Origin: Ferruginibacter sp.
GTDB taxonomy: Bacteria > Bacteroidota > Bacteroidia > Chitinophagales > Chitinophagaceae
Direction of reading: 5' to 3'
DNA: 64,000 bases
Assembly (NCBI GenBank): GCA_013141115.1
Contig: JABFRP010000002.1
Coordinates: 1,228,647 to 1,292,646, forward strand
The position numbers and the translations under genes are program-made. Positions 1 to 64,000 of the stretch are shown piece by piece. Under the pieces are notes generated by a model that did not search any database, was not told where the DNA came from, and saw nothing but the letters and a program-made list of their open reading frames with translations. Every line of letters starts with the position of its first letter. Position 1 is the first letter of the stretch.

Positions 1-1426
1 CATTGTCTTCTTCCTCATCTACTTCCAGTTCTGCTGCATCTTCCACACCAATAAATTCCACATCATATCCAAACTCGCTTGCCACCAGTTCAATTACATC
101 GGCCTCCAGGCGCTGGTTAATAGATACCATTATACCCAAGCTCATACATTTACTGATAACCTCTGCAAAACTTACATCCATTAAATTGGCCAGTTCGCTT
201 ACAGAAATAAATTCGGTTACCTGTAGTTTGTTGGTTTCCTCGGGCCCTCCGGTTTGTTCAGCATGTTCATCTCTCTTCGCTTTTCTATATTTTGCTTTCA
301 GGCTTTTGCCTCTTCCGCCTGCGCCAGCCAATTTAGCTTGCGTTTCTCTTAATTTATCCTGAATTTCTTTTGCATCGATTACTTTATCTTCTCTTCTGCC
401 GTGTGCGCCGTGCGATCCGCCGGTACTGCCGCCTCTGTTAAATCTTCCGCCACCAGCACCACTGGTATTAGTTCCGCCGCCTTGTTGTGGTGGTCTTCTG
501 TTTTGTGTATTTTGCCCTGCTCCGCCGCCTTGTTGGCCCTGGCCTTGCTGGCCCGGAGGACGTTGTTGCTGGTTGCCGCCACCTTGACCTTGATTTGGTT
601 GTCCGCCTTTTTTCTCAATAGGAATGCGTTTGCGTTTCCGCTTATCTTCACTTTCTCTTTTTGGCCTGGTATCGTTATCAACAGGTAATTGTATTTTACC
701 CAAAATTTTAGGGCCTGTTAATTTATCTGCCTGAATATTTTCGATAACCGGCGCATGATTTTCTGGTGGAGCTTCAACAATTGGTGTGGGTATTACAACA
801 ACAGGCTTTTCTACTTTTATTTCTTCTGCAGGAGCAGATTTTTTTTCTTTATGCTTTTCCTCAGCTTTAGGTGCTTCCACTTTTGGTGCTTCAGGCTCTT
901 CCTTTTTCTTGGTTGATTTTTTAGGCCTTGTTGATGAATCTATTGCATCAAGATCTATCTTATCTAAAACTTTAGGGGCTTCAATTTCAGGAGCATCAAT
1001 TTTTGTTACTTCAGTTTTGGGTGCTACCTCTTCTTTTTTAGCTTTTGGTTCTTCCTCTTTTTTTACTTCTGCAACTACCACCACTTCGGGTTCAACCACT
1101 TTTACCGGCTCTACTACCGCTACCGGCTTTTCTTCTTTGGGTTTAGCTGCTTCTTTTTTCTTTATAGAAAGATCTTCTTCGTCCTTTTTCTTTTTAAGAT
1201 CTGCAGACCCTTTTGACAATTCAACCTGCTCTGCTTTTTGCTTTGCCGCCTTATCCTGCTGAAACTCCGACTGCAAAACACGGTACATAGAATCCGAAAG
1301 TTTTGAAGTGGGCTTCAATTCATCGCTATTAAATCCTTTTGACACAAGAAAATCTACCAGGGTAGATGTACCTATGTTAAATTCTTTGGCCGCAGCCATC
1401 AACCTTGGTGTATTTACTTCTGACAT
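1..1426 (-). CDS. infB: Translation initiation factor IF-2, N-terminal part (3' end outside window)
   Basis: IF-2 is the GTPase that brings initiator tRNA to the 30S subunit. Only about the first 475 residues are in the window; the G domain lies beyond base 1. The reading frame starts at ATG 1424-1426 and is open to the window edge. An IF2_N-type helical domain is seen at residues 4-31 (start MSEVNTPRLMAAAKEFNIGT). It is followed by a long low-complexity Lys/Glu/Pro/Val linker, a Gly/Gln/Arg/Asn-rich stretch near residues 290-350, and a second IF2_N-like segment near 410-465 (VSELANLMDVSFAEVISKC). The long disordered N-terminus is usual for Bacteroidota IF-2. It is last in the rimP-nusA-infB operon, 134 bp after nusA. 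Confidence 0.95.
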   Translation of the reverse strand, partial: MSEVNTPRLMAAAKEFNIGTSTLVDFLVSKGFNSDELKPTSKLSDSMYRVLQSEFQQDKAAKQKAEQVELSKGSADLKKKKDEEDLSIKKKEAAKPKEEKPVAVVEPVKVVEPEVVVVAEVKKEEEPKAKKEEVAPKTEVTKIDAPEIEAPKVLDKIDLDAIDSSTRPKKSTKKKEEPEAPKVEAPKAEEKHKEKKSAPAEEIKVEKPVVVIPTPIVEAPPENHAPVIENIQADKLTGPKILGKIQLPVDNDTRPKRESEDKRKRKRIPIEKKGGQPNQGQGGGNQQQRPPGQQGQGQQGGGAGQNTQNRRPPQQGGGTNTSGAGGGRFNRGGSTGGSHGAHGRREDKVIDAKEIQDKLRETQAKLAGAGGRGKSLKAKYRKAKRDEHAEQTGGPEETNKLQVTEFISVSELANLMDVSFAEVISKCMSLGIMVSINQRLEADVIELVASEFGYDVEFIGVEDAAELEVDEEEDN

Positions 1427-1560
1427 TCGTTTGTTTTATTCTGCTTTTTGCTTTACTAAAAATTATCAGACAGCATTATCATTAGATATTAATTCATTGG
1501 CTTATCGTTTTGTTTTACCCAATTCATTCATAAAATAATAATGTTGCTTGCTTGTTAATA

Positions 1561-2811
1561 TTACTCTTTACTAAATTCTTCTTTCAATATCCTTCTAACT
1601 TCTTCGATAGTTTCTTTTTCCAGATCTGTTCTTCTTTCCAATTCCTCTGCACTAAGGTCCAACACCGAACGACCGGTATCGCATCCTACTTTTTTCAAAG
1701 CTTCAATTACCCATGGTTCAATCTCATCGGTAAATTCATCCAGGTCAATATCAAACTCTTCTACTTCGCCTTCATTATCACGGAACACGTCAATTTCAAA
1801 ACCGGTTAATTCGCAGGCTAACTTAATGTTTACCCCTCTTCTGCCAATGGCAAGCGATACCTGGTCTGGCTTAAGATAAACATTAGCATGCTTAGCTTCC
1901 ATATCCACATCCATGCTGGTAATTTTAGCAGGAGTTAAGGAACGCTGAATTAATAATTGTGTATTAGCTGTCCAGTTAATTACGTCGATGTTTTCGTTCT
2001 TCAACTCTCTTACAATACCGTGAATACGGCTTCCTTTCATACCCACACAAGCACCCACCGGGTCAATCCTGTCGTCATAACTTTCCACAGCTACTTTTGC
2101 TCTTTCTCCCGGGTCACGTACAATTTTCTTAACCACAATCAACCCATCAAATATTTCCGGCACCTCTATTTCCAGTAATTTTTCAAGGAAGGAAGGACTT
2201 GTTCTTGAAATTATAATTACTGCCTGGTTGTTTTTTAATTCTACCTTTTTTACAACACCTCTAACAGTTTCGCCTTTTTTAAAATAATCACTTGGTATTT
2301 GTTCAGACTTTGGCAATAACATTTCGTTACCTTCTTCATCTAATATCAACACTTCTTTTTTCCAAACCTGGTATACTTCACCACTCACAATATCACCCAC
2401 ACGGTCTTCGTATTTTTTAATAAGAATGTTCTTTTTTAAATCGTTGATACGTGCTGCAAGTGTTTGTTTACCGGCTAAAATTGCACGGCGACCAAATTCT
2501 TTTTGTATATCTACTTCTTCGTACAACTCTTCTCCCACCTGGTAATCGGGCTCTATCTTAATGGCATCTTTATATTCAATTTCAGTAAGGGTATTATACA
2601 GATCATCATCGTCAACAATAGTACGGCGACGGAAAATTTCCAAATCACCTTTCTGATCGTTTACAATTACATCAAAACATTCATCGCTGCCATACTTTTT
2701 TCGTATCAGTGTTTTAAACACATCTTCCATTACTTTCATCAACGTAGGACGATCAATGTTTTCTGCTTCTTTAAACTCCTGAAATGAGTCGATTAAGTTA
2801 ATACTTGCCAT
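1561..2811 (-). CDS. nusA: Transcription termination/antitermination factor NusA
   Basis: NusA binds RNA polymerase and nascent RNA and modulates pausing, termination and antitermination. The 416-aa product has the N-terminal polymerase-binding domain (residues 1-125), an S1 domain (about 135-200, GDIVSGEVYQVWKKEVLI) and two KH domains. The motifs DPVGACVGMKGSRI and SLAIGRRGVNIKLA mark KH1 and KH2. A short acidic C-terminal tail with a helix-hairpin-helix-like end (residues 355-416) replaces the long acidic repeats of proteobacterial NusA. The start ATG is at 2811. It lies between rimP (54 bp upstream) and infB, the conserved order, so co-transcription is expected. Confidence 0.97.
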   Translation of the reverse strand: MASINLIDSFQEFKEAENIDRPTLMKVMEDVFKTLIRKKYGSDECFDVIVNDQKGDLEIFRRRTIVDDDDLYNTLTEIEYKDAIKIEPDYQVGEELYEEVDIQKEFGRRAILAGKQTLAARINDLKKNILIKKYEDRVGDIVSGEVYQVWKKEVLILDEEGNEMLLPKSEQIPSDYFKKGETVRGVVKKVELKNNQAVIIISRTSPSFLEKLLEIEVPEIFDGLIVVKKIVRDPGERAKVAVESYDDRIDPVGACVGMKGSRIHGIVRELKNENIDVINWTANTQLLIQRSLTPAKITSMDVDMEAKHANVYLKPDQVSLAIGRRGVNIKLACELTGFEIDVFRDNEGEVEEFDIDLDEFTDEIEPWVIEALKKVGCDTGRSVLDLSAEELERRTDLEKETIEEVRRILKEEFSKE

Positions 2812-2865
2812 ATTCCTCAGCGGCTTACTTATTATACCCCGGCCGTTAGGGGGTTTTGTTATTAA

Positions 2866-3330
2866 TTAGAATTTTATAAGAACCTTGGTTTGTTTTATAT
2901 CTGCAAAGCTGATTATTGTATTTATTATAACTGCTTTTTTGCCTTTACCTTCTGCCTGCTCTATTGTTATTGCCTCGTCGGTAACTTCTTTTAATATACC
3001 TTCTTTTATTACCTCGTCGTTGGTGATCACTTCCACACTTCTTCCAACATTTTTTTTGTACTGGCGCAATAGTTTCAATGCTTCATCAATACCCGGGCTG
3101 GATACTTCTAAAGAAAAATCCCCATCAGGATACATACCCATTTCTTCCATTATCTTATACAAGGCCCGGTTAATTTTTATACACTTTTCAATACCCAGGC
3201 CGCCATCAGCATCCAAATAAATTTTATAGTTATTGGTGGGTTTTATTTTAATGGAAACCAAAAAAATATCGTCTGCCAATAATGGTGTAATTAGTTTTTC
3301 TATTGTTTGTATTTGTGTGTCTGCTGTCAT
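2866..3330 (-). CDS. rimP: Ribosome maturation factor RimP
   Basis: RimP assists maturation of the 30S subunit. The 154-aa product has the usual two-domain layout: an N-terminal alpha/beta domain ending in the conserved LEVSSPGID motif near residues 77-86, and a C-terminal SH3-like barrel (residues 90-154). Length fits the family. It is the first gene of the rimP-nusA-infB operon. The ATG at 3328-3330 sits 10 nt behind a perfect 11-bp hairpin (3341-3365) and about 55 nt behind a consensus Bacteroidetes promoter. Confidence 0.95.
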   Translation of the reverse strand: MTADTQIQTIEKLITPLLADDIFLVSIKIKPTNNYKIYLDADGGLGIEKCIKINRALYKIMEEMGMYPDGDFSLEVSSPGIDEALKLLRQYKKNVGRSVEVITNDEVIKEGILKEVTDEAITIEQAEGKGKKAVIINTIISFADIKQTKVLIKF

Positions 3331-3340
3331 ACTAAAAGAA

Positions 3341-3365
3341 GAAGGGAACGATCCTCGTTCCCTTC
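3341..3365 (-). promoter_or_regulatory. Leader hairpin of the rimP-nusA-infB operon
   Basis: A perfect 11-bp inverted repeat (GAAGGGAACGA / TCGTTCCCTTC) with a 3-nt loop lies 10 nt upstream of the rimP ATG. There is no T-run directly after it, only TTCTTTTAG. It therefore looks more like a translational or attenuation control structure, or a transcript-stabilising 5' hairpin, than a classical terminator. The function is inferred. Confidence 0.55.
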
Positions 3366-3385
3366 ATTTGCGTCTTTATCCGATG

Positions 3386-3417
3386 CAAATATATACAATA
3401 GCTTGGTAATTGCCAAA
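3386..3417 (-). promoter_or_regulatory. Promoter of rimP-nusA-infB (Bacteroidetes type)
   Basis: On the minus strand a TTTG box (3414-3417) and a TATATTTG box (3386-3393, consensus TAnnTTTG) are separated by 20 nt. This matches the primary sigma-factor promoter of Bacteroidota. The start of transcription would fall near 3380, leaving a leader of about 50 nt that is mostly the 3341-3365 hairpin. Confidence 0.7.
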
Positions 3418-3482
3418 ACCAACCTGTAAACCTTATATTTTGCCAGCAATAAATTTTAACAGCCTTGCATTATTGTGTTTAA

Positions 3483-3490
3483 TAACTTTG
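3483..3490 (+). promoter_or_regulatory. Possible -7 box of the DUF4834 gene
   Basis: The octamer TAACTTTG fits TAnnTTTG and ends only 4 nt before the ATG at 3495. Transcription from it would give a leaderless or nearly leaderless mRNA. A TTG lies upstream at 3465-3467, closer than the usual spacing, so this is a weak call. Confidence 0.3.
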
Positions 3491-3494
3491 TGTT

Positions 3495-3734
3495 ATGATA
3501 AAAGTATTACTTGAACTGTTTGCATTGTACATGCTGTACAAACTGATATTTGATTTTATCATTCCCATTTATAATACTACCAAACAGGTAAAGCAAAAGG
3601 TGAATGAAATGCAGCGCAATATGAACGAACAGGCCAACCAGCAACAACATAATCAGTTTACAGGGCCGACCAAAGACACCTCGCCCAAGCCTAAAAGCGA
3701 TGACTATATTGAATTTGAAGAGGTTAAGCAATAA
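3495..3734 (+). CDS. DUF4834-type small membrane protein
   Basis: A 79-aa protein with one hydrophobic N-terminal segment (residues 1-27, LLELFALYMLYKLIFDFIIP). A short helical stretch rich in Lys/Gln/Asn follows, then an acidic C-terminus (YIEFEEVKQ). This arrangement matches the DUF4834 family of Bacteroidota, which has no known function. It is transcribed away from rimP and converges on the HAD gene. The family assignment is from recall of the pattern, not from a search. Confidence 0.75.
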   Translation: MIKVLLELFALYMLYKLIFDFIIPIYNTTKQVKQKVNEMQRNMNEQANQQQHNQFTGPTKDTSPKPKSDDYIEFEEVKQ

Positions 3735-3749
3735 CAAATAGCTATCGAA

Positions 3750-4364
3750 TTATAAGGTTAATCTTTCAATTCTCTCACCGGGTAATAATAAATGGGTGTG
3801 AATGCCCAGTGGTATTGCGCCATCAATGTTGGTGAACAGATCATCAATAAAAAGCGTTTCGGAGGCCATTAAACCAGCATCTTCTAATACAAAACTATAC
3901 ACTGCTGCATCGGGCTTGCGTAGGCCTTTAAGGTTGGAATAATAAGCTTTGATGAAATAATCGTTAAGGCTTTTTTCGCCGGTTTCCCTTAAAAATATTT
4001 CTTCAACTGCCTCAAGATGAATACTATTGGTGTTGCTTAACAGGTACAGGTTATATTTTGATGAAATTTGTTTTAAAAAAGCCAGGCTGTCCATCCTAAA
4101 CTGTAGCAGCATGGCATTCCACGCTTGTTTTATTTGCTCTGATGAAACTGGCTCCGAACTTACTGCTTTAATACTTTCATAAAACTCTGCTGCTGTTATT
4201 TTACCTGTTTCAATGTTCTCAAACAGATTATCCATTTTATATGGTGAGAAATGAGACTTGAAATCCCGAAAGCCCAATTGTTCAAAAGCTTTAATGGTTT
4301 TATCATAGTCGATATCAAAAAGCACATTGCCCAGATCGAAGATGATATTTTTGATATTTGCCAT
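3750..4364 (-). CDS. HAD-superfamily hydrolase (phosphatase-like)
   Basis: A 204-aa HAD hydrolase. The N-terminal motif FDLGNVLFDID holds the nucleophile Asp in the DLGNVL form typical of the YihX-like branch. The LLSNTN segment (motif II) and the later LFIDD motif (motif IV) are also present, with a helical cap between. It likely removes phosphate from a small sugar phosphate or nucleotide; the substrate cannot be read. The ATG at 4362-4364 (MANIKN) is preferred. The open frame runs further upstream, but only through the tRNA terminator and the att core, so those codons are not native. It is the last chromosomal gene before the element. Confidence 0.85.
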   Translation of the reverse strand: MANIKNIIFDLGNVLFDIDYDKTIKAFEQLGFRDFKSHFSPYKMDNLFENIETGKITAAEFYESIKAVSSEPVSSEQIKQAWNAMLLQFRMDSLAFLKQISSKYNLYLLSNTNSIHLEAVEEIFLRETGEKSLNDYFIKAYYSNLKGLRKPDAAVYSFVLEDAGLMASETLFIDDLFTNIDGAIPLGIHTHLLLPGERIERLTL

Positions 4365-4375
4365 ATTGATAAAAT

Positions 4376-4405
4376 AAAAACGCCCCGAAAAATTCCGGGG
4401 CGTTT
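4376..4405 (-). terminator. Original terminator of the CAU tRNA gene, now stranded at attL
   Basis: On the minus strand a CGCCCCG / CGGGGCG hairpin (4381-4387 with 4396-4402) is followed by TTTTTATTTT. It stands directly after the displaced tRNA 3' end (CCA at 4405-4407). Before integration it must have ended the tRNA transcript; it is now about 48 kb from the tRNA. Confidence 0.85.
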
Positions 4406-4406
4406 G

Positions 4407-4451
4407 GTGGGCCCACCAGGGCACGATCCTGGGACCCCCTGATTATGAGTC
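4407..4451 (-). repeat. attL core: 45-bp displaced 3' part of the CAU tRNA gene
   Basis: Bases 4407-4451 are identical over 45 bp to 52768-52812, which lie inside the complete tRNA. The copy runs from the anticodon stem/loop to position C74. Unlike the element copy, this original end is followed by the rest of an encoded CCA and by the terminator, so it marks the left boundary of the integrated element. Confidence 0.95.
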
Positions 4452-4553
4452 GCAGGATTTCTGGTCTCAAATGATTCCAAATGTTTTAAAATCCTTACTG
4501 GTAGCCACTTTCAAAAATCTATTAAATCACATTTAATCACAAAAAACCACGTT

Positions 4554-4575
4554 TCTTGTGCAAATCCTGTGCAAA
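4554..4575 (+). repeat. Left arm-type site: 22-bp direct repeat shared with the right end
   Basis: A 22-bp sequence identical to 52700-52721 and in the same orientation. It consists of two TGTGCAAA octamers separated by 3 bp, so the period is 11 bp, about one helical turn. Its place between core and integrase start fits an arm-type binding site for the integrase N-terminal domain. It also overlaps the integrase upstream region, so integrase could repress itself there. Function is inferred. Confidence 0.7.
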
Positions 4576-4612
4576 TTCTTGGTATCTTGAAATACTTAAA
4601 ATTCTAAATAGT

Positions 4613-5851
4613 ATGAACACAAATATAGTTATAACTCTTGACACAAGGCGGCAGAAAAAGGATAAAACCTACCCGCTAATAATGCGACTAGGGCACAATG
4701 AACGGACCACCTCAATTCAACTAGGCATTAATTTATTGGAAAAAGATTGGGATGATAAAAATCGAATTGTACGGAAAACTTATGAAGGGGTGAATACCGT
4801 ATCTCGGCTAAACAATATTATCCAAAAGAAGAAAGCTGATGCCATGGATATAATATTCAAACTTCATGAATCAAAGCAACTCCCATTATTATCTATCACT
4901 ACCTTGCGAGAGAAGATACAGTTACAAGGAAAGACGCAATCGTTCTTTAAATATGCTGAAGCCTTAGTGGCTGAATTGAAAAAAGCCAAACGCATCGGAA
5001 CTGCTTCATCATATCAAGGAGTTATAAATGTCTTAAAGACGTTTGCTAATGGTAAAACCCTATCCTTTACAGATATAAACTATTCTTTTCTGAGTCGGTT
5101 TGAAACTGATCACAAAAGCCGGGGGAATGGCATAAATGGACTTGCTGTCTACATGCGAACAATTAGGGCTGTTTATAATCGGGCTATTAAAGAAGGCGTT
5201 GCTGAAAAAGAGTCTTATCCCTTTATTGATTACAAGATAAAAACTGCCCCTACTGCAAAACGGGCATTAGAATGGGAGTTATTAAACAAAATCGTAATCT
5301 GTAAAATTCCTATCAAACACAGATGCTTCAATGCCAGGAATTATTTTGTTGCCAGCTATATGATGTATGGGATGAATTTCGCCGATATGGCATTTCTAAA
5401 AAAGACAGACATTGTAAATGGAAGGATAAATTACCGTAGGCAAAAAACATCGAAACTGTATGATATAAAAATTACAGACAGCCTCAATAAAATCCTGTCC
5501 TATTACATTGAGTTAAACCCGGACTCCGAATATGTATTCCCCATTATTAAACGAGAAACAGCCGAAACTCAGGCAAAAGATATAGTATGGGCTAGGAAAC
5601 GTTATAACAAACGTCTAAAAGATATTGCAGAATTATGTGGAATTGAAACAAAGGTGACGAGTTATGTAAGCAGGCACTCATTTGCTACACAAGCAATGTT
5701 AATGGAAGTTCCGGTAAAAGCTATTAGCACTATGCTTGGTCACTCAAGTTTGAAAACGACGGAAACGTATTTACAAAGTTTACCGTCCAATGTTCTGGAT
5801 GATTACAATGCCAGAATTATGAAGAATAAAAAAAGTAAACCAAAAGCCTGA
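4613..5851 (+). CDS. Site-specific tyrosine recombinase (integrase of the element)
   Basis: A 412-aa Bacteroidetes-type integrase: arm-DNA-binding domain (residues 1-90), SAM-like core-binding domain (about 100-200) and C-terminal catalytic domain. Catalytic-domain motifs SRHSFAT, LGHSS and the nucleophile segment TETYLQ are present. The region where most members have the first catalytic Arg reads MYGMNFADM, with Tyr in place of Arg. ATG 4613 is chosen over the longer open frame from 4556 because the extra codons lie in the arm-type repeat. It faces into the element from attL, the usual layout for an integrase that acts on the flanking tRNA core. The stop codon lies inside a terminator hairpin shared with the converging 83-aa gene. 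Confidence 0.92.
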   Translation: MNTNIVITLDTRRQKKDKTYPLIMRLGHNERTTSIQLGINLLEKDWDDKNRIVRKTYEGVNTVSRLNNIIQKKKADAMDIIFKLHESKQLPLLSITTLREKIQLQGKTQSFFKYAEALVAELKKAKRIGTASSYQGVINVLKTFANGKTLSFTDINYSFLSRFETDHKSRGNGINGLAVYMRTIRAVYNRAIKEGVAEKESYPFIDYKIKTAPTAKRALEWELLNKIVICKIPIKHRCFNARNYFVASYMMYGMNFADMAFLKKTDIVNGRINYRRQKTSKLYDIKITDSLNKILSYYIELNPDSEYVFPIIKRETAETQAKDIVWARKRYNKRLKDIAELCGIETKVTSYVSRHSFATQAMLMEVPVKAISTMLGHSSLKTTETYLQSLPSNVLDDYNARIMKNKKSKPKA

Positions 5852-5874
5852 GTATACCCTCAGGCTTTTTATTC
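5842..5874. terminator. Bidirectional terminator between integrase and the mobilization operon
   Basis: AAAAGCCTGAG pairs with CTCAGGCTTTT (5842-5852 with 5859-5869) around a short loop and is followed by T residues on both strands. The integrase stop codon is inside the left arm, and the 83-aa gene ends at the right arm. Confidence 0.8.
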
Positions 5875-6120
5875 TCTCTCAAATTCTTTATCTCTGTCTT
5901 TAGAATTGCTTCGCAATACTCCCAGTTCGTCTAACTCCTTACTTTGTTCTTGTTCCATTTGGTAATGCTCTTTCCCAGCAAAGAACCCTTCAAAATAATC
6001 ATTAACCGGATTGTTACTTTGGTCTATATCGGCTAATAATTCAGGGCTATATTCAGCCAATATATAAGCGTGGTTAAATCCGCTTGTATAATCTTCAATA
6101 TATTGTTCTTGCAAGTCCAT
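5869..6120 (-). CDS. Hypothetical acidic protein, last gene of the mobilization operon
   Basis: An 83-aa protein rich in Glu/Asp/Gln, without membrane segment or known motif (FNHAYILAEYSPELLADI is its most distinctive part). It begins 2 nt after the HTH gene, so translational coupling is likely. I do not recognise a family beyond a general likeness to small proteins of Bacteroidota mobile elements. It ends in the terminator shared with the integrase. Confidence 0.6.
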   Translation of the reverse strand: MDLQEQYIEDYTSGFNHAYILAEYSPELLADIDQSNNPVNDYFEGFFAGKEHYQMEQEQSKELDELGVLRSNSKDRDKEFERE

Positions 6121-6122
6121 AA

Positions 6123-6392
6123 TTAAAATGTTTCTTTTGAATTTTTATCCAAAAATTGATAAATAGATTCAACATCATAAAGGATGATTTTCCGCTCTGG
6201 CTGGGAAAATTTTACCTTCCCTTCATTCCGTAATTTTTGAAGGGTTGTCTTGCTGCTAATTCTTAGCTTCCGCATTGCTTCTTCTCCCGAAATCCATTTG
6301 TCTTCGGTAATGTTGTGTTCCGCTTTAATGCGCTCCACAACGCTCTGGATGAGTTTATAGAACGACTCCGTCTCAATAGTTATCACCTCCAT
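6123..6392 (-). CDS. Helix-turn-helix protein, excisionase/MerR-like
   Basis: An 89-aa protein with a winged-helix HTH_17-type segment (WISGEEAMRKLRISSKTTLQ, residues about 33-52). An LRNEGKVKF wing and a C-terminal YDVESIYQFL helix follow. Proteins of this build in Bacteroidota elements act as recombination directionality factors or as regulators of excision and mobilization. Its place downstream of the relaxase, 57 nt away on the same strand, fits such a role. Which of the two it is cannot be told from the sequence. Confidence 0.75.
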   Translation of the reverse strand: MEVITIETESFYKLIQSVVERIKAEHNITEDKWISGEEAMRKLRISSKTTLQKLRNEGKVKFSQPERKIILYDVESIYQFLDKNSKETF

Positions 6393-6449
6393 GGTAATTT
6401 ATTTTAAGTACATTTTTAAGGCCAATAGTTGCTTTGCAGGAATGCATTT

Positions 6450-7472
6450 CTACCTGTTGAAATGCTCATGGGGTTTCCCCATACCCCTTATTCGTATCGG
6501 CTCAAACTCTGTTTCTCTTGCTATTTCCAAATGATCATGCTCTTTGACTTTTTCTCTTATTGCTTCGATTGATTCTAATTCATCTAACGGCTTACCAGGT
6601 TCTAATACTTTCTCTTTTGTTATTTCTTTCGGTTTAATTTCTCTATTCCTGATAGCTTGTATTTGAGTTAAAGCCTGGGATTTTTCAAGCTCTCTTTCAT
6701 TTAACTTATCGAAGCTTTCAGTACCAAAATTTAGGCTTGTGAAGCGAAATTTCTTGCCTTCTGCCAGTATTCCCTGGGGCCTACCATTTCTGAAATAAAT
6801 TTCATAGTCATTAGAAGCAAGTATTTGAATAAATTCGTCTTTCGACTGTGCATTTTGGTATGCTTTTTCTAGATGAGTAAGCAGAGATAGTTTATTGCTT
6901 TTTCTGGTTTTCTGCAGGTACGCCACCAATTGTTCTTTATCTGCAATTTTTGTCTTGGTATGACTGTTTTTTGAATAAATCAGATTGGAGTATTTCTCTT
7001 GCTGATATTTTTCAAGTTCATTAAGAATATGAGTAAAGGTTTGTTTTGATACTCTACTACTCCTGCCATTTATCTTAACTCCTGATGTCAAAACGTGTAT
7101 ATGCTTGTGTTGTTTTTCCGTGTGCGAAACTGCTAAATTCAAACAATCAGAGCCTCTTAGTTGAACAAATTTTTGAGCTATATCTTTCAACATAACTTTA
7201 GTAATTCGTTTTGTGTCCTCAGGTGCAAAACTCAAAATTGTATGAAACAGAATTACACTGTCTTTACGCTTATATATTCTATAAGCTTCGTTTTCCTTAA
7301 ATTCTATTATACATCCTTCAATATCCTTTGAACGTAAATTATGTCTCAATAAAACTGTTGCATGTTCTTTCTGAGCCTGTTTATCATTTTCCTTCAAAGA
7401 ATATCTGAGTGCATATTTTATTAACTGCGCTGGGTTAGATTTTCTTGAAAGAGATTTAATAATCATTGGCAA
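6450..7472 (-). CDS. Relaxase (mobilization nuclease, MobP/MobB-type)
   Basis: A 340-aa relaxase that would nick oriT and stay bound to the transferred strand. The metal-binding histidine cluster reads QHKHIHV (residues 121-127, H122/H124/H126), the HxHxH form of the HUH fold. The N-terminal segment MIIKSLSRKSNPAQLIKYAL with Tyr20 and Tyr24 is the likely site of the nucleophile. A basic middle part and a charged C-terminus follow. It lies 4 nt after the accessory gene, in the usual accessory-relaxase order of Bacteroidota mobilizable elements. No primase or helicase domain is attached. Confidence 0.88.
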   Translation of the reverse strand: MPMIIKSLSRKSNPAQLIKYALRYSLKENDKQAQKEHATVLLRHNLRSKDIEGCIIEFKENEAYRIYKRKDSVILFHTILSFAPEDTKRITKVMLKDIAQKFVQLRGSDCLNLAVSHTEKQHKHIHVLTSGVKINGRSSRVSKQTFTHILNELEKYQQEKYSNLIYSKNSHTKTKIADKEQLVAYLQKTRKSNKLSLLTHLEKAYQNAQSKDEFIQILASNDYEIYFRNGRPQGILAEGKKFRFTSLNFGTESFDKLNERELEKSQALTQIQAIRNREIKPKEITKEKVLEPGKPLDELESIEAIREKVKEHDHLEIARETEFEPIRIRGMGKPHEHFNR

Positions 7473-7476
7473 TCAT

Positions 7477-7908
7477 TTACGAACATAAGAGGCTTAATAT
7501 TTTTTGTTCCAGATTTACAAACCGTTCCAATATTTCTATCAGCTGTTTTTCTTTAGTGTTTATATCTATCATCTCAATCGAATTATATGCTTCAAAAAAA
7601 GCTTCCCGAACTTGACCCATAGTTATTTTATCAACTCTAGAGCTACTTTTAGCCATTTGGAGGGCAGATAGTTTAATAAAGGCTGTAACGCTACTCTTAG
7701 GGTATTTTAGGGCATTTATAAGGGCTTTATGTTCTGGATGTGTAAAGAACACAGTATAGCTTTTACATTTCTTGCGCTTTTGATATTGCCACTCCTTGCG
7801 GACTGATATCCAGTACTGTTTTTTAGCTCTAAGGATATCTTCCACACTTCCGTTTACAAGTATGCCGGTTGATTCCAGATAATCATATAACTTATTGCTT
7901 TTTTTCAT
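7477..7908 (-). CDS. Relaxosome accessory protein (MobC/MobA-like)
   Basis: A 143-aa basic protein (Lys/Arg-rich N-terminus, RAKKQYWISVRKEWQYQKRK) with a ribbon-helix-helix-like middle and a helical C-terminus. Such proteins sit directly upstream of the relaxase in Bacteroidota mobilizable elements and help it bind oriT. Assignment rests mainly on position: 2 nt after the coupling protein gene and 4 nt before the relaxase gene. Confidence 0.7.
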   Translation of the reverse strand: MKKSNKLYDYLESTGILVNGSVEDILRAKKQYWISVRKEWQYQKRKKCKSYTVFFTHPEHKALINALKYPKSSVTAFIKLSALQMAKSSSRVDKITMGQVREAFFEAYNSIEMIDINTKEKQLIEILERFVNLEQKILSLLCS

Positions 7909-7910
7909 TG

Positions 7911-9260
7911 CTAAAATTCAAATATCGGTGGGTTATCAAAGGGGATTTTTCTAGTGGCCTCGTACTTTGGATATTTGGTACGGCTGTTAAGAATCCAATG
8001 ATCATAAAATGGAATCATATTTTCCTTAAATGGCTTTTGGTTGCCACATATAATAATTGCTTCCTCGGCAGTCCTTATTTGCGCTGCTGACATTGCCACT
8101 TTATTATTCTCGTCTTTGCCTATCATTTCTTCGAGCATCTTACAGGTGATATGTGGCTGGCCCGGCAGGTAAATTTTTGAAAAACTATTAGTGCGTATGG
8201 CATGCGATTCCGCAGTACTATAAGCCATTTCTATCATGCGCTCATCTTGAACTATGCCAATACAACCTCCACGATATTTGCGAATATTAGAAAATACCAG
8301 CCCTAAATTTTGAAATCGCATGGTAACCATTTCATCTAATAAAGCGAAAATTGAACATTCCCCTCTTTTAGGAATTCTTGATAAAATCACTTTGAATAGC
8401 TGTTCAAATAAAAGAGCAGAATAAGGTGCTAGGAAATTGACATCCGTTACCGGGGTATTTATAAATAATATTGATTTTTCTTTTCGGAAGTTATTGAAGT
8501 CAAATGTTGTCTTTGCACTGCATCGACTTACCTCCGGATTTTTAAACACTTTGAGTGCCACTAGTGCTGAACTGACGCTGCTTTGTAAAGTTTTTTCGCC
8601 TACGGCAATAATAGCCTTATATGTTGTTAGTATGTCGCCCTTAGTTTTGGCAAAGCAGCGATCAATCTTTTCTGGTTGACCGGCGAAAGTTTCAATCATA
8701 CGAACAAGATTGCTCATGGTACGGTATTGCGGTTCTTTATTTTCAATAAGGTATTGAATAAAAACACTCAAGATTTTTTCAGCGCTGGCTGACCAGTATG
8801 GATCTGATTTAGATTCGGTGCCTGAATTTTTTATTAAGATGCTGGCTATTTTTTGAATGTCGGAAACACTCTCACAATCCAGCGGATTAAACCCATCAGA
8901 ATTAATTGAAAAATCTATACAGTATATTTTGCTTTTGGTTGAAAGATAGCCACTCATTAATGAATATATTTCACCGCTTACATCTAAAATAACCATACTG
9001 CTGTTACTCCTTGCGATAGAGTTCAAAGTCGCAATTAACACGGTGGATGTTTTTCCGGATCCGGATGGACCAACCACCAACGCATTTCTATAAGCAATGT
9101 CACGCGTCGTTGCCCGAAGGCCTCCAGTGAGTGAATACCCAAAATTGAACATTGAAACCATTGAATTAATATTTCCAAAAACATCTTCTTTATTGGTAAC
9201 AGAGAATTTTCCTGCAACCAAAATAATAATACAAATCACTATAATAATGAGGGTCATCAT
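7911..9260 (-). CDS. VirD4/TraD-type conjugative coupling ATPase
   Basis: A 449-aa type IV coupling protein. One N-terminal membrane helix (residues 3-17) is followed by a P-loop GPSGSGKT (64-71), and a Walker B segment IFALLDEMV lies near residue 300. The LFEQLFKVIL region and the RKYRGGCIGIVQDE motif resemble TraG/VirD4 motifs. It would bring the relaxase-DNA complex to a mating channel. The gene overlaps the 42-codon membrane ORF by ATGA and sits 2 nt before the accessory gene. Many mobilizable elements lack their own coupling protein; this one carries it. Confidence 0.88.
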   Translation of the reverse strand: MMTLIIIVICIIILVAGKFSVTNKEDVFGNINSMVSMFNFGYSLTGGLRATTRDIAYRNALVVGPSGSGKTSTVLIATLNSIARSNSSMVILDVSGEIYSLMSGYLSTKSKIYCIDFSINSDGFNPLDCESVSDIQKIASILIKNSGTESKSDPYWSASAEKILSVFIQYLIENKEPQYRTMSNLVRMIETFAGQPEKIDRCFAKTKGDILTTYKAIIAVGEKTLQSSVSSALVALKVFKNPEVSRCSAKTTFDFNNFRKEKSILFINTPVTDVNFLAPYSALLFEQLFKVILSRIPKRGECSIFALLDEMVTMRFQNLGLVFSNIRKYRGGCIGIVQDERMIEMAYSTAESHAIRTNSFSKIYLPGQPHITCKMLEEMIGKDENNKVAMSAAQIRTAEEAIIICGNQKPFKENMIPFYDHWILNSRTKYPKYEATRKIPFDNPPIFEF

Positions 9261-9385
9261 TTCTTAATTTTAAAAATTGATTCAGATGTCGTAATTAGTA
9301 GTTTGCCAATAAGTTCTATGATCCAGGCCAGCACATACACCAATCCTTTAACAAAAACCAAAATGATAGAAAAAAACTGCTTCAT
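9257..9385 (-). CDS. Small membrane protein (42 aa), coupled to the coupling ATPase
   Basis: Reading ATG 9383-9385 to TGA 9257-9259 gives 42 residues, starting MKQFFSIILVFVKG. Residues 4-32 are strongly hydrophobic with one Glu, and the tail is SIFKIKK. The stop overlaps the start of the coupling ATPase gene as ATGA, and the start is 7 nt after the lipoprotein gene. Tight spacing on both sides argues that it is translated. A single-helix partner of the coupling protein is a reasonable guess; no family is recognised. Confidence 0.65.
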   Translation of the reverse strand: MKQFFSIILVFVKGLVYVLAWIIELIGKLLITTSESIFKIKK

Positions 9386-9392
9386 ATTAACT

Positions 9393-10142
9393 CTATTTTT
9401 CAAATTCATCGATAGTCGACTGACTTGTTACAGATGCTCCTTCTGCTTCAAGTATTGTTTTATAAACTTTAAATATTTTATTGAACCTTAAATCATCTTC
9501 CCGGTTTACCGGTTGGTATACTACTACCACATTAATTTTTTTGATATTTTTTGGAACCGGGTGGGCATCTGCCAGCTTTTTTACAATCGCTTCAATGCTC
9601 ATCGTTTGAAATGATTTATAGGCATTGCCTGCCAGGCTCATTTCCTGTAGGTCGCTATAAACCAACAGATACTTTTCACCGTCAGGTTCTTCACTCAGGT
9701 TTTCAAGACTGCGGGCCATGGTTTCCCAAACCTCAGAATGACCCCGGTTAATGGAGGTGTCGTTTTCCTGATAAAATTTATCCATTAGCTTATATACGTC
9801 ATCAAAGTATCCCCGTATTACCCTGCTCCGCCACTGCATATCATCATTTCTGTTTTGCTTTTCCGTTTCTATAGCATCTGGCAAAAAGGCATAATACAAG
9901 GGATTGTTTTTAAGGTCGCTGATTGCAGTTATACTAAACTTGCAAGCCTGTTTAGGAAATTTAGCTGAGCGGTATAAGCCTAAGATTGGCTTTACTTTTG
10001 GCCAAAGTTTTAGCGTTTTGGCATCGGTTAAATCAACTACTGTAGCAACAGAGGTTTGCTTTATTGGTGTTTCCTGGCTTTCCTTTTTTCCATTACATCC
10101 GGCGATGGTTGTTATAATTAAAAGGAGTAAATACTTTTTCAT
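9393..10142 (-). CDS. Lipoprotein, possibly VWA-like, in the mobilization operon
   Basis: A 249-aa protein with a lipoprotein signal (MKKYLLLLIITTIAGCNGKK; lipobox IAGC with Cys16). After it the pattern VATVVDLTDA, a central helix-rich part and YLLVYSDLQEMS resemble alternating strands and helices of a von Willebrand A fold, with MIDAS-like Asp/Thr/Ser residues only partly kept. It begins 5 nt after the 366-aa membrane protein gene. A role at the envelope during mobilization is inferred from the operon only. Confidence 0.6.
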   Translation of the reverse strand: MKKYLLLLIITTIAGCNGKKESQETPIKQTSVATVVDLTDAKTLKLWPKVKPILGLYRSAKFPKQACKFSITAISDLKNNPLYYAFLPDAIETEKQNRNDDMQWRSRVIRGYFDDVYKLMDKFYQENDTSINRGHSEVWETMARSLENLSEEPDGEKYLLVYSDLQEMSLAGNAYKSFQTMSIEAIVKKLADAHPVPKNIKKINVVVVYQPVNREDDLRFNKIFKVYKTILEAEGASVTSQSTIDEFEK

Positions 10143-10147
10143 AACAA

Positions 10148-11248
10148 TTATTTTTCGGGGTTAAAAAAAGTGATGTCGGTGTTGTAACTGATTCTCTGCT
10201 CAACATGAAAAAAGTCGGGTACTTCAGAGCGATAAAGACTAAAGGTTCTTTTATACACTCCAGCGGCCACATTGCCAATATGCTCAGCTTTCAGGACAAG
10301 TTTATGATAGTAGTCAAAAAGGTTGCGTACTTCATTTTTGCTCTCCAGCAGTTCAGTTTCTGTTTGCTTGATTTCCTTGTGTAAGGCATCTATATCCGCT
10401 TTCAGTTGAATCATATTTTGATATTGTAGTTTTGTTTCCTGGTCTTTCTTCTTTTCTTCATCACTTTGCCAGTAAAACTGATGGATGATAAACAGTGCTA
10501 AAAAAAGTCCGTAGCTTACCATCAGGATCGGCAATGGAGAGTGATTACTTTGCTGGCTATGAGTTTCAGAATTTACATTAAGGTCAATAACATTGTTCAA
10601 TCCTTCTGCCCGAAGCTTTGAGATGCCTAAAAAGGCACAAAATACAATTGCACAAACACCAACTGCTTTCAGGTTTTTAATACCTTCAGTTTTTGACTTC
10701 TTTATCCAGGGGATGATTAAATTTGTTGTAAAGAAGATAAGCGCAAATACCGCCAGCGACATGGCGGCAGCCTGTACAGTAGAGAAGCTTCCTGCTCTGA
10801 AACTGCCATATGCTACAAGGGCATCTATGAGAGCAATAACAAGGCCTGCTATATTTAGCATGTTCCTAAACCTGGTTTTTACTGGCGGCATCTGCATCGC
10901 CCGCCCATTTTTACAAACCTCAATGAGGGCTAACTCCTTTTCATTGATTTCAGTTCTGGCTTTTTCAATCGTCTTCCGGGATGCTATTTCTAACTGTTGT
11001 ATTCCTACTACTTTTGCCGCTACCAGCAGTTTTTCACGTATTATATTAATGCTGGCTTGGATTTTGGGAGCAATTATGGTGTGCAGCAGCCTTACCTCAT
11101 ACAAGGATTCTGTCAGCGTTCCGCTTTGCTGTGCATCATGCTTTGCCTGTACTTTAGCAGTTGCTTCCAGTTCAAACTGAAGCTTATTTAATTCGGTATC
11201 AATTTCTACATTACAGAAATTGTACTGTTGCGTTATGTCATTTTTCAT
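10148..11248 (-). CDS. Coiled-coil membrane protein, first solid gene of the mobilization operon
   Basis: A 366-aa protein. Residues 10-120 are a long charged helix (coiled coil). Four hydrophobic segments follow: about 130-150 (LNIAGLVIALIDALVAYG), 155-180, 190-208 and 240-258. A second coiled coil (about 265-320, with a DALHKEIKQTETELLESKNE core) and a globular tail complete it. I recognise no named family. Similar membrane proteins often precede lipoprotein and coupling genes in Bacteroidota mobilizable elements. The product probably sits in the inner membrane with both coiled coils in the cytoplasm. Confidence 0.6.
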   Translation of the reverse strand: MKNDITQQYNFCNVEIDTELNKLQFELEATAKVQAKHDAQQSGTLTESLYEVRLLHTIIAPKIQASINIIREKLLVAAKVVGIQQLEIASRKTIEKARTEINEKELALIEVCKNGRAMQMPPVKTRFRNMLNIAGLVIALIDALVAYGSFRAGSFSTVQAAAMSLAVFALIFFTTNLIIPWIKKSKTEGIKNLKAVGVCAIVFCAFLGISKLRAEGLNNVIDLNVNSETHSQQSNHSPLPILMVSYGLFLALFIIHQFYWQSDEEKKKDQETKLQYQNMIQLKADIDALHKEIKQTETELLESKNEVRNLFDYYHKLVLKAEHIGNVAAGVYKRTFSLYRSEVPDFFHVEQRISYNTDITFFNPEK

Positions 11249-11284
11249 AAATTATTTTTTTGTGGTCTAATAATTATTGAGAAG

Positions 11285-11464
11285 TTATTTAAAATCGATA
11301 TGCCGGTCATTTGTTTTCTGTAACCTTGCCAGGAATTTGAAATTATCCTGAACTATCAGCTTTTTCTCTTCCCTTTTTTCTATTTTATTATTTGATAATT
11401 TTTTTTCATTTTTATTGTTTTTTACAATTAGTAAAATGTAAATGCCCCAATTAACAAGGAGCTT
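11285..11464 (-). other. Start-less open frame following the 86-aa gene in frame
   Basis: Directly after the TAA of the 86-aa gene (11465-11467), and in the same frame, 59 sense codons run to TAA at 11285-11287. The peptide would have a hydrophobic part (LLVNWGIYILLIV) and a charged helical tail (LIVQDNFKFLARLQ), so it looks protein-like. It has no ATG, GTG or TTG. It could be the lost C-terminus of the 86-aa protein, a readthrough product, or chance. Confidence 0.25.
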
Positions 11465-11725
11465 TTATGTAAATGGTAGGGCCTCTTCATGACCGTATCT
11501 GGGTACAATCAAAAACCCTTTAATATTGTTTTTGGTGGTTATTCGGTAAATAATATTTTCTGAATTCACGCAAGGCTTGCGTTCTTTGATAACATCTTGG
11601 GGTAAGAATGTTAAGATCGGGTCTATTCCATAAGTTAAAACTCCATCTTTAAAGGAAAATTGGTGGGTAAATCCATCCTTTAAGGCATTGCTGACTTCAA
11701 ACTCAATAAAATTTTGCTTTTTCAT
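11465..11725 (-). CDS. Hypothetical protein (86 aa)
   Basis: A small protein with beta-rich patterning and no membrane segment, starting MKKQNFIEFEVSNALKDG. No family is recognised. It is followed in frame by 59 more sense codons after the stop (see the separate entry), so it may be a shortened form of a longer protein. It lies 217 nt upstream of the mobilization operon on the same strand. Confidence 0.5.
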   Translation of the reverse strand: MKKQNFIEFEVSNALKDGFTHQFSFKDGVLTYGIDPILTFLPQDVIKERKPCVNSENIIYRITTKNNIKGFLIVPRYGHEEALPFT

Positions 11726-11835
11726 ACACTGGGTTAATTAAATGAAAAATCCGGTTCATCTTCCGATGTCCGGCTCATTCATTTAACCCTAAGCATATAT
11801 CCCTTGACTTAATCGATTAATTATGATAGGCTTTG

Positions 11836-11908
11836 CTTACGGTTCCATTCGTGAGATGGACACCGTTCCGGGGGGCATTGTGTTGCAATCACTTTGCCCC
11901 CCTTTTTT
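11836..11908 (+). ncRNA. Possible small RNA with terminator
   Basis: In the gene-free stretch 11726-12052 the plus strand shows a first hairpin (ACGGT...ACCGT with an inner CCA/TGG) and directly after it a GGGGGGC / GCCCCCC hairpin (11870-11876 with 11896-11902) followed by six T. No gene on the plus strand ends here, so the terminator would close a short independent transcript. Promoter boxes are not convincing, and an oriT-like structure is an alternative. The rest of 11726-12052 shows nothing coding. Confidence 0.35.
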
Positions 11909-12052
11909 ATTTGCTGATTTAAAAGTTAATTCGCAAATAAAGAACGATGTAAAAATGCTTAATAAAGGCACAGGAAATTAGGGCCGTAAATAAAAGGTTC
12001 CTTTATATACTTCGGATTTTTATGCAGTTTCCGAATGGCTATTAAAAACTAA

Positions 12053-12946
12053 TTATCTTAAAAAGAAGGGATCTTTAGGATTTTGAAAAACCTCCGGGTT
12101 AGGATATGCTTCAATTGATTTGTAATTGATTTTAAGTTTTACGCTATAAGGTGATAATAATATTATAGAACAAATATTCTGGTTAATTGAGGCAATTCTT
12201 AAGGGATTTATTTTAAATTTTTCCTGAAAACCATCTTTCAATTTACCATTTACAAAATGTGCAGATTTCATTTTGTCATGAAAAAGAATTTTTTTTGATT
12301 CTTTTGACTTAACTATTTCGTTTCCATTATCGTAATAAATAAAATAGTGTTCGCCCTTTCTATCTTCTTTATCCATAAGTAAAAAGTAAATATCTTTTAA
12401 TTTTATAACTGTATTTTCAGGAGTAATCTCGAAGTTATTTAAAAGACTATTTATTGTTGGATTATCATATGAAAATTGAATGAAGGTTTTATTTCCTTTC
12501 TCTTTTACTTTTACAATATTATTTTCATAAAAATCTAGAGCTTCTATAACATCCTGTTTTTCATCAGAGTTAACAAAGAAATCATAAATGCCCAAGCGCT
12601 GCTCATTTTGAAATTGCTTATGTCTAATTTCTTCGTGGGAATGTAAAACTTTAAAAATATCGCTAGCAGCTGTAATGCTTTCGTTTCCTGTAGAAAATAT
12701 TTTACTTGCCTCCTGGAATAACATTATCCCTGTTCCAGATCCTAATTTTTGATCAGAAAAAATCATATCTATATCTGAGCAAAAATTATTTATATAGTTT
12801 TTTGCATCACAAAAATGAGTTGGAGAAGTGAATGGGATTATTTGATAATCAAATATTTTCTTGTCATTGTAATAGTTTGCAATTGCCACATTTAGGTTAA
12901 TTGCCAGTTGAGGTATGTCATCAACTATTACTATTCTTCTTCTCAT
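12053..12946 (-). CDS. Response regulator with receiver and LytTR-like output domain
   Basis: A 297-aa protein. The N-terminal receiver domain has the acidic pair VDD (residues 8-10), the phosphoacceptor segment MIFSDQKLG (Asp65) and a FFVNSDEK end where the usual KP pair is replaced. The C-terminal 120 residues (GNKTFIQF, LKDIYFLLMD, RIASINQNICSIILL) have the beta-rich rhythm of a LytTR DNA-binding domain. The start overlaps the kinase gene by ATGA, so the two form a two-component pair. Targets are unknown; the mobilization operon downstream on the same strand is one candidate. Confidence 0.75.
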   Translation of the reverse strand: MRRRIVIVDDIPQLAINLNVAIANYYNDKKIFDYQIIPFTSPTHFCDAKNYINNFCSDIDMIFSDQKLGSGTGIMLFQEASKIFSTGNESITAASDIFKVLHSHEEIRHKQFQNEQRLGIYDFFVNSDEKQDVIEALDFYENNIVKVKEKGNKTFIQFSYDNPTINSLLNNFEITPENTVIKLKDIYFLLMDKEDRKGEHYFIYYDNGNEIVKSKESKKILFHDKMKSAHFVNGKLKDGFQEKFKINPLRIASINQNICSIILLSPYSVKLKINYKSIEAYPNPEVFQNPKDPFFLR

Positions 12947-15471
12947 TTTTTAACTATTTTAAAGCCCACAATTACCCCTTGTTGTGTGTTTTTATTTTTT
13001 ATATTTTCTAATTCAAATATTATTTTATATTGGCCTTCACCCTCATTAAAAGATTCCACCTGTCTACAGATTAAACCTATTCCCCTGTCTGAAGTGATTT
13101 CACCAAGTGAGTTAAACCCTATTCCATCATCCTCAATATAGAATTGGTACCCTTCATTTATATACAATGCTTTTACAAGAATATTTAATTTATCTTTTCC
13201 GGAACTTCCATGTTTAACGGAATTTGATATAAAACTTGTAATCATGTTTTTAGGAATTTGTATTTCTTGAATTTCTGCTCCGGGAAAATCTGTATCAATA
13301 TTTAAAACTGTTTCACTATTTTTCATGTATTTATAAATTTCAGCTGATAATTTTGCCGCTTGTATTTCATCTGCTACTTTATTTGTGAGTGAATTGCTTT
13401 TTTTAAAAGTTAATTTGTGATAGATTCTAAATTTCTCCACCACATGCTGCAATTTTACTTTTTCGATATCATTTACATTTCTCAAATAAGAAGGTAGTAG
13501 AGGAATGAATTTGTCGATATCATGATTTACAGCTAAGCTAGATAGCAACTTTAAGTCAGAATGACTTTTTTGCAGCCTTAGCTTTTCTGTTTTGGCCTTA
13601 TTAAACTTCCTAATGAAATAGTAGAGTATAAGACTTATACAAACAATACTTATAATTGCCACCCCCCACAATCGGTTTTTCGCTTTCAAAGCCTCCGCTT
13701 CTGCTGCAAGTTTATCAGTTCTTACTTTGTTGTTTTCATTTTCCAGCGTCCTTATTTTATTTATTCCTCTAATTGAATCTGAATATCTAAGGCTATCCGT
13801 CTTGCGCTCTTTCTTTTCAATAGCATTTAGCTTTATTAATGTACTATTAGCAAGTTCTTTTGATGCTATTAATTCCTGTTTTAAGCTTAATTCTTTCTCG
13901 CCCTGTCTTTCCAACCAATCACTAATTGCTTTTGATTCCCTTTCAAGTAATTGAGCAAACTGATTTTGATAAAACTCTTGGTCATAGTGACAGTAGTTTT
14001 CATAAATATGAGCTGAATCATTTTTTAATCTGTAAAGGATGCTGAATTTAAGATTGTTGATTTCCTGATACCTTTTTCGAATAAAGGGTGGAATAAAACT
14101 GTTCATTAGTACTGTATCAAATTGCACTTTATTTATAGTTAACAATGCTGAATCTAGTCTGCCAGCATTACTATAGGCTGCTGCTTTTTGCATAGCCTTA
14201 TTAAAAATTGACACATTTTCCCATGTACCTTCAAACAGCGACAACAATCCAATATATTTATCTGCCTCCTCCCACTGTAGTAATGTTCCATACATTAAAG
14301 AAATATTAGCAACTGAAGACCTGACAAAAATATAATTCTTTTGCTCAATTGCATAATGCAATGCTTCCATAAAATAATGTATGGAAGCTGTAAGTTTTCC
14401 ATGGTTTTTGCAGGCAATTCCTATACCATATGCCATATAATAATTAATAGCTTTGTTTTCGGATGGCCTGTTATCATATTCATCTAAAAACATTTGTAAT
14501 CCTAGTAGTTCCTGCTTAATAGATTTTGAATATAAAACACTATCTGAAATTAGCCCTTTCATTTCCTCGTTACGATACAATAAATAGCCCACAAGATTCA
14601 ATCCTACCCTTTCTGCGTCATCTTTTCTTTCGGCAAGTTTATAGTATCTCATTGCCAATTGATAATATTCAACTGATTTTAAAATGGTGCGTGGAATAGT
14701 TTCAGAATAGAAAACAGATGCAATCTGTTCGCATATATATCCTTGAAGCTGGTTCTTTACAGTATCCGGTTTGTTACAGTTATAAACATTTTCTCTGGCT
14801 TCATAATAGGTAGAAATGGCTGCTATATTCGCTTGAAACTGAAGCAAAAAATTAGCAAGATACACAAGGGCAATTGCCTTATCATACTTATTGGGAAGTA
14901 GTTCTATTATTTTTTGTGCTTTATCATGAGTTGTTTCAATTTCATCATAGTAGTTTCTACTGGTTATTCTAAGTTCTGTATACCTAAGCAGCAAAGATAC
15001 TTTCTCCTTTGATGGCGATAAAGCTTCAATTTCCTTTGCTAATAGTTCTGATTCAATAGTTTTAGTTACACCATCATCGATTTTATGTAGCGTATTTACT
15101 CGATAGAATAATTTATTGATTTTATCACTGAATTCTGAATATCTAGGAGTACCATTTGGAGGTTCTTTTAAAGATTTTTCAATCTCTTCTCTAAAATACT
15201 TTACTGGCTCAAGAATTGACACTACCCAGGTTTTGCCATCCTTTTCAGAATAATACTTGTACGATGGTGTTTTTCTTTTATCTGCGAAATAGTTTATTAA
15301 TTCTTCAATAGATGTATTGTTAAATCTAAGAACACTAACCGGATCTTTTTTTAAATTTCCAGGAAATAATGGATTTCTAAATAGTTGCTCACCTGTATTT
15401 TGAGCGAATGAACCACTTGATAAAAAAAACAGAATAATAATTATTGTATAAGGTCTTATGCCCAAAAGCAT
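12943..15471 (-). CDS. TPR-type sensor histidine kinase (LytS-like)
   Basis: An 842-aa membrane kinase. Signal peptide (residues 1-23, IIIILFFLSSGSFAQ) and a long helical periplasmic part with TPR-like repeats (about 160-500). A coiled coil and one membrane helix near 605 (VAIISIVCISLILYYFI) follow. In the cytoplasm the dimerization segment has AVNHDIDKF as the likely phosphorylated His region. The ATPase domain shows an N-box ISNSVKHG, G1 DDGIGF and G2 RGIGL. The architecture is that of Bacteroidota TPR-LytS kinases. The histidine motif departs from the usual NPHFLFN form, so activity should be tested. Confidence 0.8.
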   Translation of the reverse strand: MLLGIRPYTIIIILFFLSSGSFAQNTGEQLFRNPLFPGNLKKDPVSVLRFNNTSIEELINYFADKRKTPSYKYYSEKDGKTWVVSILEPVKYFREEIEKSLKEPPNGTPRYSEFSDKINKLFYRVNTLHKIDDGVTKTIESELLAKEIEALSPSKEKVSLLLRYTELRITSRNYYDEIETTHDKAQKIIELLPNKYDKAIALVYLANFLLQFQANIAAISTYYEARENVYNCNKPDTVKNQLQGYICEQIASVFYSETIPRTILKSVEYYQLAMRYYKLAERKDDAERVGLNLVGYLLYRNEEMKGLISDSVLYSKSIKQELLGLQMFLDEYDNRPSENKAINYYMAYGIGIACKNHGKLTASIHYFMEALHYAIEQKNYIFVRSSVANISLMYGTLLQWEEADKYIGLLSLFEGTWENVSIFNKAMQKAAAYSNAGRLDSALLTINKVQFDTVLMNSFIPPFIRKRYQEINNLKFSILYRLKNDSAHIYENYCHYDQEFYQNQFAQLLERESKAISDWLERQGEKELSLKQELIASKELANSTLIKLNAIEKKERKTDSLRYSDSIRGINKIRTLENENNKVRTDKLAAEAEALKAKNRLWGVAIISIVCISLILYYFIRKFNKAKTEKLRLQKSHSDLKLLSSLAVNHDIDKFIPLLPSYLRNVNDIEKVKLQHVVEKFRIYHKLTFKKSNSLTNKVADEIQAAKLSAEIYKYMKNSETVLNIDTDFPGAEIQEIQIPKNMITSFISNSVKHGSSGKDKLNILVKALYINEGYQFYIEDDGIGFNSLGEITSDRGIGLICRQVESFNEGEGQYKIIFELENIKNKNTQQGVIVGFKIVKK

Positions 15472-15517
15472 AGTTTAGGGTTTATACATAAAGATAAACT
15501 TTTAAATGAAAAAAGCC

Positions 15518-15547
15518 AAGCTGACAACCTTCACTGGTTGTCAGCTT
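15518..15547 (-). terminator. Terminator after ssb
   Basis: A perfect 12-bp stem (AAGCTGACAACC / GGTTGTCAGCTT, 15518-15529 with 15536-15547) with a 6-nt loop. On the minus strand it is followed by GGCTTTTTTC. It separates ssb from the kinase gene and could also work on the plus strand. Confidence 0.8.
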
Positions 15548-15563
15548 TTTTGCTTTAACAAAA

Positions 15564-15938
15564 TCAGAACGGCAAGTCAATTTCTGCCTCTTCTTTCTTA
15601 AGTGCTTCAGTTTTCACCGTTTCAGCTTTAGCCTGCTGATGAATCTTGATTGAATCCACATGGCAATTAAGTGTGCCTTTGGCTTCGCCTTGCATATCAG
15701 TGTATGCATTAACGGTAAGTCTGCCCATAATTTCAATGAGGCTTCCCTTTTTAAGCCACTCAGTAATTTTCGGGCTTATCCAATAGGCACATTGTACAAA
15801 GGTGGTAATAGTTACCGCTTTGTCGCTGTTCTTTGGTTTGTAATAATCATTGATTGCAAGGGTAAAGTTTACCACTTTCCTGTCGTCTTTCAGTTGGGCT
15901 ACAACTGCGTCTTTTGTTAATCTTCCGATAAGTACCAT
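15564..15938 (-). CDS. ssb: Single-stranded DNA-binding protein
   Basis: A 124-aa SSB of the OB-fold type: the strand pattern MVLIGRLTKDAVVAQL, VVNFTLAIND and the loop IEIMGRLTVNAYT cover residues 1-105. The acidic tip EIDLPF is the C-terminal protein-interaction tail, close to the usual DDDIPF. Element-borne SSBs protect the single strand that enters the recipient and assist restart of replication. It is a single-gene unit with its own terminator. Confidence 0.93.
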   Translation of the reverse strand: MVLIGRLTKDAVVAQLKDDRKVVNFTLAINDYYKPKNSDKAVTITTFVQCAYWISPKITEWLKKGSLIEIMGRLTVNAYTDMQGEAKGTLNCHVDSIKIHQQAKAETVKTEALKKEEAEIDLPF

Positions 15939-16250
15939 ACGTTTTAATTTTAAGTGTTAAGAAATGAAAGAAAAATGCTGAACCGATTTTGGCTCATCGC
16001 CGGATTTTGGCCAGCTTATGCAACCCATAATGGAAGCGTGGAAGAAAGTCAAGGTTTTTGAAATAAAAAATACTACCCTATATGGATAGTATTTTAATTA
16101 TTTCGGGTGGAGATTTTTTTTACAAAACCAGAGGCAAGCGAAATGTAATGAAGCGTAGACCTTTACTGACGACTGTGGAAAGCACATAGCTTTGCCGTAT
16201 GCTGGCCGAAATTAAACACCTGTTTTAAATGTTTTCGTCAAATAATACAT
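15939..16250. other. Gene-free stretch between ssb and the nuclease-like gene
   Basis: No protein-coding frame is supported here. The only clear structure is the hairpin at 16070-16092. A GC-richer part (15980-16040) carries loosely repeated CCGAT/CCGGA words of unknown meaning. Confidence 0.5.
16070..16095 (-). terminator. Hairpin/terminator behind the candidate defence pair
   Basis: ATACTA pairs with TAGTAT (16070-16075 with 16087-16092) around CCCTATATGGA. The hairpin is flanked by A-rich and T-rich runs on both sides, so it could end transcription in either direction. It lies 156 bp after the stop of the 300-aa gene. Confidence 0.5.
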
Positions 16251-17153
16251 TTATGACAGTATGAAAATTTGTGTTTCCCTTCTTTTCTTTGAAATCACAA
16301 TTCTGAATCGTGGTTTGAACTGCACCAATAATTCTTTACCCAAAACAGTGATATTGCCCTTCTTTTTATTTTCATTTGTAACAAATCCTATAGCAGCAGA
16401 TGGTGCCATATCGCTCCATCGTTTATTGTTACTTATTTCATCCCACCCATAAAAACGAATATCTTTTAGTGAATAATTATTGAGAGAGAGCCAGTCATCA
16501 ATATTCATCTTCACGATACTTTTAAAAAAATCATACGCTGTTAAAGCTGGGAAAGGGTGCAAATCTTTAAAAGAAGGGATTTTATTTTTGCTATTTGAGT
16601 TTCTTATTGGAAAATTTTCAAGTATATAATTCGCAGAAACAACAGATAGCCCAAAATTATCCACTGGGAAGCCAATAATTTCTTCAATTTTTTCACATTG
16701 TTTAAGTTTATTATAGTAGTTATAGAGAAAGTATATAGGTATTCCTTTATTAACTTTTGCATAATCAATCAACATATCTATTTGACTCATAGAACTACTT
16801 TTATTTTGATGATGAATTGTATTATAGCGATTATTTTTTTGAAGGATTTTAGCCTGACAAGGAAACAATATAAAACCCTTACTGGTTTCAATACAAATTT
16901 CTAAATCATTCCCATTGGCTTTTTCATTTAAGGACTCATACATTTCTACAGGAAGTTTACTAATAACCGCTAATTGCCAGAAATCAAATATTAGGTTTTG
17001 AGTAATGGTAGTTTCGGTAATTTTTAACCCTTCTTTATTACGTACAAATTCAATTCGATTCCATATCTGAACTGAATATAATTGTAAGAAAGAATACAAA
17101 TCCTGAATTTCAAAAAATCGTTTTGCCAATTCTTCAACTAATTGTTTATTCAT
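16251..17153 (-). CDS. DUF6615-like protein with nuclease-type motifs (partner of the 1354-aa protein)
   Basis: A 300-aa protein. Residues 82-102 read NDLEICIE followed after a short strand by FPCQAK. This D-x-E ... Q-x-K spacing is like the active core of PD-(D/E)xK nucleases with Gln in place of the central acid. After it come a Tyr/His segment (YNTIHHQNKSS) and QIDMLIDYAK...IPIYFLYNY, the pattern I associate with the DUF6615 family. The start codon overlaps the stop of the 1354-aa gene (TAATG), so the two are co-translated. A nucleic-acid-cutting effector is inferred, not shown. DUF6615 membership is from recall and needs a profile search. Confidence 0.6.
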   Translation of the reverse strand: MNKQLVEELAKRFFEIQDLYSFLQLYSVQIWNRIEFVRNKEGLKITETTITQNLIFDFWQLAVISKLPVEMYESLNEKANGNDLEICIETSKGFILFPCQAKILQKNNRYNTIHHQNKSSSMSQIDMLIDYAKVNKGIPIYFLYNYYNKLKQCEKIEEIIGFPVDNFGLSVVSANYILENFPIRNSNSKNKIPSFKDLHPFPALTAYDFFKSIVKMNIDDWLSLNNYSLKDIRFYGWDEISNNKRWSDMAPSAAIGFVTNENKKKGNITVLGKELLVQFKPRFRIVISKKRRETQIFILS

Positions 17154-20100
17154 TAAGGGGTAGCAAGTTTATAGTTAATGTTTATAAAGACATGATAAAC
17201 CTTCAAATCGTTCCCATGCTTTGCAAGTAATACCCGAATTGAATTATTCGTGAAAGATTCATTAATTTCTTCTACTTTCTCTAATAGAGGAAAACCAACA
17301 GGAAAAGTAATGCCTGGAATTATATTAGTTTTATAATCTACCCAATGATTGATAAAATCGGTTCCACTATAATATGCTAAAATAAAAAAGAGTTTTCTTC
17401 GGTGGTCGTAATTAAATGTCTTTATAGCATGAGTAGTAACAGTACTTGTGTTCTTCCCATGGATCAGTAGTGCCTCACAAGTAGCAATCCGCTCGCCATC
17501 GGCAGAATCTATAACGAAGTCAAGTTCGCCACTATTCCTTTTATTTGAACCAGAAAAGCCACCTCTGGTATTTCCGATTTGCCAATACCAACTTCTCAAC
17601 CTTGATTGCAGACACAATATCAGCAGATCTGTATACTTATCTTCATTATTTATTTTTTCAATGGAATTAATAATATCCAAAATATTATTTACGCTGTTAC
17701 ATATTTGTTTTAAAACATAATCGTGAATATTTCTTTTACCCACTATATTATCTGGTAAAATCAAAACCAATTTTTCGGGGCTTCTTGAGATCAAATCCCG
17801 GTATTGATGTCTAAGTCTTTTATAATCTTCTTCATTTTCAAGTTTTTCAATAGCACTTCTTATAAATTCAGGAATTGTATCATCTTTTGATTGATGATAC
17901 CCATTTGCTTCATTCACAAACTGTTTTGCAAGTTCATATTGACCTCTTTTTACAGAATTATTTACTCGTATTTCAAAAAAGTCTTTTCGTAGTTGATACG
18001 TTCTATCCAAAGAATTAAACAGCCTGTCAAAATCAATATTCCGTTGTAATTCGTGATAAACATTTAATTTATTTAACCAAACATTCTCTTGCGTATACTC
18101 TAATTCAAATGCTCGCTCTGCAATAGGTATACTATTTTCATATGCGTCCCATTCTATAATAGCGTCAGAGAAACATTTGTCTTTTTCTTCAAGATTTTTT
18201 TTAGTCTCTGCAAGTTTTATATGAGAGTAAAATCTGTTATTTGCGATAGTAGATGTATCATTTTTTGATGAATTAATTAACCTATTAAAAATGAAATATG
18301 CACTTTCTGGATCATTATTTTTTAATTTTACCAAGCCTAAATAAAAGTCCCTGGTTTCGGCTGCAATAAATTCAAATCCTTTTGATGTCGAAAAGGAATC
18401 AACTGGAGGAGCATGCTCAGAAATAATTGCATTCTCATCGCCTTCATAATAAGCAATAATCAACTTTATTCGGAAATAGGTAATTAAGTATTCAGTATTA
18501 TCACGTTGTGTTAGAATCTTCTCTTGCCAAAAATGGAGTGCTTCTTTTGCTTTATCAACAAATTCTTCAAATTCAGACAGTTTTACAACAACCTTCTCAA
18601 TTTCTGGGATGTATTTCTTTTCGTCGAGATACTGAGATACATCAAATCCGACAATTTGTTTTTTAATAAATGCTATATCTGCTTCGCTGGATAAAAATTC
18701 AAGCAGCTTAAGACATTTTGTAAGGCTACTTGTTTTTATTAAGGATTTAAGTATTTCCTCTTTATTAAGTGTCTCAAATTTATTTAATGCTTGTGCTAAA
18801 ATTGGAATTAAAGCATTTTCTTCAGAGCCAAAAACTGTTCTTTCATGCCGATCATCAAAAATATCAATGCTCGCATTAAGGGTATCATCAATCGAATATT
18901 TGGTAATAAAATCAGTTATCGATCTCTCTATTCTAGATAGTACAATATCTATTTTAAACCCCTGTTGTTTGTATACAAATTCTTTCAGTCTTAATCGCTG
19001 ATGAATAAGAATTAATATTTCAAGATGTTTTCTGATTTTATCAATAGTAAAGTGATTGTATTTATCCCATTTGTCTTCTGTACTTTTAAGCTTTAACTCA
19101 GAAGGCATTAAAAATGCAGGAAGCAAATCAAATTGTTCAAGATAAAGTGCCCACTTCTCCCAAGGGATTAATTCAACACCTTTTTGATTATTTGACCATA
19201 GGGGTGTCACATCTGCCATTTGAGCATCCTGATAACTCCATTGAGTTACAGATTTGGTATTAAATACCTTGCAATACTCAGAAAGAAATTGATTAACTAT
19301 AGCTCTTTCTTCCAGCTCCTGAACCTCTTCTTTTTGTTGCTGATAGTTTTCGCTAATTACCATTTCAAACAACAAATCAAGCAATTCCATCTTTACTAAA
19401 GAAAGACCAATTACGCCATCAGGATAGGTTCTATTAGAAGTATAGTTTTTAACAATTTCAAATAACTCAGTCAGAATTGTAGAAAAAAAATATTTATGTA
19501 TTTCCCCTGTTGGGCCAAAATAAGAACCTTGAAGTTTCTTGATTTTAAAAACCTCAACTAATCCAGTAAAAGTCCTTTTTAAATTTTCTCTTTCAATAAG
19601 TACCTGTTGTGTCGGGGTGTCCCTATAAAATTGCCATTTGTTTTCTGAAATTATTAAAAGACACTCAAACACCTTTACAGCTTTTTCTGAATTCGTTAGT
19701 TTATGAGAATTCCTTAAGCCCGATAATACAAGATTAAAATTATCGTAAAATATCTCTCGCTTAATATCAGTAGCTATAGCCTCAGAAAAAAGCCTGTCTT
19801 TTTGGGTATTAAAATAAAGGTTAAAACCAAGTGAGGACAAATTTTCATCTAAGCAGAGGTAGGGTATAATTTCAGGTCGCCAATAGTAAATGAAAAAACA
19901 TACTCTCCATAATAAATAAGGTCTACTAAATCCTTCTACTAATAGTCGCCTGATTTTTGAGTATTTCAAATCTTCACCCGCTTCACTATCATCATAGAAT
20001 ACTATGGTTTGAATTAATTTATCAATAAACCATCTTGATTCTTGCATCCAAAGTAAATCGCTTTGATGTACCTCATTGCTTTCTTCCATCAAATTAAATA

Positions 20101-21217
20101 GCTCAAATATATTCTTTGCCTTAGTTAAATCAGGAAAGCCAATTTTGGGAGAGTTTGTTATTATTACATATTCAGACCTTCTGTTTGAAAGGACTAATTT
20201 ACTAATTTCAGTATCTAGGCCGAATAGGTCATTATCATCTATCAAAATCTCATAACAGCTATTCAAAATTAGCTTCTTATCCTCAAATTTTATTAAATCT
20301 AGAGATTTAATAAAAGCATCAATAAATTGCATTTTCAGTATCCATTGCCTAACTAGATTACCATCTGCAGCATACATGTAGGATTGTTTCATTAATTCCC
20401 ACAGTAATGCACCAATTTTGTTGCCGAAAGTTGTCCAATAGTCCGGTTCACAACTCCATAATTGTAAGAAATAGTCAGTTCCATTTTTTACAATTACTTT
20501 TTGAACTATAAGTTCTTCTAATGTGGGAGTTTCAGAAAATAAACTCTTATGTAAAGTATAAATAGATTCTAATACCTCTCTTTGAATCGTTAGTTTATAA
20601 TGATCGCCTTGTTTTTGTTTTTCCAGAAGAAATCCAATAAACTTAAGATCATCTTTATACTGAAAAATCGGTTTGTTGTAATTGATATTGTAAATTCTAA
20701 TTGTCTCATCTTTCTCCTCCATTAAATGTATTGCCTTGCATTTCTCAAGTGAAATGACTTCCCCTTTTTTGCTTTGATATTCTGAAACAAATTCTAAAAA
20801 AAGAGATTTTTCAACAGGAGTATTTTCTTTGAATTTAAGAGCGGCTTCAACAAGAAAATTAAACTCGACTTCGGCATCTTTTAACTTTTCATATTGGCTC
20901 GAAGCACTAATAATACCAGTCGGAACTTGAACAAGTCCACAAATTATTCTAATCCAAAATTTTTTAATCAGAATTTCAATATCTATCACCTCTTCTTTAC
21001 TCTCAAACTCTTTACGGATTGCATTTAGCTGCTCGAACGAGATATATGTATTAGGTATTATTTCGCTTTCAAAAAATAACTTTGACAAAAGATGTGCAGC
21101 AGCCCAATCATTGTCAGCCTGCATGGCTTTCAGATCAGAATGCCGATACGTATGTTTCTCTTTTGATAACTCTATCAGCTTACTAATTGCATTTGCTTTT
21201 TCTTTCAATCTGTACAT
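17153..21217 (-). CDS. Very large protein of unknown function with helical repeats and a nuclease-like C-terminus
   Basis: A 1354-aa protein without signal peptide or membrane helix. No Walker A, helicase or kinase motif is visible. Most of it (about 1-1150) is helical with repeat-like rhythm and many aromatic residues; the part around 880-1150 is TPR-like. Near the C-terminus (about 1229-1259) the motif GELDFVID is followed by ERIATCEALL, and later HAIKTFNYDHRRKLFFILAYY. This resembles a restriction-endonuclease fold with a degenerate last Lys. It is first in a two-gene unit with the 300-aa nuclease-like protein. Its size, the coupled partner and its place in a mobile element suggest defence against phage or plasmids. 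No known system is recognised. Confidence 0.65.
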   Translation of the reverse strand: MYRLKEKANAISKLIELSKEKHTYRHSDLKAMQADNDWAAAHLLSKLFFESEIIPNTYISFEQLNAIRKEFESKEEVIDIEILIKKFWIRIICGLVQVPTGIISASSQYEKLKDAEVEFNFLVEAALKFKENTPVEKSLFLEFVSEYQSKKGEVISLEKCKAIHLMEEKDETIRIYNINYNKPIFQYKDDLKFIGFLLEKQKQGDHYKLTIQREVLESIYTLHKSLFSETPTLEELIVQKVIVKNGTDYFLQLWSCEPDYWTTFGNKIGALLWELMKQSYMYAADGNLVRQWILKMQFIDAFIKSLDLIKFEDKKLILNSCYEILIDDNDLFGLDTEISKLVLSNRRSEYVIITNSPKIGFPDLTKAKNIFELFNLMEESNEVHQSDLLWMQESRWFIDKLIQTIVFYDDSEAGEDLKYSKIRRLLVEGFSRPYLLWRVCFFIYYWRPEIIPYLCLDENLSSLGFNLYFNTQKDRLFSEAIATDIKREIFYDNFNLVLSGLRNSHKLTNSEKAVKVFECLLIISENKWQFYRDTPTQQVLIERENLKRTFTGLVEVFKIKKLQGSYFGPTGEIHKYFFSTILTELFEIVKNYTSNRTYPDGVIGLSLVKMELLDLLFEMVISENYQQQKEEVQELEERAIVNQFLSEYCKVFNTKSVTQWSYQDAQMADVTPLWSNNQKGVELIPWEKWALYLEQFDLLPAFLMPSELKLKSTEDKWDKYNHFTIDKIRKHLEILILIHQRLRLKEFVYKQQGFKIDIVLSRIERSITDFITKYSIDDTLNASIDIFDDRHERTVFGSEENALIPILAQALNKFETLNKEEILKSLIKTSSLTKCLKLLEFLSSEADIAFIKKQIVGFDVSQYLDEKKYIPEIEKVVVKLSEFEEFVDKAKEALHFWQEKILTQRDNTEYLITYFRIKLIIAYYEGDENAIISEHAPPVDSFSTSKGFEFIAAETRDFYLGLVKLKNNDPESAYFIFNRLINSSKNDTSTIANNRFYSHIKLAETKKNLEEKDKCFSDAIIEWDAYENSIPIAERAFELEYTQENVWLNKLNVYHELQRNIDFDRLFNSLDRTYQLRKDFFEIRVNNSVKRGQYELAKQFVNEANGYHQSKDDTIPEFIRSAIEKLENEEDYKRLRHQYRDLISRSPEKLVLILPDNIVGKRNIHDYVLKQICNSVNNILDIINSIEKINNEDKYTDLLILCLQSRLRSWYWQIGNTRGGFSGSNKRNSGELDFVIDSADGERIATCEALLIHGKNTSTVTTHAIKTFNYDHRRKLFFILAYYSGTDFINHWVDYKTNIIPGITFPVGFPLLEKVEEINESFTNNSIRVLLAKHGNDLKVYHVFININYKLATP

Positions 21218-21322
21218 TAATAGTTATTGTTCTTGATTCACCGTTGTTTACTAAAAATTATGAAATATATGACCTCAAAGTTGCAAAAAAATAACTTTAA
21301 AATACTTTGTAAATATAATCGA

Positions 21323-21470
21323 TAAAAGAGCTTTCAGCCAAAAGAAGCAAAGCCGTGTTGAAAGCTTTCAACACTGTAGCTAAGAGCGAGCCGTTAATCC
21401 ACGGGAGAGAGGAACGAATGGACGTGGCTGCGAGTGCCACCGGATGGGGCGGACAGAACAATGACTGCAA
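21323..21470 (+). repeat. Structured repeat, copy 1 (short)
   Basis: About 148 bp, differing from 24469-24617 at only a handful of positions. It begins TAAAAGAG and ends ACTGCAA. It contains the perfect 16-bp palindrome GTTGAAAGCTTTCAAC inside a longer hairpin, and a CCACG/CGTGG hairpin downstream. In this copy one base of the latter stem is mismatched (T for G in the left arm). It lacks the ~460-bp extension seen in copy 2, so it looks like a truncated copy. Confidence 0.75.
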
Positions 21471-21656
21471 TTATATATGAAGAAGGTATTTAAACCTACT
21501 TTTTCCTACTATTAAATACCTACTCAAAATTTCTAGTCCTTCCTTAAAAAATACGTTTTTAGGCGTATAGAAAAATCAATCATAAATATTTCTTTTGTAG
21601 ATGAAATGGTGCGAAATACTATACATCACTATACCTATATCTATTGATCTATTTAC

Positions 21657-21690
21657 GTGAATTTTCACGGACATGAAGGTGAGAATTCAC
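21657..21690 (+). promoter_or_regulatory. Inverted repeat upstream of the 94-aa gene
   Basis: GTGAATTTTCAC (21657-21668) and GTGAGAATTCAC (21679-21690) pair at 11 of 12 positions across a 10-nt loop, 65 bp before the ATG at 21755. It could be an operator or a 5' UTR hairpin. Confidence 0.4.
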
Positions 21691-21754
21691 GATGTATGGC
21701 AGTAGAATTTGTAGAAATTACCGAGCCAAAACTTAAGATCAAAATCAGACATTT

Positions 21755-22039
21755 ATGAATAGTAACACAGTAAAAACCACTAAAAGAGTTAAGACTAAAA
21801 ACCGAAAGAGCCTTGGCCCTGAATGGGGCCGTACACAAGATTTTTTTATGATCCTCGGTGAAGACGGACCTTCCGATGAACTCTGGAAAATGCTCAAACT
21901 GGCACTCATCGTTGATAATGATCATTCCAATGAACTAGAACGCAGCAATATGATCTTTCTATACGAAAATGCAAAGGTGCTTTTTGAGGATGTATTTAGT
22001 CTTTTACAGCAACAAAAGAAAAAGATGGCACTAGAATAA
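21755..22039 (+). CDS. Hypothetical protein (94 aa), basic N-terminus
   Basis: A 94-aa protein with a Lys/Arg/Thr-rich start (VKTTKRVKTKNRKSLGPEWG), then an alpha-helical body (FFMILGEDGPSDELWKMLKL) and a Lys-rich end. No family is recognised. It is first of three rightward genes lying between two copies of the structured repeat. The DNA-binding look of the N-terminus is only compositional. Confidence 0.5.
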   Translation: MNSNTVKTTKRVKTKNRKSLGPEWGRTQDFFMILGEDGPSDELWKMLKLALIVDNDHSNELERSNMIFLYENAKVLFEDVFSLLQQQKKKMALE

Positions 22040-22114
22040 GATGGTCTTCTTTGACGGCAAAACGAGTTCTAAATTAAAAATCATACTTCTCTTTTCACAA
22101 TTAAAAACTTTTTT

Positions 22115-22735
22115 ATGGACACCTATTCAACTGAAGGAAAGGAAATCACCTACGCCTTTAATGTGATCAAAGATTTTTTTAATGACATAGACATGTTTAA
22201 TGCAATTAAGGATACTGAAAATCTTATCCGATCTCCGGCTAACAACAAAGTGTACAAAAAACGAAGTCCAGGTGATCTCCTATTTTTTATTGATAGATTC
22301 GAAGAATTGTCTGCTGCTGCATTTACCATTAGAGAAAGCTACTCTGAAAGAGACGGAGCCGTTTTAGAAGCCTTTGAAGAGCAAGAATTTCCTGACATTT
22401 CCAAACACAAGGATTTTGTTCCGGACTTACGCTATCTGCCAGCCTGGGAGGCTTTTCCTAGAAACCTTACCGCAAGGCAATATTTTAATCCGTATAAAGC
22501 GATTAAAAAATTCATCTCTCACATGACAGAAATAGAATGGAAGAAGGCCTTAAAAGTAATAATTGAATATGCGTTAAGTACTGATCCTATTAATGATGAA
22601 TACCCCTCCTCGGAACTTATGACTATCAGGTTACGAATGCTTCAACTAATTGAAGCATGTCATTTACTCCATGTTCGTACAAACCTACAGGCAAAATCTA
22701 CAAAGCACAATATTCCTAACACAAAAAAGAAATGA
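22115..22735 (+). CDS. Hypothetical protein (206 aa), likely partner of the HEPN protein
   Basis: A 206-aa, mostly helical, soluble protein. Notable segments are KDFFNDIDMFNAIKDTENLI, a PAWEAFPRNLTARQYFNPYK loop and a C-terminal helix pair ending in a basic tail. No family is recognised with confidence. Its stop overlaps the next start as ATGA, so it is co-translated with the HEPN-type protein. Confidence 0.55.
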   Translation: MDTYSTEGKEITYAFNVIKDFFNDIDMFNAIKDTENLIRSPANNKVYKKRSPGDLLFFIDRFEELSAAAFTIRESYSERDGAVLEAFEEQEFPDISKHKDFVPDLRYLPAWEAFPRNLTARQYFNPYKAIKKFISHMTEIEWKKALKVIIEYALSTDPINDEYPSSELMTIRLRMLQLIEACHLLHVRTNLQAKSTKHNIPNTKKK

Positions 22736-23571
22736 TCATGTATTACTTGCTAACACAAACCTTTAAAGAGCAGGAAAAAGTATTAGTAGAACTGATACTT
22801 AAAATAGACACAGTTGAATGTATCTATATGCTCGGCTCTTCCCTGTCCCAAAGACGTACAGAAACTATTTTCTTAACAGATGCGCCGTCTTGTAGGAGCG
22901 TAGGACATTATTACCTGCTGGTACTGGTTAACAAAGATGCTAAATATAGCCATAATGATCTTCAGGATAGAATAGAGAATACATGCCGTTCTTTTATCCC
23001 AGTTACATCGATTGTACTGAGTGTAGAACAATTTACTAACTGGTTACTGGAAGGTCATCGTTTTGCTTATACCATACAAAAAATTGCCGTACTTCTATAT
23101 AATGGAAGTAATATTTCATTCCCCTTTTCTACCTCTTCTGATAACTCAACGAGTGTATTAGCAGATGAAGAAAAGTGGACAGCACAATATAATATTGTAA
23201 ACGAATTTATTGCTGGTGCTGAATTATACCTGATAAGAAAACAAAATAATATGGCAATGTTCATGTTACATCAGGCAGCAGAACAGTCTTTACGCCTACT
23301 ATTAAAAATAGGTACAGGATTACATATCAATACGCATAACATTGATAAACTGATACGCTATTGCTCAATGGCTTATTATAAAATAGAAGAGATATTCCCT
23401 CGTAACAATGAAAAGAATGAAAGATTGTTTCTACTGTTGCAAAAAGCATATATACATGCTAGGTATAAAGATGATTTTAAAATAAAGGTTGATGATATTT
23501 TAGTTATTAAAGAAAGAGTGAAAAATATACAACACCTACTCCTTACACCAAAAGATAAGGTGCTATTTTAA
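22732..23571 (+). CDS. HEPN-domain protein with degenerate nucleotidyltransferase-like N-terminus
   Basis: A 279-aa protein. The C-terminal part (about 165-275) has the HEPN pattern: GAELYLIRKQNNMAMFMLHQ, AAEQSLRLLLKI, then a KAYIHARYKDDF segment near 245. The N-terminal part (CIYMLGSSLSQRR ... YYLLVLVN) recalls the MNT-type GS-motif fold but without the catalytic acids. HEPN/MNT-like fusions of this sort are frequent in Bacteroidota and are often linked to toxin or RNA-cutting roles. Which role applies here cannot be read. The ATG overlaps the upstream stop; a second ATG two codons later is an alternative start. Confidence 0.65.
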   Translation: MIMYYLLTQTFKEQEKVLVELILKIDTVECIYMLGSSLSQRRTETIFLTDAPSCRSVGHYYLLVLVNKDAKYSHNDLQDRIENTCRSFIPVTSIVLSVEQFTNWLLEGHRFAYTIQKIAVLLYNGSNISFPFSTSSDNSTSVLADEEKWTAQYNIVNEFIAGAELYLIRKQNNMAMFMLHQAAEQSLRLLLKIGTGLHINTHNIDKLIRYCSMAYYKIEEIFPRNNEKNERLFLLLQKAYIHARYKDDFKIKVDDILVIKERVKNIQHLLLTPKDKVLF

Positions 23572-23614
23572 TTTATAATGTTCGCCAGTTATACCAGAGA
23601 TACAAGCATTCTCA

Positions 23615-24058
23615 TTATAATTCCATAGAAATCAATTCTTTTCCCAGACGATGCATAGCAGTCTCAATTTTTTTTACTTGAGCAGGTCTAGGTTTCTTTA
23701 GACCAGTGGCATAATGTTGAAACTGCTTTTGATTTATACCAGTCATTCGTTCTAAGGCAGCATTCGTAAAAGTCCTTTTATAGAAATTCAAAAAACTTTC
23801 TACGTCAAACTTAAATATGATCTCATATTCTCCTTTTAGAATGGAAGGAATATTCTCATCTTTATTATACTTTTTTAATAATTCTATTCCTGTCAACGCT
23901 GATTGTTTAGCTTCATCGACAGTGTCTCCATGACCATAAACACCAGGTACATTTTGTGCATAGGAGCTATAGGAGTCATCACTTCGCTCGATGATGATTT
24001 TAATTTTTTTGTTTTTTGAAGACTTTTCTTGGTTAACGCTATTTCGTTGTGTGTTCAT
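23615..24058 (-). CDS. hicB: HicB-family antitoxin with HTH domain
   Basis: The antitoxin of a HicAB pair. Residues about 20-75 form the partial RNase-H-like HicB fold (IIIERSDDSYSSYAQNVPGV, GHGDTVDEAKQSALTGIELL). The C-terminal part (about 100-147) is a helix-turn-helix (ERMTGINQKQFQHYATGLKK). ATG 24058 is preferred: the frame is open to a TTG at 24136, but AAGGA stands about 10 nt before 24058. The toxin gene lies upstream on the same strand, the usual A-B order. HicB neutralises HicA and represses the operon. Confidence 0.85.
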   Translation of the reverse strand: MNTQRNSVNQEKSSKNKKIKIIIERSDDSYSSYAQNVPGVYGHGDTVDEAKQSALTGIELLKKYNKDENIPSILKGEYEIIFKFDVESFLNFYKRTFTNAALERMTGINQKQFQHYATGLKKPRPAQVKKIETAMHRLGKELISMEL

Positions 24059-24176
24059 TTGTAATAATCCTTGGTGTTTAGTGTACTTTTCAAAAACAGA
24101 TGATAATCTCGTGTTTCCATCTGTTTTTGAAAGCAACCTGATATATGAATTTAATATTCAGGGTTTCCATTTGATG

Positions 24177-24356
24177 CTATTTAAGCTTCATCTCTTTCCT
24201 CATTTTCATTTCTAAACCTTTTCCCAACTCTTTTGGGCCGTGAAAAGGAACTGGATATGTTTGTCCGTTTTTCCCATAAATGTAATGGCTGCCTTCTGCT
24301 TTAATAAAGCTCCAGCCATTTTTCTTAACTAGTCGGTGGAATTCTGAACTTTTCAT
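24177..24356 (-). CDS. hicA: HicA-family mRNA interferase toxin (59 aa)
   Basis: Reading ATG 24354-24356 to TAG 24177-24179 gives 59 residues. The double-stranded-RNA-binding-like HicA fold is plain: MKSSEFHRLVKKNGW, then GSHYIYGKNG with the catalytic His of the G-S-H motif, then YPVPFHGPKELGKG. HicA cuts mRNA and halts growth when unopposed. It is 118 bp upstream of hicB on the same strand. Length is normal for the family, and no frameshift is seen. Confidence 0.85.
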   Translation of the reverse strand: MKSSEFHRLVKKNGWSFIKAEGSHYIYGKNGQTYPVPFHGPKELGKGLEMKMRKEMKLK

Positions 24357-24468
24357 TTACGAAAATGATCTTTTTTAAATGAGGCAATTTTTTCATAATT
24401 GTTTATTTATGTTTCAGCAAAGGTAGTAAAACTTCTACCTTTTACAAAACTTATTTTGTTAAAAACGG

Positions 24469-25080
24469 TAAAAGAGCCCTCAGCCAAAAAGAAGCATAGC
24501 CGTGTTGAAAGCTTTCAACACTGTAGCTAAGACCGAGCCGTTAAGCCACGGGAGAGAGGAACGAATGGACGTGGCTGCGAGTGCCACCGGATGGGGCGGA
24601 CAGGACAATGACTGCAAGGAATGTGGACGCACAGTGCAGGGGTTGTCATCAAGCATACTGAAGGTACAAGCCAGGAGTTGTGACGACAAGCCCCAAACGC
24701 ATCTCGGTGGCCGCCGGCTCGCAAAATAATATTGGTAGCGGGTGCATGAAAAGATACAGACAGGAACGTACCAGACAAACTGGAGCATGGTGGAATGAGG
24801 CTGTGGGGCTGTATGAGGCAGGTGAAATGCCAGGGATGGTTCTTTGTGTGTTTGGATTGTATTACCCTGCTGTAATACAATTATGAGCCCGAATGTAGCC
24901 AAGCGAAAGTGCAGTATGGTGTAAGTGAGTGGCTGGTTCTTTTCAGGCATAGTAGCTACCCTTGCAAAAACATGCTGAGTTGCAAAGTGTATGACAAACT
25001 TGTGTAAGCAACCCGAAGGGCAAAAGAAGTATTGCGATACCATCAAAGGATCTTCAAAAGGTTATCGCAATTGTTCTTTT
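24469..25080 (+). ncRNA. Structured repeat, copy 2, with ~460-bp extension: candidate long non-coding RNA
   Basis: The first 149 bp (24469-24617) match 21323-21470. They contain a long hairpin around GTTGAAAGCTTTCAAC and a perfect 7-bp AGCCACG/CGTGGCT stem. The following part to about 25080 has no credible protein on either strand but several stems, the clearest being ATTGCGATA-CC with GG-T-TATCGCAAT (about 25031-25071). GC content looks higher than in neighbouring genes. A large structured RNA, an origin or transfer site, or a decayed mobile element are all possible. The plus direction is assumed. Confidence 0.45.
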
Positions 25081-25322
25081 GGTTTGGCGGAGACTTTGCC
25101 GAAGTATGGTTTTGAAAGACCGATTTACCGGATTTTTTGTGAATACAAATGAATTATAAGAAAACTCGGGGGTAGTTTTACTGACAAATCTATTCTTTAT
25201 AGAAAACGTTAATGCTACACAGTCTTATTTTTTGTACTCCTTCACAAAAAGGTAAATGGTGTTTATTTTGTTACAAAAGGCTAAAATATAAAGAATATTT
25301 AATACCTTCATTCTATAACCGT
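25081..25322. other. Upstream region of the PKD adhesin gene
   Basis: No gene is supported. The open frame reaching back to 25212 has no adhesin-like features before the signal peptide that begins at 25323, and no convincing TAnnTTTG box is seen. Confidence 0.4.
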
Positions 25323-28300
25323 ATGAGGAAGCTTTTGCTCATTTTATTAACTGCTTTTGTACTCTTCTTTACCTGTGAAGCTCAACAGGCAAACTTTTGG
25401 TATTTTGGTGATAAAGCAGGCCTTAATTTTAATACAACTCCACCCACCGCATTAACTAATAGCCAGATGTCGACAACAGAAGGTTGTTCTACAGTATCTG
25501 ACTCAACTGGCAATTTATTATTTTATACTGATGGTGTAACGGTATGGAATAAAAACCATCAGCCTATGCCAAACGGTACTGGTTTAATGGGACATGAATC
25601 CTCAACCCATTCATCAATTGTTATTCCTAAACCGGGCAGTGCTACGATCTATTATATTTTTACAGCTGATGCAGACGAACACTTATATGCTTATGGCTAT
25701 CGTTATTCTGAAGTGGATATGAGTTTAAATGGTGGCTTAGGAAATATTACTGCTGTAAAAAACATTCTACTCTATGCACCATGTACGGAAAAACTTACTG
25801 CAGCCAGCCACGCTAACGGTATTGATATATGGGTTATAACCAAAGAGCTTGGCAATCATACCTATCGTTCTTACAAAGTAACCTGCAATGGCGTTGACAA
25901 TAATCCAGTCCTTTCCACTGTAGCATCCATTTCGGGTAACACACTTGGTTATAGGTCGGGCTGCATTAAGGTATCTCCGGATGGAACAAAAATAGCCAGT
26001 GCCCGAGGATATGAAGGCAAGTGGGATCTTTTAAAATTTGATAATAATACAGGTGTTATTTCGGATAGAATCCTTATTCCACAGCCAGGTGCAATTACGA
26101 TTTATGGGGCAGAGTTTTCTCCAAATTCACAATTAGTTTACATAAACGGCACCTATACATATCAATATAAAGTGGCTATTCATGATTCCACTACAATAAT
26201 AAATAGCCGATACCAGGTTGATAGTGTTGCATTTCTTCATCCCGCAATCCAGTTAGGCCCGGATAATAAGCTATACAGCAATACATTTCCTAAAACCAGT
26301 GTTATTAACAATCCTAATCAATATGGGTCAGGTTGTGGTTACACCGAGCAAGCAATCTCATTAAGTGGCCGGAATGGTAAATATGGTTTGCCTACATTTT
26401 TCAGCAGATTAGTTACAAACTATAATGTTGATTATACTTACAGTTTTCAACCCGATTGCAGAACGATTGACTTTACTGGCAGCAGTAATGTACCCGGCCC
26501 TGTAACCTGGACATGGGATTTTGGTGATGGCAATACCGGCACCGGGCAAAATATTTCGCATGTATTTCCCACTACGCCCAACCAGTTTACCGTTACCTTA
26601 ACCATCAATAACGCCAATGTTTGTGGCGGTACTTCAACCAGAACTAAGCTGATAGTATTTAACCGTATTGCACCAACTGCTAAATTTGGTTTTACTACCA
26701 GTTGTAATAATTTATCCGTTGCTTTTCATGATTCATCAGCTATTGGCACGGGTGCACAGATAGTATCTTATTTATGGAATTTTGGTGATGGCAATACTTC
26801 CAATGCACAACATCCAATACATACTTATACTGTATTTGGCACTTACCCGGTTATGCTTACAGTAGTATCAAACGATCAGTGTAATTCAACTGATACTATT
26901 ACCAAAATTGTGAATGTTGCTGCAAAGCCTGCTGCAAGCTTTACTGTCACCAATACCTGTTATACCAATCCTTTTAGTTTTACCAACAACTCTACCTTAG
27001 CTGCCGGTGCAATTACCAACTGGTATTGGAACTTTGGTGATGGCAATACTTCTGCATTGCAAATACCAGTGCACACTTACAGCAGTTTTGGAACTTATAC
27101 TGTAAAACTGGTTGCTACCAGCGAATTCAATTGTATCTCAGATACTTTCTCTTTACCTGTAGTTGCAGGAGCAAAGCCGCAGGTAAATTTTACTTTGCCT
27201 GCGGTTTGCCTTTTAGATGCTTATGCTAATTTTACTAATAACACAACCGTTGCAGATACCAGTACATTAAGTTACCTATGGAATTTTGGCGATCCTAATG
27301 CAACAACTCCAAACCCCAACACTTCTATTTTACAAAACCCCACACACCAGTACAGTGTAGCCGCCGTGTATAATGTTAAACTTGTAACCACTACTTATTT
27401 GGGTTGTAAGGATAGTGTTACAAAGTCTTTTACAGTAAACGGTGCGGTACCAAAAGCCAACTTTATTGTTAGTAATGCTTCAACTTTATGCAGCAATACC
27501 GATGTAACTATTAAAGACAGTTCTTATGTTGATTTTGGTAATATTACCCTGTTAAAAATATATTGGGGCGATGGTGATTCTACCATCGATAATAACCCGG
27601 GCCAGGTACCCAATGGTAATTTGTATAATCATCGTTATACAAATTTTTCTACCCCTGCTTTTAAAACCTTTACTATACAAATGCACAGTTACTCAGGTGG
27701 GGTATGTGTTGACATAAGATCAAAAATCATTACTGTAAATGCTTCACCTGAAATTTTATTTAACGCCATCCCCGAAGTATGCAATGAATCGCTGCCTTTT
27801 AATATTACCCAGGCCAGCGAAGTTTGGGGGCTTGCCGGTAATGGTTTTTATTCAGGCACTGGTATAACAAATGGCCCTGCAGGAACATTTAACCCTGCAT
27901 TGGTCAGCGCAGGCTCATATTTAATTACGTATAGTTATATCAGCAATTTTGGTTGCCGTGCCGACAGTACTAAACTTATTACTGTAAACCCAACACCGCA
28001 GGCTGCATTCAGTTTTACGCATGGTTGCTTGCCTGATGCCAGCATACAATTTACCAGTGCAGCAACCTTGCCCGGTGGTAACGGTAATGCTTTACAACAT
28101 GTATGGAATTTTGGAGACCCATTAGCAGGTACAGGAAACCCTAATACTTCTAACGCAATCAATCCTTCACATATTTATCACTCCCAGGATTCTTTTGCTG
28201 TTAGCTTACAAACAATTTCCGCAAAGGGTTGTATGCACGATACCATTATTAAACTCTATCAAAACATTGATATTTTTCCGCAACCCATTGCCCGATTTAA

Positions 28301-29294
28301 AATAGATAGCTTAAAACCTATTTGTGCAGGCAGCCCGGTTTATTTTATTAACCAAAGTAACGGAAGCGGGCAACCCATAACACAATATCAATGGAATTTT
28401 GGTGATGGTAATTCATCTGTTGCACAAAGCCCTAATCATACTTACAGTACTTATGGTAAATATGCGGTATCGCTTTGGTTGCAGAATGATAAAGGCTGCA
28501 GGTCGGCTACGCTTACAGATACAGCCATTGTTCACTCTACGCCGGTTGCCAATTTTAGTTACGACAGCGCCTGCTTTGGCAAACCCGTACAATTTACCGA
28601 CATAAGCACCAATAGCTTAGGTACTGTATCTGCCTGGAACTGGAATATGGGTAATGGTAATATCACTGCATTACAAAACCCGGTGACAACTTACTTAAGT
28701 TACTTACCATTTACAGTTACCCTAAAAGTTGCTACCCAAAATGGCTGCACGTCGGCAATAGTAGCTAAAACCATTAGTATACAAAAAGTGAATGTTTCTG
28801 CGGGCAGAGATACTTCTATTGCCAAAAACCAACCTTTACAATTGCAGGCTACCGGTGCCAGCAATTATACCTGGACGCCGGCAACAGGATTAAATAATAA
28901 TGCCATTGCTAACCCAATAGCTATTTTAAATAATAGTTACCAAACTTATTATTTAAAGGGTGTTACTACAGAAGGTTGCCAGGGATTTGACACCATTAAC
29001 ATTAAAGTTTTTACCCGGGCAGATATTTATGTGCCCAATGCGTTTACACCCAATGCTGATGGAGTAAATGATTATTTACAGCCGATTTGTATTGGCATAA
29101 AACAATTAAATTATTTTACTTTATTTGATCGCTGGGGCAATATTGTATTTACCACAAAAAACTTTTTTGATAAATGGGATGCCACTTTAGGAGGTAAAAA
29201 AGTACCTAATGGTAATTTTGTTTGGATTGCTGAGGCTGTTACTTATGATGGACAATTAATACAGCGAAAAGGATCGGTGATGGTTATAAGGTAA
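25323..29294 (+). CDS. Large PKD-repeat surface protein with type IX (type B) sorting domain
   Basis: A 1323-aa secreted protein. Signal peptide at residues 1-21 (MRKLLLILLTAFVLFFTCEA). Residues about 22-370 form a beta-propeller-like domain (NFWYFGDKAGLNF, LLFYTDGVTVWNK, SPDGTKIASARG). Then about eight PKD repeats follow, each with a WxFGDGN core, the last being a WNMGNGN variant. The C-terminus (VPNAFTPNADGVNDYLQP to the end) is the gliding-motility-associated type B sorting domain. It would be secreted by the host type IX system and stay at the surface as an adhesin or scaffold. ATG 25323 is chosen because the signal peptide starts there. Confidence 0.9.
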   Translation: MRKLLLILLTAFVLFFTCEAQQANFWYFGDKAGLNFNTTPPTALTNSQMSTTEGCSTVSDSTGNLLFYTDGVTVWNKNHQPMPNGTGLMGHESSTHSSIVIPKPGSATIYYIFTADADEHLYAYGYRYSEVDMSLNGGLGNITAVKNILLYAPCTEKLTAASHANGIDIWVITKELGNHTYRSYKVTCNGVDNNPVLSTVASISGNTLGYRSGCIKVSPDGTKIASARGYEGKWDLLKFDNNTGVISDRILIPQPGAITIYGAEFSPNSQLVYINGTYTYQYKVAIHDSTTIINSRYQVDSVAFLHPAIQLGPDNKLYSNTFPKTSVINNPNQYGSGCGYTEQAISLSGRNGKYGLPTFFSRLVTNYNVDYTYSFQPDCRTIDFTGSSNVPGPVTWTWDFGDGNTGTGQNISHVFPTTPNQFTVTLTINNANVCGGTSTRTKLIVFNRIAPTAKFGFTTSCNNLSVAFHDSSAIGTGAQIVSYLWNFGDGNTSNAQHPIHTYTVFGTYPVMLTVVSNDQCNSTDTITKIVNVAAKPAASFTVTNTCYTNPFSFTNNSTLAAGAITNWYWNFGDGNTSALQIPVHTYSSFGTYTVKLVATSEFNCISDTFSLPVVAGAKPQVNFTLPAVCLLDAYANFTNNTTVADTSTLSYLWNFGDPNATTPNPNTSILQNPTHQYSVAAVYNVKLVTTTYLGCKDSVTKSFTVNGAVPKANFIVSNASTLCSNTDVTIKDSSYVDFGNITLLKIYWGDGDSTIDNNPGQVPNGNLYNHRYTNFSTPAFKTFTIQMHSYSGGVCVDIRSKIITVNASPEILFNAIPEVCNESLPFNITQASEVWGLAGNGFYSGTGITNGPAGTFNPALVSAGSYLITYSYISNFGCRADSTKLITVNPTPQAAFSFTHGCLPDASIQFTSAATLPGGNGNALQHVWNFGDPLAGTGNPNTSNAINPSHIYHSQDSFAVSLQTISAKGCMHDTIIKLYQNIDIFPQPIARFKIDSLKPICAGSPVYFINQSNGSGQPITQYQWNFGDGNSSVAQSPNHTYSTYGKYAVSLWLQNDKGCRSATLTDTAIVHSTPVANFSYDSACFGKPVQFTDISTNSLGTVSAWNWNMGNGNITALQNPVTTYLSYLPFTVTLKVATQNGCTSAIVAKTISIQKVNVSAGRDTSIAKNQPLQLQATGASNYTWTPATGLNNNAIANPIAILNNSYQTYYLKGVTTEGCQGFDTINIKVFTRADIYVPNAFTPNADGVNDYLQPICIGIKQLNYFTLFDRWGNIVFTTKNFFDKWDATLGGKKVPNGNFVWIAEAVTYDGQLIQRKGSVMVIR

Positions 29295-29451
29295 AGGTTT
29301 TTATTCTTACCTGTTTAAAAACAAATTCTCGCTAAATATGATGATTTACTTTCCCTTATGTTTCCTATACTGATTAATGACAGACTATATAAATCAATAA
29401 TTAAGGTTAATGCTTTTTGTACCAAACTGAATTAAATCGGTTGAATCTGTT

Positions 29452-29864
29452 CTAGTACTGACCATTGCCCCGCTGCAGATAATATCCCACGGGAAATACA
29501 GAATTTGGTACTTCGTAAAGCGTATAAAGGTTAAGTAGTTTATCTGGTGCATCAGCTTTATCTCTTACTATATTCCTTTATGTTGGAGAATACCCGTTAG
29601 CAGCATAATAATCGCCACTCGCACTTGTAGCAATGGAATCAAGCGGAAGATAAGTGCCTGCTTTGTGTACCGTAACATTTACATTAGATGGCCTTGCCAA
29701 ATAAACCGTATCTGTTCTATCAATACTTTGGGTATTTGCTATAAAAATCGTGTATGAGCATTTGTGGTGGTGGATTTTTTACAACTGATAAATATGGTTG
29801 CAGTAAATAGGAATGTAAGATTTTCTTTTATGTTTTGTATGATAACTTTATTTTGAAAAAGCAT
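29452..29864 (-). pseudogene. Decayed lipoprotein gene
   Basis: From ATG 29862-29864 the minus strand encodes a lipoprotein-like start (TFLFTATIFISCKKSTTT) that hits a stop after 41 codons. One frame over, the reading continues as a beta-rich domain (DTVYLARPSNVNVTVHKAGT, SIATSASGDYYAANGYSP). Another stop or frameshift follows, then VRDKADAPDKLLNLYTLYEV up to the stop near 29452. The pieces keep sense in the same direction, so this is a broken gene. Its intact function is unknown. Confidence 0.65.
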
Positions 29865-30205
29865 AAATATTTTTGTGCTACCAACTTTTCTGCTGTTTGT
29901 TTCACGACATTTTATTCGTCAATTTATTAAGCTATTAAACAGAAATTAAATACTTCAAATCATTTATAACACACTAAGCGGCGAAAATTTGTATAATTTG
30001 TTACCATAGCTATTTTAATTTTTCTACTCTATTACTTTACATAACATTCGGCAGCGGTAAGTAAAAAAAGGTTTGAGATTCTTTTCGTTTGAATTCGTTT
30101 ACAATCGCCTGAATTTTTACATGCACTTTTAACTTATCACTCACTAATAGGCCTTATGAACAAAGCAATATAAGCCAATATACGAAACATTAGCTGAAAT
30201 TTTAC
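29865..30205. other. AT-rich gene-free stretch
   Basis: No coding frame, RNA gene or clear repeat is seen here. It separates the decayed lipoprotein gene from the genes downstream of the RHS protein. Confidence 0.4.
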
Positions 30206-30598
30206 TTATTGAATTTTGTCTTGAATGACTTCTTCATCCATTATTCTTTTAAAGATAAAACTGCTTTTTAATTTGTGATTTTGTTTATCTACAACAAGAC
30301 TTAATTGAAGAATATTTCTATCAATAAACTTTACTATATTCCTTTCAATATTATTTTGTTCCCATGTAATTAAAAGAGTATTATTTTTAAAAACCCATTT
30401 TCCTTTTCGAAGCTGTTTTTCAAATATAATATTATTATTTAGCCCTGTATGCATTGATACCCCTCCATCTTGGTCAAAAAAAAGAGATTTCGCTTGTGTA
30501 GAATCACTCCAGTACCAAGCCCCAACAATTGAATATTTTTGTGCCAAAGAACATTGAATTAGAAATGTAAATAGCGTAATTATAAATAACTTTTTCAT
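30206..30598 (-). CDS. Small secreted lipocalin-like protein
   Basis: A 130-aa protein with a signal peptide (residues 1-19, LFIITLFTFLIQCSLAQ). A short beta-rich domain opens SIVGAWYWSDS and contains KGKWVFKNNTLLITW, the pattern of small lipocalin-like proteins of Bacteroidota. It stands behind the RHS operon on the same strand with an 87-bp gap to the 83-aa gene. It may be part of the immunity or accessory set of the RHS locus, or an unrelated envelope protein. Confidence 0.5.
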   Translation of the reverse strand: MKKLFIITLFTFLIQCSLAQKYSIVGAWYWSDSTQAKSLFFDQDGGVSMHTGLNNNIIFEKQLRKGKWVFKNNTLLITWEQNNIERNIVKFIDRNILQLSLVVDKQNHKLKSSFIFKRIMDEEVIQDKIQ

Positions 30599-30685
30599 TT
30601 TCTACTGCAATTTATTGTTTTTGGCTGTTGTGAAATTATAAAATAATTTTAATTTGAACGCTAATACTTACAAGTAAGTTCAAAC

Positions 30686-30937
30686 TCATTTAAAACAATA
30701 AACAATTATTAATACTAAGGCAAGTATGATATTATGTAATTGAATATAGTTGGATATTTTTTTAAGTTTATCATACTCAGGACTAACTGGCTTCTTATAA
30801 AACCAAAGGGTTACAAAAGAAAATCCTCCAGGTCCACCTAATTCATAATTATTTTTATTAGCGATATATGTGTAAAGGTAAGATTTGCAAATTATTGACA
30901 CTGTCAAATAAATTTTCATAAAAACTAAAACCCCCAT
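30686..30937 (-). CDS. Small membrane protein, possible immunity protein of the RHS locus
   Basis: An 83-aa protein with two hydrophobic segments (about 3-25 and 64-81, IILALVLIIVYCF) around a polar loop (NNYELGGPGGFSFVTLW). The start is only 3 bp after the RHS stop codon, on the same strand. That position is where polymorphic-toxin systems keep the gene protecting against the C-terminal toxin, and small membrane proteins are common in that role. Function is inferred from position only. Met7 (30919) is an alternative start. Confidence 0.5.
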   Translation of the reverse strand: MGVLVFMKIYLTVSIICKSYLYTYIANKNNYELGGPGGFSFVTLWFYKKPVSPEYDKLKKISNYIQLHNIILALVLIIVYCFK

Positions 30938-30940
30938 AGA

Positions 30941-33900
30941 CTAAAATGTTTTATTAGGAATATAAGTTTCTTTAAATAAAGAGACATTCGCCTCTGCTTT
31001 AATACCTAAAAAAAACGAACGGTAAAAAGAATAACCAAATTTAACGTCCAAAGTCCTAGCGCCATTACTATTATCTGTACGCTCAAAGCTAAATCCATAT
31101 AAAGTAAATGATTTTTTTGTTATTTGGTTCACTTCCCCAGTGGGTAATTTTTCTGTTTGAGATTCCCAACTAACACCATGCAGCCCATAATTCGCATCTA
31201 GATTTCCGTTAGATGAGGTAATAACTCCTTTATTATTTTTTCCGAGTAGTGTTGTTGTCATGTTGCCTCCATCAATTATGTTTCCTTCATAACCAATTCC
31301 AACTAAATCGCCACCCAAACCATTCATTCCACCACCTCCTTTTCCTATCTTATTGGAAGAAAGTCCGGTTCCCAAGGTAATTGCGGTGCTTGCTTTAACA
31401 TCAAAGCTTGAAGATTCAAATGTTCCTACTCCAGTTATTATATCTGTACCTCCTTTAGTTGTTAACACTTCTCCGAGTCCATATGTTTTGCCTTGTGTTG
31501 TTACAGATCCGTTGGAATTTAATGAATAACTTTGCAGCACTTGCTTTTTTCCATAATATTCAGTGTAAGAATTGACTGTTAAACTCTGAGCTACATATGT
31601 ATATCCATTAACCGGTTGATTTGAATTTAGCCACTCGTAACCTCCACTTTTATTTTTATACCAGTCTGTTGGAGCCATTCCATCTGGATCAATATACATA
31701 ATGGGGTTATCAAAAGCATAATTGTAAGGTGAGAACCTCGGCATCTTATCGCCAAAAGGATCCGATGTATGCCACCTTCCGATTTGCTGGTCATACATTC
31801 TTGCGCCATAATCATACCATTCTAATCCACTGCCATCCGTAAACTCACTATTTTGCATTTCTTTACCATTATACTTGTAGTTATTCTGCAATTTACCACT
31901 TCCACTGGTACTGATAGGGTGCATTAATAATCCAAAAGGGTAGTAATGGTTTTCTTCCATCACCGGCCCCTCATTGGTAATAATTACTAGGTTATCAAAA
32001 TATACAGTGCCAGCATTTAAATCGGCTGTGGGTTGTTCTTCATTGCTAATATACACTAAAATATAACCTGCTTTTGTAGCTTCTATATCATTTTGGGCCA
32101 GGTTTTTCCATTCGGGGTTTTTAGCATCTATTTCTCCAACACGTAAAGCACCTCCTTTAATAAATTGCATAGCGGTATCCATCAGCACATAATTTAAATA
32201 TGCTTTTGGCCTGTTGGCCATTGCTTTGTCGTTGTCGTTATCTGTATCAGTAAAATTTCGTAAAGCATTGTTGCTGCTATAAGGGCTTGGGGTAAGGTTT
32301 TGTTGTATTGTGCCTCCGCCTCCAGCTTTACCACCTGCAATAGTTGTAGTACCTGTACCTAAAATACCGGTTAATAAGTTCTTTAAAATATCTTCTCTTA
32401 CATTTTTGCCTTCTGTTTTAGTGGTCTGCTGGCGGTAATAATATTGCACGGCTATATTAAATTTATCGCCTGCTCCTACTTTTAAAATTTTGTAAGGCAC
32501 TTTGCCATTACTGCTGACTGGTTTTAGTAAAGCACACTTTTTATTATCCGGGTCTTTATCCTGTAACTCCACCGGTAAAGGGCTGCGTACCGGTGCCAGT
32601 ACATCTTCGCCAAATAATTCTTTTTCCATTGCAATAGCATCCCTAGTAATTTTTTGTGTAGGCTTATCCTCAAAAGTTGCCAGGTATGGCCGCAATGGGC
32701 TGGGCGTACTTTCTTCTGTTAACACCATACGGGTATTACCCAAATGGTCTTTAACGAACCAATCATATTTATATTCCAATGTGCCGTTTGGTTGCATGGC
32801 ATGACGCACTCTGCCCTCTTCGGTTGCAATTTGAAATGCGTCACCATTTATTTTATACGTGTACATAAAACCGTTTACATAACAGGTTCTTACTACGGTT
32901 TGGTTGGGCGTGGTGGTAAGGTCGGTAACTTCTTTTCTAAGTTTATTGCCCAGTGCATCGTAAACAAATTTAATGTAGCCTTTGTCTGCGTTAGCTTTAT
33001 CATTAAGTATTGCTATAAATTCGGGTAGGTTAAGGTAATTGTAATTTATTGCCGGTGCATTAGGGTTGTAGCCAAAAGTAGCAATGCCTTTATTAAGATC
33101 TTTGGTTAAATTTCCGTTGTCGTCATAATAGTAATCTTGTGTAGTGTTACCTATATTTTTGTTTTCTTTAAAATCTCCCATTGTAGAGGCATAATTATTT
33201 ACCACATCGTGTACTGCCATTAAACGATTGCTATTGCCCCCATTAAAATAGCTGTACTGCAACCCATCAAGTTGCTGCACTATTGTACCATTTACCCCCA
33301 TTTGGTTCATTGATAGTATGTTTCCATTTTCGTCGTAGCGCATAGCTCCATTATCATCTCCGCCTACGCTAAAATCCTTTTCTAAATTTGACCAAAAATT
33401 TTTATACTCCGTAAAGTCTGCTTTTTTTAGCCTGTTAGTATTGTCGTAAGTATAGTCGTATTTTCTTTTAATACCTGCACCTGAGGGAATTGGAAACCAG
33501 GTTCCTAAAGCATCTCTGCCTGCCTTACCAGCACTTGCCCAAACCATTGAGCCAATGTTTCCATTTAATTGCGGAGTTGGTAAAGTACCGCCAGATGCTA
33601 AAGTATTATATGCCAGCTCATAACCAAAATAACGTTGGTTGGTTGGCAAAATATTATCGTTCAGGTAATTCATATTTACGCCCCTGATCCAACCACGAAT
33701 ATTATAGGTGTAATCTTGCTTATTTTCGCAAATAGTACCAGTACCTGTTGTTTTAATTTTAAGCCTTCCCAGCTTATCGTACTCGTTAGTTACAAGTAAT
33801 TTATTTGCAACAGTGCTGTTAACCCCTTTGTAAATCTGTATTACTTTCCCTTCTAAATCAAGCACATTTTTAGTAACCACCGAAAAATCACCACCGCCCC

Positions 33901-35557
33901 AAGGCCCTATAATTTCCTGATTACCTAATACTTTACCCACAAAATCAAACTGGGTAGTTGTAAGATTTACCGGATAATCCCACGGTGTTGAATATACACC
34001 CCAGTTTAAACTTTGTTTTACAGTCTGTAATTGCCTATATTCCTTATCGTAGTAGTTAATAGTAAATAAGTAAGGGTTGTTGTTTAGCAGAGCTGTTGCA
34101 TCAAGTATTTTAGCCTTGGTTGCGGTTAACTTACCAACAATGGTATTGTTAAGGGTGGCATCTGCCGGATAATCGCCAGAAGTTGTTGCTACCCCTGCCG
34201 GGTAAGGCAAACTATGGCCCGGATAAAAACTTGTATATCCAACCGAAGCTAATGAGTTTTGATAATTATCGTAAAAATTTAAAGTTAGAATATCCAGGCT
34301 TGCAATATTTACAAAATTGGGCTTACCACTAATTACAAAATTATCACCTAGCATTGCAATCGTTTCCTCGGGGATATTAAAATTATCACCATCTACAAAA
34401 CCCTGTAATACTGATCGGGTATCATTTGAAGGCCAAAATGCCGTTGCAATTGGTCTATTCAAAAAATCATAAATAGTCATTAACCATTTTTGCTGTGTAA
34501 GCATATTAGCATCTTGTGTAAACACCAGCCTGTCACGTCTGTCGTACACCATATTAACTGGTTTTGCGCCTGGTACATGCTTGGTAAACAATCTACCCCG
34601 GTCATCGTACTCATACCAAAAACATAATTCGTCAATTATGGGCTGCGTTAACACCCAGCTATTATTACGTAAATATTCTGTTGCTTTGGGAGGTAGTACA
34701 TAGCGCAACCTGTTTAATTCATCATATACATAATAAGTGCAAAGCCAGCCAACGTGTGGGTCACCAATTCCTGGTGTGTTGGCAAGTTGAACCTTCTTTA
34801 AAATAGTATTACCGCTTTTGTCCTTGTATTCTTCAACCTGTTTCCCGTGTTCGTCAAAAGTTTTTGTTTTAACCAGATCACCTAACTGGTAGGTATATGA
34901 AGAGATTACAGGAATTACCGTGCTTAATGAATAATTCAAATCCCATGTTTTTACATTATCCCCGGCAGAAGGATCATATATTTTAACTTCATTCTTAATA
35001 GAAACTTCCGCACTACCTGTTCCTATCGTGCCCGCCCATGCGTTACCTGGAGCAAATGTTTGAATTACCCTGTTTAGTGGTGAGGATTCGTAAACATTTA
35101 TGCCAAAGGGATTATTATCTGGCAAATCATTGGGCAAAGTAGCTGCATTATTATTTTGATAAAAAGATAATTGCTCCGTTTCCCAATTACTTCTAAAAGC
35201 CCCTAAACTCCCCGGGATTGTTGCATACGGCAGATAAGCTTTTATTTCTCTTCCCAAATCGTCGTATTTTTTGGGCAGAACTATATCTACCCCCATTTCT
35301 TTGGCATTTAATAAAACCGTCTGGGTGTTTCTACCCAAGCCATCCAAATATTCTACTTTAACTACTTTAGATTGCAGAGGAACACCTTGCGCCGAAGCAA
35401 CAGTTTTTACACCTGGTTTTTTAAGTTCTACTGTAGTTACATAATTTTTATCATTAGAAATTTGTGCCTTGCTATTTACAGTACACCACAACGATGCAAC
35501 TAAAAAAAAGAAGCAAGTCTTAGCCTGTTTGTGTTTATTAAAAAGATGCATCTTCAA
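30941..35557 (-). CDS. RHS/YD-repeat protein with variable C-terminal domain
   Basis: A 1538-aa secreted protein. Signal peptide at about 8-32 ([20 protein letters not shown]). An N-terminal DUF6443-like domain follows, with [18 protein letters not shown], then many YD repeats ([31 protein letters not shown]). The RHS-associated core lies at about 1230-1300 and ends [10 protein letters not shown]. The last ~240 residues are Gly/Ser/Thr-rich with an aromatic beta-rich end ([20 protein letters not shown]) and match no toxin I recognise. It is third in the operon after the outer-membrane protein and the 1414-aa protein, and a small membrane gene follows. A polymorphic toxin or surface toxin carrier is likely. 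Confidence 0.85.
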
Positions 35558-35602
35558 TTAATTTATTTTATGAATTAAATGCTTAGTTTTTGTTTTTAAC
35601 TA

Positions 35603-38600
35603 TTAGAAAGTAAATGGCAACGATTGTGTACCATTAGGGCATTGCGCAGAAAAACTGGTAACAATAACACTATACTGATGAAGTCTATATGGGATGGTTA
35701 TCGTTCTTGGAGAAGTACATCCAGGAGGTTCATTCCATATCACCGAAGGATCAGTTATACTGGTTATTTGTATGGTACAATTTGTACTATTAGCAGGAGC
35801 CGTAAAATCCAATGTAACATTAAAGCCTCCCGTTTTTATAGCCGAGTTAATTATAGGTGCCGCACAGCTACTTACACAGGGCACAACCTGATTGGCGTAA
35901 TTATAGCAAATTGTTTTTACAATATCCTTGTCCTCATTTTTTACTACAGACAGCCTGTTAAATGCATCGTATTCATAATAGGTAGTTTTACTGTTTACAT
36001 CTGATTCACTGGTCATACCAATAAGTGGATCAAAGGTGTAGGTATTAATTTGAGACTGAACCGGTGTAAGCCTTACTTCATCTGCATAAACAATGTCTGC
36101 AGCGTAACGTTTAGCTAATGATGCAACACCCGTAAAGTTTGCAGGCATCAATACTTCATAATAATTCCAACCTGTTTTAGATTTTAACGGAGCAGGAATG
36201 ATTACAAATTCATACATTCCATTAATGTATTGCCCAATAAAGGGATCACCACCTTTTGCCCAAAAACTAAGTTTATATTTTTTGTTAGGAATTGTAACAA
36301 TATTTGAGGTAATGGTATTTGAAAGAAGATAGTATTTTTTACCTGTTAAAGCGCCGGATGGATTTTCTACAATATTTGCAGGAACTATATTTAATTTACT
36401 ATTTCCTTCATCAGCTTCAAAACTGGAAAACGCAATTTCACTACTATTTGCATTTACCACTTTTGCTGTAGGATACATTTTATTGTAATTCCAGATATAC
36501 ACTTCTTTTATATCCCATTCTTTATTTTGTTCCTCGATCCTGCCGCCTGCATCGTATTTAGGAAAATTTAGTTCTGTTTTGTAACGGTTATCGAAATTAA
36601 ATTGCCCGTTGGTAACACTTGATGCAGTAAAATTATTGACCAGGCCATTTGTTTGAAGTTTTAAAATGCTCTTGGGAAGTGGTTTATCGGTATGATATGT
36701 ATTTAAGGATGCTCCGATATATTTTTTATTATTTCCACTTTGATCCTGCTTATAACTATATTGTTCAATAGGAGTAGCCAATACATTTTTGCTTACTAAT
36801 TGAGCGATGCCTTGTAAATAACTATCTCCATTTGTTGTATTGAAGTCTAATGGATATTTTATGGTAGTTACAGTTTGTTCATTTTTACTGTCTTTTAAGT
36901 TTGTTGTTGACAATGGGTACAGGTACTCCTTATTATTGAAAGTGAATTTTTTATAGTCGTAATTTTCAATGCTTTCTGTGAAGTTGGATCCATTTTGTTC
37001 GTACAATTTATTTTTAGAACTTACAAGTGGGTTCCATGCAGAAATATGCTCCGTCTTGCCAAATAAATACCAATTCCATGACATTAAAACATATTGGGCT
37101 GTACCAAAATCAATTAAAGGCACGGGATATTTGGTTACTGTCAATTCAGGAATAATAATATCCCCATAAACTGATGTACTTGGAACAAAAGTATATTCTT
37201 TTCTACTTAATGGCAGGCTACTGTTTTGTTTATAAATAGACTCTGTTTTGGGAAAACCTCTTTTCCTATCGAAAGAGTTAGTTGAATGAAAGGGAAAATT
37301 ATAATTGAAAATCAAAGTATTTGGAGTAGCTAATTGTGATACTATACGTGTTTGAGTTAAATTATCTTGATAATCGTTTGGTGTGAAAAACTCTGTCTTT
37401 GATTTCCCGTTATTGTCCTGTGATACCTCTACAAAATCATATCCGCCTGCAGATCCTTTTGTTAAACTTTCAGGATTCACTCTTGAGTCAGAGAACACAA
37501 TTCGATTTGAAGGATACAATAAAGTATTTTGTGTAATTGTTCCCGCTTCTGCCATTTTATAGTTTAAAATAGCAGCATCAGTATTTATAAAATTTCCATA
37601 GTTATATTTTTGTATAATCGGTGTAGCAGAAGAAGATTCAAACTGATTAACTTGATAAATTTTTAAACCGCTCCATGCCGCATTATTTCCGTTTAAATCG
37701 AATAAGTACTCTTTATAACCGCCAGTTGGGAAAAATATTTTTTTGATTACTCCTGATTTCATTCTACTCAGGTTATAATTTTTATTGCCGCTATATGATA
37801 ATCCTGCGTTTGTAGTTCTTAAAAATAAAATATCCCCATTAAATGAATTGGGAGGATTGAAATTACTCCAATATGGATATTTTATCGGATAAGTAACTGA
37901 AACAAAAGGATGTTTGCTAGCATTTTCATTTGCAAAACCATAGTAATCCTGTTCCGTAGAGGTTTTGTAAGGCAACTTATAATCATTGTAGTATTCAAAC
38001 TGATAAGACGGCATTGTAGCTCCTCCACTTCCTTCTTCCTGAATTGATGAAAGGAAAAGTCGCTTTCTAAAATAATCTGGTATAAGAAAGGTCTTTTGCA
38101 AACTGCTAGGCATAGAACCCATACCTATATAAGTAGCATTATTATTATAATAATAAACGGACTTTTTAAAGAAAAACTCAAATTGCTCTAACGGAGATTC
38201 CTGAGGTGTATTTTCAATTAAGTCATAGTTTAAATTAAATTTCTTTACGGTAGAATTTTGAGAATTAACTATTGTAATGTTATCCAGTCTTGTGCTATTG
38301 GGGAAGTCTTCCCGTGGAGTAGTGCTGGAAAAATTTAAAGTGTTATTATCGGAAGTAATAATAGAAGTAAGCTTTCTCGATATTAAATTTATTGTACTTT
38401 TTGTTTCCGTAAAGTTCTGTTGTGAAGGCAATCGATAAATTTTTCGCCAACTGTCATCAAGTGGCATTAAGGGAGATTGAAATATGATAATATTAGGATT
38501 ACTATTATGAATATCTGCTAAATCGGGTACATTAGCAGAAAAAGATCGGTTAGCTAAATAGTCAGTGCTACTATTGGTATAAGAAAAACTTACCCAGTCT

Positions 38601-39847
38601 CCAGTAGGTGAGCTTACCTTTGCCAAATGCCAGGTAGATGGATAATGAGAATATTCAACAAATTTATTGTTCACCTGGTAACTAAAATCTCCTACTCCTG
38701 CCGGAATAACTGTATTATTAGGAACCGGCGTACCATATTGTAAAACTGGTAAATTTGAAAGTACATAAGGGGTTCTTTCGTACCAAAAATATGGGGTATT
38801 TTGGGGTAAGCTAACAATAAAATACTCGTTACCTGTATTAGGATCCACATAAATAACTGCTCTGTAAATATAATTTAAACTACTCGAGGCTACCGACAGT
38901 TTTGTTTCATCTACTGGCGCTTGCGAATAGATGCCTGAGCTTGAATTTCCGAATTCATACTTAAAGCCATCATCGGTTAGAGCTGTGAACCCAACTATTT
39001 TGTTGATGTTATTTATAGAAGAAAAAATCGGTAAGATCTTTACATTTCCTTGAGGGATTAGATTTACATTACCGTCCTGATCAAACATAAATTTCCCCGA
39101 ATACTTTCCAAAGTTAAAATAGAATTCATCAGGTTGTAAATCCCATCCTTTATCAGGTTGATTTTCCGTAACATTCCAATTACCTCTATTAATTATATTG
39201 AATTTATCGCTAGTACTTGGATTATTGTCATCAAATAAAGATAAATCTACACCCTGATTTTTTAAATGCAGGTAACCAAAACCGGCGAAATTAAATGTTG
39301 GGGATATAGTGCCCGTAAATTCATCTGGAAGGCTTTTCATTACCCTGGTTATTGCACCCCCCGCATTTAAATTAAATCCAGTACCAACCCAGGAGCCCAT
39401 ATCATTTACCTTATGAGCATTAATACTGCCTTGTAATGAAATCGGAACGTCTATCGAACCCGTCTTAATTGTGTATATCGGAATGTCTATACTCGCTTTC
39501 CCAGTATATAAATCAACATTCTCATTTATTATATTTATAAGTGATGCACTGTTAGGTGAAGGTAAAACTACTGGGGGTTGAGTAATGTCCGTAGGTGTGC
39601 TAAATCCGGGTTCAGCAGTGATCAACTGTGTAATATTTGTAGAGTTTTTTTTAGTATTTTTTTTATCAATCAATATTTTAAACGTTTTTCCTAGATATTG
39701 ATCCAACTTGGCCTTATTATTTAGGTCCTTAAGTTCGATTGTTGGTAGTTTTTCCAATGATGCCATTAGACTTTTTTCCTTTACATCTTGTGCTTTAATG
39801 GAAATAGAAAAAAATGAAACCAAAAAAATGAAAATAAACCTAGTCAT
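35603..39847 (-). CDS. Large secreted protein upstream of RHS (YD-like end, FN3-like C-terminus)
   Basis: A 1414-aa protein with signal peptide (residues 1-19, FIFIFLVSFFSISIKAQ). It is rich in Asn/Ser/Tyr and beta strands. Segments such as PDEFYFNFGKYSGKFMFDQD and FLIPDYFRKRLFLSSIQEEG are typical of the large RHS-companion proteins of Bacteroidota. Near 1266-1309 there is a YD-like unit (TTYYEYDAFNRLSVVKNEDK). The last ~90 residues are an FN3-like beta domain (GGFNVTLDFTAPANSTNCTI). It is placed 45 bp before the RHS gene and probably forms a surface assembly with it. No enzymatic motif is visible. Confidence 0.75.
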   Translation of the reverse strand: MTRFIFIFLVSFFSISIKAQDVKEKSLMASLEKLPTIELKDLNNKAKLDQYLGKTFKILIDKKNTKKNSTNITQLITAEPGFSTPTDITQPPVVLPSPNSASLINIINENVDLYTGKASIDIPIYTIKTGSIDVPISLQGSINAHKVNDMGSWVGTGFNLNAGGAITRVMKSLPDEFTGTISPTFNFAGFGYLHLKNQGVDLSLFDDNNPSTSDKFNIINRGNWNVTENQPDKGWDLQPDEFYFNFGKYSGKFMFDQDGNVNLIPQGNVKILPIFSSINNINKIVGFTALTDDGFKYEFGNSSSGIYSQAPVDETKLSVASSSLNYIYRAVIYVDPNTGNEYFIVSLPQNTPYFWYERTPYVLSNLPVLQYGTPVPNNTVIPAGVGDFSYQVNNKFVEYSHYPSTWHLAKVSSPTGDWVSFSYTNSSTDYLANRSFSANVPDLADIHNSNPNIIIFQSPLMPLDDSWRKIYRLPSQQNFTETKSTINLISRKLTSIITSDNNTLNFSSTTPREDFPNSTRLDNITIVNSQNSTVKKFNLNYDLIENTPQESPLEQFEFFFKKSVYYYNNNATYIGMGSMPSSLQKTFLIPDYFRKRLFLSSIQEEGSGGATMPSYQFEYYNDYKLPYKTSTEQDYYGFANENASKHPFVSVTYPIKYPYWSNFNPPNSFNGDILFLRTTNAGLSYSGNKNYNLSRMKSGVIKKIFFPTGGYKEYLFDLNGNNAAWSGLKIYQVNQFESSSATPIIQKYNYGNFINTDAAILNYKMAEAGTITQNTLLYPSNRIVFSDSRVNPESLTKGSAGGYDFVEVSQDNNGKSKTEFFTPNDYQDNLTQTRIVSQLATPNTLIFNYNFPFHSTNSFDRKRGFPKTESIYKQNSSLPLSRKEYTFVPSTSVYGDIIIPELTVTKYPVPLIDFGTAQYVLMSWNWYLFGKTEHISAWNPLVSSKNKLYEQNGSNFTESIENYDYKKFTFNNKEYLYPLSTTNLKDSKNEQTVTTIKYPLDFNTTNGDSYLQGIAQLVSKNVLATPIEQYSYKQDQSGNNKKYIGASLNTYHTDKPLPKSILKLQTNGLVNNFTASSVTNGQFNFDNRYKTELNFPKYDAGGRIEEQNKEWDIKEVYIWNYNKMYPTAKVVNANSSEIAFSSFEADEGNSKLNIVPANIVENPSGALTGKKYYLLSNTITSNIVTIPNKKYKLSFWAKGGDPFIGQYINGMYEFVIIPAPLKSKTGWNYYEVLMPANFTGVASLAKRYAADIVYADEVRLTPVQSQINTYTFDPLIGMTSESDVNSKTTYYEYDAFNRLSVVKNEDKDIVKTICYNYANQVVPCVSSCAAPIINSAIKTGGFNVTLDFTAPANSTNCTIQITSITDPSVIWNEPPGCTSPRTITIPYRLHQYSVIVTSFSAQCPNGTQSLPFTF

Positions 39848-39864
39848 GTTCTTTTTTTTATTTA

Positions 39865-41319
39865 TTAAAAATTATACCCTATTCTAAATACTATAGATTG
39901 TGTTTGCGGCAACTTTTGCTTTGCCAAAAAATCATACAATACCATCATATTGCCTTTCATTTTTCCAGCATTGTATTTTTTATTTATGCCTAACAATGCA
40001 GCTGGTTTCCATAACGAAATTGCGCTGCTGTTAATTGATGGCAAATCCCTGATGCTTTTAAATGTGGTGTTGTAATTATATTCAAATCCTCCATTAGCAA
40101 AGAAGTTGCCTTTTAATTTCCAGTCAAGAAAACTTCGCAACCCGATTCCAGCAAAACTTAGTTTGATATTATTTATACTGCTTCCCAAACCGAGTTTATA
40201 GACAGTACCTAAGCCTACTGAACTTTTGCTATTTAGGTTGTAGGCCATTTGTAGGGCTATGTCTGCTGTGCCGGGTAAAAAGTTTGTCGCCTTTCCAAAT
40301 TGAAGATTTGCCCCCGGCTCTAATCTTTGCTTAAAAGTTTTGCTTTTCATTTCATTGGGTTTAAAATCGGGCATATCTTCCGTACTGTTTAAGTTGGGAA
40401 ACCGATTTTTTAATTCCTGTAATGGAGAGTTTAAAGCATTAGCATTGGTTTGAGTTAATTGCTGAATATTTGGTGCTGAAAGGTTTCTTTGTTGAAGGTT
40501 TTGAACTATGCTTGCGTTACTTTGGTAACCCAAAGCTGAGTAGTTAGTTGCATTGCCGCTACTTGCTGCCAGAGGGCCAGTTCCACTTTGTAATAAAGTA
40601 GACAGTCCATTATTGTTATTAAAAAAGTCATTAAAAGATGGGATTTTTTTTAATAGGCCTGCAAGTAAATTTTCAAATTTTACAGGATCAGAAAAAATCT
40701 CCTTGTAGTTTCGCAAGGTTTCAGTATAATAATATGCTTCTTTATTTATTTTAGTCAGGTATTTGTTTTTGCCTAAATATTTAAGTGATTCGTCAATCAA
40801 TTGTTTTTTTCTTTGTTTTATAAATTGTTCGATTACCTCTGTGTTCTTTATTTCATCCTCCAACTCATTCAGTTTTTTTGAAGTAGTTTTTACAGGCTGG
40901 ATAAGTTTTGCGTTTAACTCCTTTTTTTGCGTTTCAATATACCTAAGGTTGGTATTTAATTTATCTCTGTATTCATTGTATTGAGACCTATATCCATCTG
41001 CAACTTCCTGACCTTCCTTGAGTTTTTTTAATAGCGATGTAAAAGTCATTTTACCTTCACCAAATAAACGGGTTGCTGCCTCAGGATTTGCTTTTTGTAA
41101 GAGTGATTTAATTTTGTTTTCCCAGCGGCCCAGTTTGGTTAGAGTTTTTTCTGTCTTGCCAGTGATACGATTACTGTATTTGTCAATCTTAGTATCAAGT
41201 TTAGGGAAATATTTTTCAGGGAACTGTTGCAGATTCTGAAATACAGAATCAGTTTGTGCTTCACTGGTTTGTGAAGTAAAAATTAGCAGTAAAAAAGGCA
41301 CGAACCGGAAAAGGCTCAT
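39865..41319 (-). CDS. Outer-membrane protein: coiled coil plus C-terminal beta barrel
   Basis: A 484-aa protein with signal peptide (residues 1-21, FVPFLLLIFTSQTSEAQ). Charged coiled coils follow (about 40-230, KELNAKLIQPVKTTSKKLNE), then a polar Asn/Gln/Ser linker. The C-terminal region (about 340-484) has alternating strands and ends in an aromatic FRIGYNF, the mark of an outer-membrane barrel. It is first of the three-gene RHS operon (17 bp before the 1414-aa gene), so it could anchor or export the two giant proteins. That role is inferred from position. Confidence 0.7.
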   Translation of the reverse strand: MSLFRFVPFLLLIFTSQTSEAQTDSVFQNLQQFPEKYFPKLDTKIDKYSNRITGKTEKTLTKLGRWENKIKSLLQKANPEAATRLFGEGKMTFTSLLKKLKEGQEVADGYRSQYNEYRDKLNTNLRYIETQKKELNAKLIQPVKTTSKKLNELEDEIKNTEVIEQFIKQRKKQLIDESLKYLGKNKYLTKINKEAYYYTETLRNYKEIFSDPVKFENLLAGLLKKIPSFNDFFNNNNGLSTLLQSGTGPLAASSGNATNYSALGYQSNASIVQNLQQRNLSAPNIQQLTQTNANALNSPLQELKNRFPNLNSTEDMPDFKPNEMKSKTFKQRLEPGANLQFGKATNFLPGTADIALQMAYNLNSKSSVGLGTVYKLGLGSSINNIKLSFAGIGLRSFLDWKLKGNFFANGGFEYNYNTTFKSIRDLPSINSSAISLWKPAALLGINKKYNAGKMKGNMMVLYDFLAKQKLPQTQSIVFRIGYNF

Positions 41320-41762
41320 AAGTTGTTCTGGGTTATCAGTTAAAAAAATAATTACTTCACAATCAGAAGATGCATAACAGCTTCTAATTGTATATTTATT
41401 TGTAGATTATTTCTTTTGCCTGAAATCAACGGTTACTTAGTCCGTAGAATTAATACAGTATAACAGTTACGAGTATACTACATTAATTCCTTTTCAAATA
41501 TATACTGAATTTTTGAATAAACAACAGGGATGTAAATTATTTTTTTATGATTTCTATCAATCACCGTATTATTACTATCAGTTGCAGAAATCTTTCTACA
41601 AAATGCATTTCCTTGCTTCTTCAATCCTTAGAAAAGGATTTTGGTTACAATAGCAACGTATTTAACTCCCTCTCTTATCTGCCTTCTTTCCTTGTTCAGC
41701 AACCGTCTTCATTTCAGCAGGATCACTTTGTTGCCAGGCTAGGTTTAAGCTTTTCAATATCT
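41320..41762. other. Gene-free stretch upstream of the RHS operon
   Basis: This region should hold the promoter of the RHS operon and the 3' end of the FISUMP-type lipoprotein transcript. No TAnnTTTG box, terminator or credible coding frame is seen. Confidence 0.4.
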
Positions 41763-42923
41763 TTAAAAGGCTCGTATTGCCCGTACATAATTCAATTGAT
41801 TCTTCTGTGGGTTGTTATAGGTAAACATATAGTTGTAGTCCTGGTCTAATGCCCTGAAAGAATCATACTCCGTCGAACTCCAGTAATTGAATGTTCCTAA
41901 AAACACATGTGCAGGAAAACCACCAACGACATCCTGATAACTAGATAAAGCTTGTAGTTGGCTGGATGATGGTAAGAACCAATCAGTGGATCCACCTCCT
42001 CGGTAATCCCGGCAGAGTTTTGCTGCATAGGCTGTGCTGGTTCCATACACACCAATAATTTTTGTTGTATTGGCTGCACCATCAGTAGTGCTTTGTGCGC
42101 TGGTTGGGGTGGTAAATAAATTGCCTGGTGCCCACGGGGTGGCAGTGCTTTGGTCTACAGTAGCGGCAATTAAACCGTGCTGGCCTGTTCCATCAACATC
42201 GAATATAATACCGCCACCATGGTTTAATCCAATCGCAATACTTGTGGTGAAAGTAACCTGATTGCCATAGCCTGTACCAAAACTATTGGTAGCATATGCT
42301 CTGACATAGTAAACGGTATTAATAGAGAAAGATAATGTGCTACTGTAGCCATTGGTGCCGGTACCATCTGAAGTTTTATTATCAGTAATAGTAGGGTTGG
42401 GGGTTGTTGCCCAGCATACCCCTTTTTGTGTTACTGGTGCTGCACTACTGAGTACACTGCTTCCCCCACTTATCCATTTATGACTACTTTCTACCACTGG
42501 TTGCGTTATGACCGAAGGCACGGCACTGGTTTGCATATAGATTTCATTGCCATAACCTGTTCCATTAGCATTGGTGGCATAGGCTCTCACATAATAGCCA
42601 TGATTGCTCACCATATTGTTCATAGTACTGCTGTATGTTCCTGTACCTGATCCATCAGATGTTTTGTTGTCAGTAATAGTTGGCGCTGCTAACCAGCTAT
42701 AGCATACTCCCCGTGCTGTTACTGTCGTTCCTCCATCGGAGGTTATAGTACCGCCTGATTGTGCTGAGTTGGAAGTAATATTGCTTATGACTGTAGTAGT
42801 TAGTACAGGTACTGCACCGGGTGTGGGAGTTGGGGTAGTATCTCCTCCTTTTTTACAACTGCTTAGTATCAGTAATACTGTTGCAATAAAAATAGAGAGT
42901 GATGAAGGGTGGTTCCTTTTCAT
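41763..42923 (-). CDS. Lipoprotein with FN3-like repeats and DUF1566/FISUMP-type C-terminal domain
   Basis: A 386-aa surface lipoprotein. Lipobox LSSC with Cys23, then a Thr/Pro linker. Two tandem repeats follow, each with the signature G-V-C-x-W/Y-x...PTITDNKTSDG and YYVRAYATN...GTGYGN. The C-terminal domain (about 235-386) has LCRDYRGGGSTDWFLPSSSQ and YWSSTEYDS, the pattern of Lcl C-terminal/DUF1566 domains. Such proteins are common at the surface of Bacteroidota and may bind host or polymer ligands. It appears as single-gene cargo. Confidence 0.8.
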   Translation of the reverse strand: MKRNHPSSLSIFIATVLLILSSCKKGGDTTPTPTPGAVPVLTTTVISNITSNSAQSGGTITSDGGTTVTARGVCYSWLAAPTITDNKTSDGSGTGTYSSTMNNMVSNHGYYVRAYATNANGTGYGNEIYMQTSAVPSVITQPVVESSHKWISGGSSVLSSAAPVTQKGVCWATTPNPTITDNKTSDGTGTNGYSSTLSFSINTVYYVRAYATNSFGTGYGNQVTFTTSIAIGLNHGGGIIFDVDGTGQHGLIAATVDQSTATPWAPGNLFTTPTSAQSTTDGAANTTKIIGVYGTSTAYAAKLCRDYRGGGSTDWFLPSSSQLQALSSYQDVVGGFPAHVFLGTFNYWSSTEYDSFRALDQDYNYMFTYNNPQKNQLNYVRAIRAF

Positions 42924-43035
42924 GATGTATTATTTACGAGTTAAAAAGTAATTGTTGAATTAGTCTCTTTGTATTTATTATGCTCATATTATAACCATAT
43001 GCTCATCTACGTCTTTATACTTAGTCTTCTTTGTT

Positions 43036-43854
43036 TTAATGCGTAATAGAAAAGTCGTAGACTTTATGGCTTTGTCCGGCACTCATGGAGGAAGCTGCGA
43101 ACATAAAACAGTATTCTCCTGTTTTTAATGGGTTGGTCGGCGTGATTTCATACACCCCCTTACTAAGTTTTTTTGAGGTGAAGGTTACTTTTTCATCATC
43201 ATCAATACCCACATCGGATTTAATATTGTTTTCCTTTCCTACTACCACTTCCCGGCTTTTCTTTTCAACACTTAGTTTGACCAGGAAAAACTCATTGGGG
43301 CTTTGTGCACTGCTCCAGTATGAACTGCTATTTCCAAAGCCTGTTGCTGTGGTATCAAACACAAATAAGAACACCGGTCTAGTTGTGGCAATTTTTGTAC
43401 TGGCTTGTTTGCCGCTCAGTGATGCACGAAGTTTTGCATTGAATAGTCCTGTTACAGAACGTTTTAAACTTTCTCCTATGCCTCCTGATTTTTGATTGGT
43501 GAGTATCGATGGTTCCATTGCTGTATAGTCGTTTGTAGCAGCATCAACATAATAGATACCGGAACTTAATTGAATGGCTTTTGGTGTGGTGTTGGTGTTG
43601 GTTGCTGGGCTGCTGTTTTTAGTGAGCATGGCAGTAATGATCTCATCGGGTACTTCGGCTTTCTTTAAACTGATTAACCCATCTGTTGACAGATCAAAGT
43701 TGCAAGCAGAGCCCTGGATTTTAGATTTTAAAACCTCTTTACCCAACCCTGCCTTTTGCAACTGGATGATAGTTTGGTTGGTGAGTACTTCTGTGGTTTG
43801 TGAAAAGGCAATTGTGCTGCAGAATAGCAACAAAACGGTGATGCTGAATTTCAT
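43036..43854 (-). CDS. Secreted protein of unknown function
   Basis: A 272-aa protein with signal peptide (residues 1-18, FSITVLLLFCSTIAFSQ). A short helical domain follows (TNQTIIQLQKAGLGKEVL, EVPDEIITAMLTKN), resembling segments found in Bacteroidota exported proteins. A beta-rich C-terminal domain ends NPLKTGEYCFMFAAS. Similar proteins are annotated only as hypothetical, to my knowledge. It diverges from the XRE regulator gene, with a palindrome between. Confidence 0.6.
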   Translation of the reverse strand: MKFSITVLLLFCSTIAFSQTTEVLTNQTIIQLQKAGLGKEVLKSKIQGSACNFDLSTDGLISLKKAEVPDEIITAMLTKNSSPATNTNTTPKAIQLSSGIYYVDAATNDYTAMEPSILTNQKSGGIGESLKRSVTGLFNAKLRASLSGKQASTKIATTRPVFLFVFDTTATGFGNSSSYWSSAQSPNEFFLVKLSVEKKSREVVVGKENNIKSDVGIDDDEKVTFTSKKLSKGVYEITPTNPLKTGEYCFMFAASSMSAGQSHKVYDFSITH

Positions 43855-43965
43855 AATTCTAGTTTTTGGTTTTAGAAAATGGTTTTTGGGTACCTATTAT
43901 TGGTACGGCAAATGATTTCAGACGGTCACTTGTTGTCTATGCAGCAAACATAAGTAAAAAAACTA

Positions 43966-43985
43966 TGTAAACCGATACGTTTACA
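43966..43985. promoter_or_regulatory. Palindromic operator candidate upstream of the XRE gene
   Basis: TGTAAAC (43966-43972) and GTTTACA (43979-43985) form a perfect 7-bp inverted repeat with a 6-bp spacer. It lies between the divergent 272-aa and XRE genes, where a Cro/CI-type repressor would bind its own promoter. Confidence 0.5.
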
Positions 43986-44034
43986 ATATTTTTTTTAAAA
44001 TCTGCAACCTTGTGCCTTACAAAGGCTATGGGCC

Positions 44035-44256
44035 ATGACGAAAGAAGTATTTCAAAAAAAATTGGGTAAAAACATATCCCGGTTACGGGAAAAAGCTGGT
44101 TTAAGTCAAACCGAACTGGCATTGCGCTGTGATAAAGACAGGCAAAGTCTCAACCGATTGGAAAAAGGGAGGATTAACCCCTCTGCTTATTATTTATCTC
44201 AGCTTGCCGAAGAATTGGATATACCACTTAAGGAATTGTTTAATTTTGAGGATTAA
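44035..44256 (+). CDS. XRE-family HTH regulator
   Basis: A 73-aa Cro/CI-type protein. The HTH reads LREKAGLSQTELALRCDKDR with QSLNRLEKGRINP as recognition helix and turn, then YLSQLAEELDIPLKELF. It consists of the DNA-binding domain only. The upstream palindrome at 43966-43985 is the likely operator, giving self-repression and perhaps control of the divergent gene or of the genes to the right. Confidence 0.88.
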   Translation: MTKEVFQKKLGKNISRLREKAGLSQTELALRCDKDRQSLNRLEKGRINPSAYYLSQLAEELDIPLKELFNFED

Positions 44257-44296
44257 TTACATTGAGTTGTTCTTTTAAAATTAAAAAATAACCATC

Positions 44297-44593
44297 ATGG
44301 ATATTAAAAACTGCTTAACAGTCTTGATAGCGTATTTAGGGTTAAAATTTATAGATAAGTTTGTTGAAGACAATTTGCCGAATCTTCATTACAAAAGAAT
44401 CATTAAAGCGTGGAACAATATTAAGCTACCTGTTTTTTTAACTGCATATATTGGCTTTCTATACATAGTTGTTAAAGTGTTGGGTAATAAACAATTTGAG
44501 AGAAATTTCAACAACGCAGTATTAGTTGCTGCATTGGCGATTATCGCAGATAGAGTCATGAGAAAAAAAGTAAAAGAAGTAAATTGTTCTTAA
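44297..44593 (+). CDS. Small membrane protein (98 aa)
   Basis: A protein with two or three hydrophobic segments: residues 6-20, 46-66 (LPVFLTAYIGFLYIVVKVL) and 73-88 (NAVLVAALAIIADRV). It follows the XRE gene by 40 bp and overlaps the stop of the convergent ATPase gene by 4 bp. No family is recognised. It may form a unit with the regulator. Confidence 0.5.
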   Translation: MDIKNCLTVLIAYLGLKFIDKFVEDNLPNLHYKRIIKAWNNIKLPVFLTAYIGFLYIVVKVLGNKQFERNFNNAVLVAALAIIADRVMRKKVKEVNCS

Positions 44594-45900
44594 GAGAATA
44601 AAGAGTTTTGTTCAGAACTAAAGGTCTTTTTAATCTCCTTATACCGAGAATTCATTTCTTGTTCAACTTCTTCTGTTACTCTACCAAACAGTTCTCTTGA
44701 ATGTTGTATAATCTCTTGTTTGAATGAATTTACATTTTGTAGGATTGCAGTGGTGGTAGCACTAAATGGTTTTGATGTAGCCCCGTCAATCATTAATTTT
44801 AAGTACATTGAATATCTCGGAAGATTAATCAAATCTTCTTCGTTGAAGGTGGGGTGTACTTCTTGTACCAGGTGTTTGGCATCTTCAGCTCCTACACGAA
44901 ATATAATCATGGTGCCGACATTCCCAAATATGGCATAGCGTATTTTCTCATTCACCTGTTCTATGTATTGATGTGCAAGGAACAATGATAACCGATATTT
45001 CCTGGCCTCTGCCAAAATATCAATAAAGGCCATTGATACAAATGAATGCATCTCGTCTACATACAGATAAAACGGAATTCGGTATTGTTCTTCTTGTGAT
45101 GCCCTTGCCATTGCTGCGAGTTGTATGGCATTAACCAGCATGCTGCCGAGAATAGTGCTGGCATCTTCTCCTAATTTCCCTTTTGACAAATTGCAGATAA
45201 GTATCTTCTGATTATCCATTACCTCTTGTATCATAAAACTACTTCTTGATTGTCCTATAACATTTCTTAGCAGTGTGATAGCAACGAATAGCCCCGCCTT
45301 GTTTAGTATCGGGCTAATGGCCTCTGCTTTTAATTGCGGTGGGTATTTATCAAATTCATTGTACCAAAATGAAAGCAAGTATTGGTCACTACAGTATGAT
45401 AAAATCCTTCTCCTAAAATCATAGTTAGTGAGAAGGGGCTGAATATCTAATAAAGTTGCATCAGGATAGCTACATAGGGTTAGCAGCACATAGCGTAAAA
45501 TATATTCCAATCGTGGTCCCCAGAAATCTATCCATATCTTTTTAAAGGTTGCTATTAATCCAGATACCACTAAATGAGTTTGATCTTGCGGTATATTATC
45601 TAACGGATTAAAAGCAATGACATACTGCTCATCTGCCGGATTAAAATATATGACATCATTCATCCTCTCTTTGGGAATATGGTCTAATATCTTTTCTGCT
45701 ATATCTCCATGCGGATCAATTAGGCACAATCCATTACCCCGCTGTATATCCGAAATAGCCATGTTTAATAACAAGGTACTTTTTCCTGTGCCGGTTTTTC
45801 CAATCACATAGATATGGTTCATCCGGTCTGCATCTTTTATGCCGAAAGATTTTTTATCATTGCGAAAATTGGTGGTGCCGATAGGGGTGATGTCTGACAT
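44590..45900 (-). CDS. Second VirD4/HerA-like conjugative ATPase
   Basis: A 436-aa ATPase. The P-loop is YVIGKTGTGKSTLL (about 31-44), and the Walker B-type segment is FYLYVDEMHSF near residue 275. SLFLAHQYIEQV is the motif-III-like sensor of TraG/TraD C-terminal domains. Unlike the first coupling protein at 7911-9260 it has no N-terminal membrane helix. It may be a cytosolic coupling-type ATPase or a DNA-pumping HerA relative of the second element. It diverges from the recombinase gene at 46013. Confidence 0.85.
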   Translation of the reverse strand: MSDITPIGTTNFRNDKKSFGIKDADRMNHIYVIGKTGTGKSTLLLNMAISDIQRGNGLCLIDPHGDIAEKILDHIPKERMNDVIYFNPADEQYVIAFNPLDNIPQDQTHLVVSGLIATFKKIWIDFWGPRLEYILRYVLLTLCSYPDATLLDIQPLLTNYDFRRRILSYCSDQYLLSFWYNEFDKYPPQLKAEAISPILNKAGLFVAITLLRNVIGQSRSSFMIQEVMDNQKILICNLSKGKLGEDASTILGSMLVNAIQLAAMARASQEEQYRIPFYLYVDEMHSFVSMAFIDILAEARKYRLSLFLAHQYIEQVNEKIRYAIFGNVGTMIIFRVGAEDAKHLVQEVHPTFNEEDLINLPRYSMYLKLMIDGATSKPFSATTTAILQNVNSFKQEIIQHSRELFGRVTEEVEQEMNSRYKEIKKTFSSEQNSLFS

Positions 45901-46012
45901 CTAGTTATTGTAAAGAAGTGAATGCAGATTTGTAAGGCAGGGTTTTATGTGTGTTAGGCATATTTCCCTCTCCTTACATAATGATTTATTCTTTGTGATA
46001 CTTGAATCACTT

Positions 46013-46948
46013 ATGCGAAAAAACATCCAGCAACTCTTCGAAGAATTTATGTATGAATGTGAGTTTGCAAGAAAAGTGAAACCCAAAACACTTTTGGCAT
46101 ATTCGAATACCTTTCAATTATTTATTAGAATCATACCTGATTGCTCTTTAGATAATCTCACACAAGAAACTATTGTTCGCTTTTTTAAAGTTTTGCAGGA
46201 AAGAAAACGAATTGTAGGGAGAGGTAGCATTAAAGTCGGCATTAAAAAATCTACGGTTGCAACTTATTGGATTAAACTAAATGCTTTTTTTGAATGGCTG
46301 ACTGTACGAAAACATATTACAAGCAACCCTTTCTCTACAATGCGGTTTCCTTCACCCGAATACGTGGATAAAAAGTTTCTTAAGAAAGAAGATATTGAAA
46401 AGATCATAACAGGTATTCATTCGCTTCACAATAATAATATTCTCGCTTTGAAACGAAACCTGGTTATATTTTATATACTGCTGTTTTGTGGTCTTCGCAG
46501 AGAAGAATTATTATCATTACAGGTTCGAGATATAGATTTTGCCAGAAAGACCCTTACAGTGCGTGGTGAAACTTCTAAATCCGGGAGGTCAAGGGATATT
46601 CCACTTCATTCAACAGTATTGATGCATTTAAAGGATTATTTCGACTCAAGAAGAACATACACAACACCCTATTTAATTGTGTCAACCTTACAAGATGAAA
46701 AGCTTACGGATTTTGGCTTAAAACATTTAATTGATAAACTCAAACTTCAAACGGGGGTTGAATTCCATGTACACCAGCTTCGTCACACTTTTGCAGTAAA
46801 TTTTCTCAAAACCAGTAATAATATTTTGAAATTAAAACAACTCATGGGACATAAAGATATTTCCATAACTATGATCTATTTACGTTGTTTGCCAGTCAGC
46901 GAATTTCGTGGTGATATTGAAAATATGAACATTGATAGTTTGATCTAA
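46013..46948 (+). CDS. Tyrosine recombinase, XerD-like (second)
   Basis: A 311-aa recombinase with an N-terminal SAM-like core-binding domain (about 1-105) and a complete catalytic domain. The first Arg is in CGLRREELL, then HQLRHTF (H-x-x-R), LMGHKDI (second His) and the nucleophile in MIYLRC. ATG 46013 is chosen over the longer frame from 45947, as the SAM-like domain starts there. It lies upstream of another recombinase in the same direction, with a tRNA-Lys fragment between. Its target is unknown. Confidence 0.88.
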   Translation: MRKNIQQLFEEFMYECEFARKVKPKTLLAYSNTFQLFIRIIPDCSLDNLTQETIVRFFKVLQERKRIVGRGSIKVGIKKSTVATYWIKLNAFFEWLTVRKHITSNPFSTMRFPSPEYVDKKFLKKEDIEKIITGIHSLHNNNILALKRNLVIFYILLFCGLRREELLSLQVRDIDFARKTLTVRGETSKSGRSRDIPLHSTVLMHLKDYFDSRRTYTTPYLIVSTLQDEKLTDFGLKHLIDKLKLQTGVEFHVHQLRHTFAVNFLKTSNNILKLKQLMGHKDISITMIYLRCLPVSEFRGDIENMNIDSLI

Positions 46949-47085
46949 TCGATTTATACTTCTCAATAAGCCTGCATCTTTACCAAATTAATATACTTTT
47001 TCTCTTTCTACTCAGTCATTTTTTATAAAAAATTCTGACTGGAGGTGGTCCAGCAAAGCTGGTCGTCATTTACACCTAAAATCCT

Positions 47086-47180
47086 GAAAAACCCTTTATT
47101 TGTGCGCTTAGCAGGATTCGAACCTGCGACCGTCTCCTTAAGAGATAAGTGCTCAAATAGGATTTTCAGAAAACCCTTAT
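47086..47180 (+). repeat. Imperfect direct repeats flanking the tRNA-Lys fragment
   Basis: GAAAAACCCTTTAT (47086-47099) and GAAAACCCTTAT (47169-47180) are near-identical, in the same orientation, one on each side of the 43-bp tRNA fragment. They could be arm-type integrase sites of the second element, like those at 4554-4575 and 52700-52721. This is inference. Confidence 0.4.
47102..47144 (-). other. 3' fragment of a tRNA-Lys(CTT) gene: relic attachment site
   Basis: On the minus strand the 43 bp read as the 3' part of a tRNA: anticodon loop CTCTTAA (anticodon CTT), 3' anticodon stem GGAGA, variable loop CGGTC, T-arm GCAGG-TTCGAAT-CCTGC, acceptor TAAGCGC then AC. The 5' anticodon stem that should precede does not match, and no 5' half is present. 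It begins at the anticodon loop just as the attL core at 4407-4451 does, and lies 122 bp before a recombinase gene in the same relative orientation. Confidence 0.85.
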
Positions 47181-47266
47181 AAAATAATGGTAATTCTGGA
47201 AAACTGATGGTTTTAGAGTCACCTCTACTGTAGAGCAGGCCCAGGGGAAAGGTACAATCACGCCCT

Positions 47267-48157
47267 ATGGAAATACAAATAATCGCCAAAGAATTTTACG
47301 AGCACTCATTATATTTTAAAGGTTTCTCCAAAGAGACCATAAAACGGTACAAATACACTGTTGACCTCTATTGCAAGATTATGGAGGTTCAACTAATAGA
47401 GCAAGTTACTCAACAGAATGTGAGAGCGTTGTTCTTTCATGGAAGGACAGTAAGACAATGGTCTCCAAATACAGCTATTATTTTCCACAAGTCACTCCAC
47501 GTATTCTTCACTTGGTGTATTTCTAAGCACTATATGGACTTTAATCCAATTGATGACATAGAGAGACCAAAATTACAGCAGAAGCTTCCTAAGAAGCTTA
47601 CCAAACAGGATGCTCACCGCTTACTCGAAATAGTCTACAACTACCCCTATACAAATAGATTTCTCAGATACCGCAATCATGCCATCTTTGCTACTTTTAT
47701 GTTTGCTGGCTTAAGAAAGAGCGAACTTCTAAATCTGAAGTATGCAGATGTGGATATAGAAAACTTAACCATATTTGTGAACCAAGGAAAGGGGTCAAAG
47801 GATAGATTTATTCCGATGTCTCAAACATTGGCTAAAAGTTTGCGAAATTATGTAGAAGAGCGAAAGCGCTGCAAAAAGACATGCCCGGAATTTTTCACTT
47901 CACAAGTACAAAATACAGGACTAACTCAATTTGGACTGAAACATTTTGTTGATAAAGTACAAACCGTATTCGGAACTCGGTTCAGTGTACATAAATTGAG
48001 ACATACGTTTGCAACACTTATGCTTGAAGGAGGATGTGATATCTATTCCCTATCAAAAATGATGGGGCATAGCGACATTAAGACTACTACCATCTATCTG
48101 TATGCAAGTGCAGATCATTTAAGAAGTCAGATGTTGAAGCATCCGATGAATGAGTAA
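47267..48157 (+). CDS. Tyrosine recombinase, XerD-like (third), next to the tRNA-Lys fragment
   Basis: A 296-aa recombinase: SAM-like N-terminal domain (about 1-95) and an intact catalytic domain. The first Arg is in AGLRKSELL, then HKLRHTF, MMGHSDI and the Tyr segment TTIYLYAS. It stands 122 bp after a tRNA-Lys 3' fragment in the same layout as the element's left end (core, about 160 bp, integrase). The simplest reading is that it is the integrase of a second element that targets tRNA-Lys(CTT). Confidence 0.88.
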   Translation: MEIQIIAKEFYEHSLYFKGFSKETIKRYKYTVDLYCKIMEVQLIEQVTQQNVRALFFHGRTVRQWSPNTAIIFHKSLHVFFTWCISKHYMDFNPIDDIERPKLQQKLPKKLTKQDAHRLLEIVYNYPYTNRFLRYRNHAIFATFMFAGLRKSELLNLKYADVDIENLTIFVNQGKGSKDRFIPMSQTLAKSLRNYVEERKRCKKTCPEFFTSQVQNTGLTQFGLKHFVDKVQTVFGTRFSVHKLRHTFATLMLEGGCDIYSLSKMMGHSDIKTTTIYLYASADHLRSQMLKHPMNE

Positions 48158-48252
48158 AGCCAAAAACACATATGGGGTTAATTGTTATAATTTATTAAAG
48201 CATAAGTAATCCTCACTTTATATGCGTTGATGAAGCACTCATCTTGCTTGGA

Positions 48253-48459
48253 TTACCATGTCTGACAATTACAGTGGTAATTACAACTACAAGTATATTC
48301 ACAGCTACAATGTTTACAACTGTAATCTTCACATGTGCAACGATCTGTAAAGGTTCTTTCTGAATTCCTTTTATTTACATCTTTCGACTTTTTGATTTTA
48401 ATGATTAGAGGCTTTATATAATCAGTCCCTAGTTCATTAGGCAGTTTAAAATTTTTCAT
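48253..48459 (-). CDS. Cys-rich RiPP precursor peptide (68 aa)
   Basis: A 68-aa peptide with a Lys-rich leader without Cys (residues 1-40) and a core of 28 residues with nine Cys (41, 43, 48, 51, 53, 57, 59, 63, 65). The core is built of repeated C-x-C-x3 units (CSCEYT, CSCNYH, CNCQTW) after CTCEDYSCKH, with an aromatic residue in each unit. It begins 7 nt after the ParB-like gene, which overlaps the radical SAM gene. A cysteine-rich peptide next to a SPASM radical SAM enzyme is the classic sign of thioether or related cross-linking. No GG leader cleavage site is evident, and neither protease nor exporter is nearby. I do not recognise the family; the CXXX-repeat peptides of Bacteroidota are the nearest I recall, but the spacing differs. 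Confidence 0.8.
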   Translation of the reverse strand: MKNFKLPNELGTDYIKPLIIKIKKSKDVNKRNSERTFTDRCTCEDYSCKHCSCEYTCSCNYHCNCQTW

Positions 48460-48466
48460 ACAAATG

Positions 48467-48916
48467 CTATTTATATGTCAACAATATCGTTTCCGGAATA
48501 ATGTATGCTTTTATAAACTTTAGTCGAAGTAAATACGCCTTTTTAACCCGATGAAGTCCATCGATTACTTTATAAACGCTTTCATTTTTATTTTTTGCAA
48601 CAATTATGGGGTAACTCAGACTCACGTCTATAATAATACTCATGTGTATTTTTTCATGCTCCCGAATACTTTTTTTAGATAAATTTTTATAAAGACACTC
48701 CCAATCAACACAACCATATATAAATTTGACATCAATTAATTCTTCCTTGCAATTGTTCTGGGCAAACCTGATTAAACTATCAATTCGACCGTGTATTGTC
48801 TTATCATTAAAGGTCATTTTGAAATCCTTTTTCAAAGGATCTCGTGTAAATTTCGGTTTTGAGAAGAAAAATTTTACACGAAAGAAATAATATTTAAAAA
48901 GGTTATCTTTTAGCAT
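48467..48916 (-). CDS. ParB/sulfiredoxin-fold protein in the Cys-rich peptide cluster
   Basis: A 149-aa protein. The C-terminal half has the ParB/Srx pattern YPIIVAKNKN, then YKVIDGLHRVKKAYLLRLKF with the D-G-x-H-R nucleotide-binding box. The N-terminal half (GRIDSLIRFAQNN, YGCVDWECL) is unassigned. Members of this fold include ATP-dependent serine kinases and sulfiredoxin, so a second modification, phosphorylation of a precursor, or a regulatory role is possible. Its start overlaps the radical SAM stop by 7 nt, and the precursor gene follows after 7 nt. It is thus tightly built into the cluster. Confidence 0.7.
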   Translation of the reverse strand: MLKDNLFKYYFFRVKFFFSKPKFTRDPLKKDFKMTFNDKTIHGRIDSLIRFAQNNCKEELIDVKFIYGCVDWECLYKNLSKKSIREHEKIHMSIIIDVSLSYPIIVAKNKNESVYKVIDGLHRVKKAYLLRLKFIKAYIIPETILLTYK

Positions 48917-50220
48917 ATTGAATCTTTAATTATCTCTTCGGTCAACGCAGTGGTTATTTTGCATCTTTTATTATTGCTGGTATCAAACATATCTCCTGTG
49001 CTTTTCAATACTTTTGCCAAACAGTCACCTGAGCAACTGAATTTACAAAAACAATTATCACAACTCTTCATACCTGTTACCCTTCGTGATTTAAGAAAAT
49101 CAATTTTGCTCTGATCAAATTGAAATTTGGCATTTATTTCATCATATTTGCCAATAAAAAATGGAGCGTTATCATTATCATCTAGTCTGCATGCCTCTAA
49201 ACAAGTTGTAACGAATGAATCGGGAGTAATAAAGAAATTGTCTCCAGCAGCACCACAGAATTTATCTGATATAGTATTTATTCCAATACCCGAATATGTT
49301 ATTTTAACGCCATTTTTTTTCGCTACTTTCTCTGCCTTACTGTAATTAGCAATAAATTCTTCTTCTGAAGGTGCTTCAATTTTAGAGGTTTTACACCTTC
49401 CACATTCAAAAAGAGGTTCTAAGTGAAAATTATTTTGCTTACTTATTTTACAAAAATGTTCAACAATCTCATCCATTCTATTTACACTATACTTTGTGAT
49501 GGTTGCACGTATCCCGTAGCTAATGTTGTTTTGTTCAAATAAATTAATTGTATTCAGAGTATGGGTATATGAATCTTTATTATGTCCCCTTTTTGGTCTC
49601 TGATAATTTTGAATATCGGGAGGCCCGTCAAGGGAAATACTTATTCTTGAAAAATTGGTTTTTAGCCAGGCAATATTAAACCTCTCAATATCTACGCCAT
49701 TTGTTACAGCAGAAAATTGGCAATTCAAACCAGCTTTTGATGCTTTTTGTTTGGTAAACTCTATAACCTTTTCAATAAAGTGTTTATTGGCATATAGAAG
49801 TGGCTCCCCTCCTCCATGAAACCCTATGCTGATATGCTTTTTGGTTAATTCTAAGGCATTCTTAATAATAAATTCGATGGCTATTATTGCTGTATTTATG
49901 CTGATTTTATTTGTAACAAAATCACCTCCATTAGAATAACAATAAATGCACTCTAAATTGCAAATAAAGGATGGTAAAAAGGTGACATCTGTGGGTTTAT
50001 ATAACGTATCTTTAAAAGGATAAACAGAACTTTCAAATACACCAATCTCTTTCAATTTTTGAACAATTTCATTATTAGGATCAACGTTTTCTCCCTTATC
50101 AATTGCGTTTAACAATTTAATTGTATCAGAGTTTACAACTGCAGAAGTAGATTTTAATGGCAGGTATAAAATATAGTTTTCTTCATTTTTTAAAATAAAT
50201 AGGTCATCATTTATTTTCAT
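48910..50220 (-). CDS. Radical SAM/SPASM peptide maturase
   Basis: A 436-aa enzyme. Residues about 1-62 form a small domain resembling a PqqD-like peptide-recognition element (ILYLPLKSTSAVVNSDTIKL). The radical SAM cluster motif is C87-x3-C91-x2-C94 (CNLECIYC), followed by the GGEP-type motif FHGGGEP and SISLDGP. The C-terminal SPASM region has Cys-rich segments (DKFCGAAGD, TTCLEACR, KSCDNCFCKFSCSGDC, NKRCK) for auxiliary Fe-S clusters. It most likely installs cross-links in the Cys-rich peptide encoded two genes downstream. An XRE gene diverges upstream, with an inverted repeat between. Confidence 0.88.
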   Translation of the reverse strand: MKINDDLFILKNEENYILYLPLKSTSAVVNSDTIKLLNAIDKGENVDPNNEIVQKLKEIGVFESSVYPFKDTLYKPTDVTFLPSFICNLECIYCYSNGGDFVTNKISINTAIIAIEFIIKNALELTKKHISIGFHGGGEPLLYANKHFIEKVIEFTKQKASKAGLNCQFSAVTNGVDIERFNIAWLKTNFSRISISLDGPPDIQNYQRPKRGHNKDSYTHTLNTINLFEQNNISYGIRATITKYSVNRMDEIVEHFCKISKQNNFHLEPLFECGRCKTSKIEAPSEEEFIANYSKAEKVAKKNGVKITYSGIGINTISDKFCGAAGDNFFITPDSFVTTCLEACRLDDNDNAPFFIGKYDEINAKFQFDQSKIDFLKSRRVTGMKSCDNCFCKFSCSGDCLAKVLKSTGDMFDTSNNKRCKITTALTEEIIKDSIC

Positions 50221-50248
50221 AACTTTATTTATTTAGTCTAGGAAGTTA

Positions 50249-50276
50249 TATCATATATGATTTTAAAAATATGATA
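50249..50276. promoter_or_regulatory. Operator candidate between the radical SAM and XRE genes
   Basis: TATCATAT (50249-50256) and ATATGATA (50269-50276) form a perfect 8-bp inverted repeat 12 bp apart. The left half overlaps a second palindrome, ATCATATATGAT (50250-50261). The site lies 29 bp upstream of the radical SAM start in the divergent intergenic region, so the XRE protein is its natural binder. Confidence 0.55.
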
Positions 50277-50365
50277 TTGATCATCCTGGGTTATCCACAG
50301 ATTTGTGGCTAATAAGCCAGTTTCCCTCCCCTTACTTATTTCTCTTTCTTGTCTACACTGAATAC

Positions 50366-50638
50366 ATGGAGAAAGGTCGATATCCAAACAAATTAAAATT
50401 GTTCCGACACAGCAAGGGGTATTCCCGAAAGAAAGTTGCCCGTATGGTTGGGCTGGCTGATCCCAGTCAACTCTCTAAATGGGAGCGGGGTGTTGTTCTT
50501 CCCAATCTCTTGCAGGTGTTCTATCTTGCCCGGATATATCAAACCCACCCTATTGAATTATTTGATGATCTCTGGAAGCAAGTAGGTTCTGAATGTAATT
50601 TGTTGGCTCAGCATACAGAGCCTGATATTAATAACTAA
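50366..50638 (+). CDS. XRE-family regulator, divergent from the peptide cluster
   Basis: A 90-aa Cro/CI-type HTH protein (KLFRHSKGYSRKKVARMVGL, then PSQLSKWERGVVLPNLLQVF, YLARIYQTHPIELF). ATG 50366 is chosen over the frame from 50303, as the HTH domain begins right there. It is followed by a terminator at 50695-50718. It may control the RiPP-like operon, itself, or the genes to the right leading to ardC. Confidence 0.85.
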   Translation: MEKGRYPNKLKLFRHSKGYSRKKVARMVGLADPSQLSKWERGVVLPNLLQVFYLARIYQTHPIELFDDLWKQVGSECNLLAQHTEPDINN

Positions 50639-50694
50639 TCCTTTTCCGCATGAATACATAATTGTCAGCGATGTTCGTAAAAGACATCTATCTG

Positions 50695-50722
50695 AAAAGG
50701 ACATTTCGGTGTCCTTTTCTTT
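50695..50722 (+). terminator. Terminator of the XRE gene
   Basis: AAAAGGACA (50695-50703) pairs with TGTCCTTTT (50710-50718) around a 6-nt loop and runs on into CTTTTCCC. Confidence 0.7.
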
Positions 50723-50888
50723 TCCCTTAGTTGTACCTGGTTAGTTATTTATTTGTGGTTTTGAAAAAATGAAAATCGCCTATAAAAAACGAACGATAAC
50801 GAATGATAAAAAGAGCGATCGTTATATACCGATTCAATTAATAAGGAACTTATCAAGTACTTTAAATTAATAAAGAGTTATTGCATCT

Positions 50889-51128
50889 ATGCAACAAGAT
50901 TATGACCCCTATGAAATAAAACTGGCCAATGAAATTGCTGATACTCTCAAAGACCGGGACTCCATTACCCTTCACCTACAGTATGTACGGAAATATAAAG
51001 AAGAGTTCCTTCGGAAGATATTGGCTAAAGTAATGGCAATGGATGAAAGTAAAATCAGGAAAAACCGTGCAGCCCTGTATACCTTCCTTATCAACCAGAG
51101 CTCCAAATATGGTGACGCTGGGCATTAG
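50889..51128 (+). CDS. Hypothetical protein (79 aa) overlapping the RuvC-fold gene
   Basis: A helical, charged 79-aa protein (DPYEIKLANEIADTLKDRDS, LQYVRKYKEEFLRKILAKVM). It overlaps the next gene by 20 nt in a different frame, which suggests coupled translation. Similar small proteins appear beside RuvC-like and ArdC genes in Bacteroidota elements; the family has no function I know. Confidence 0.6.
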   Translation: MQQDYDPYEIKLANEIADTLKDRDSITLHLQYVRKYKEEFLRKILAKVMAMDESKIRKNRAALYTFLINQSSKYGDAGH

Positions 51129-51573
51129 TACGAACACACGGCTCCTTGGGTTAGCGGTTATCAAACAGAACAGTTTAGTAGATTACTCAATTCATCTGCA
51201 TAAATCGTCCTGGTCGCCGTCGAAAGCAGACTTGATACTCACCAGCCTGGAGCCGTGTGTACGGCAATACTGTATTACCAGAGTTATTTTGTCAATCCCT
51301 TATGCCCATCATCAAACAGAAGCCTTCAGGCAGCTTATCTACTATATCCGTGCATTCTTTGAAGCAAAAGGTATCCCAGTATTTGCTGAAACACCGGAAG
51401 CGTTCTATCCGCTATACTCGCCGGGACAAAAGAAAACCAAAAAAGTGCTTATGAAATCACTAACACAGCAGTTTCCCCAGTTATCATACTGGTATAAAAA
51501 AGAAATGCGTAACAAAAGCAAGTATTATATCAAACTCTTTGAAGCGGTGGCGGTGGCAATGCTATACAAATAG
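51109..51573 (+). CDS. RuvC/RNase H-fold protein of mobile elements
   Basis: A 154-aa protein. The start MVTLGISTNTRLLGLAVIKQ has the first-strand pattern of RuvC-type RNase H folds with Ser where the catalytic Asp is expected. Later strands VILSIPYAHHQTE and GIPVFAETPEAFYPLY fit the fold, and the C-terminus is Lys-rich. The missing acid suggests that it may bind rather than cut branched DNA. ATG 51109 is preferred to the frame from 51043, as the fold begins there. It precedes ardC by about 160 bp. Confidence 0.6.
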   Translation: MVTLGISTNTRLLGLAVIKQNSLVDYSIHLHKSSWSPSKADLILTSLEPCVRQYCITRVILSIPYAHHQTEAFRQLIYYIRAFFEAKGIPVFAETPEAFYPLYSPGQKKTKKVLMKSLTQQFPQLSYWYKKEMRNKSKYYIKLFEAVAVAMLYK

Positions 51574-51733
51574 AAACAGTGATAGTGTAAAAACAGGATT
51601 TATTAAAATAATCCTGTTTTTATTTTTTGCAGAATTATGTCTTACAGCCACAATTCCCTCCCTTATGTGCTTTGTGTTGTTCCGATACAATGAGAGAGAA
51701 TTATTTATTCTTTCACAATTAAATCATTGAATT

Positions 51734-52648
51734 ATGGATTCAAAAAACACTTCATCCACAAAGCTGGATGTGTATCAAATGGTCACAGACCGCATTATTG
51801 AATTACTGGAAGCTGGTACTGTTCCATGGCAAAAGCCATGGTCTGAAACTGGTGTTCCTATGAACATGATTAGTAAACGGCCATACCGGGGTATTAACCT
51901 TTGGCTGTTACTATCGCTTAACTATGAACGCAATTTGTTCCTGACCTGGGATCAACTCAAAAAGATTGGCGGTTCAGTCAATCAGGGGCAACATGGCCAC
52001 ATTGTTGTCTTCTGGAAACAGGTGAAGAAAATGCCTGAAGAATTAGATGATAAAGGCAAACCGAAAGTAATGCCAATGCTTCGGTATTACAAAGTCTTCA
52101 ATGTTGAACAATGCCGGGATATTCCAAAGGATTTAATCCCTGAGTTTGTTAAGGTTGAAACTGATAGTATCCTGGAATGCGAAGCTATCATTAACAGCAT
52201 GCCTGGCTGCCCGGTGATAAAGCATAAGGAACAAAAAGCGTTCTATCATCTTATTGAGGATTATATCAACATGCCAAAGAAGAAAAGCTTTAAAATTCCT
52301 GAAAGCTATTATTCAACGCTTTTTCACGAGCTGGTACATAGTACCGGCACAGAAAAACGTTTGGGTAGAAAATCAATTGTTGATATGGCTGAGTTTGGTT
52401 CTGAACCTTACAGCATGGAAGAACTGATTGCTGAACTGGGTGCTTCTTATCTGAATTCCTATACTGGTATCCTGGACAAGCAGGTTGAAAACTCTGCTTC
52501 TTATATCTGTAGTTGGCTTGAAAAGTTTAAAAGTGATAAGCGCTTTATCATTAGTGCCAGTGGTCAGGCACAAAGAGCTGTTGATCTTATACTAAACAGG
52601 CAGGAAGTAGAATCAAAAGATGAAGTTGAAGAATCTATGGTCAGTTAG
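51734..52648 (+). CDS. ArdC-type antirestriction protein (ssDNA-binding plus zincin-like metallopeptidase)
   Basis: A 304-aa protein. The N-terminal DUF1738-type ssDNA-binding domain is at about 8-130 (ELLEAGTVPWQKPW, PYRGINLWLL, GGSVNQGQHGHIVVFWK). The C-terminal zincin-like peptidase domain has the HELVHSTG zinc motif near residue 198 and a downstream Glu-rich helix (EELIAELGASYLNS). ArdC proteins shield the incoming strand from restriction in the recipient. Its place at the right end of the element is common for such genes. Confidence 0.9.
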   Translation: MDSKNTSSTKLDVYQMVTDRIIELLEAGTVPWQKPWSETGVPMNMISKRPYRGINLWLLLSLNYERNLFLTWDQLKKIGGSVNQGQHGHIVVFWKQVKKMPEELDDKGKPKVMPMLRYYKVFNVEQCRDIPKDLIPEFVKVETDSILECEAIINSMPGCPVIKHKEQKAFYHLIEDYINMPKKKSFKIPESYYSTLFHELVHSTGTEKRLGRKSIVDMAEFGSEPYSMEELIAELGASYLNSYTGILDKQVENSASYICSWLEKFKSDKRFIISASGQAQRAVDLILNRQEVESKDEVEESMVS

Positions 52649-52654
52649 CATGGC

Positions 52655-52686
52655 AAAGCCTGTTTGCAATTGTGCAGCAGGCTTTT
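52655..52686 (+). terminator. Terminator of the ardC gene
   Basis: AAAGCCTG (52655-52662) pairs with CAGGCTTT (52678-52685), followed by more T. The loop contains TGCA words that may extend the stem. Confidence 0.7.
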
Positions 52687-52699
52687 TAGTGGACACATC

Positions 52700-52721
52700 T
52701 CTTGTGCAAATCCTGTGCAAA
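52700..52721 (+). repeat. Right arm-type site: 22-bp direct repeat
   Basis: Identical and same-oriented to 4554-4575, with two TGTGCAAA octamers 11 bp apart. It ends 46 bp before the attR core, while the left copy starts 102 bp after the attL core. In the circular form the core would lie between them. Confidence 0.7.
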
Positions 52722-52727
52722 CAAAAA

Positions 52728-52757
52728 AGCAGCTATGCATTTTATTGCATAACTGCT
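52728..52757 (-). terminator. Element-supplied terminator for the restored tRNA
   Basis: On the minus strand AGCAGTTATGCA and TGCATAGCTGCT form a 12-bp stem with one mismatch, followed by TTTTTTG. It stands 10 bp after the tRNA end and replaces the original terminator now found at 4376-4405. Confidence 0.8.
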
Positions 52758-52767
52758 TGATTTTTAA

Positions 52768-52812
52768 GTGGGCCCACCAGGGCACGATCCTGGGACCCCC
52801 TGATTATGAGTC
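52768..52812 (-). repeat. attR core: 45-bp repeat inside the restored tRNA
   Basis: Identical to 4407-4451. It covers the tRNA from the anticodon stem/loop to A73 plus one C. The bases beyond differ (TT here against CA at attL), so this copy came from the element's own attP site. Confidence 0.95.
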
Positions 52813-52842
52813 AGGTGCTCTAACCAACTGAGCTATAGGCCC
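52769..52842 (-). tRNA. tRNA with CAU anticodon (elongator Met or lysidine-type Ile2)
   Basis: Complete cloverleaf: acceptor GGGCCTA/TGGGCCC, D-arm GCTC/GAGC, anticodon arm CCTGA-CTCATAA-TCAGG, variable GGGTC, T-arm CCAGG/CCTGG. The anticodon is CAT, so it is either elongator Met or Ile2; the D-arm and acceptor do not decide it with certainty. The T-loop ATCGTGC is unusual, having A54 and T58 where T54 and A58 are expected. CCA is not encoded: A73 is followed by CTT. It is the integration target of the element. Confidence 0.93.
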
Positions 52843-53410
52843 GTTCTTTATTGCTAAAGAAACTATTTTTTAATATTTACTACTTGGTTTGAGTAAATCT
52901 GTAGATAAGAACTGTTTAATTTTTCACTCAAAACTCAGTTTGAGGCTGCAAATATAATCAAAGCTGTTTAATTTTTGTTTTGTTTGAAGATTTAATAATC
53001 TATACGCTCAATCTTCTCGCCTTTTTTATATCAGCAGTTAAAATATTTATAACAACTCAATCTAAATATTTAAGTGTTTTACTCAATTAAACAGGTTATA
53101 TCACCCTGTTATCAATACAAGCTTGTCTACATCTTTACAAAACCAAAGTATTTGTAAAAAACTTGTTTACACAGCAGAATACTTTGGTTTTAGTATGAAC
53201 TATAAAGCCTGGCAGGTTAAATACACTTTCTTTTAAAAATGTATTTGTAACTCTTTGGGGGTATTGTGTGCGCTTTCCCATTGGCTTAAGTTTGACATTG
53301 CTAAATTAGAATTAAAAATATCTGCTGAAACTAACCCACCCCTCAGAAAAGCTAAAACAAAGCACAACGCTTAGCAAATAAGCTTTTATTAATCAGCAAA
53401 AAATTAAAAC
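52843..53410. other. Intergenic region right of the tRNA
   Basis: It holds a minus-strand TATATTTG box at 52949-52956 that may serve the tRNA, an AACAGG/CCTGTT hairpin near 53090-53110 and a perfect 14-bp inverted repeat (53139-53191). No coding frame is supported. Confidence 0.5.
53139..53191 (+). repeat. Perfect 14-bp inverted repeat
   Basis: AAAACCAAAGTATT (53139-53152) and AATACTTTGGTTTT (53178-53191) are exact inverted copies 25 bp apart, with a TGTAAA/TTTACA pair nested inside. It lies 220 bp before the LamG gene and may be a transcript hairpin, an operator or a small mobile-element relic. Confidence 0.5.
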
Positions 53411-54643
53411 ATGAAAAAAATTTTACTGTTATCTATTGCATTTTTCGCAGTTATAATTATCAATGCTCAACCCACAGCAGGCCTGGTAGGCCATTTTAAA
53501 CTTGATGGCAATTTAACCAATTCCGGTTTGGCCAGTATGAGCGCCACCGCTTTTAACACCTCTTATACGGCTAATGCTGCAGGTGCCACTAACAAAGCCA
53601 TGCAGTTTGCCGGCACGCTTACTTCTTATGTTAGTATTACTGACAATGCCAACCTTGATTTTGCCGGCGATTTTTCATTTGCATTCGGCGTTTACATGGC
53701 CAACAATACCAGCAGCCAGGGGTTTTATGATAATGGCCTTAATTATGGAGGCTGTGGCGTATGGTTTTTTTCATCTGATAATACACTGCGTTTTAATTTT
53801 AAAAATGGGTCAATTGGCGCTGTGGGTGCAATACCAATAAATCAATGGAAAGCCGTTTGTGCTGTAAGAAGTGGCAGCACCTTGCGGCTTTATGTTAACG
53901 GTGTGCAGGTTACAACCGGCACCGAAGGCGCTTCGGCTATTACCTATCCTTACGCGCCGGTGCTGGGCCAAATGTTTTTTGCCGGTGGTGGTGGCAATTA
54001 CAACCCTATTGTTAACGGCAGTAAAATGGATGAAGTGCGGCTTTACAACAGGGCATTATCTGCCGCAGAAGTTGCGCAACTGGTTGGCTATTCTTTGCCG
54101 CTTAAAATGGGAGAGTTTACTGCCGCTAAAAAATCAACTGGTATAGAATTAAGCTGGGAAACTCTAAGTGAACAAAATACAGCCTACTTTGATGTAGAAA
54201 GAAGCGCCAACGGAACCAACTTTACTGCAAATGGAAAAGTAACAGCGAAAGGTAATTCGGTAAATAAACAGGGTTATACTTATACCGACAACAACCCGTT
54301 GCCAGGTGTTAATTATTACAGGTTGAAACTGGCAGATATGGATAACAGCTATACCTATAGCCGTACCATTGCGGTTAAAAATAATAACCAATTAATTTCT
54401 ATGGAACTATTTCCTAACCCAGTTAGCAGTACGTTGCAGGTACAGTTGCCATCAAAACAAAAAGAGACAGTAAATATTTTTATTGCTGATGCCACTGGTA
54501 AAATAATTTACTCTAAACAAATGCAATTAAGCGAAGGAAACAATGCCATCAGCATTCCTGTATTGCATTTACCCACGGGTGTATACCAGTTTACTTTTGA
54601 AAATACAGAAGGCCGACAAACAAAAACTTTTATAAAACAATAG
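53411..54643 (+). CDS. Secreted LamG-domain protein with type A sorting domain (type IX secretion)
   Basis: A 410-aa protein with signal peptide (residues 1-19, ILLLSIAFFAVIIINAQ). A LamG/concanavalin-like domain follows (about 22-225, GLVGHFKLDGNLTNSG, RLYVNGVQVTTGT, KMDEVRLYNRALSAAEVAQL), then an FN3-like part (ELSWETLSEQNTAYFDVERS). The C-terminal type A sorting domain (about 325-410) has SMELFPNPVSSTLQVQLP and ends GRQTKTFIKQ. It is exported by the type IX system and may bind a carbohydrate at the surface. It is chromosomal, outside the element. Confidence 0.9.
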   Translation: MKKILLLSIAFFAVIIINAQPTAGLVGHFKLDGNLTNSGLASMSATAFNTSYTANAAGATNKAMQFAGTLTSYVSITDNANLDFAGDFSFAFGVYMANNTSSQGFYDNGLNYGGCGVWFFSSDNTLRFNFKNGSIGAVGAIPINQWKAVCAVRSGSTLRLYVNGVQVTTGTEGASAITYPYAPVLGQMFFAGGGGNYNPIVNGSKMDEVRLYNRALSAAEVAQLVGYSLPLKMGEFTAAKKSTGIELSWETLSEQNTAYFDVERSANGTNFTANGKVTAKGNSVNKQGYTYTDNNPLPGVNYYRLKLADMDNSYTYSRTIAVKNNNQLISMELFPNPVSSTLQVQLPSKQKETVNIFIADATGKIIYSKQMQLSEGNNAISIPVLHLPTGVYQFTFENTEGRQTKTFIKQ

Positions 54644-54670
54644 CAATAAATTTAGTAACCCCTAAGCATA

Positions 54671-54704
54671 GAAAGAGGATCTGATTAATCAGATCCTCTC
54701 TTTG
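54671..54704. terminator. Bidirectional terminator between the LamG gene and cysS
   Basis: AGAGGATCTGA pairs with TCAGATCCTCT around TTAA, flanked by A and T runs, between the two converging genes. Confidence 0.85.
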
Positions 54705-54720
54705 TTTTTATTACAAAAAA

Positions 54721-56211
54721 TTAAATACTCCAGCTTACACCACCGTCTTTTTCATCTTTTAAATTAATACCCATTGCGGTTAACTGGTTTCTTATTTTAT
54801 CGCTGGTGGCAAAATCTTTTTTCAATTTGGCCTCTTTTCTTATATCGATCAATAATTCCATTACGCTGCTGAGTTTACCATCATCGCCCAAACTAAAATT
54901 ATCTTTTAAGCCAAATACATCTTCTATATACGCCTTAAACTTTTCCTGCATCAGGGTTATTGTAGAAGGTGCAAGTGCATCAGGTTTTATCAATCCATCC
55001 TTAATAGAATTAATAACCGGTACCAACTCAAACATGGTGGCTAATACTTTAGCCGTGTTAAAATCATCATTCATGTTGTCATCAAATGCGGCTATCAATT
55101 GCAGGCATTTAGCATTTAGTTCTGCGTCTCCGGCTGCTGCATTCCCTGCTACTTTAAACTTATTCAGCACTTCATACGCTTCCCACAATCTTTTTAAACC
55201 TTTTTCCGATGCTTGCAATGCCTCATTACTAAAATCGAGTGTACTGCGGTAATGGGTTTGCAGCATAAAAAAGCGAACGGTCATTGGCGAGTAAGCTTTA
55301 TCCAGCAAAGGATGGCTGCCGGTAAATAACTCTTCCGGTAAAAAGCCATTACCTAAAGATTTACTCATACGGGTGCCGTTAACAGTTAGCATATTGGTAT
55401 GCATCCAATAGTTTGCAGGCCGGGTATGGTTGCAAGCCTGGCTTTGTGCAATTTCGTTAGTATGATGTGTGGCAGCAAGGTCCATTCCTCCACCATGTAT
55501 ATCAAATTGTTTGCCTAAATATTTTTCACTCATAGCCGAGCACTCAATATGCCATCCCGGAAAACCCATTCCCCAAGGGCTTGGCCATTGCATTAAATGC
55601 TCCGGCTTTGCTTTTATCCATAATGCAAAATCGAGGCGGCCACGTTTTTCATCCTGTCCACCCAGTTCTCTTGTCCCCTCTAAAAGATCATCTAATTTTC
55701 TGTTAGTTAAAATACCATAAGGTTGTTCCTTATTATATTTTTCTACATCAAAATAAATAGTGCCATTTACTTCATAGGCATACCCATTGGCAATAATTTG
55801 TTGGGTCATTTCAATTTGTTCTGATATATGGCCTGTAGCAGTTGGTTCTATAGATGGCGGCAGATTATTAAGCAACTGCATTACATGACGAAAACCCAAT
55901 GTATATTTTTGAACAATTTCCATTGGTTCCACCTGCTGCAACCTGGCAATTTTACTAAACTTATCATCACCTTCGTCACGGTCGCCTTCTAAATGGCCGG
56001 CATCGGTAATGTTACGCACATACCTCACTTTATATTGTAAGTATTTTAAGTACCGGAAAATAATATCAAAAGAAATAAACGTACGGCAATTGCCTAAATG
56101 CACATCACTGTAAACGGTGGGGCCGCACACGTAAATACCTACGTGGCCTGGTGTAATGGGTGTAAACTCTTCTTTTTCTCTTGAAAGGGTATTGTAAATT
56201 TTTAATGCCAT
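54721..56211 (-). CDS. cysS: Cysteine--tRNA ligase
   Basis: A 496-aa class I aminoacyl-tRNA synthetase that charges tRNA-Cys. The HIGH-type motif is in VYSDVHLGNCR (about 33-43). Zinc ligands are in VCGPTVY (Cys29) and in GWHIECSAM with HHTNEIAQ near 210-240. The KMSKS motif is RMSKSLGN near 275. The DALR-type helical C-terminus follows. Length is normal for the family. A TTG-N19-TACCTTTG promoter lies 115-144 bp upstream. Confidence 0.97.
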   Translation of the reverse strand: MALKIYNTLSREKEEFTPITPGHVGIYVCGPTVYSDVHLGNCRTFISFDIIFRYLKYLQYKVRYVRNITDAGHLEGDRDEGDDKFSKIARLQQVEPMEIVQKYTLGFRHVMQLLNNLPPSIEPTATGHISEQIEMTQQIIANGYAYEVNGTIYFDVEKYNKEQPYGILTNRKLDDLLEGTRELGGQDEKRGRLDFALWIKAKPEHLMQWPSPWGMGFPGWHIECSAMSEKYLGKQFDIHGGGMDLAATHHTNEIAQSQACNHTRPANYWMHTNMLTVNGTRMSKSLGNGFLPEELFTGSHPLLDKAYSPMTVRFFMLQTHYRSTLDFSNEALQASEKGLKRLWEAYEVLNKFKVAGNAAAGDAELNAKCLQLIAAFDDNMNDDFNTAKVLATMFELVPVINSIKDGLIKPDALAPSTITLMQEKFKAYIEDVFGLKDNFSLGDDGKLSSVMELLIDIRKEAKLKKDFATSDKIRNQLTAMGINLKDEKDGGVSWSI

Positions 56212-56325
56212 TGTTTTATTTTTTGTACCTGGCTGTGGTAATGCTATTATGCTTTATTGCGTCGCACTCTTAAGCCTGGGGATAATTATTAAACAGTAAA
56301 AGAAAATTTGCTGTGCAGAACCGCA

Positions 56326-56355
56326 CAAAGGTATTATAGATTGCCACAAGGGCAA
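56326..56355 (-). promoter_or_regulatory. Promoter of cysS (Bacteroidetes type)
   Basis: On the minus strand TTG (56353-56355) and TACCTTTG (56326-56333) are separated by exactly 19 nt, matching the TTG-N19-TAnnTTTG consensus. Transcription would begin near 56320, about 110 nt before the ATG. Confidence 0.65.
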
Positions 56356-56407
56356 CAATAAAAACGATATGGAATATTTATTTTCATTAGACAGAGCGAA
56401 AATACAA

Positions 56408-57535
56408 TTATTTTTTAAACTGCACATCTGCAAAAATGGGAAAATGATCGCTTAGTTTTTTGGGGATGCGTAAAAACTGTTCTACTGCAAATTGATGAGC
56501 CACAAAAATATTATCAATACGCAGTGCCGGGGAAATGCCGCTAAAAGTGCGGCCAATACCACTGCCTTTTTCTGCAAAAGCATTTTTCATTCCCTTACCA
56601 ATAGTGCTGTAAGCATAGCTATTGGGCAAATCATTAAAATCGCCGCAAACAATTACCGGGTAAGGGCTTTTTTCCATTTCTTCTTTAATTCTTTCAGATT
56701 GTATCTTTCTTTTTAAAAACCCTTTTTTTAATTTACTGATGATGCTTTTAGATTCTTTAAGATCACCCTCATCATTAATACCCGGCTTATCAATATATTC
56801 TAAATTGCTATTGCTGAATTTAAGCGATTGCAGGTGAATATTAAATACCCTTAACGTATCTGCATCCTTTACAATATCGGTGTATTGAAAAATGGAATTG
56901 TAATCGTAAGGGTAAAATTGTACCGTTTGTTTATTAATGATAGGATAACGGGAGAAAGTGATGATACCAAAATGATGGTCCCCATCAAAATCGAGTTTAG
57001 GATTATAAGAATAATGATAGCCTCTAAACTGCTCCTGCTGAACAAAATCGGGTATATAATTAATGGCACCGGGTATATTTTCGCTGCCCACCATTTCCTG
57101 AAATACTGCAATATCCGGCTGGTATTCTTTTATCAGGTTAAGCATTTCCTGCTTTTTTTCAGGATGCGATTTGTGTTCCAATATATCAAAATGCTCTACA
57201 TTCCAGCTCATAATACGCAAGCTGTTGGCCTTTTTTTGTTTTTCAAATGAAGAGGAAAGCCGGAAGGGAACAATATTGCTTACCGGTTTATAAGCCAGTA
57301 AAATGGCTATTACAGAAATTAACGACCATCGTGCTTTTACAAAAAGCCAGAAGAAAATAAACAATAACAATACTGCCAGTAAATAAAATGCACCTAATGT
57401 AAGAAAGCCGATGGGCCACCACCGCTGCGGATTAAATAACCCACCATAACAGCCCAATAAAAACAGTACCGCCAAAATAATATTGGAGATGATAAAAAAC
57501 TTTTTTGTTAACCTGCGGAAAAGGCTTTTGGGCAT
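56408..57535 (-). CDS. Endonuclease/exonuclease/phosphatase-family membrane protein
   Basis: A 375-aa protein. Three N-terminal hydrophobic segments (about 13-30, 38-65 and 70-88) are followed by an EEP domain (about 103-375). Its motifs are IMSWNVEHFD, VFQEMVGS, FNIHLQS, VCGDFNDLPN and LSDHFPIFADV, with the catalytic Asn, Glu, Asp and His all present. The family includes sphingomyelinase-like, nuclease and inositol phosphatase enzymes; the substrate cannot be read. Membrane-anchored EEP proteins of this layout are common in Bacteroidota, next to the rhomboid genes as here. Confidence 0.88.
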   Translation of the reverse strand: MPKSLFRRLTKKFFIISNIILAVLFLLGCYGGLFNPQRWWPIGFLTLGAFYLLAVLLLFIFFWLFVKARWSLISVIAILLAYKPVSNIVPFRLSSSFEKQKKANSLRIMSWNVEHFDILEHKSHPEKKQEMLNLIKEYQPDIAVFQEMVGSENIPGAINYIPDFVQQEQFRGYHYSYNPKLDFDGDHHFGIITFSRYPIINKQTVQFYPYDYNSIFQYTDIVKDADTLRVFNIHLQSLKFSNSNLEYIDKPGINDEGDLKESKSIISKLKKGFLKRKIQSERIKEEMEKSPYPVIVCGDFNDLPNSYAYSTIGKGMKNAFAEKGSGIGRTFSGISPALRIDNIFVAHQFAVEQFLRIPKKLSDHFPIFADVQFKK

Positions 57536-57585
57536 TGCATAAAGATAACGCTTAACGCTTTAAAATATTCCAAACAAAAAGTTAA

Positions 57586-58551
57586 CTACAATTCTTCTTC
57601 GCTGGCCCTTTTTAAAATATTTTTTTCTTCGTCTGTAAGAAAATGATAGCCCTGCTGACTGATCTTATCCAGTATTTCATCAATACGCTGCTGGGTTACG
57701 TTGGCCGTTTTATTAAAAGGTTTTCTATTGCCGGTATTGTAAAATACTTTTTGCTTTACGGAGTTCTCTTTACTTTTTTTATTAGGATTAAAAAGATTGC
57801 TGATCCAGTTGTAAAAATTGATCATCCATGTGCTCATATCATTTCCACGACGCAGCAAAACCACAAATAAAAAGCCTGCTAAAGCGCCTCCTAAAATGGC
57901 AAAGCTGTTGGCATTGGTTAATGAAAACGCTGCAACAAGGTTTACTAAAAAATAAAAGCCTGTTAATACCCATACCGGAATACCCTTACCAATATTTCTA
58001 AAAATGCGGTATTGGGGCGAAAGCGTTGTAACCGCCATGGCAATTGCTGCGGTACCTGTTTGTGAGCCTGATAAAAGTCCGGTACCAATTTGCGACCTTA
58101 ACGCCGGAATGCTATACATAGCAATTATAAAAAAAACAGCCCCCAATAAACTACCATAAATGTAAATGGGAAAAATAAGCCTGTTGCCCGATAAATCCTG
58201 TAAAATATAACCAAAAGCCCATAACCAAAGCATGCTGCTAAACATCATTAGCATTAATGGAAATGTTTCCAGTCCACCTTGAGAAAACATGAAAGTTATC
58301 AGCGTCCATGGCGATTCACTAAGTTTAACCAGGCTTGCCGGCATTGCAAACCATTCAATAGCATCAAATACCAATGCTTGTTGTCCTTGGCCTTGATGCG
58401 TAAATAAATAAAAAACCCTTGAAAGCAATATTAAAAAAAATACCACAATATTAAGGGCAAACAAAGCAAATAAAGCATTGCCCGGCTGGCCAAGTGTAAA
58501 TCTTCTTCTTGCTAATTTTTTATATTCCTGATACCTGTCCGACTCTCCCAT
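57586..58551 (-). CDS. Rhomboid-like membrane protein, probably inactive
   Basis: A 321-aa protein with six hydrophobic segments between about 22 and 235 and a soluble C-terminus with QRIDEILDKISQQGYHFLTD, the short motif seen at the end of Bacteroidota rhomboid homologues (DUF6576-like). Where active rhomboids have G-x-S-G and a late His, this protein reads GSQTGTAAIAM and has no matching His in FAILGGALAGF. It is therefore likely a pseudo-protease. It lies 56 bp after an active rhomboid on the same strand, possibly as a partner. Confidence 0.8.
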   Translation of the reverse strand: MGESDRYQEYKKLARRRFTLGQPGNALFALFALNIVVFFLILLSRVFYLFTHQGQGQQALVFDAIEWFAMPASLVKLSESPWTLITFMFSQGGLETFPLMLMMFSSMLWLWAFGYILQDLSGNRLIFPIYIYGSLLGAVFFIIAMYSIPALRSQIGTGLLSGSQTGTAAIAMAVTTLSPQYRIFRNIGKGIPVWVLTGFYFLVNLVAAFSLTNANSFAILGGALAGFLFVVLLRRGNDMSTWMINFYNWISNLFNPNKKSKENSVKQKVFYNTGNRKPFNKTANVTQQRIDEILDKISQQGYHFLTDEEKNILKRASEEEL

Positions 58552-58607
58552 GATGATATTTTTGTACTATAAATTTACTAACAGTTACAATAACATATTG
58601 TTAAGTG

Positions 58608-59309
58608 TTAGTAGAAAGTTTTTTTGTTGGTTTTGTTCCAGATGATGACTAAAATAAAGCCCATAGCCAAACCACCCAAATGAGCAAAGTGTGCAATGTT
58701 GCCGCCGGCTGTTGGATAAACACCACCAAACAAATCGATAGCCGCCATAATTGCCACGGCATATTTTGCTTTTATTGGAACGGGTATGGGGAAAATGATC
58801 AGTTCTGTATTGGGAAAAAGATAGGCAAACGCTGCAAATATGCCCATTATTGCGCCGGAAGCACCAACGGTATAGCCTCTTTGTAATGATGCCTGGTATT
58901 GCATATTTAAATCATTGCCAAGTACCATATGATCTATCTCCCAAAAATTAATAACATAATTACCCAATTGTGCAAATGCCGCAACCAAACCACAGCTAAT
59001 ATAAAAGATTAAAAAACGCTTTGGTCCCCAAACTCTCTCAATCATCACCCCAAACATAAATAATGCAAGCATGTTAAAGAATAAATGCCCAAACGAGCCA
59101 TGCATAAACATATGTGTCACTATCTGGTAAGGCGCAAAATAGTCGGATTTGTAATGATGCAATGCAAATAGATCTGCCACTTTATTAGGTTCCTGGTTTC
59201 CTCCAATAAGCATTTGCGCTAAAAAAACCAGCACATTTATTATTATTAAGTTCAACACTATCGGCGTAGTTCTTTGAAAACTATTGCCGTAATTACTATT
59301 ATATGCCAT
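58608..59309 (-). CDS. Rhomboid family intramembrane serine protease
   Basis: A 233-aa membrane protease with six helices. The catalytic Ser is in VGASGAIMG (near residue 149), and the catalytic His in NIAHFAHLGGLAMG near 210. The HMFMHGSFGHLFFNMLALF segment holds the conserved His and Asn of the oxyanion site. Substrates are unknown. It is upstream of the inactive homologue and follows rlmD by 23 bp on the same strand, so the genes may share a transcript. Confidence 0.93.
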   Translation of the reverse strand: MAYNSNYGNSFQRTTPIVLNLIIINVLVFLAQMLIGGNQEPNKVADLFALHHYKSDYFAPYQIVTHMFMHGSFGHLFFNMLALFMFGVMIERVWGPKRFLIFYISCGLVAAFAQLGNYVINFWEIDHMVLGNDLNMQYQASLQRGYTVGASGAIMGIFAAFAYLFPNTELIIFPIPVPIKAKYAVAIMAAIDLFGGVYPTAGGNIAHFAHLGGLAMGFILVIIWNKTNKKTFY

Positions 59310-59332
59310 TAAGTAAAGTTAATTGTAAATAA

Positions 59333-60751
59333 TTATTTTAATTTAAGTAACACCACACACTCAATATGGTGGGTGTGCGGAAACATATCTACCGGTTGTA
59401 TTTTTTCTACCGAATATTTTTCGTTCAGCAAAGCTATATCTCTTGCCTGTGTGGCGGTGTTACAGCTTACATAAACTATTTTGGGTGCGGCAATTTCCAG
59501 CAGCTTTGCTACCAATTTATCATGCATACCAGCCCGTGGCGGGTCAGTAATAATTACATCTGGCTTGCCATGTTTTGCAAAAAAATCATCGTTGCAAATT
59601 TTAATTACATCGCCTGCAAAAAACTCGGCATGCGTAATATTATTAAGTGCAGCATTTTCTTTAGCATCAGCAATAGCATCTTCAATAACTTCTACCCCAA
59701 TTATTTTTTTTGCCTGCTGGCTTACAAAAATACCAATGCTACCGGTGCCGCAATACAAATCGTACACTACTTCATTGCCGGTTAATTCTGCAAAATCTCT
59801 TGTAACAGTATATAATTTTTCGGCCTGTTTGGTATTGGTTTGAAAAAACGATTTTGGTGAAATTTTAAATACAAACTCCTCCAGTTTTTCTAAAACAAAA
59901 CCTTTACCAAAATACACCTGTGGCGTTAAATCGTAAATGGTATCATTCCATTTTGGGTTGATGGTAAACAATAATGTGGTAATGCCGGGCACTTGTTTTA
60001 AAATATGATCCAGCAATTTTTTACGCTCTGCTTCCTCCTCATAATTAAAAATAATATTTACCATCAGTTCGCTGGTAGTGCAATAGCGGATAACAATATT
60101 GCGCAACCAACCAGTATGTTCCCTGGCGTCGTAAAAGGAATATTTATTTTGTAATGCAAAATCTTTTACGGTATTGCGAATGCTGTTATTTACGCCATCC
60201 ATTAAATAACATTCTTCTATATCAATTATTTTATCAAAAAGTCGTGGGGCATGGTAGCCTAAAGCACCGGCCGGCTTCTCTTCCGTAGTTGCCGGTTCTG
60301 TTGTACCAATTTCTCCGGGTAACAAATACCGTTTATTACTAAAAGTAAATTCCAGTTTATTGCGATAGTATTTATCATCATCGGCACCAATTATGGGCAG
60401 TATTGGGGGCAGGGTTACTTTTCCAATACGCCTTAGGTTTTGCTCTGCCTCCTGCTGTTTGTATTGCAACTGTTTTGCATACGGCAGCATTTGCCATTTA
60501 CAACCACCACATACGCCAAAGTGTTTGCAAAAAGGTTCTACCCTTTCTTTAGAAAATTCTTTTATCTGTTGCACCCTGCCTTCGGCCCAGTCTTTTTTAT
60601 TTTTGGTAATAAATACATCGGCCACATCGCCGGGCACGGCGCCGGAAATAAAAATTACTTTACCATCCTGCTTTGCCAGGGCTTTACCTTCGGCTGCATA
60701 GTCGGTAACCAATACGTTTTCCAGTATGATTCTCTTTTTTTCTTTTTTCAC
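59333..60751 (-). CDS. rlmD: 23S rRNA (uracil(1939)-C(5))-methyltransferase RlmD
   Basis: A 472-aa RNA m5U methyltransferase. The N-terminal TRAM domain is at about 8-62. The iron-sulfur ligands are in CKHFGVCGGCKWQ (about 75-87). The SAM-binding motif is VYDLYCGTGSIGIF, the DPPRAG motif is present, and the catalytic Cys is in VYVSCNTATQARD. The family also includes TrmA- and RlmC-type enzymes, so the exact uridine is inferred from overall build. Confidence 0.9.
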   Translation of the reverse strand: MKKEKKRIILENVLVTDYAAEGKALAKQDGKVIFISGAVPGDVADVFITKNKKDWAEGRVQQIKEFSKERVEPFCKHFGVCGGCKWQMLPYAKQLQYKQQEAEQNLRRIGKVTLPPILPIIGADDDKYYRNKLEFTFSNKRYLLPGEIGTTEPATTEEKPAGALGYHAPRLFDKIIDIEECYLMDGVNNSIRNTVKDFALQNKYSFYDAREHTGWLRNIVIRYCTTSELMVNIIFNYEEEAERKKLLDHILKQVPGITTLLFTINPKWNDTIYDLTPQVYFGKGFVLEKLEEFVFKISPKSFFQTNTKQAEKLYTVTRDFAELTGNEVVYDLYCGTGSIGIFVSQQAKKIIGVEVIEDAIADAKENAALNNITHAEFFAGDVIKICNDDFFAKHGKPDVIITDPPRAGMHDKLVAKLLEIAAPKIVYVSCNTATQARDIALLNEKYSVEKIQPVDMFPHTHHIECVVLLKLK

Positions 60752-60854
60752 GGCAGCAAAAATACCTTATTAATCATCAACTTTATTTTGTTAACGGTTT
60801 GCAATTGTTAAATATGGTAAATGGGCTGTTAGCACATTGTTCAACGATTTTAAA

Positions 60855-60862
60855 TACATTTG
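60855..60862 (+). promoter_or_regulatory. -7 box of the thioredoxin-like gene
   Basis: TACATTTG fits TAnnTTTG and ends 15 nt before the ATG at 60878. The upstream TTG is nearer than the usual 19 nt, so only the -7 box is called. Confidence 0.4.
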
Positions 60863-60877
60863 CTATCCATAAATAAT

Positions 60878-62314
60878 ATGAAAAAATATATCTTTTTCCT
60901 TTTAACATTGGTAGCCTGCAGCGGCGTTTTTGCACAAGGCTACAAGGTTACGTTACAGGCACCGCAATATAAAAGCGGCATTGTTTACCTTACTTATTAC
61001 ATGGGGCCCAATTTAAATGTTGCCGATTCTGCCGCTATAAGTAATACCGGTCTGGCCATTTTTAAAGGCGCTAAAAAATTACCCGGTGGTATTTATGTTA
61101 TTGTTTTGCCCGGCAAACGCATAAGAACCGATTTTTTAATTGATAAGGAACAGCTTATCAATATAAAACTGGATACTACCGATCTGTTGAATAAAACCAT
61201 CGTTACAGGTTCAAAAGAAAATGTATTGTATGTGCAGTATCAAAAATTTGTAGCCAAAAAAGGTAAGGAGCTGGAAGAAGAAAGAAGGGCATACAATGCT
61301 GCTACCAATAAGTTAGATTCTTTACAGCACGAAGTAAGTTACAACCTGCGCAATGGCGAACTGAATACTTACCGGGAAGGCATTATCAAAAACCAACCCA
61401 CCTCCATGATGGCGGCTTTGCTTAAAGCCATGAAGGAACCATCGGTACCGCTATTTATGCCAATAACCAGGGAAGACAGTTTAAAAAATTACAACTATTA
61501 CAAATCTCATTATTGGGATGGTGTAACTTTTATGGATGACAGGATAATACGTACGCCTTTCTTTTTAAAAAGATTTGAACGTTATTACCGTGAAGTGATA
61601 CCACAAGCAGCCGATAGTATTATAAGAGATATTGACTACAAATTATTATTGGCCCGTACCAGCCCGGAAATGTATAAGTTTTTATTAAACTGGTTAACGG
61701 ACGAATACATTAATCCCAAATACATGGGGCAGGATGCGGTATTTGTACACCTGTTTGAAAAATACCACAGCAAAGGCGTAAGTAACTGGCTTAACGAAAA
61801 ACAGATGGAAGCCATAAGCCGCAGGGCTTATATGCTAATGGCCAATTTAATTGGCGAAAAAGGGGCCAACTTGGAAATGCTGGACACCAGCGGAAAACCA
61901 GCACCGCTGTATGATGTGGTGGCAGATTATACCATACTTTGCTTTTGGGACCCCAACTGTGGCCATTGTAAAGAAGAAGTGCCCAGGCTGGATAGTATTT
62001 ACCAGGCCAGCTGGAAAAATCATGGGGTAAAAATTTATGCAGTACTTACGCCAGATAATAAAGATAATGTAAGAACAGAATGGACAAAGTTTATTAACGA
62101 ACATAAGCTTACCGAGTGGACCAATGTATATAAAACCAAAGCCATGGAAGATGCAGATTTTGCAGCACAAAAACCCAGCTTTAGGCAGTTATACGATATT
62201 ACCTTAACACCTACTTTGTATTTACTGGATAAAGACAAAAATATAATTGGCAAAAAGCTTACCCTGCTTCAATTGAACGAACTGCTTGAAGTAAAATGGA
62301 AAACCAAAAACTAA
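60878..62314 (+). CDS. Thioredoxin-like (TlpA/ResA-type) exported protein
   Basis: A 478-aa protein with signal peptide (MKKYIFFLLTLVACSGVFAQ). An N-terminal DUF4369-like beta domain is at about 22-115, and a helical DUF5106-like middle part at about 120-330. The C-terminal thioredoxin fold (about 340-470) has the redox motif CGHC in CFWDPNCGHCKEEVP. Such Bacteroidota proteins reduce or isomerise disulfides in the periplasm. ATG 60878 fits the signal peptide; the open frame begins six codons earlier. It precedes the isomerase gene by 14 bp, so they likely form an envelope-protein folding operon. Confidence 0.9.
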   Translation: MKKYIFFLLTLVACSGVFAQGYKVTLQAPQYKSGIVYLTYYMGPNLNVADSAAISNTGLAIFKGAKKLPGGIYVIVLPGKRIRTDFLIDKEQLINIKLDTTDLLNKTIVTGSKENVLYVQYQKFVAKKGKELEEERRAYNAATNKLDSLQHEVSYNLRNGELNTYREGIIKNQPTSMMAALLKAMKEPSVPLFMPITREDSLKNYNYYKSHYWDGVTFMDDRIIRTPFFLKRFERYYREVIPQAADSIIRDIDYKLLLARTSPEMYKFLLNWLTDEYINPKYMGQDAVFVHLFEKYHSKGVSNWLNEKQMEAISRRAYMLMANLIGEKGANLEMLDTSGKPAPLYDVVADYTILCFWDPNCGHCKEEVPRLDSIYQASWKNHGVKIYAVLTPDNKDNVRTEWTKFINEHKLTEWTNVYKTKAMEDADFAAQKPSFRQLYDITLTPTLYLLDKDKNIIGKKLTLLQLNELLEVKWKTKN

Positions 62315-62328
62315 AACATTAACTACTG

Positions 62329-64000
62329 ATGAAAAAAATGTTATTGCTGTTAACCCTTGCGGTTAATTTTTCTATGTTGTGTGCACAAACACTGTTTACT
62401 TATGGCAACAACGTTGTAGATAAAGAAGAATTTTTAAGAGCTTATAATAAAAACAAAACCGTAACCGAAAACAAGGAAGCGGCGCTTAAAGAATATCTTG
62501 ACCTGTATGCAAAATTTAAGCTGAAGGTAAAAGCAGCAAAAGATGCCCGGTTAGATACACTGCCTCAAATTACAAGCGACCTGCAAAACTTTCGCAGCCA
62601 GATTGATGAAACTTACATGAATAATGACGATGCATTGAATGAGTTGATCAATGAAGCTTTCCTTCACTCGCAAAAAGACCTGCATGTGATTCATTTTTTT
62701 ACAGCCATAGCGGCTAAAATTACACCTGCCGATTCGTTAAAGGCCATAAAAGCCATGCAGGAAGTTTATAATAATCTGCTGGCAGGAAAAAAAGATTACG
62801 ATAAGCTGACTGCTGATGTTTCGGCAAAATTTGTAAAAGTTAAAGCTTCGGATATTGGTTACATCACTGCATTTTCTGTTCCGTATGAGTACGAAAAAAT
62901 TATTTACGGTTTAAAAGCTGGCGAAGCCAGTAAAGCTTACCGGTCAAAAAATGGTTTGCATATTTTTAAAGTAGTTGACGAGAGAAAAGCGGCAGGTAAA
63001 TGGAGAGTAGCCCAGATATTATTAGCTATACCTCCCGGAGATGCTGCAGTAACCAGTAAGTTAATTCAACAAAAAGCCGATTCTATTTATTTAAAACTGC
63101 AAGCCGGTGCCGATTTTGGAGATATGGCCAGGCAATACAGCGATGATAAATTAACTTATTTATCCAGTGGCAATATGCCCGAGTTTACCACAGGAAAATT
63201 TGAACCGGCTTTTGAAAATGCCGTATTCAAACTTGCTAAAGATGGCGAAGTATCAGCCCCTTTTACCACGCAATTTGGTGTGCATATTGTAAAGCGGATA
63301 AGTGTGCAGCCGGTGCCTGCCAGCAAAAACGATGTAGCGTACCTGTATGATATAAAACAAAAAGTATTGCAGGATAGCAGGATCAATTCTGCTAAAGATC
63401 TATTTACAAAATCGGTTATAAAATTAATTGGCTATAAAAAAAATGCAGCGGTAAAAGATGCAGATCTGTTTCGCTATGCCGATAGCGTGGTGGCAAACCC
63501 GGCGCAAAATGCCGGTAAAGAAGTTGCGGTAAGCAATAAAATAATTTACAGTGCCGCAAAAAGTAATCTTAAAGGCAGCGATTGGTTAAATTTTATAAGA
63601 GAATACAAAACCAATCCGGAAATTTATAAAGGCGAAAGCAATAAGGCTTTGCTGGAGAAATTTGTAACCGTAAAATCGTTGGAATATTACAGAACACATT
63701 TGGAAGATTACAGCCCGGAGTTTAAGTACCAGATGGAAGAGTTTAAAGAAGGCAACCTGTTGTTTGAAATTATGGAAAGAAAAGTATGGGGCAGCGCTGC
63801 CGGCGACAGTGCAGGCTTAATAAAATATTATAATCAGCATAAAGATAAATACCTGTGGGCTGCCAGTGCCGATGTAATTATTTTTAGTTGTCCCACAAAA
63901 AAAGCAGCCGAAGCATCGCTTGCTGCATTACAGGCAGGAAAAGAATGGAAAAAAATTGCTGACGAAAGTAACAATACCATACAGGCCGATTCGGGCAGGT
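62329..64000 (+). CDS. Peptidylprolyl isomerase of the PpiC/SurA type (cut by window end)
   Basis: 557 codons are in the window. A signal peptide (residues 1-18, LLLLTLAVNFSMLCAQ) is followed by a SurA-like N-terminal helical part (about 20-160). Two PpiC (parvulin) domains follow: about 118-220 (KVKASDIGYITAF, GLHIFKVVDE) and 225-325 (VAQILLAIPPGD, DFGDMARQYSDD, FGVHIVKRI). A further helical part runs to the end. It would help fold outer-membrane proteins in the periplasm. It follows the thioredoxin-like gene closely. The C-terminus is outside the window. Confidence 0.93.
   Translation, partial: MKKMLLLLTLAVNFSMLCAQTLFTYGNNVVDKEEFLRAYNKNKTVTENKEAALKEYLDLYAKFKLKVKAAKDARLDTLPQITSDLQNFRSQIDETYMNNDDALNELINEAFLHSQKDLHVIHFFTAIAAKITPADSLKAIKAMQEVYNNLLAGKKDYDKLTADVSAKFVKVKASDIGYITAFSVPYEYEKIIYGLKAGEASKAYRSKNGLHIFKVVDERKAAGKWRVAQILLAIPPGDAAVTSKLIQQKADSIYLKLQAGADFGDMARQYSDDKLTYLSSGNMPEFTTGKFEPAFENAVFKLAKDGEVSAPFTTQFGVHIVKRISVQPVPASKNDVAYLYDIKQKVLQDSRINSAKDLFTKSVIKLIGYKKNAAVKDADLFRYADSVVANPAQNAGKEVAVSNKIIYSAAKSNLKGSDWLNFIREYKTNPEIYKGESNKALLEKFVTVKSLEYYRTHLEDYSPEFKYQMEEFKEGNLLFEIMERKVWGSAAGDSAGLIKYYNQHKDKYLWAASADVIIFSCPTKKAAEASLAALQAGKEWKKIADESNNTIQADSGR

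Follow-up and report, generated by a model that had tools for sequence, protein, structure and literature searches.

A putative ranthipeptide-like RiPP cassette with a ParB-fold partner on a proposed tRNA-Met element of Ferruginibacter sp.

Three genes on the minus strand of the window, by which we mean the whole 64,000-nucleotide stretch of DNA that was analysed, probably encode a short peptide rich in cysteine together with the iron-sulfur enzyme that cross-links it. The trio would be a peptide factory of a known kind in a rare form, distinguished by an unusual third protein, and on balance we regard it as a horizontally acquired cargo cassette on a presumed 48.4-kb tRNA-Met element, specifying a ranthipeptide-like cysteine-rich RiPP with a ParB-fold accessory protein. 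It consists of a radical SAM/SPASM peptide maturase of 436 aa (48910..50220), a ParB/Srx-fold protein of 149 aa (48467..48916) and a candidate precursor peptide of 68 aa (48253..48459). The stop codon of the maturase gene and the start of the ParB-fold gene share seven bases (ATGCTAA), and between the end of the ParB-fold gene (48467) and the first base of the peptide gene (48459) lies a gap of seven bases; the coordinates, strand and overlapping or touching junctions given for the three genes in the original prediction are correct. The trio has no transporter, protease or immunity gene as a direct neighbour. Promoter and terminator scans were uninformative, with 16 and 2 sites respectively where shuffled sequences gave 17.5 and 1.8. 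This anatomy lends good support to RiPP-like maturation of a cysteine-rich peptide through a SPASM enzyme.

The peptide falls into a candidate leader without cysteine (residues 1-40; 48340..48459) and a candidate core (residues 41-68; 48256..48339) with nine, at positions 41, 43, 48, 51, 53, 57, 59, 63 and 65, just as had been described. The accompanying claim of C-x-C-x3 units with an aromatic residue in each is exact for the last six cysteines but not for the first part, the spacing being CxC-x4-C-x2-CxC-x3-CxC-x3-CxC; tyrosine occurs in the spacers EDYS, EYT and NYH, whereas the spacer KH has histidine only. Among the 243 window ORFs of 40-120 aa the peptide ranks first both in cysteine density (nine per 28 residues, the next having seven) and in CxC count (four), and 60 windows of 64 kb, simulated with identical first-order composition, reached at most eight cysteines per 28 residues and three CxC. 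The cysteine pattern exceeds chance and its spacing is unfamiliar; no NCBIfam or Pfam family model matched the peptide, those of SCIFF and CXXX peptides included, in line with its earlier separation from both.

The genes, their domains and the cluster cysteines can be read directly from the sequence. The maturase has a full CxxxCxxC site (C87, C91 and C94), matches PF04055 above its cut-off (E 1.8e-12) and carries the SPASM-type cysteines 322, 340, 387, 390, 396, 400 and 420. An alignment of five rows has all seven without variation. Among ten more diverse rows this is still true of 322, 340 and 387 and almost true of 390, 400 and 420; 396 belongs to neither group. The predicted radical SAM site and several SPASM cysteines are borne out. 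The best 25 of 50 NCBIfam families all scored far under their cut-offs, the top bit score being that of the nif11-like maturase NlpM (TIGR04064; 113.6 bits, cut-off 518.7), followed by PapB (NF047865; 111.9 bits, cut-off 340), which is the first model for five relatives; the SCIFF maturase model TIGR03974 gave 92.3 bits (cut-off 425). The predicted structure (pLDDT 83.4, pTM 0.82) finds its best fold match in CteB, with Z 32.9, 395 aligned residues and rmsd 4.9 for 5why_B, and Z 32.7, 404 aligned and rmsd 4.6 over the range 4-436 for 5wgg_A. The alignments of a sulfatase maturase (Z 29.5) and ChlB (28.9) start only at residue 72-76, and that of TigE (Z 26.1, 388 aligned) spans 1-436. Residues 8-58 are predicted as b-b-b-a-a and the CteB alignment runs from residue 4-5; the N-terminal part (about 1-75), barely tested and folded only within the whole chain, is predicted to be PqqD/RRE-like. 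On the fold match of the predicted model to CteB and its grouping with distant maturases, the window enzyme is a RiPP-type maturase.

We infer a scheme in which the peptide would be the substrate of this enzyme. The RRE-like N-terminal part of the maturase would bind the 40-residue leader, SAM would be cleaved at the CxxxCxxC cluster, and hydrogen would be taken from residues of the CxC-x3/x4 core, which would then be joined to cysteine sulfur, yielding several thioether cross-links with 2 Da lost per link. The ParB-fold protein, translation-coupled and probably NTP-binding, would serve as an accessory factor that aids or controls maturation. We favour a product which acts inside its own cell, or leaves by lysis or shared export, because the trio lies in an accessory-gene slot and has neither an exporter nor an immunity gene next to it.

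Like the proposed substrate of the window enzyme, those of CteB (SCIFF/thermocellin) and PapB (freyrasin) are cysteine-rich; but the scores lie far under both curated cut-offs, the window core is not a six-cysteine SCIFF, and an extra ParB-fold gene is present. The six Cx3D/E units of the PapB system, a motif given in PMC9413430, are likewise lacking from the window core, where only C41-x3-D45 fits such a repeat among the nine cysteines. In spite of the top NCBIfam score of NlpM, no Nif11 leader was matched in the window peptide and NlpM lies outside the 14-row tree set described below. Clo7bot, CcpM and CefB also combine a SPASM maturase with a cysteine-rich peptide, but the window enzyme scores below their cut-offs, the peptide matches none of their models, and CtpM (Clo7bot) is outside the 14-row set. 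Cluster 59 of the IPR023867 survey, described in PMC9062424 as a recombinase, a radical SAM enzyme and a peptide with repeated Asp-Cys, resembles the window cassette in placing a small radical SAM protein and a Cys-repeat peptide beside a recombinase; compared by description only, the window differs in the absence of any Asp-Cys pair from its peptide and in the presence of the ParB-fold gene. A Methylocystis relative, with a recombinase nearby and Asp-Cys pairs, is like cluster 59 in both respects.

In a tree of 32 maturases, for which the tree tool flags long branches and an atypical residue composition in the row of the window enzyme, the window enzyme falls inside a 14-row set (support 96/89) that contains eight of the nine rows labelled as having CxC neighbours; NlpM, CtpM, PeaB and AtsB lie outside it. 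Four short or misread ORFs (L003, L005, L007 and L008) were left out of the tree, as were L015-L017, L234 and, at some loci, the second and third radical SAM genes. With lenient labels, assigned after looking and in L010 and L014 by hand, the CxC association is 8/14 against 1/18 (p 0.004); under a strict rule it is 5/13 against 1/18 (p 0.06), and without the window 4/12 against 1/18 (p 0.13). Inclusion of L007 and L008, where chance-looking ORFs pass the strict rule, would weaken it further. The six other rows of the set have no CxC neighbour, and no acceptor residue is constant among the CxC cores; we consider the association modest. Some distant maturases do adjoin CxC-rich peptides or protein tails: in Methylocystis a 19-Cys ORF, with CxCEDYxC as in the window, lies 32 bases after the maturase ORF, in Chlorohelix a tail contains CxCx3CxCx3CxC, and further cases are found in phage contigs. 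CxC cores recur at the ends of larger proteins, in Chlorohelix and on phage contigs, which hints at a maturase group that cross-links the tails of proteins besides small peptides. Searches of viral contigs for exact seven-Cys patterns gave at least 120 stretches each, and none of the 199 stretches fetched had a maturase by motif test; 66 ORFs with a Cys pattern were present in 61 of them, only four being not overshadowed by a longer ORF, and all four looked chance-like.

The ParB/Srx-fold protein of the original prediction proved real, as it matches phrog_33277 (ParB-like) at E 4.9e-7 and contains the GxxR phosphate motif of the ParB-type core as GLHR at residues 120-123, common to three phage relatives. 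Sequence profiles support the fold solely for about residues 87-143, and the single-sequence model had a pLDDT of 34.6. The match to the SbnI model (E 0.0021, 17.4 bits) is far from its curated score of 350. A four-row profile search of PDB gave SbnI at 0.0065 and SerK at 0.03; the best match, Cmr1 (0.001), aligned over a longer and different range and was taken as chance. The G-x-H-R motif and its flanking pattern are shared with SbnI, SerK and the Rhizobium phage proteins of phrog_33277, but SbnI and SerK are larger (chains of 242-256 residues against 149), and the phage proteins, which are the nearest relatives found, stand alone with 20-27% identity and no annotated maturase seen nearby; two of the three are 150-151 aa long. 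The ParB profile was run over 1285 ORFs of 60 aa or more from 40 loci whose flanks differ in length; 36 of these loci have a maturase, that of the window among them, and no copy was found beside the 35 other maturase loci. The single additional match within the class (G742, 3.4e-4) is interrupted by many stops, and searches found no ParB-fold protein in viral contigs, nor any in plasmids at E 0.1.

In the open-licence papers covered by title, abstract and full-text word search, no ParB-fold RiPP partner or CxC-x3 precursor of similar kind is described, and ParB figures solely in chromosome partitioning in the available part of PMC13289182. We think it rather doubtful that the trio stands for a mobile RiPP class of its own, with a thioether ladder built by a SPASM maturase in CxC-x3 units and a small ParB/Srx-fold NTP-binding maturation partner or controller, the first such fold in peptide modification, possibly in defence of the element and its host. 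If our reading of the cassette is true, it contributes a cysteine spacing and a partner fold that were not found described for SPASM RiPP systems, and it offers a compact three-gene system for testing the role of an orphan ParB/Srx-fold protein, a group which is widespread and mostly unstudied.

We judge an accessory factor likelier than a kinase that acts on the peptide, and the phosphorylation originally suggested for the ParB-fold protein is not upheld. A two-step RiPP, in which this protein would act as an NTP-dependent tailoring kinase or activating enzyme on core Ser, Thr or Cys, before or after cross-linking, is unlikely, even though its gene is translation-coupled between those of the maturase and the peptide, the core contains several Ser and Thr, and the GLHR motif and the profile similarity to SbnI and SerK agree with it. 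SerK, the studied kinase of this fold, uses free serine and not serine within a peptide, as stated in PMC5120207. The size of SbnI and SerK, the rank of Cmr1 above SbnI, the lone phage relatives and the empty scan of the other maturase loci likewise argue against it; moreover, nucleotide use inside the ParB/Srx fold is not predictable from sequence, according to PMC12704722.

The slot and the tRNA repeat are likewise evident in the nucleotides. An exact 45-bp direct repeat of the tRNA-Met 3' end, an attachment-site candidate, lies at 4407..4451, and its right copy (52768..52812) is within the tRNA-Met (CAT) itself (52768..52842, minus strand), the putative insertion site. This repeat, two tyrosine recombinases on the plus strand (47267..48157, adjoining the cassette, and 45947..46948) and a TraD/TraG-type coupling protein (44590..45900, minus strand) are the features of a tRNA-integrated element, and they point to a 48.4-kb integrative element in tRNA-Met which is presumably mobile. 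DNA homology to a same-genus element (G1295) ends at 48144 and returns at 50366, and other genes occupy the corresponding place there. These breaks define a cargo slot (48145..50365) with the three genes only, although short matches to two other genomes put its right edge nearer 50287-50322. The right-hand neighbour, an HTH regulator of the element backbone (50303..50638, plus strand), has an uncertain start codon in the listed ORF. The GC content of the trio is 0.29-0.31 against 0.37-0.42 in three backbone genes. If our reading is true, elements integrated at a tRNA can carry such a cassette as cargo. Neither the slot nor the mobile element figured in the original prediction. A tRNA-like fragment near 47100-47160 was set aside, as no second copy was found in the genome.

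Another reading makes the trio a defence or conflict module: the slot would carry genes directed at rival DNA, and the matured peptide would act intracellularly on phages or plasmids under NTP-linked control by the ParB-fold protein. N6-methylase-like, NucC-like (DUF6602) and NYN genes occur in or beside the same place of same-genus elements, the backbone encodes an ArdC-type antirestriction protein (51734..52648, plus strand), and the trio has no adjoining exporter. We nevertheless hold this improbable, as accessory slots also hold unrelated cargo and in PADLOC the maturase matches the viperin model pVip (E 1.4e-12), because of the common radical SAM core (NCBIfam viperin 46.5 bits, cut-off 180), and the ParB-fold protein matches NsnC (0.0029).

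The spacing CxCx3CxCx3CxC is that of plant type 1 metallothioneins, and cysteines dominate the core; the peptide might be metal-binding, with metallothionein-like ligands, and the maturase would target something else or few residues. This is quite improbable, as metallothioneins do not typically have Tyr, His and Trp among their cysteines or a charged leader of 40 residues, and the peptide is coupled to a SPASM enzyme. It had no Pfam match up to E 10, although HMMER filters discard most weak matches, and its three rejected PDB matches (E 0.15 to 0.83) include no metallothionein chain; it also gave one PHROG match (E 0.14) and, in plasmids, matches only at E 7 and 10, which were rejected. In PMC8692599, other RiPP precursors, which have six Cys and lie beside DUF692 genes, are proposed to coordinate metal.

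Non-co-occurrence of the three genes elsewhere had been named beforehand as counting against the original prediction, and it holds for the maturase and ParB-fold searches; but maturase and CxC-rich peptide recur without the ParB-fold gene. No second trio was found in the samples searched, the queries being the maturase and the ParB-fold protein rather than the trio as such, and the genome samples partly overlapping, with only a portion of first-look candidates scored in some genomes. A chance meeting of an orphan maturase with a Cys-rich ORF and a ParB-fold gene of phage type that is unrelated to it, in a mobile, mosaic element, would suit this result, but is very improbable given the overlapping or seven-base junctions, single strand and common low GC, an insertion of exactly three genes, a cysteine pattern beyond the simulations and the recurrence of maturase with CxC peptide.

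On the minus strand, the three-ORF layout of the original prediction was borne out at the same coordinates: the maturase gene (48910-50220) is followed by that of the ParB-fold protein (48467-48916), whose start overlaps the maturase stop by 7 bases, and then by that of the 68-aa peptide (48253-48459), whose start lies 7 bases away from the ParB-fold stop. The peptide carries cysteines at positions 41, 43, 48, 51, 53, 57, 59, 63, and 65, and among the 243 window ORFs of 40-120 aa it ranked first in both local cysteine density and CxC count, with nine cysteines per 28 residues and four CxC motifs against maxima of 8 and 3 in simulated windows (n = 60). Its sole PapB-type pair, after the PapB rule given in PMC9413430, is C41-x3-D45; as candidate acceptors, the i+4 positions counted from the first cysteine of every CxC hold D, Y, Y, and T, and the relatives differ there.

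An exact 45-bp repeat of the tRNA-Met 3' end (4407-4451 and 52768-52812) frames ArdC, a TraD/TraG-type protein and a pair of tyrosine recombinases, which points to an integrative element about 48.4 kb long. Beyond the right repeat, at 54721, lies a gene for a class I tRNA synthetase. The same-genus contig G1295 (L263) shows the same order of coupling protein (62% identity to the window), both recombinases (56 and 59%), regulator, two small ORFs and ArdC (62%). DNA homology to this contig is lost at 48144 and regained at 50366, and short DNA matches to two other genomes, G126 and G1296, start at 50322 and 50287, respectively. The slot so delimited (48145-50365) contains the trio in the window and an N6-methylase-like gene plus an unknown gene in G1295. 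In G126 (L264, 2612-6488), whose recombinase differs, the same regulator is preceded by N6-methylase-like, NucC-like DUF6602 and NYN genes, possibly as defence cargo of the element family. Since the slot holds the trio in the window and other genes in relatives, and since GC is 0.29-0.31 in the trio vs 0.37-0.42 in three backbone genes, the trio was most likely acquired together as a single accessory cargo segment, and this joint arrival is our best argument for a functional link within it. Further cargo of the element includes ORFs of 1354, 1360, 1414, and 1538 aa. Between the two recombinases, a stretch at 47100-47160 resembles a tRNA 3' half by eye; ARAGORN made no call there and no second copy was found in the genome.

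The maturase has a radical SAM domain above the Pfam cut-off, and when it is aligned with four relatives, its CxxxCxxC site (87, 91, 94) and seven SPASM-type cysteines are conserved in every row. Its nearest NCBIfam models were those of the nif11-like maturase (113.6 bits vs a cut-off of 518.7) and PapB (111.9 vs 340), and it fell far below the cut-off for all 25 models listed, the best 25 of 50 families. Its predicted structure, based on ten aligned rows from the window and retrieved loci (pLDDT 83.4, pTM 0.82), gave CteB as first match in both Foldseek (TM 0.70, rmsd 6.4-6.6) and VIA-align, with Z 32.9, rmsd 4.9 and 395 aligned residues for 5why_B and Z 32.7, rmsd 4.6 and 404 for 5wgg_A. The CteB alignment runs from residue 4-5 to 436 and so takes in most of the N-terminal part; the alignment begins at about residue 72-76 for a sulfatase maturase (Z 29.5) and for ChlB (Z 28.9), and at residue 1 for TigE (Z 26.1). 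Because of these structural matches, CteB first, the modelled enzyme looks like a RiPP-type SPASM maturase working like a ranthipeptide enzyme, while we keep it out of the PapB and SCIFF families since it scored below the tested cut-offs of both.

By analogy with these families, the maturase would bind the leader of the peptide, cleave SAM and abstract hydrogen from the core, where Cys-S bonds would then form. With no gene for an exporter, a protease or immunity in the slot, one has to suppose that the product shares an export route, is freed by lysis or acts within the cell. The nearest printed arrangement found in the open-licence literature, compared by description only, is Cluster 59 of PMC9062424, in which a recombinase and an rSAM enzyme accompany a peptide with repeated Asp-Cys.

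The ParB-fold protein matched PHROG 33277 (ParB-like; E 4.9e-7) and the SbnI model (E 0.0021). In tblastn, 17 records of Rhizobium and Sinorhizobium phages contained relatives (E 1e-3 to 0.3); aligned with three of these (150-151 and 138 aa), the protein has the GxHR motif and flanking positions in common with them. No maturase occurs among the annotated neighbours of the phage relatives within 2-4 kb, most of which are hypothetical. Against PDB, a profile of the four aligned rows retrieved SbnI (0.0065), SerK (0.03) and ParB (0.18), with Cmr1 (0.001) outscoring SbnI, and among 1285 ORFs of 40 loci (36 of them maturase loci) it had only two matches, both to rows of the profile itself: the window gene and a phage gene. 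The substrate of SerK is free serine and not peptide-internal serine, according to the available portion of PMC5120207. The accessible text of a ParB/Srx-fold survey (PMC12704722) reports members that bind ATP, CTP or GTP, often encoded by orphan genes on mobile elements, and states that sequence does not tell which nucleotide is bound; 'radical SAM' is absent from its main text as available. In the window trio, the ParB-fold protein most likely serves as a helper or control factor that binds a nucleotide.

In genome samples that overlap one another and cover a small fraction of the phylum, the maturase matched only itself in 294 family genomes (E 1e-30), 93 same-genus genomes (E 1e-20) and, as a five-row alignment, 295 class genomes (E 1e-45). 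Two distant matches besides itself appeared in 395 phylum genomes (E 1e-25), and with a three-row alignment 1 of 349 genomes in another phylum sample passed E 1e-50. For the ParB-fold protein, 247 class genomes gave no credible match besides itself.

Full-length relatives of the maturase were few and distant; among plasmid records, Methylocystis iwaonis (29.1%) and Caballeronia sp. NK8 (28.7%) gave the best. Next to the Methylocystis gene, an ORF of 128 aa that is not annotated has 19 cysteines and contains CECEDYVC (CTCEDYSC in the window peptide) and also CxxxCxCxxxCxC; a Caballeronia protein has CSC, CAC and CVC and, by eye, a Tat-like start. In Candidatus Chlorohelix the maturase is preceded by a 422-aa protein whose tail, CTCNLICTCDAQCTC, has the same spacing as the last six cysteines of the window peptide, and an adjoining WD40 protein is similar at the start of its tail. 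On this plasmid (L025, 10669-13192) the two proteins have a common Cys-rich C-terminal tail (CG.xIPAGAVCxCNC ... HYWxPN) and stand beside three radical SAM genes, whose products may act on protein tails. Alignment searches also retrieved maturases on viral contigs, where the upstream ORF is one of 62 aa ending in CGCDCNDSSGTW (L227) or one of 28 aa containing CCDCFGGGCRC (L228), or the radical SAM gene lies immediately before one for a protein of 234 aa that carries 13 CxC motifs (L231, 4986-7074). In a further viral contig (L014, 4145-6140), an ORF with CTCDLNC and then a Hint/intein-like stretch ends 7 bases ahead of the radical SAM gene, an arrangement that may combine cross-linking with splicing. 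Radical SAM-like ORFs of two others (L233, 4995-6356; L235, 4986-8114) carry HGDHxD repeats at their C-termini.

In a tree of 32 maturases (four dropped), for which the tool warned of 12 long terminal branches and of atypical sequence composition in nine rows including the window's, a 14-row set (support 96/89) comprised the window enzyme and eight of the nine rows labelled for a CxC-rich neighbour; NlpM, CtpM, PeaB and AtsB fell outside. The label required 6 changes, equalled in 33 of 500 shuffles, so that CxC substrates do not form one clean clade. CxC neighbours occurred in 8/14 rows of the set vs 1/18 outside with lenient labels (p 0.004), in 5/13 vs 1/18 under a strict rule with Chlorohelix counted once (p 0.06) and in 4/12 vs 1/18 without the window (p 0.13), which makes the link suggestive and not proof. 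The six unlabelled rows of the set have other neighbours. Short ORFs with a CCRGG tail adjoin the Edwardsiella and Salmonella maturases, a 78-aa ORF with five cysteines and no CxC that of L226, and a leader-type ORF of 124 aa that of L246; the short contig L248 showed no recognisable neighbour. Beside a Bacteroidota maturase (L247, 1146-3024) stands a 119-aa Met/Lys/Pro repeat protein without cysteine, a candidate for a different substrate.
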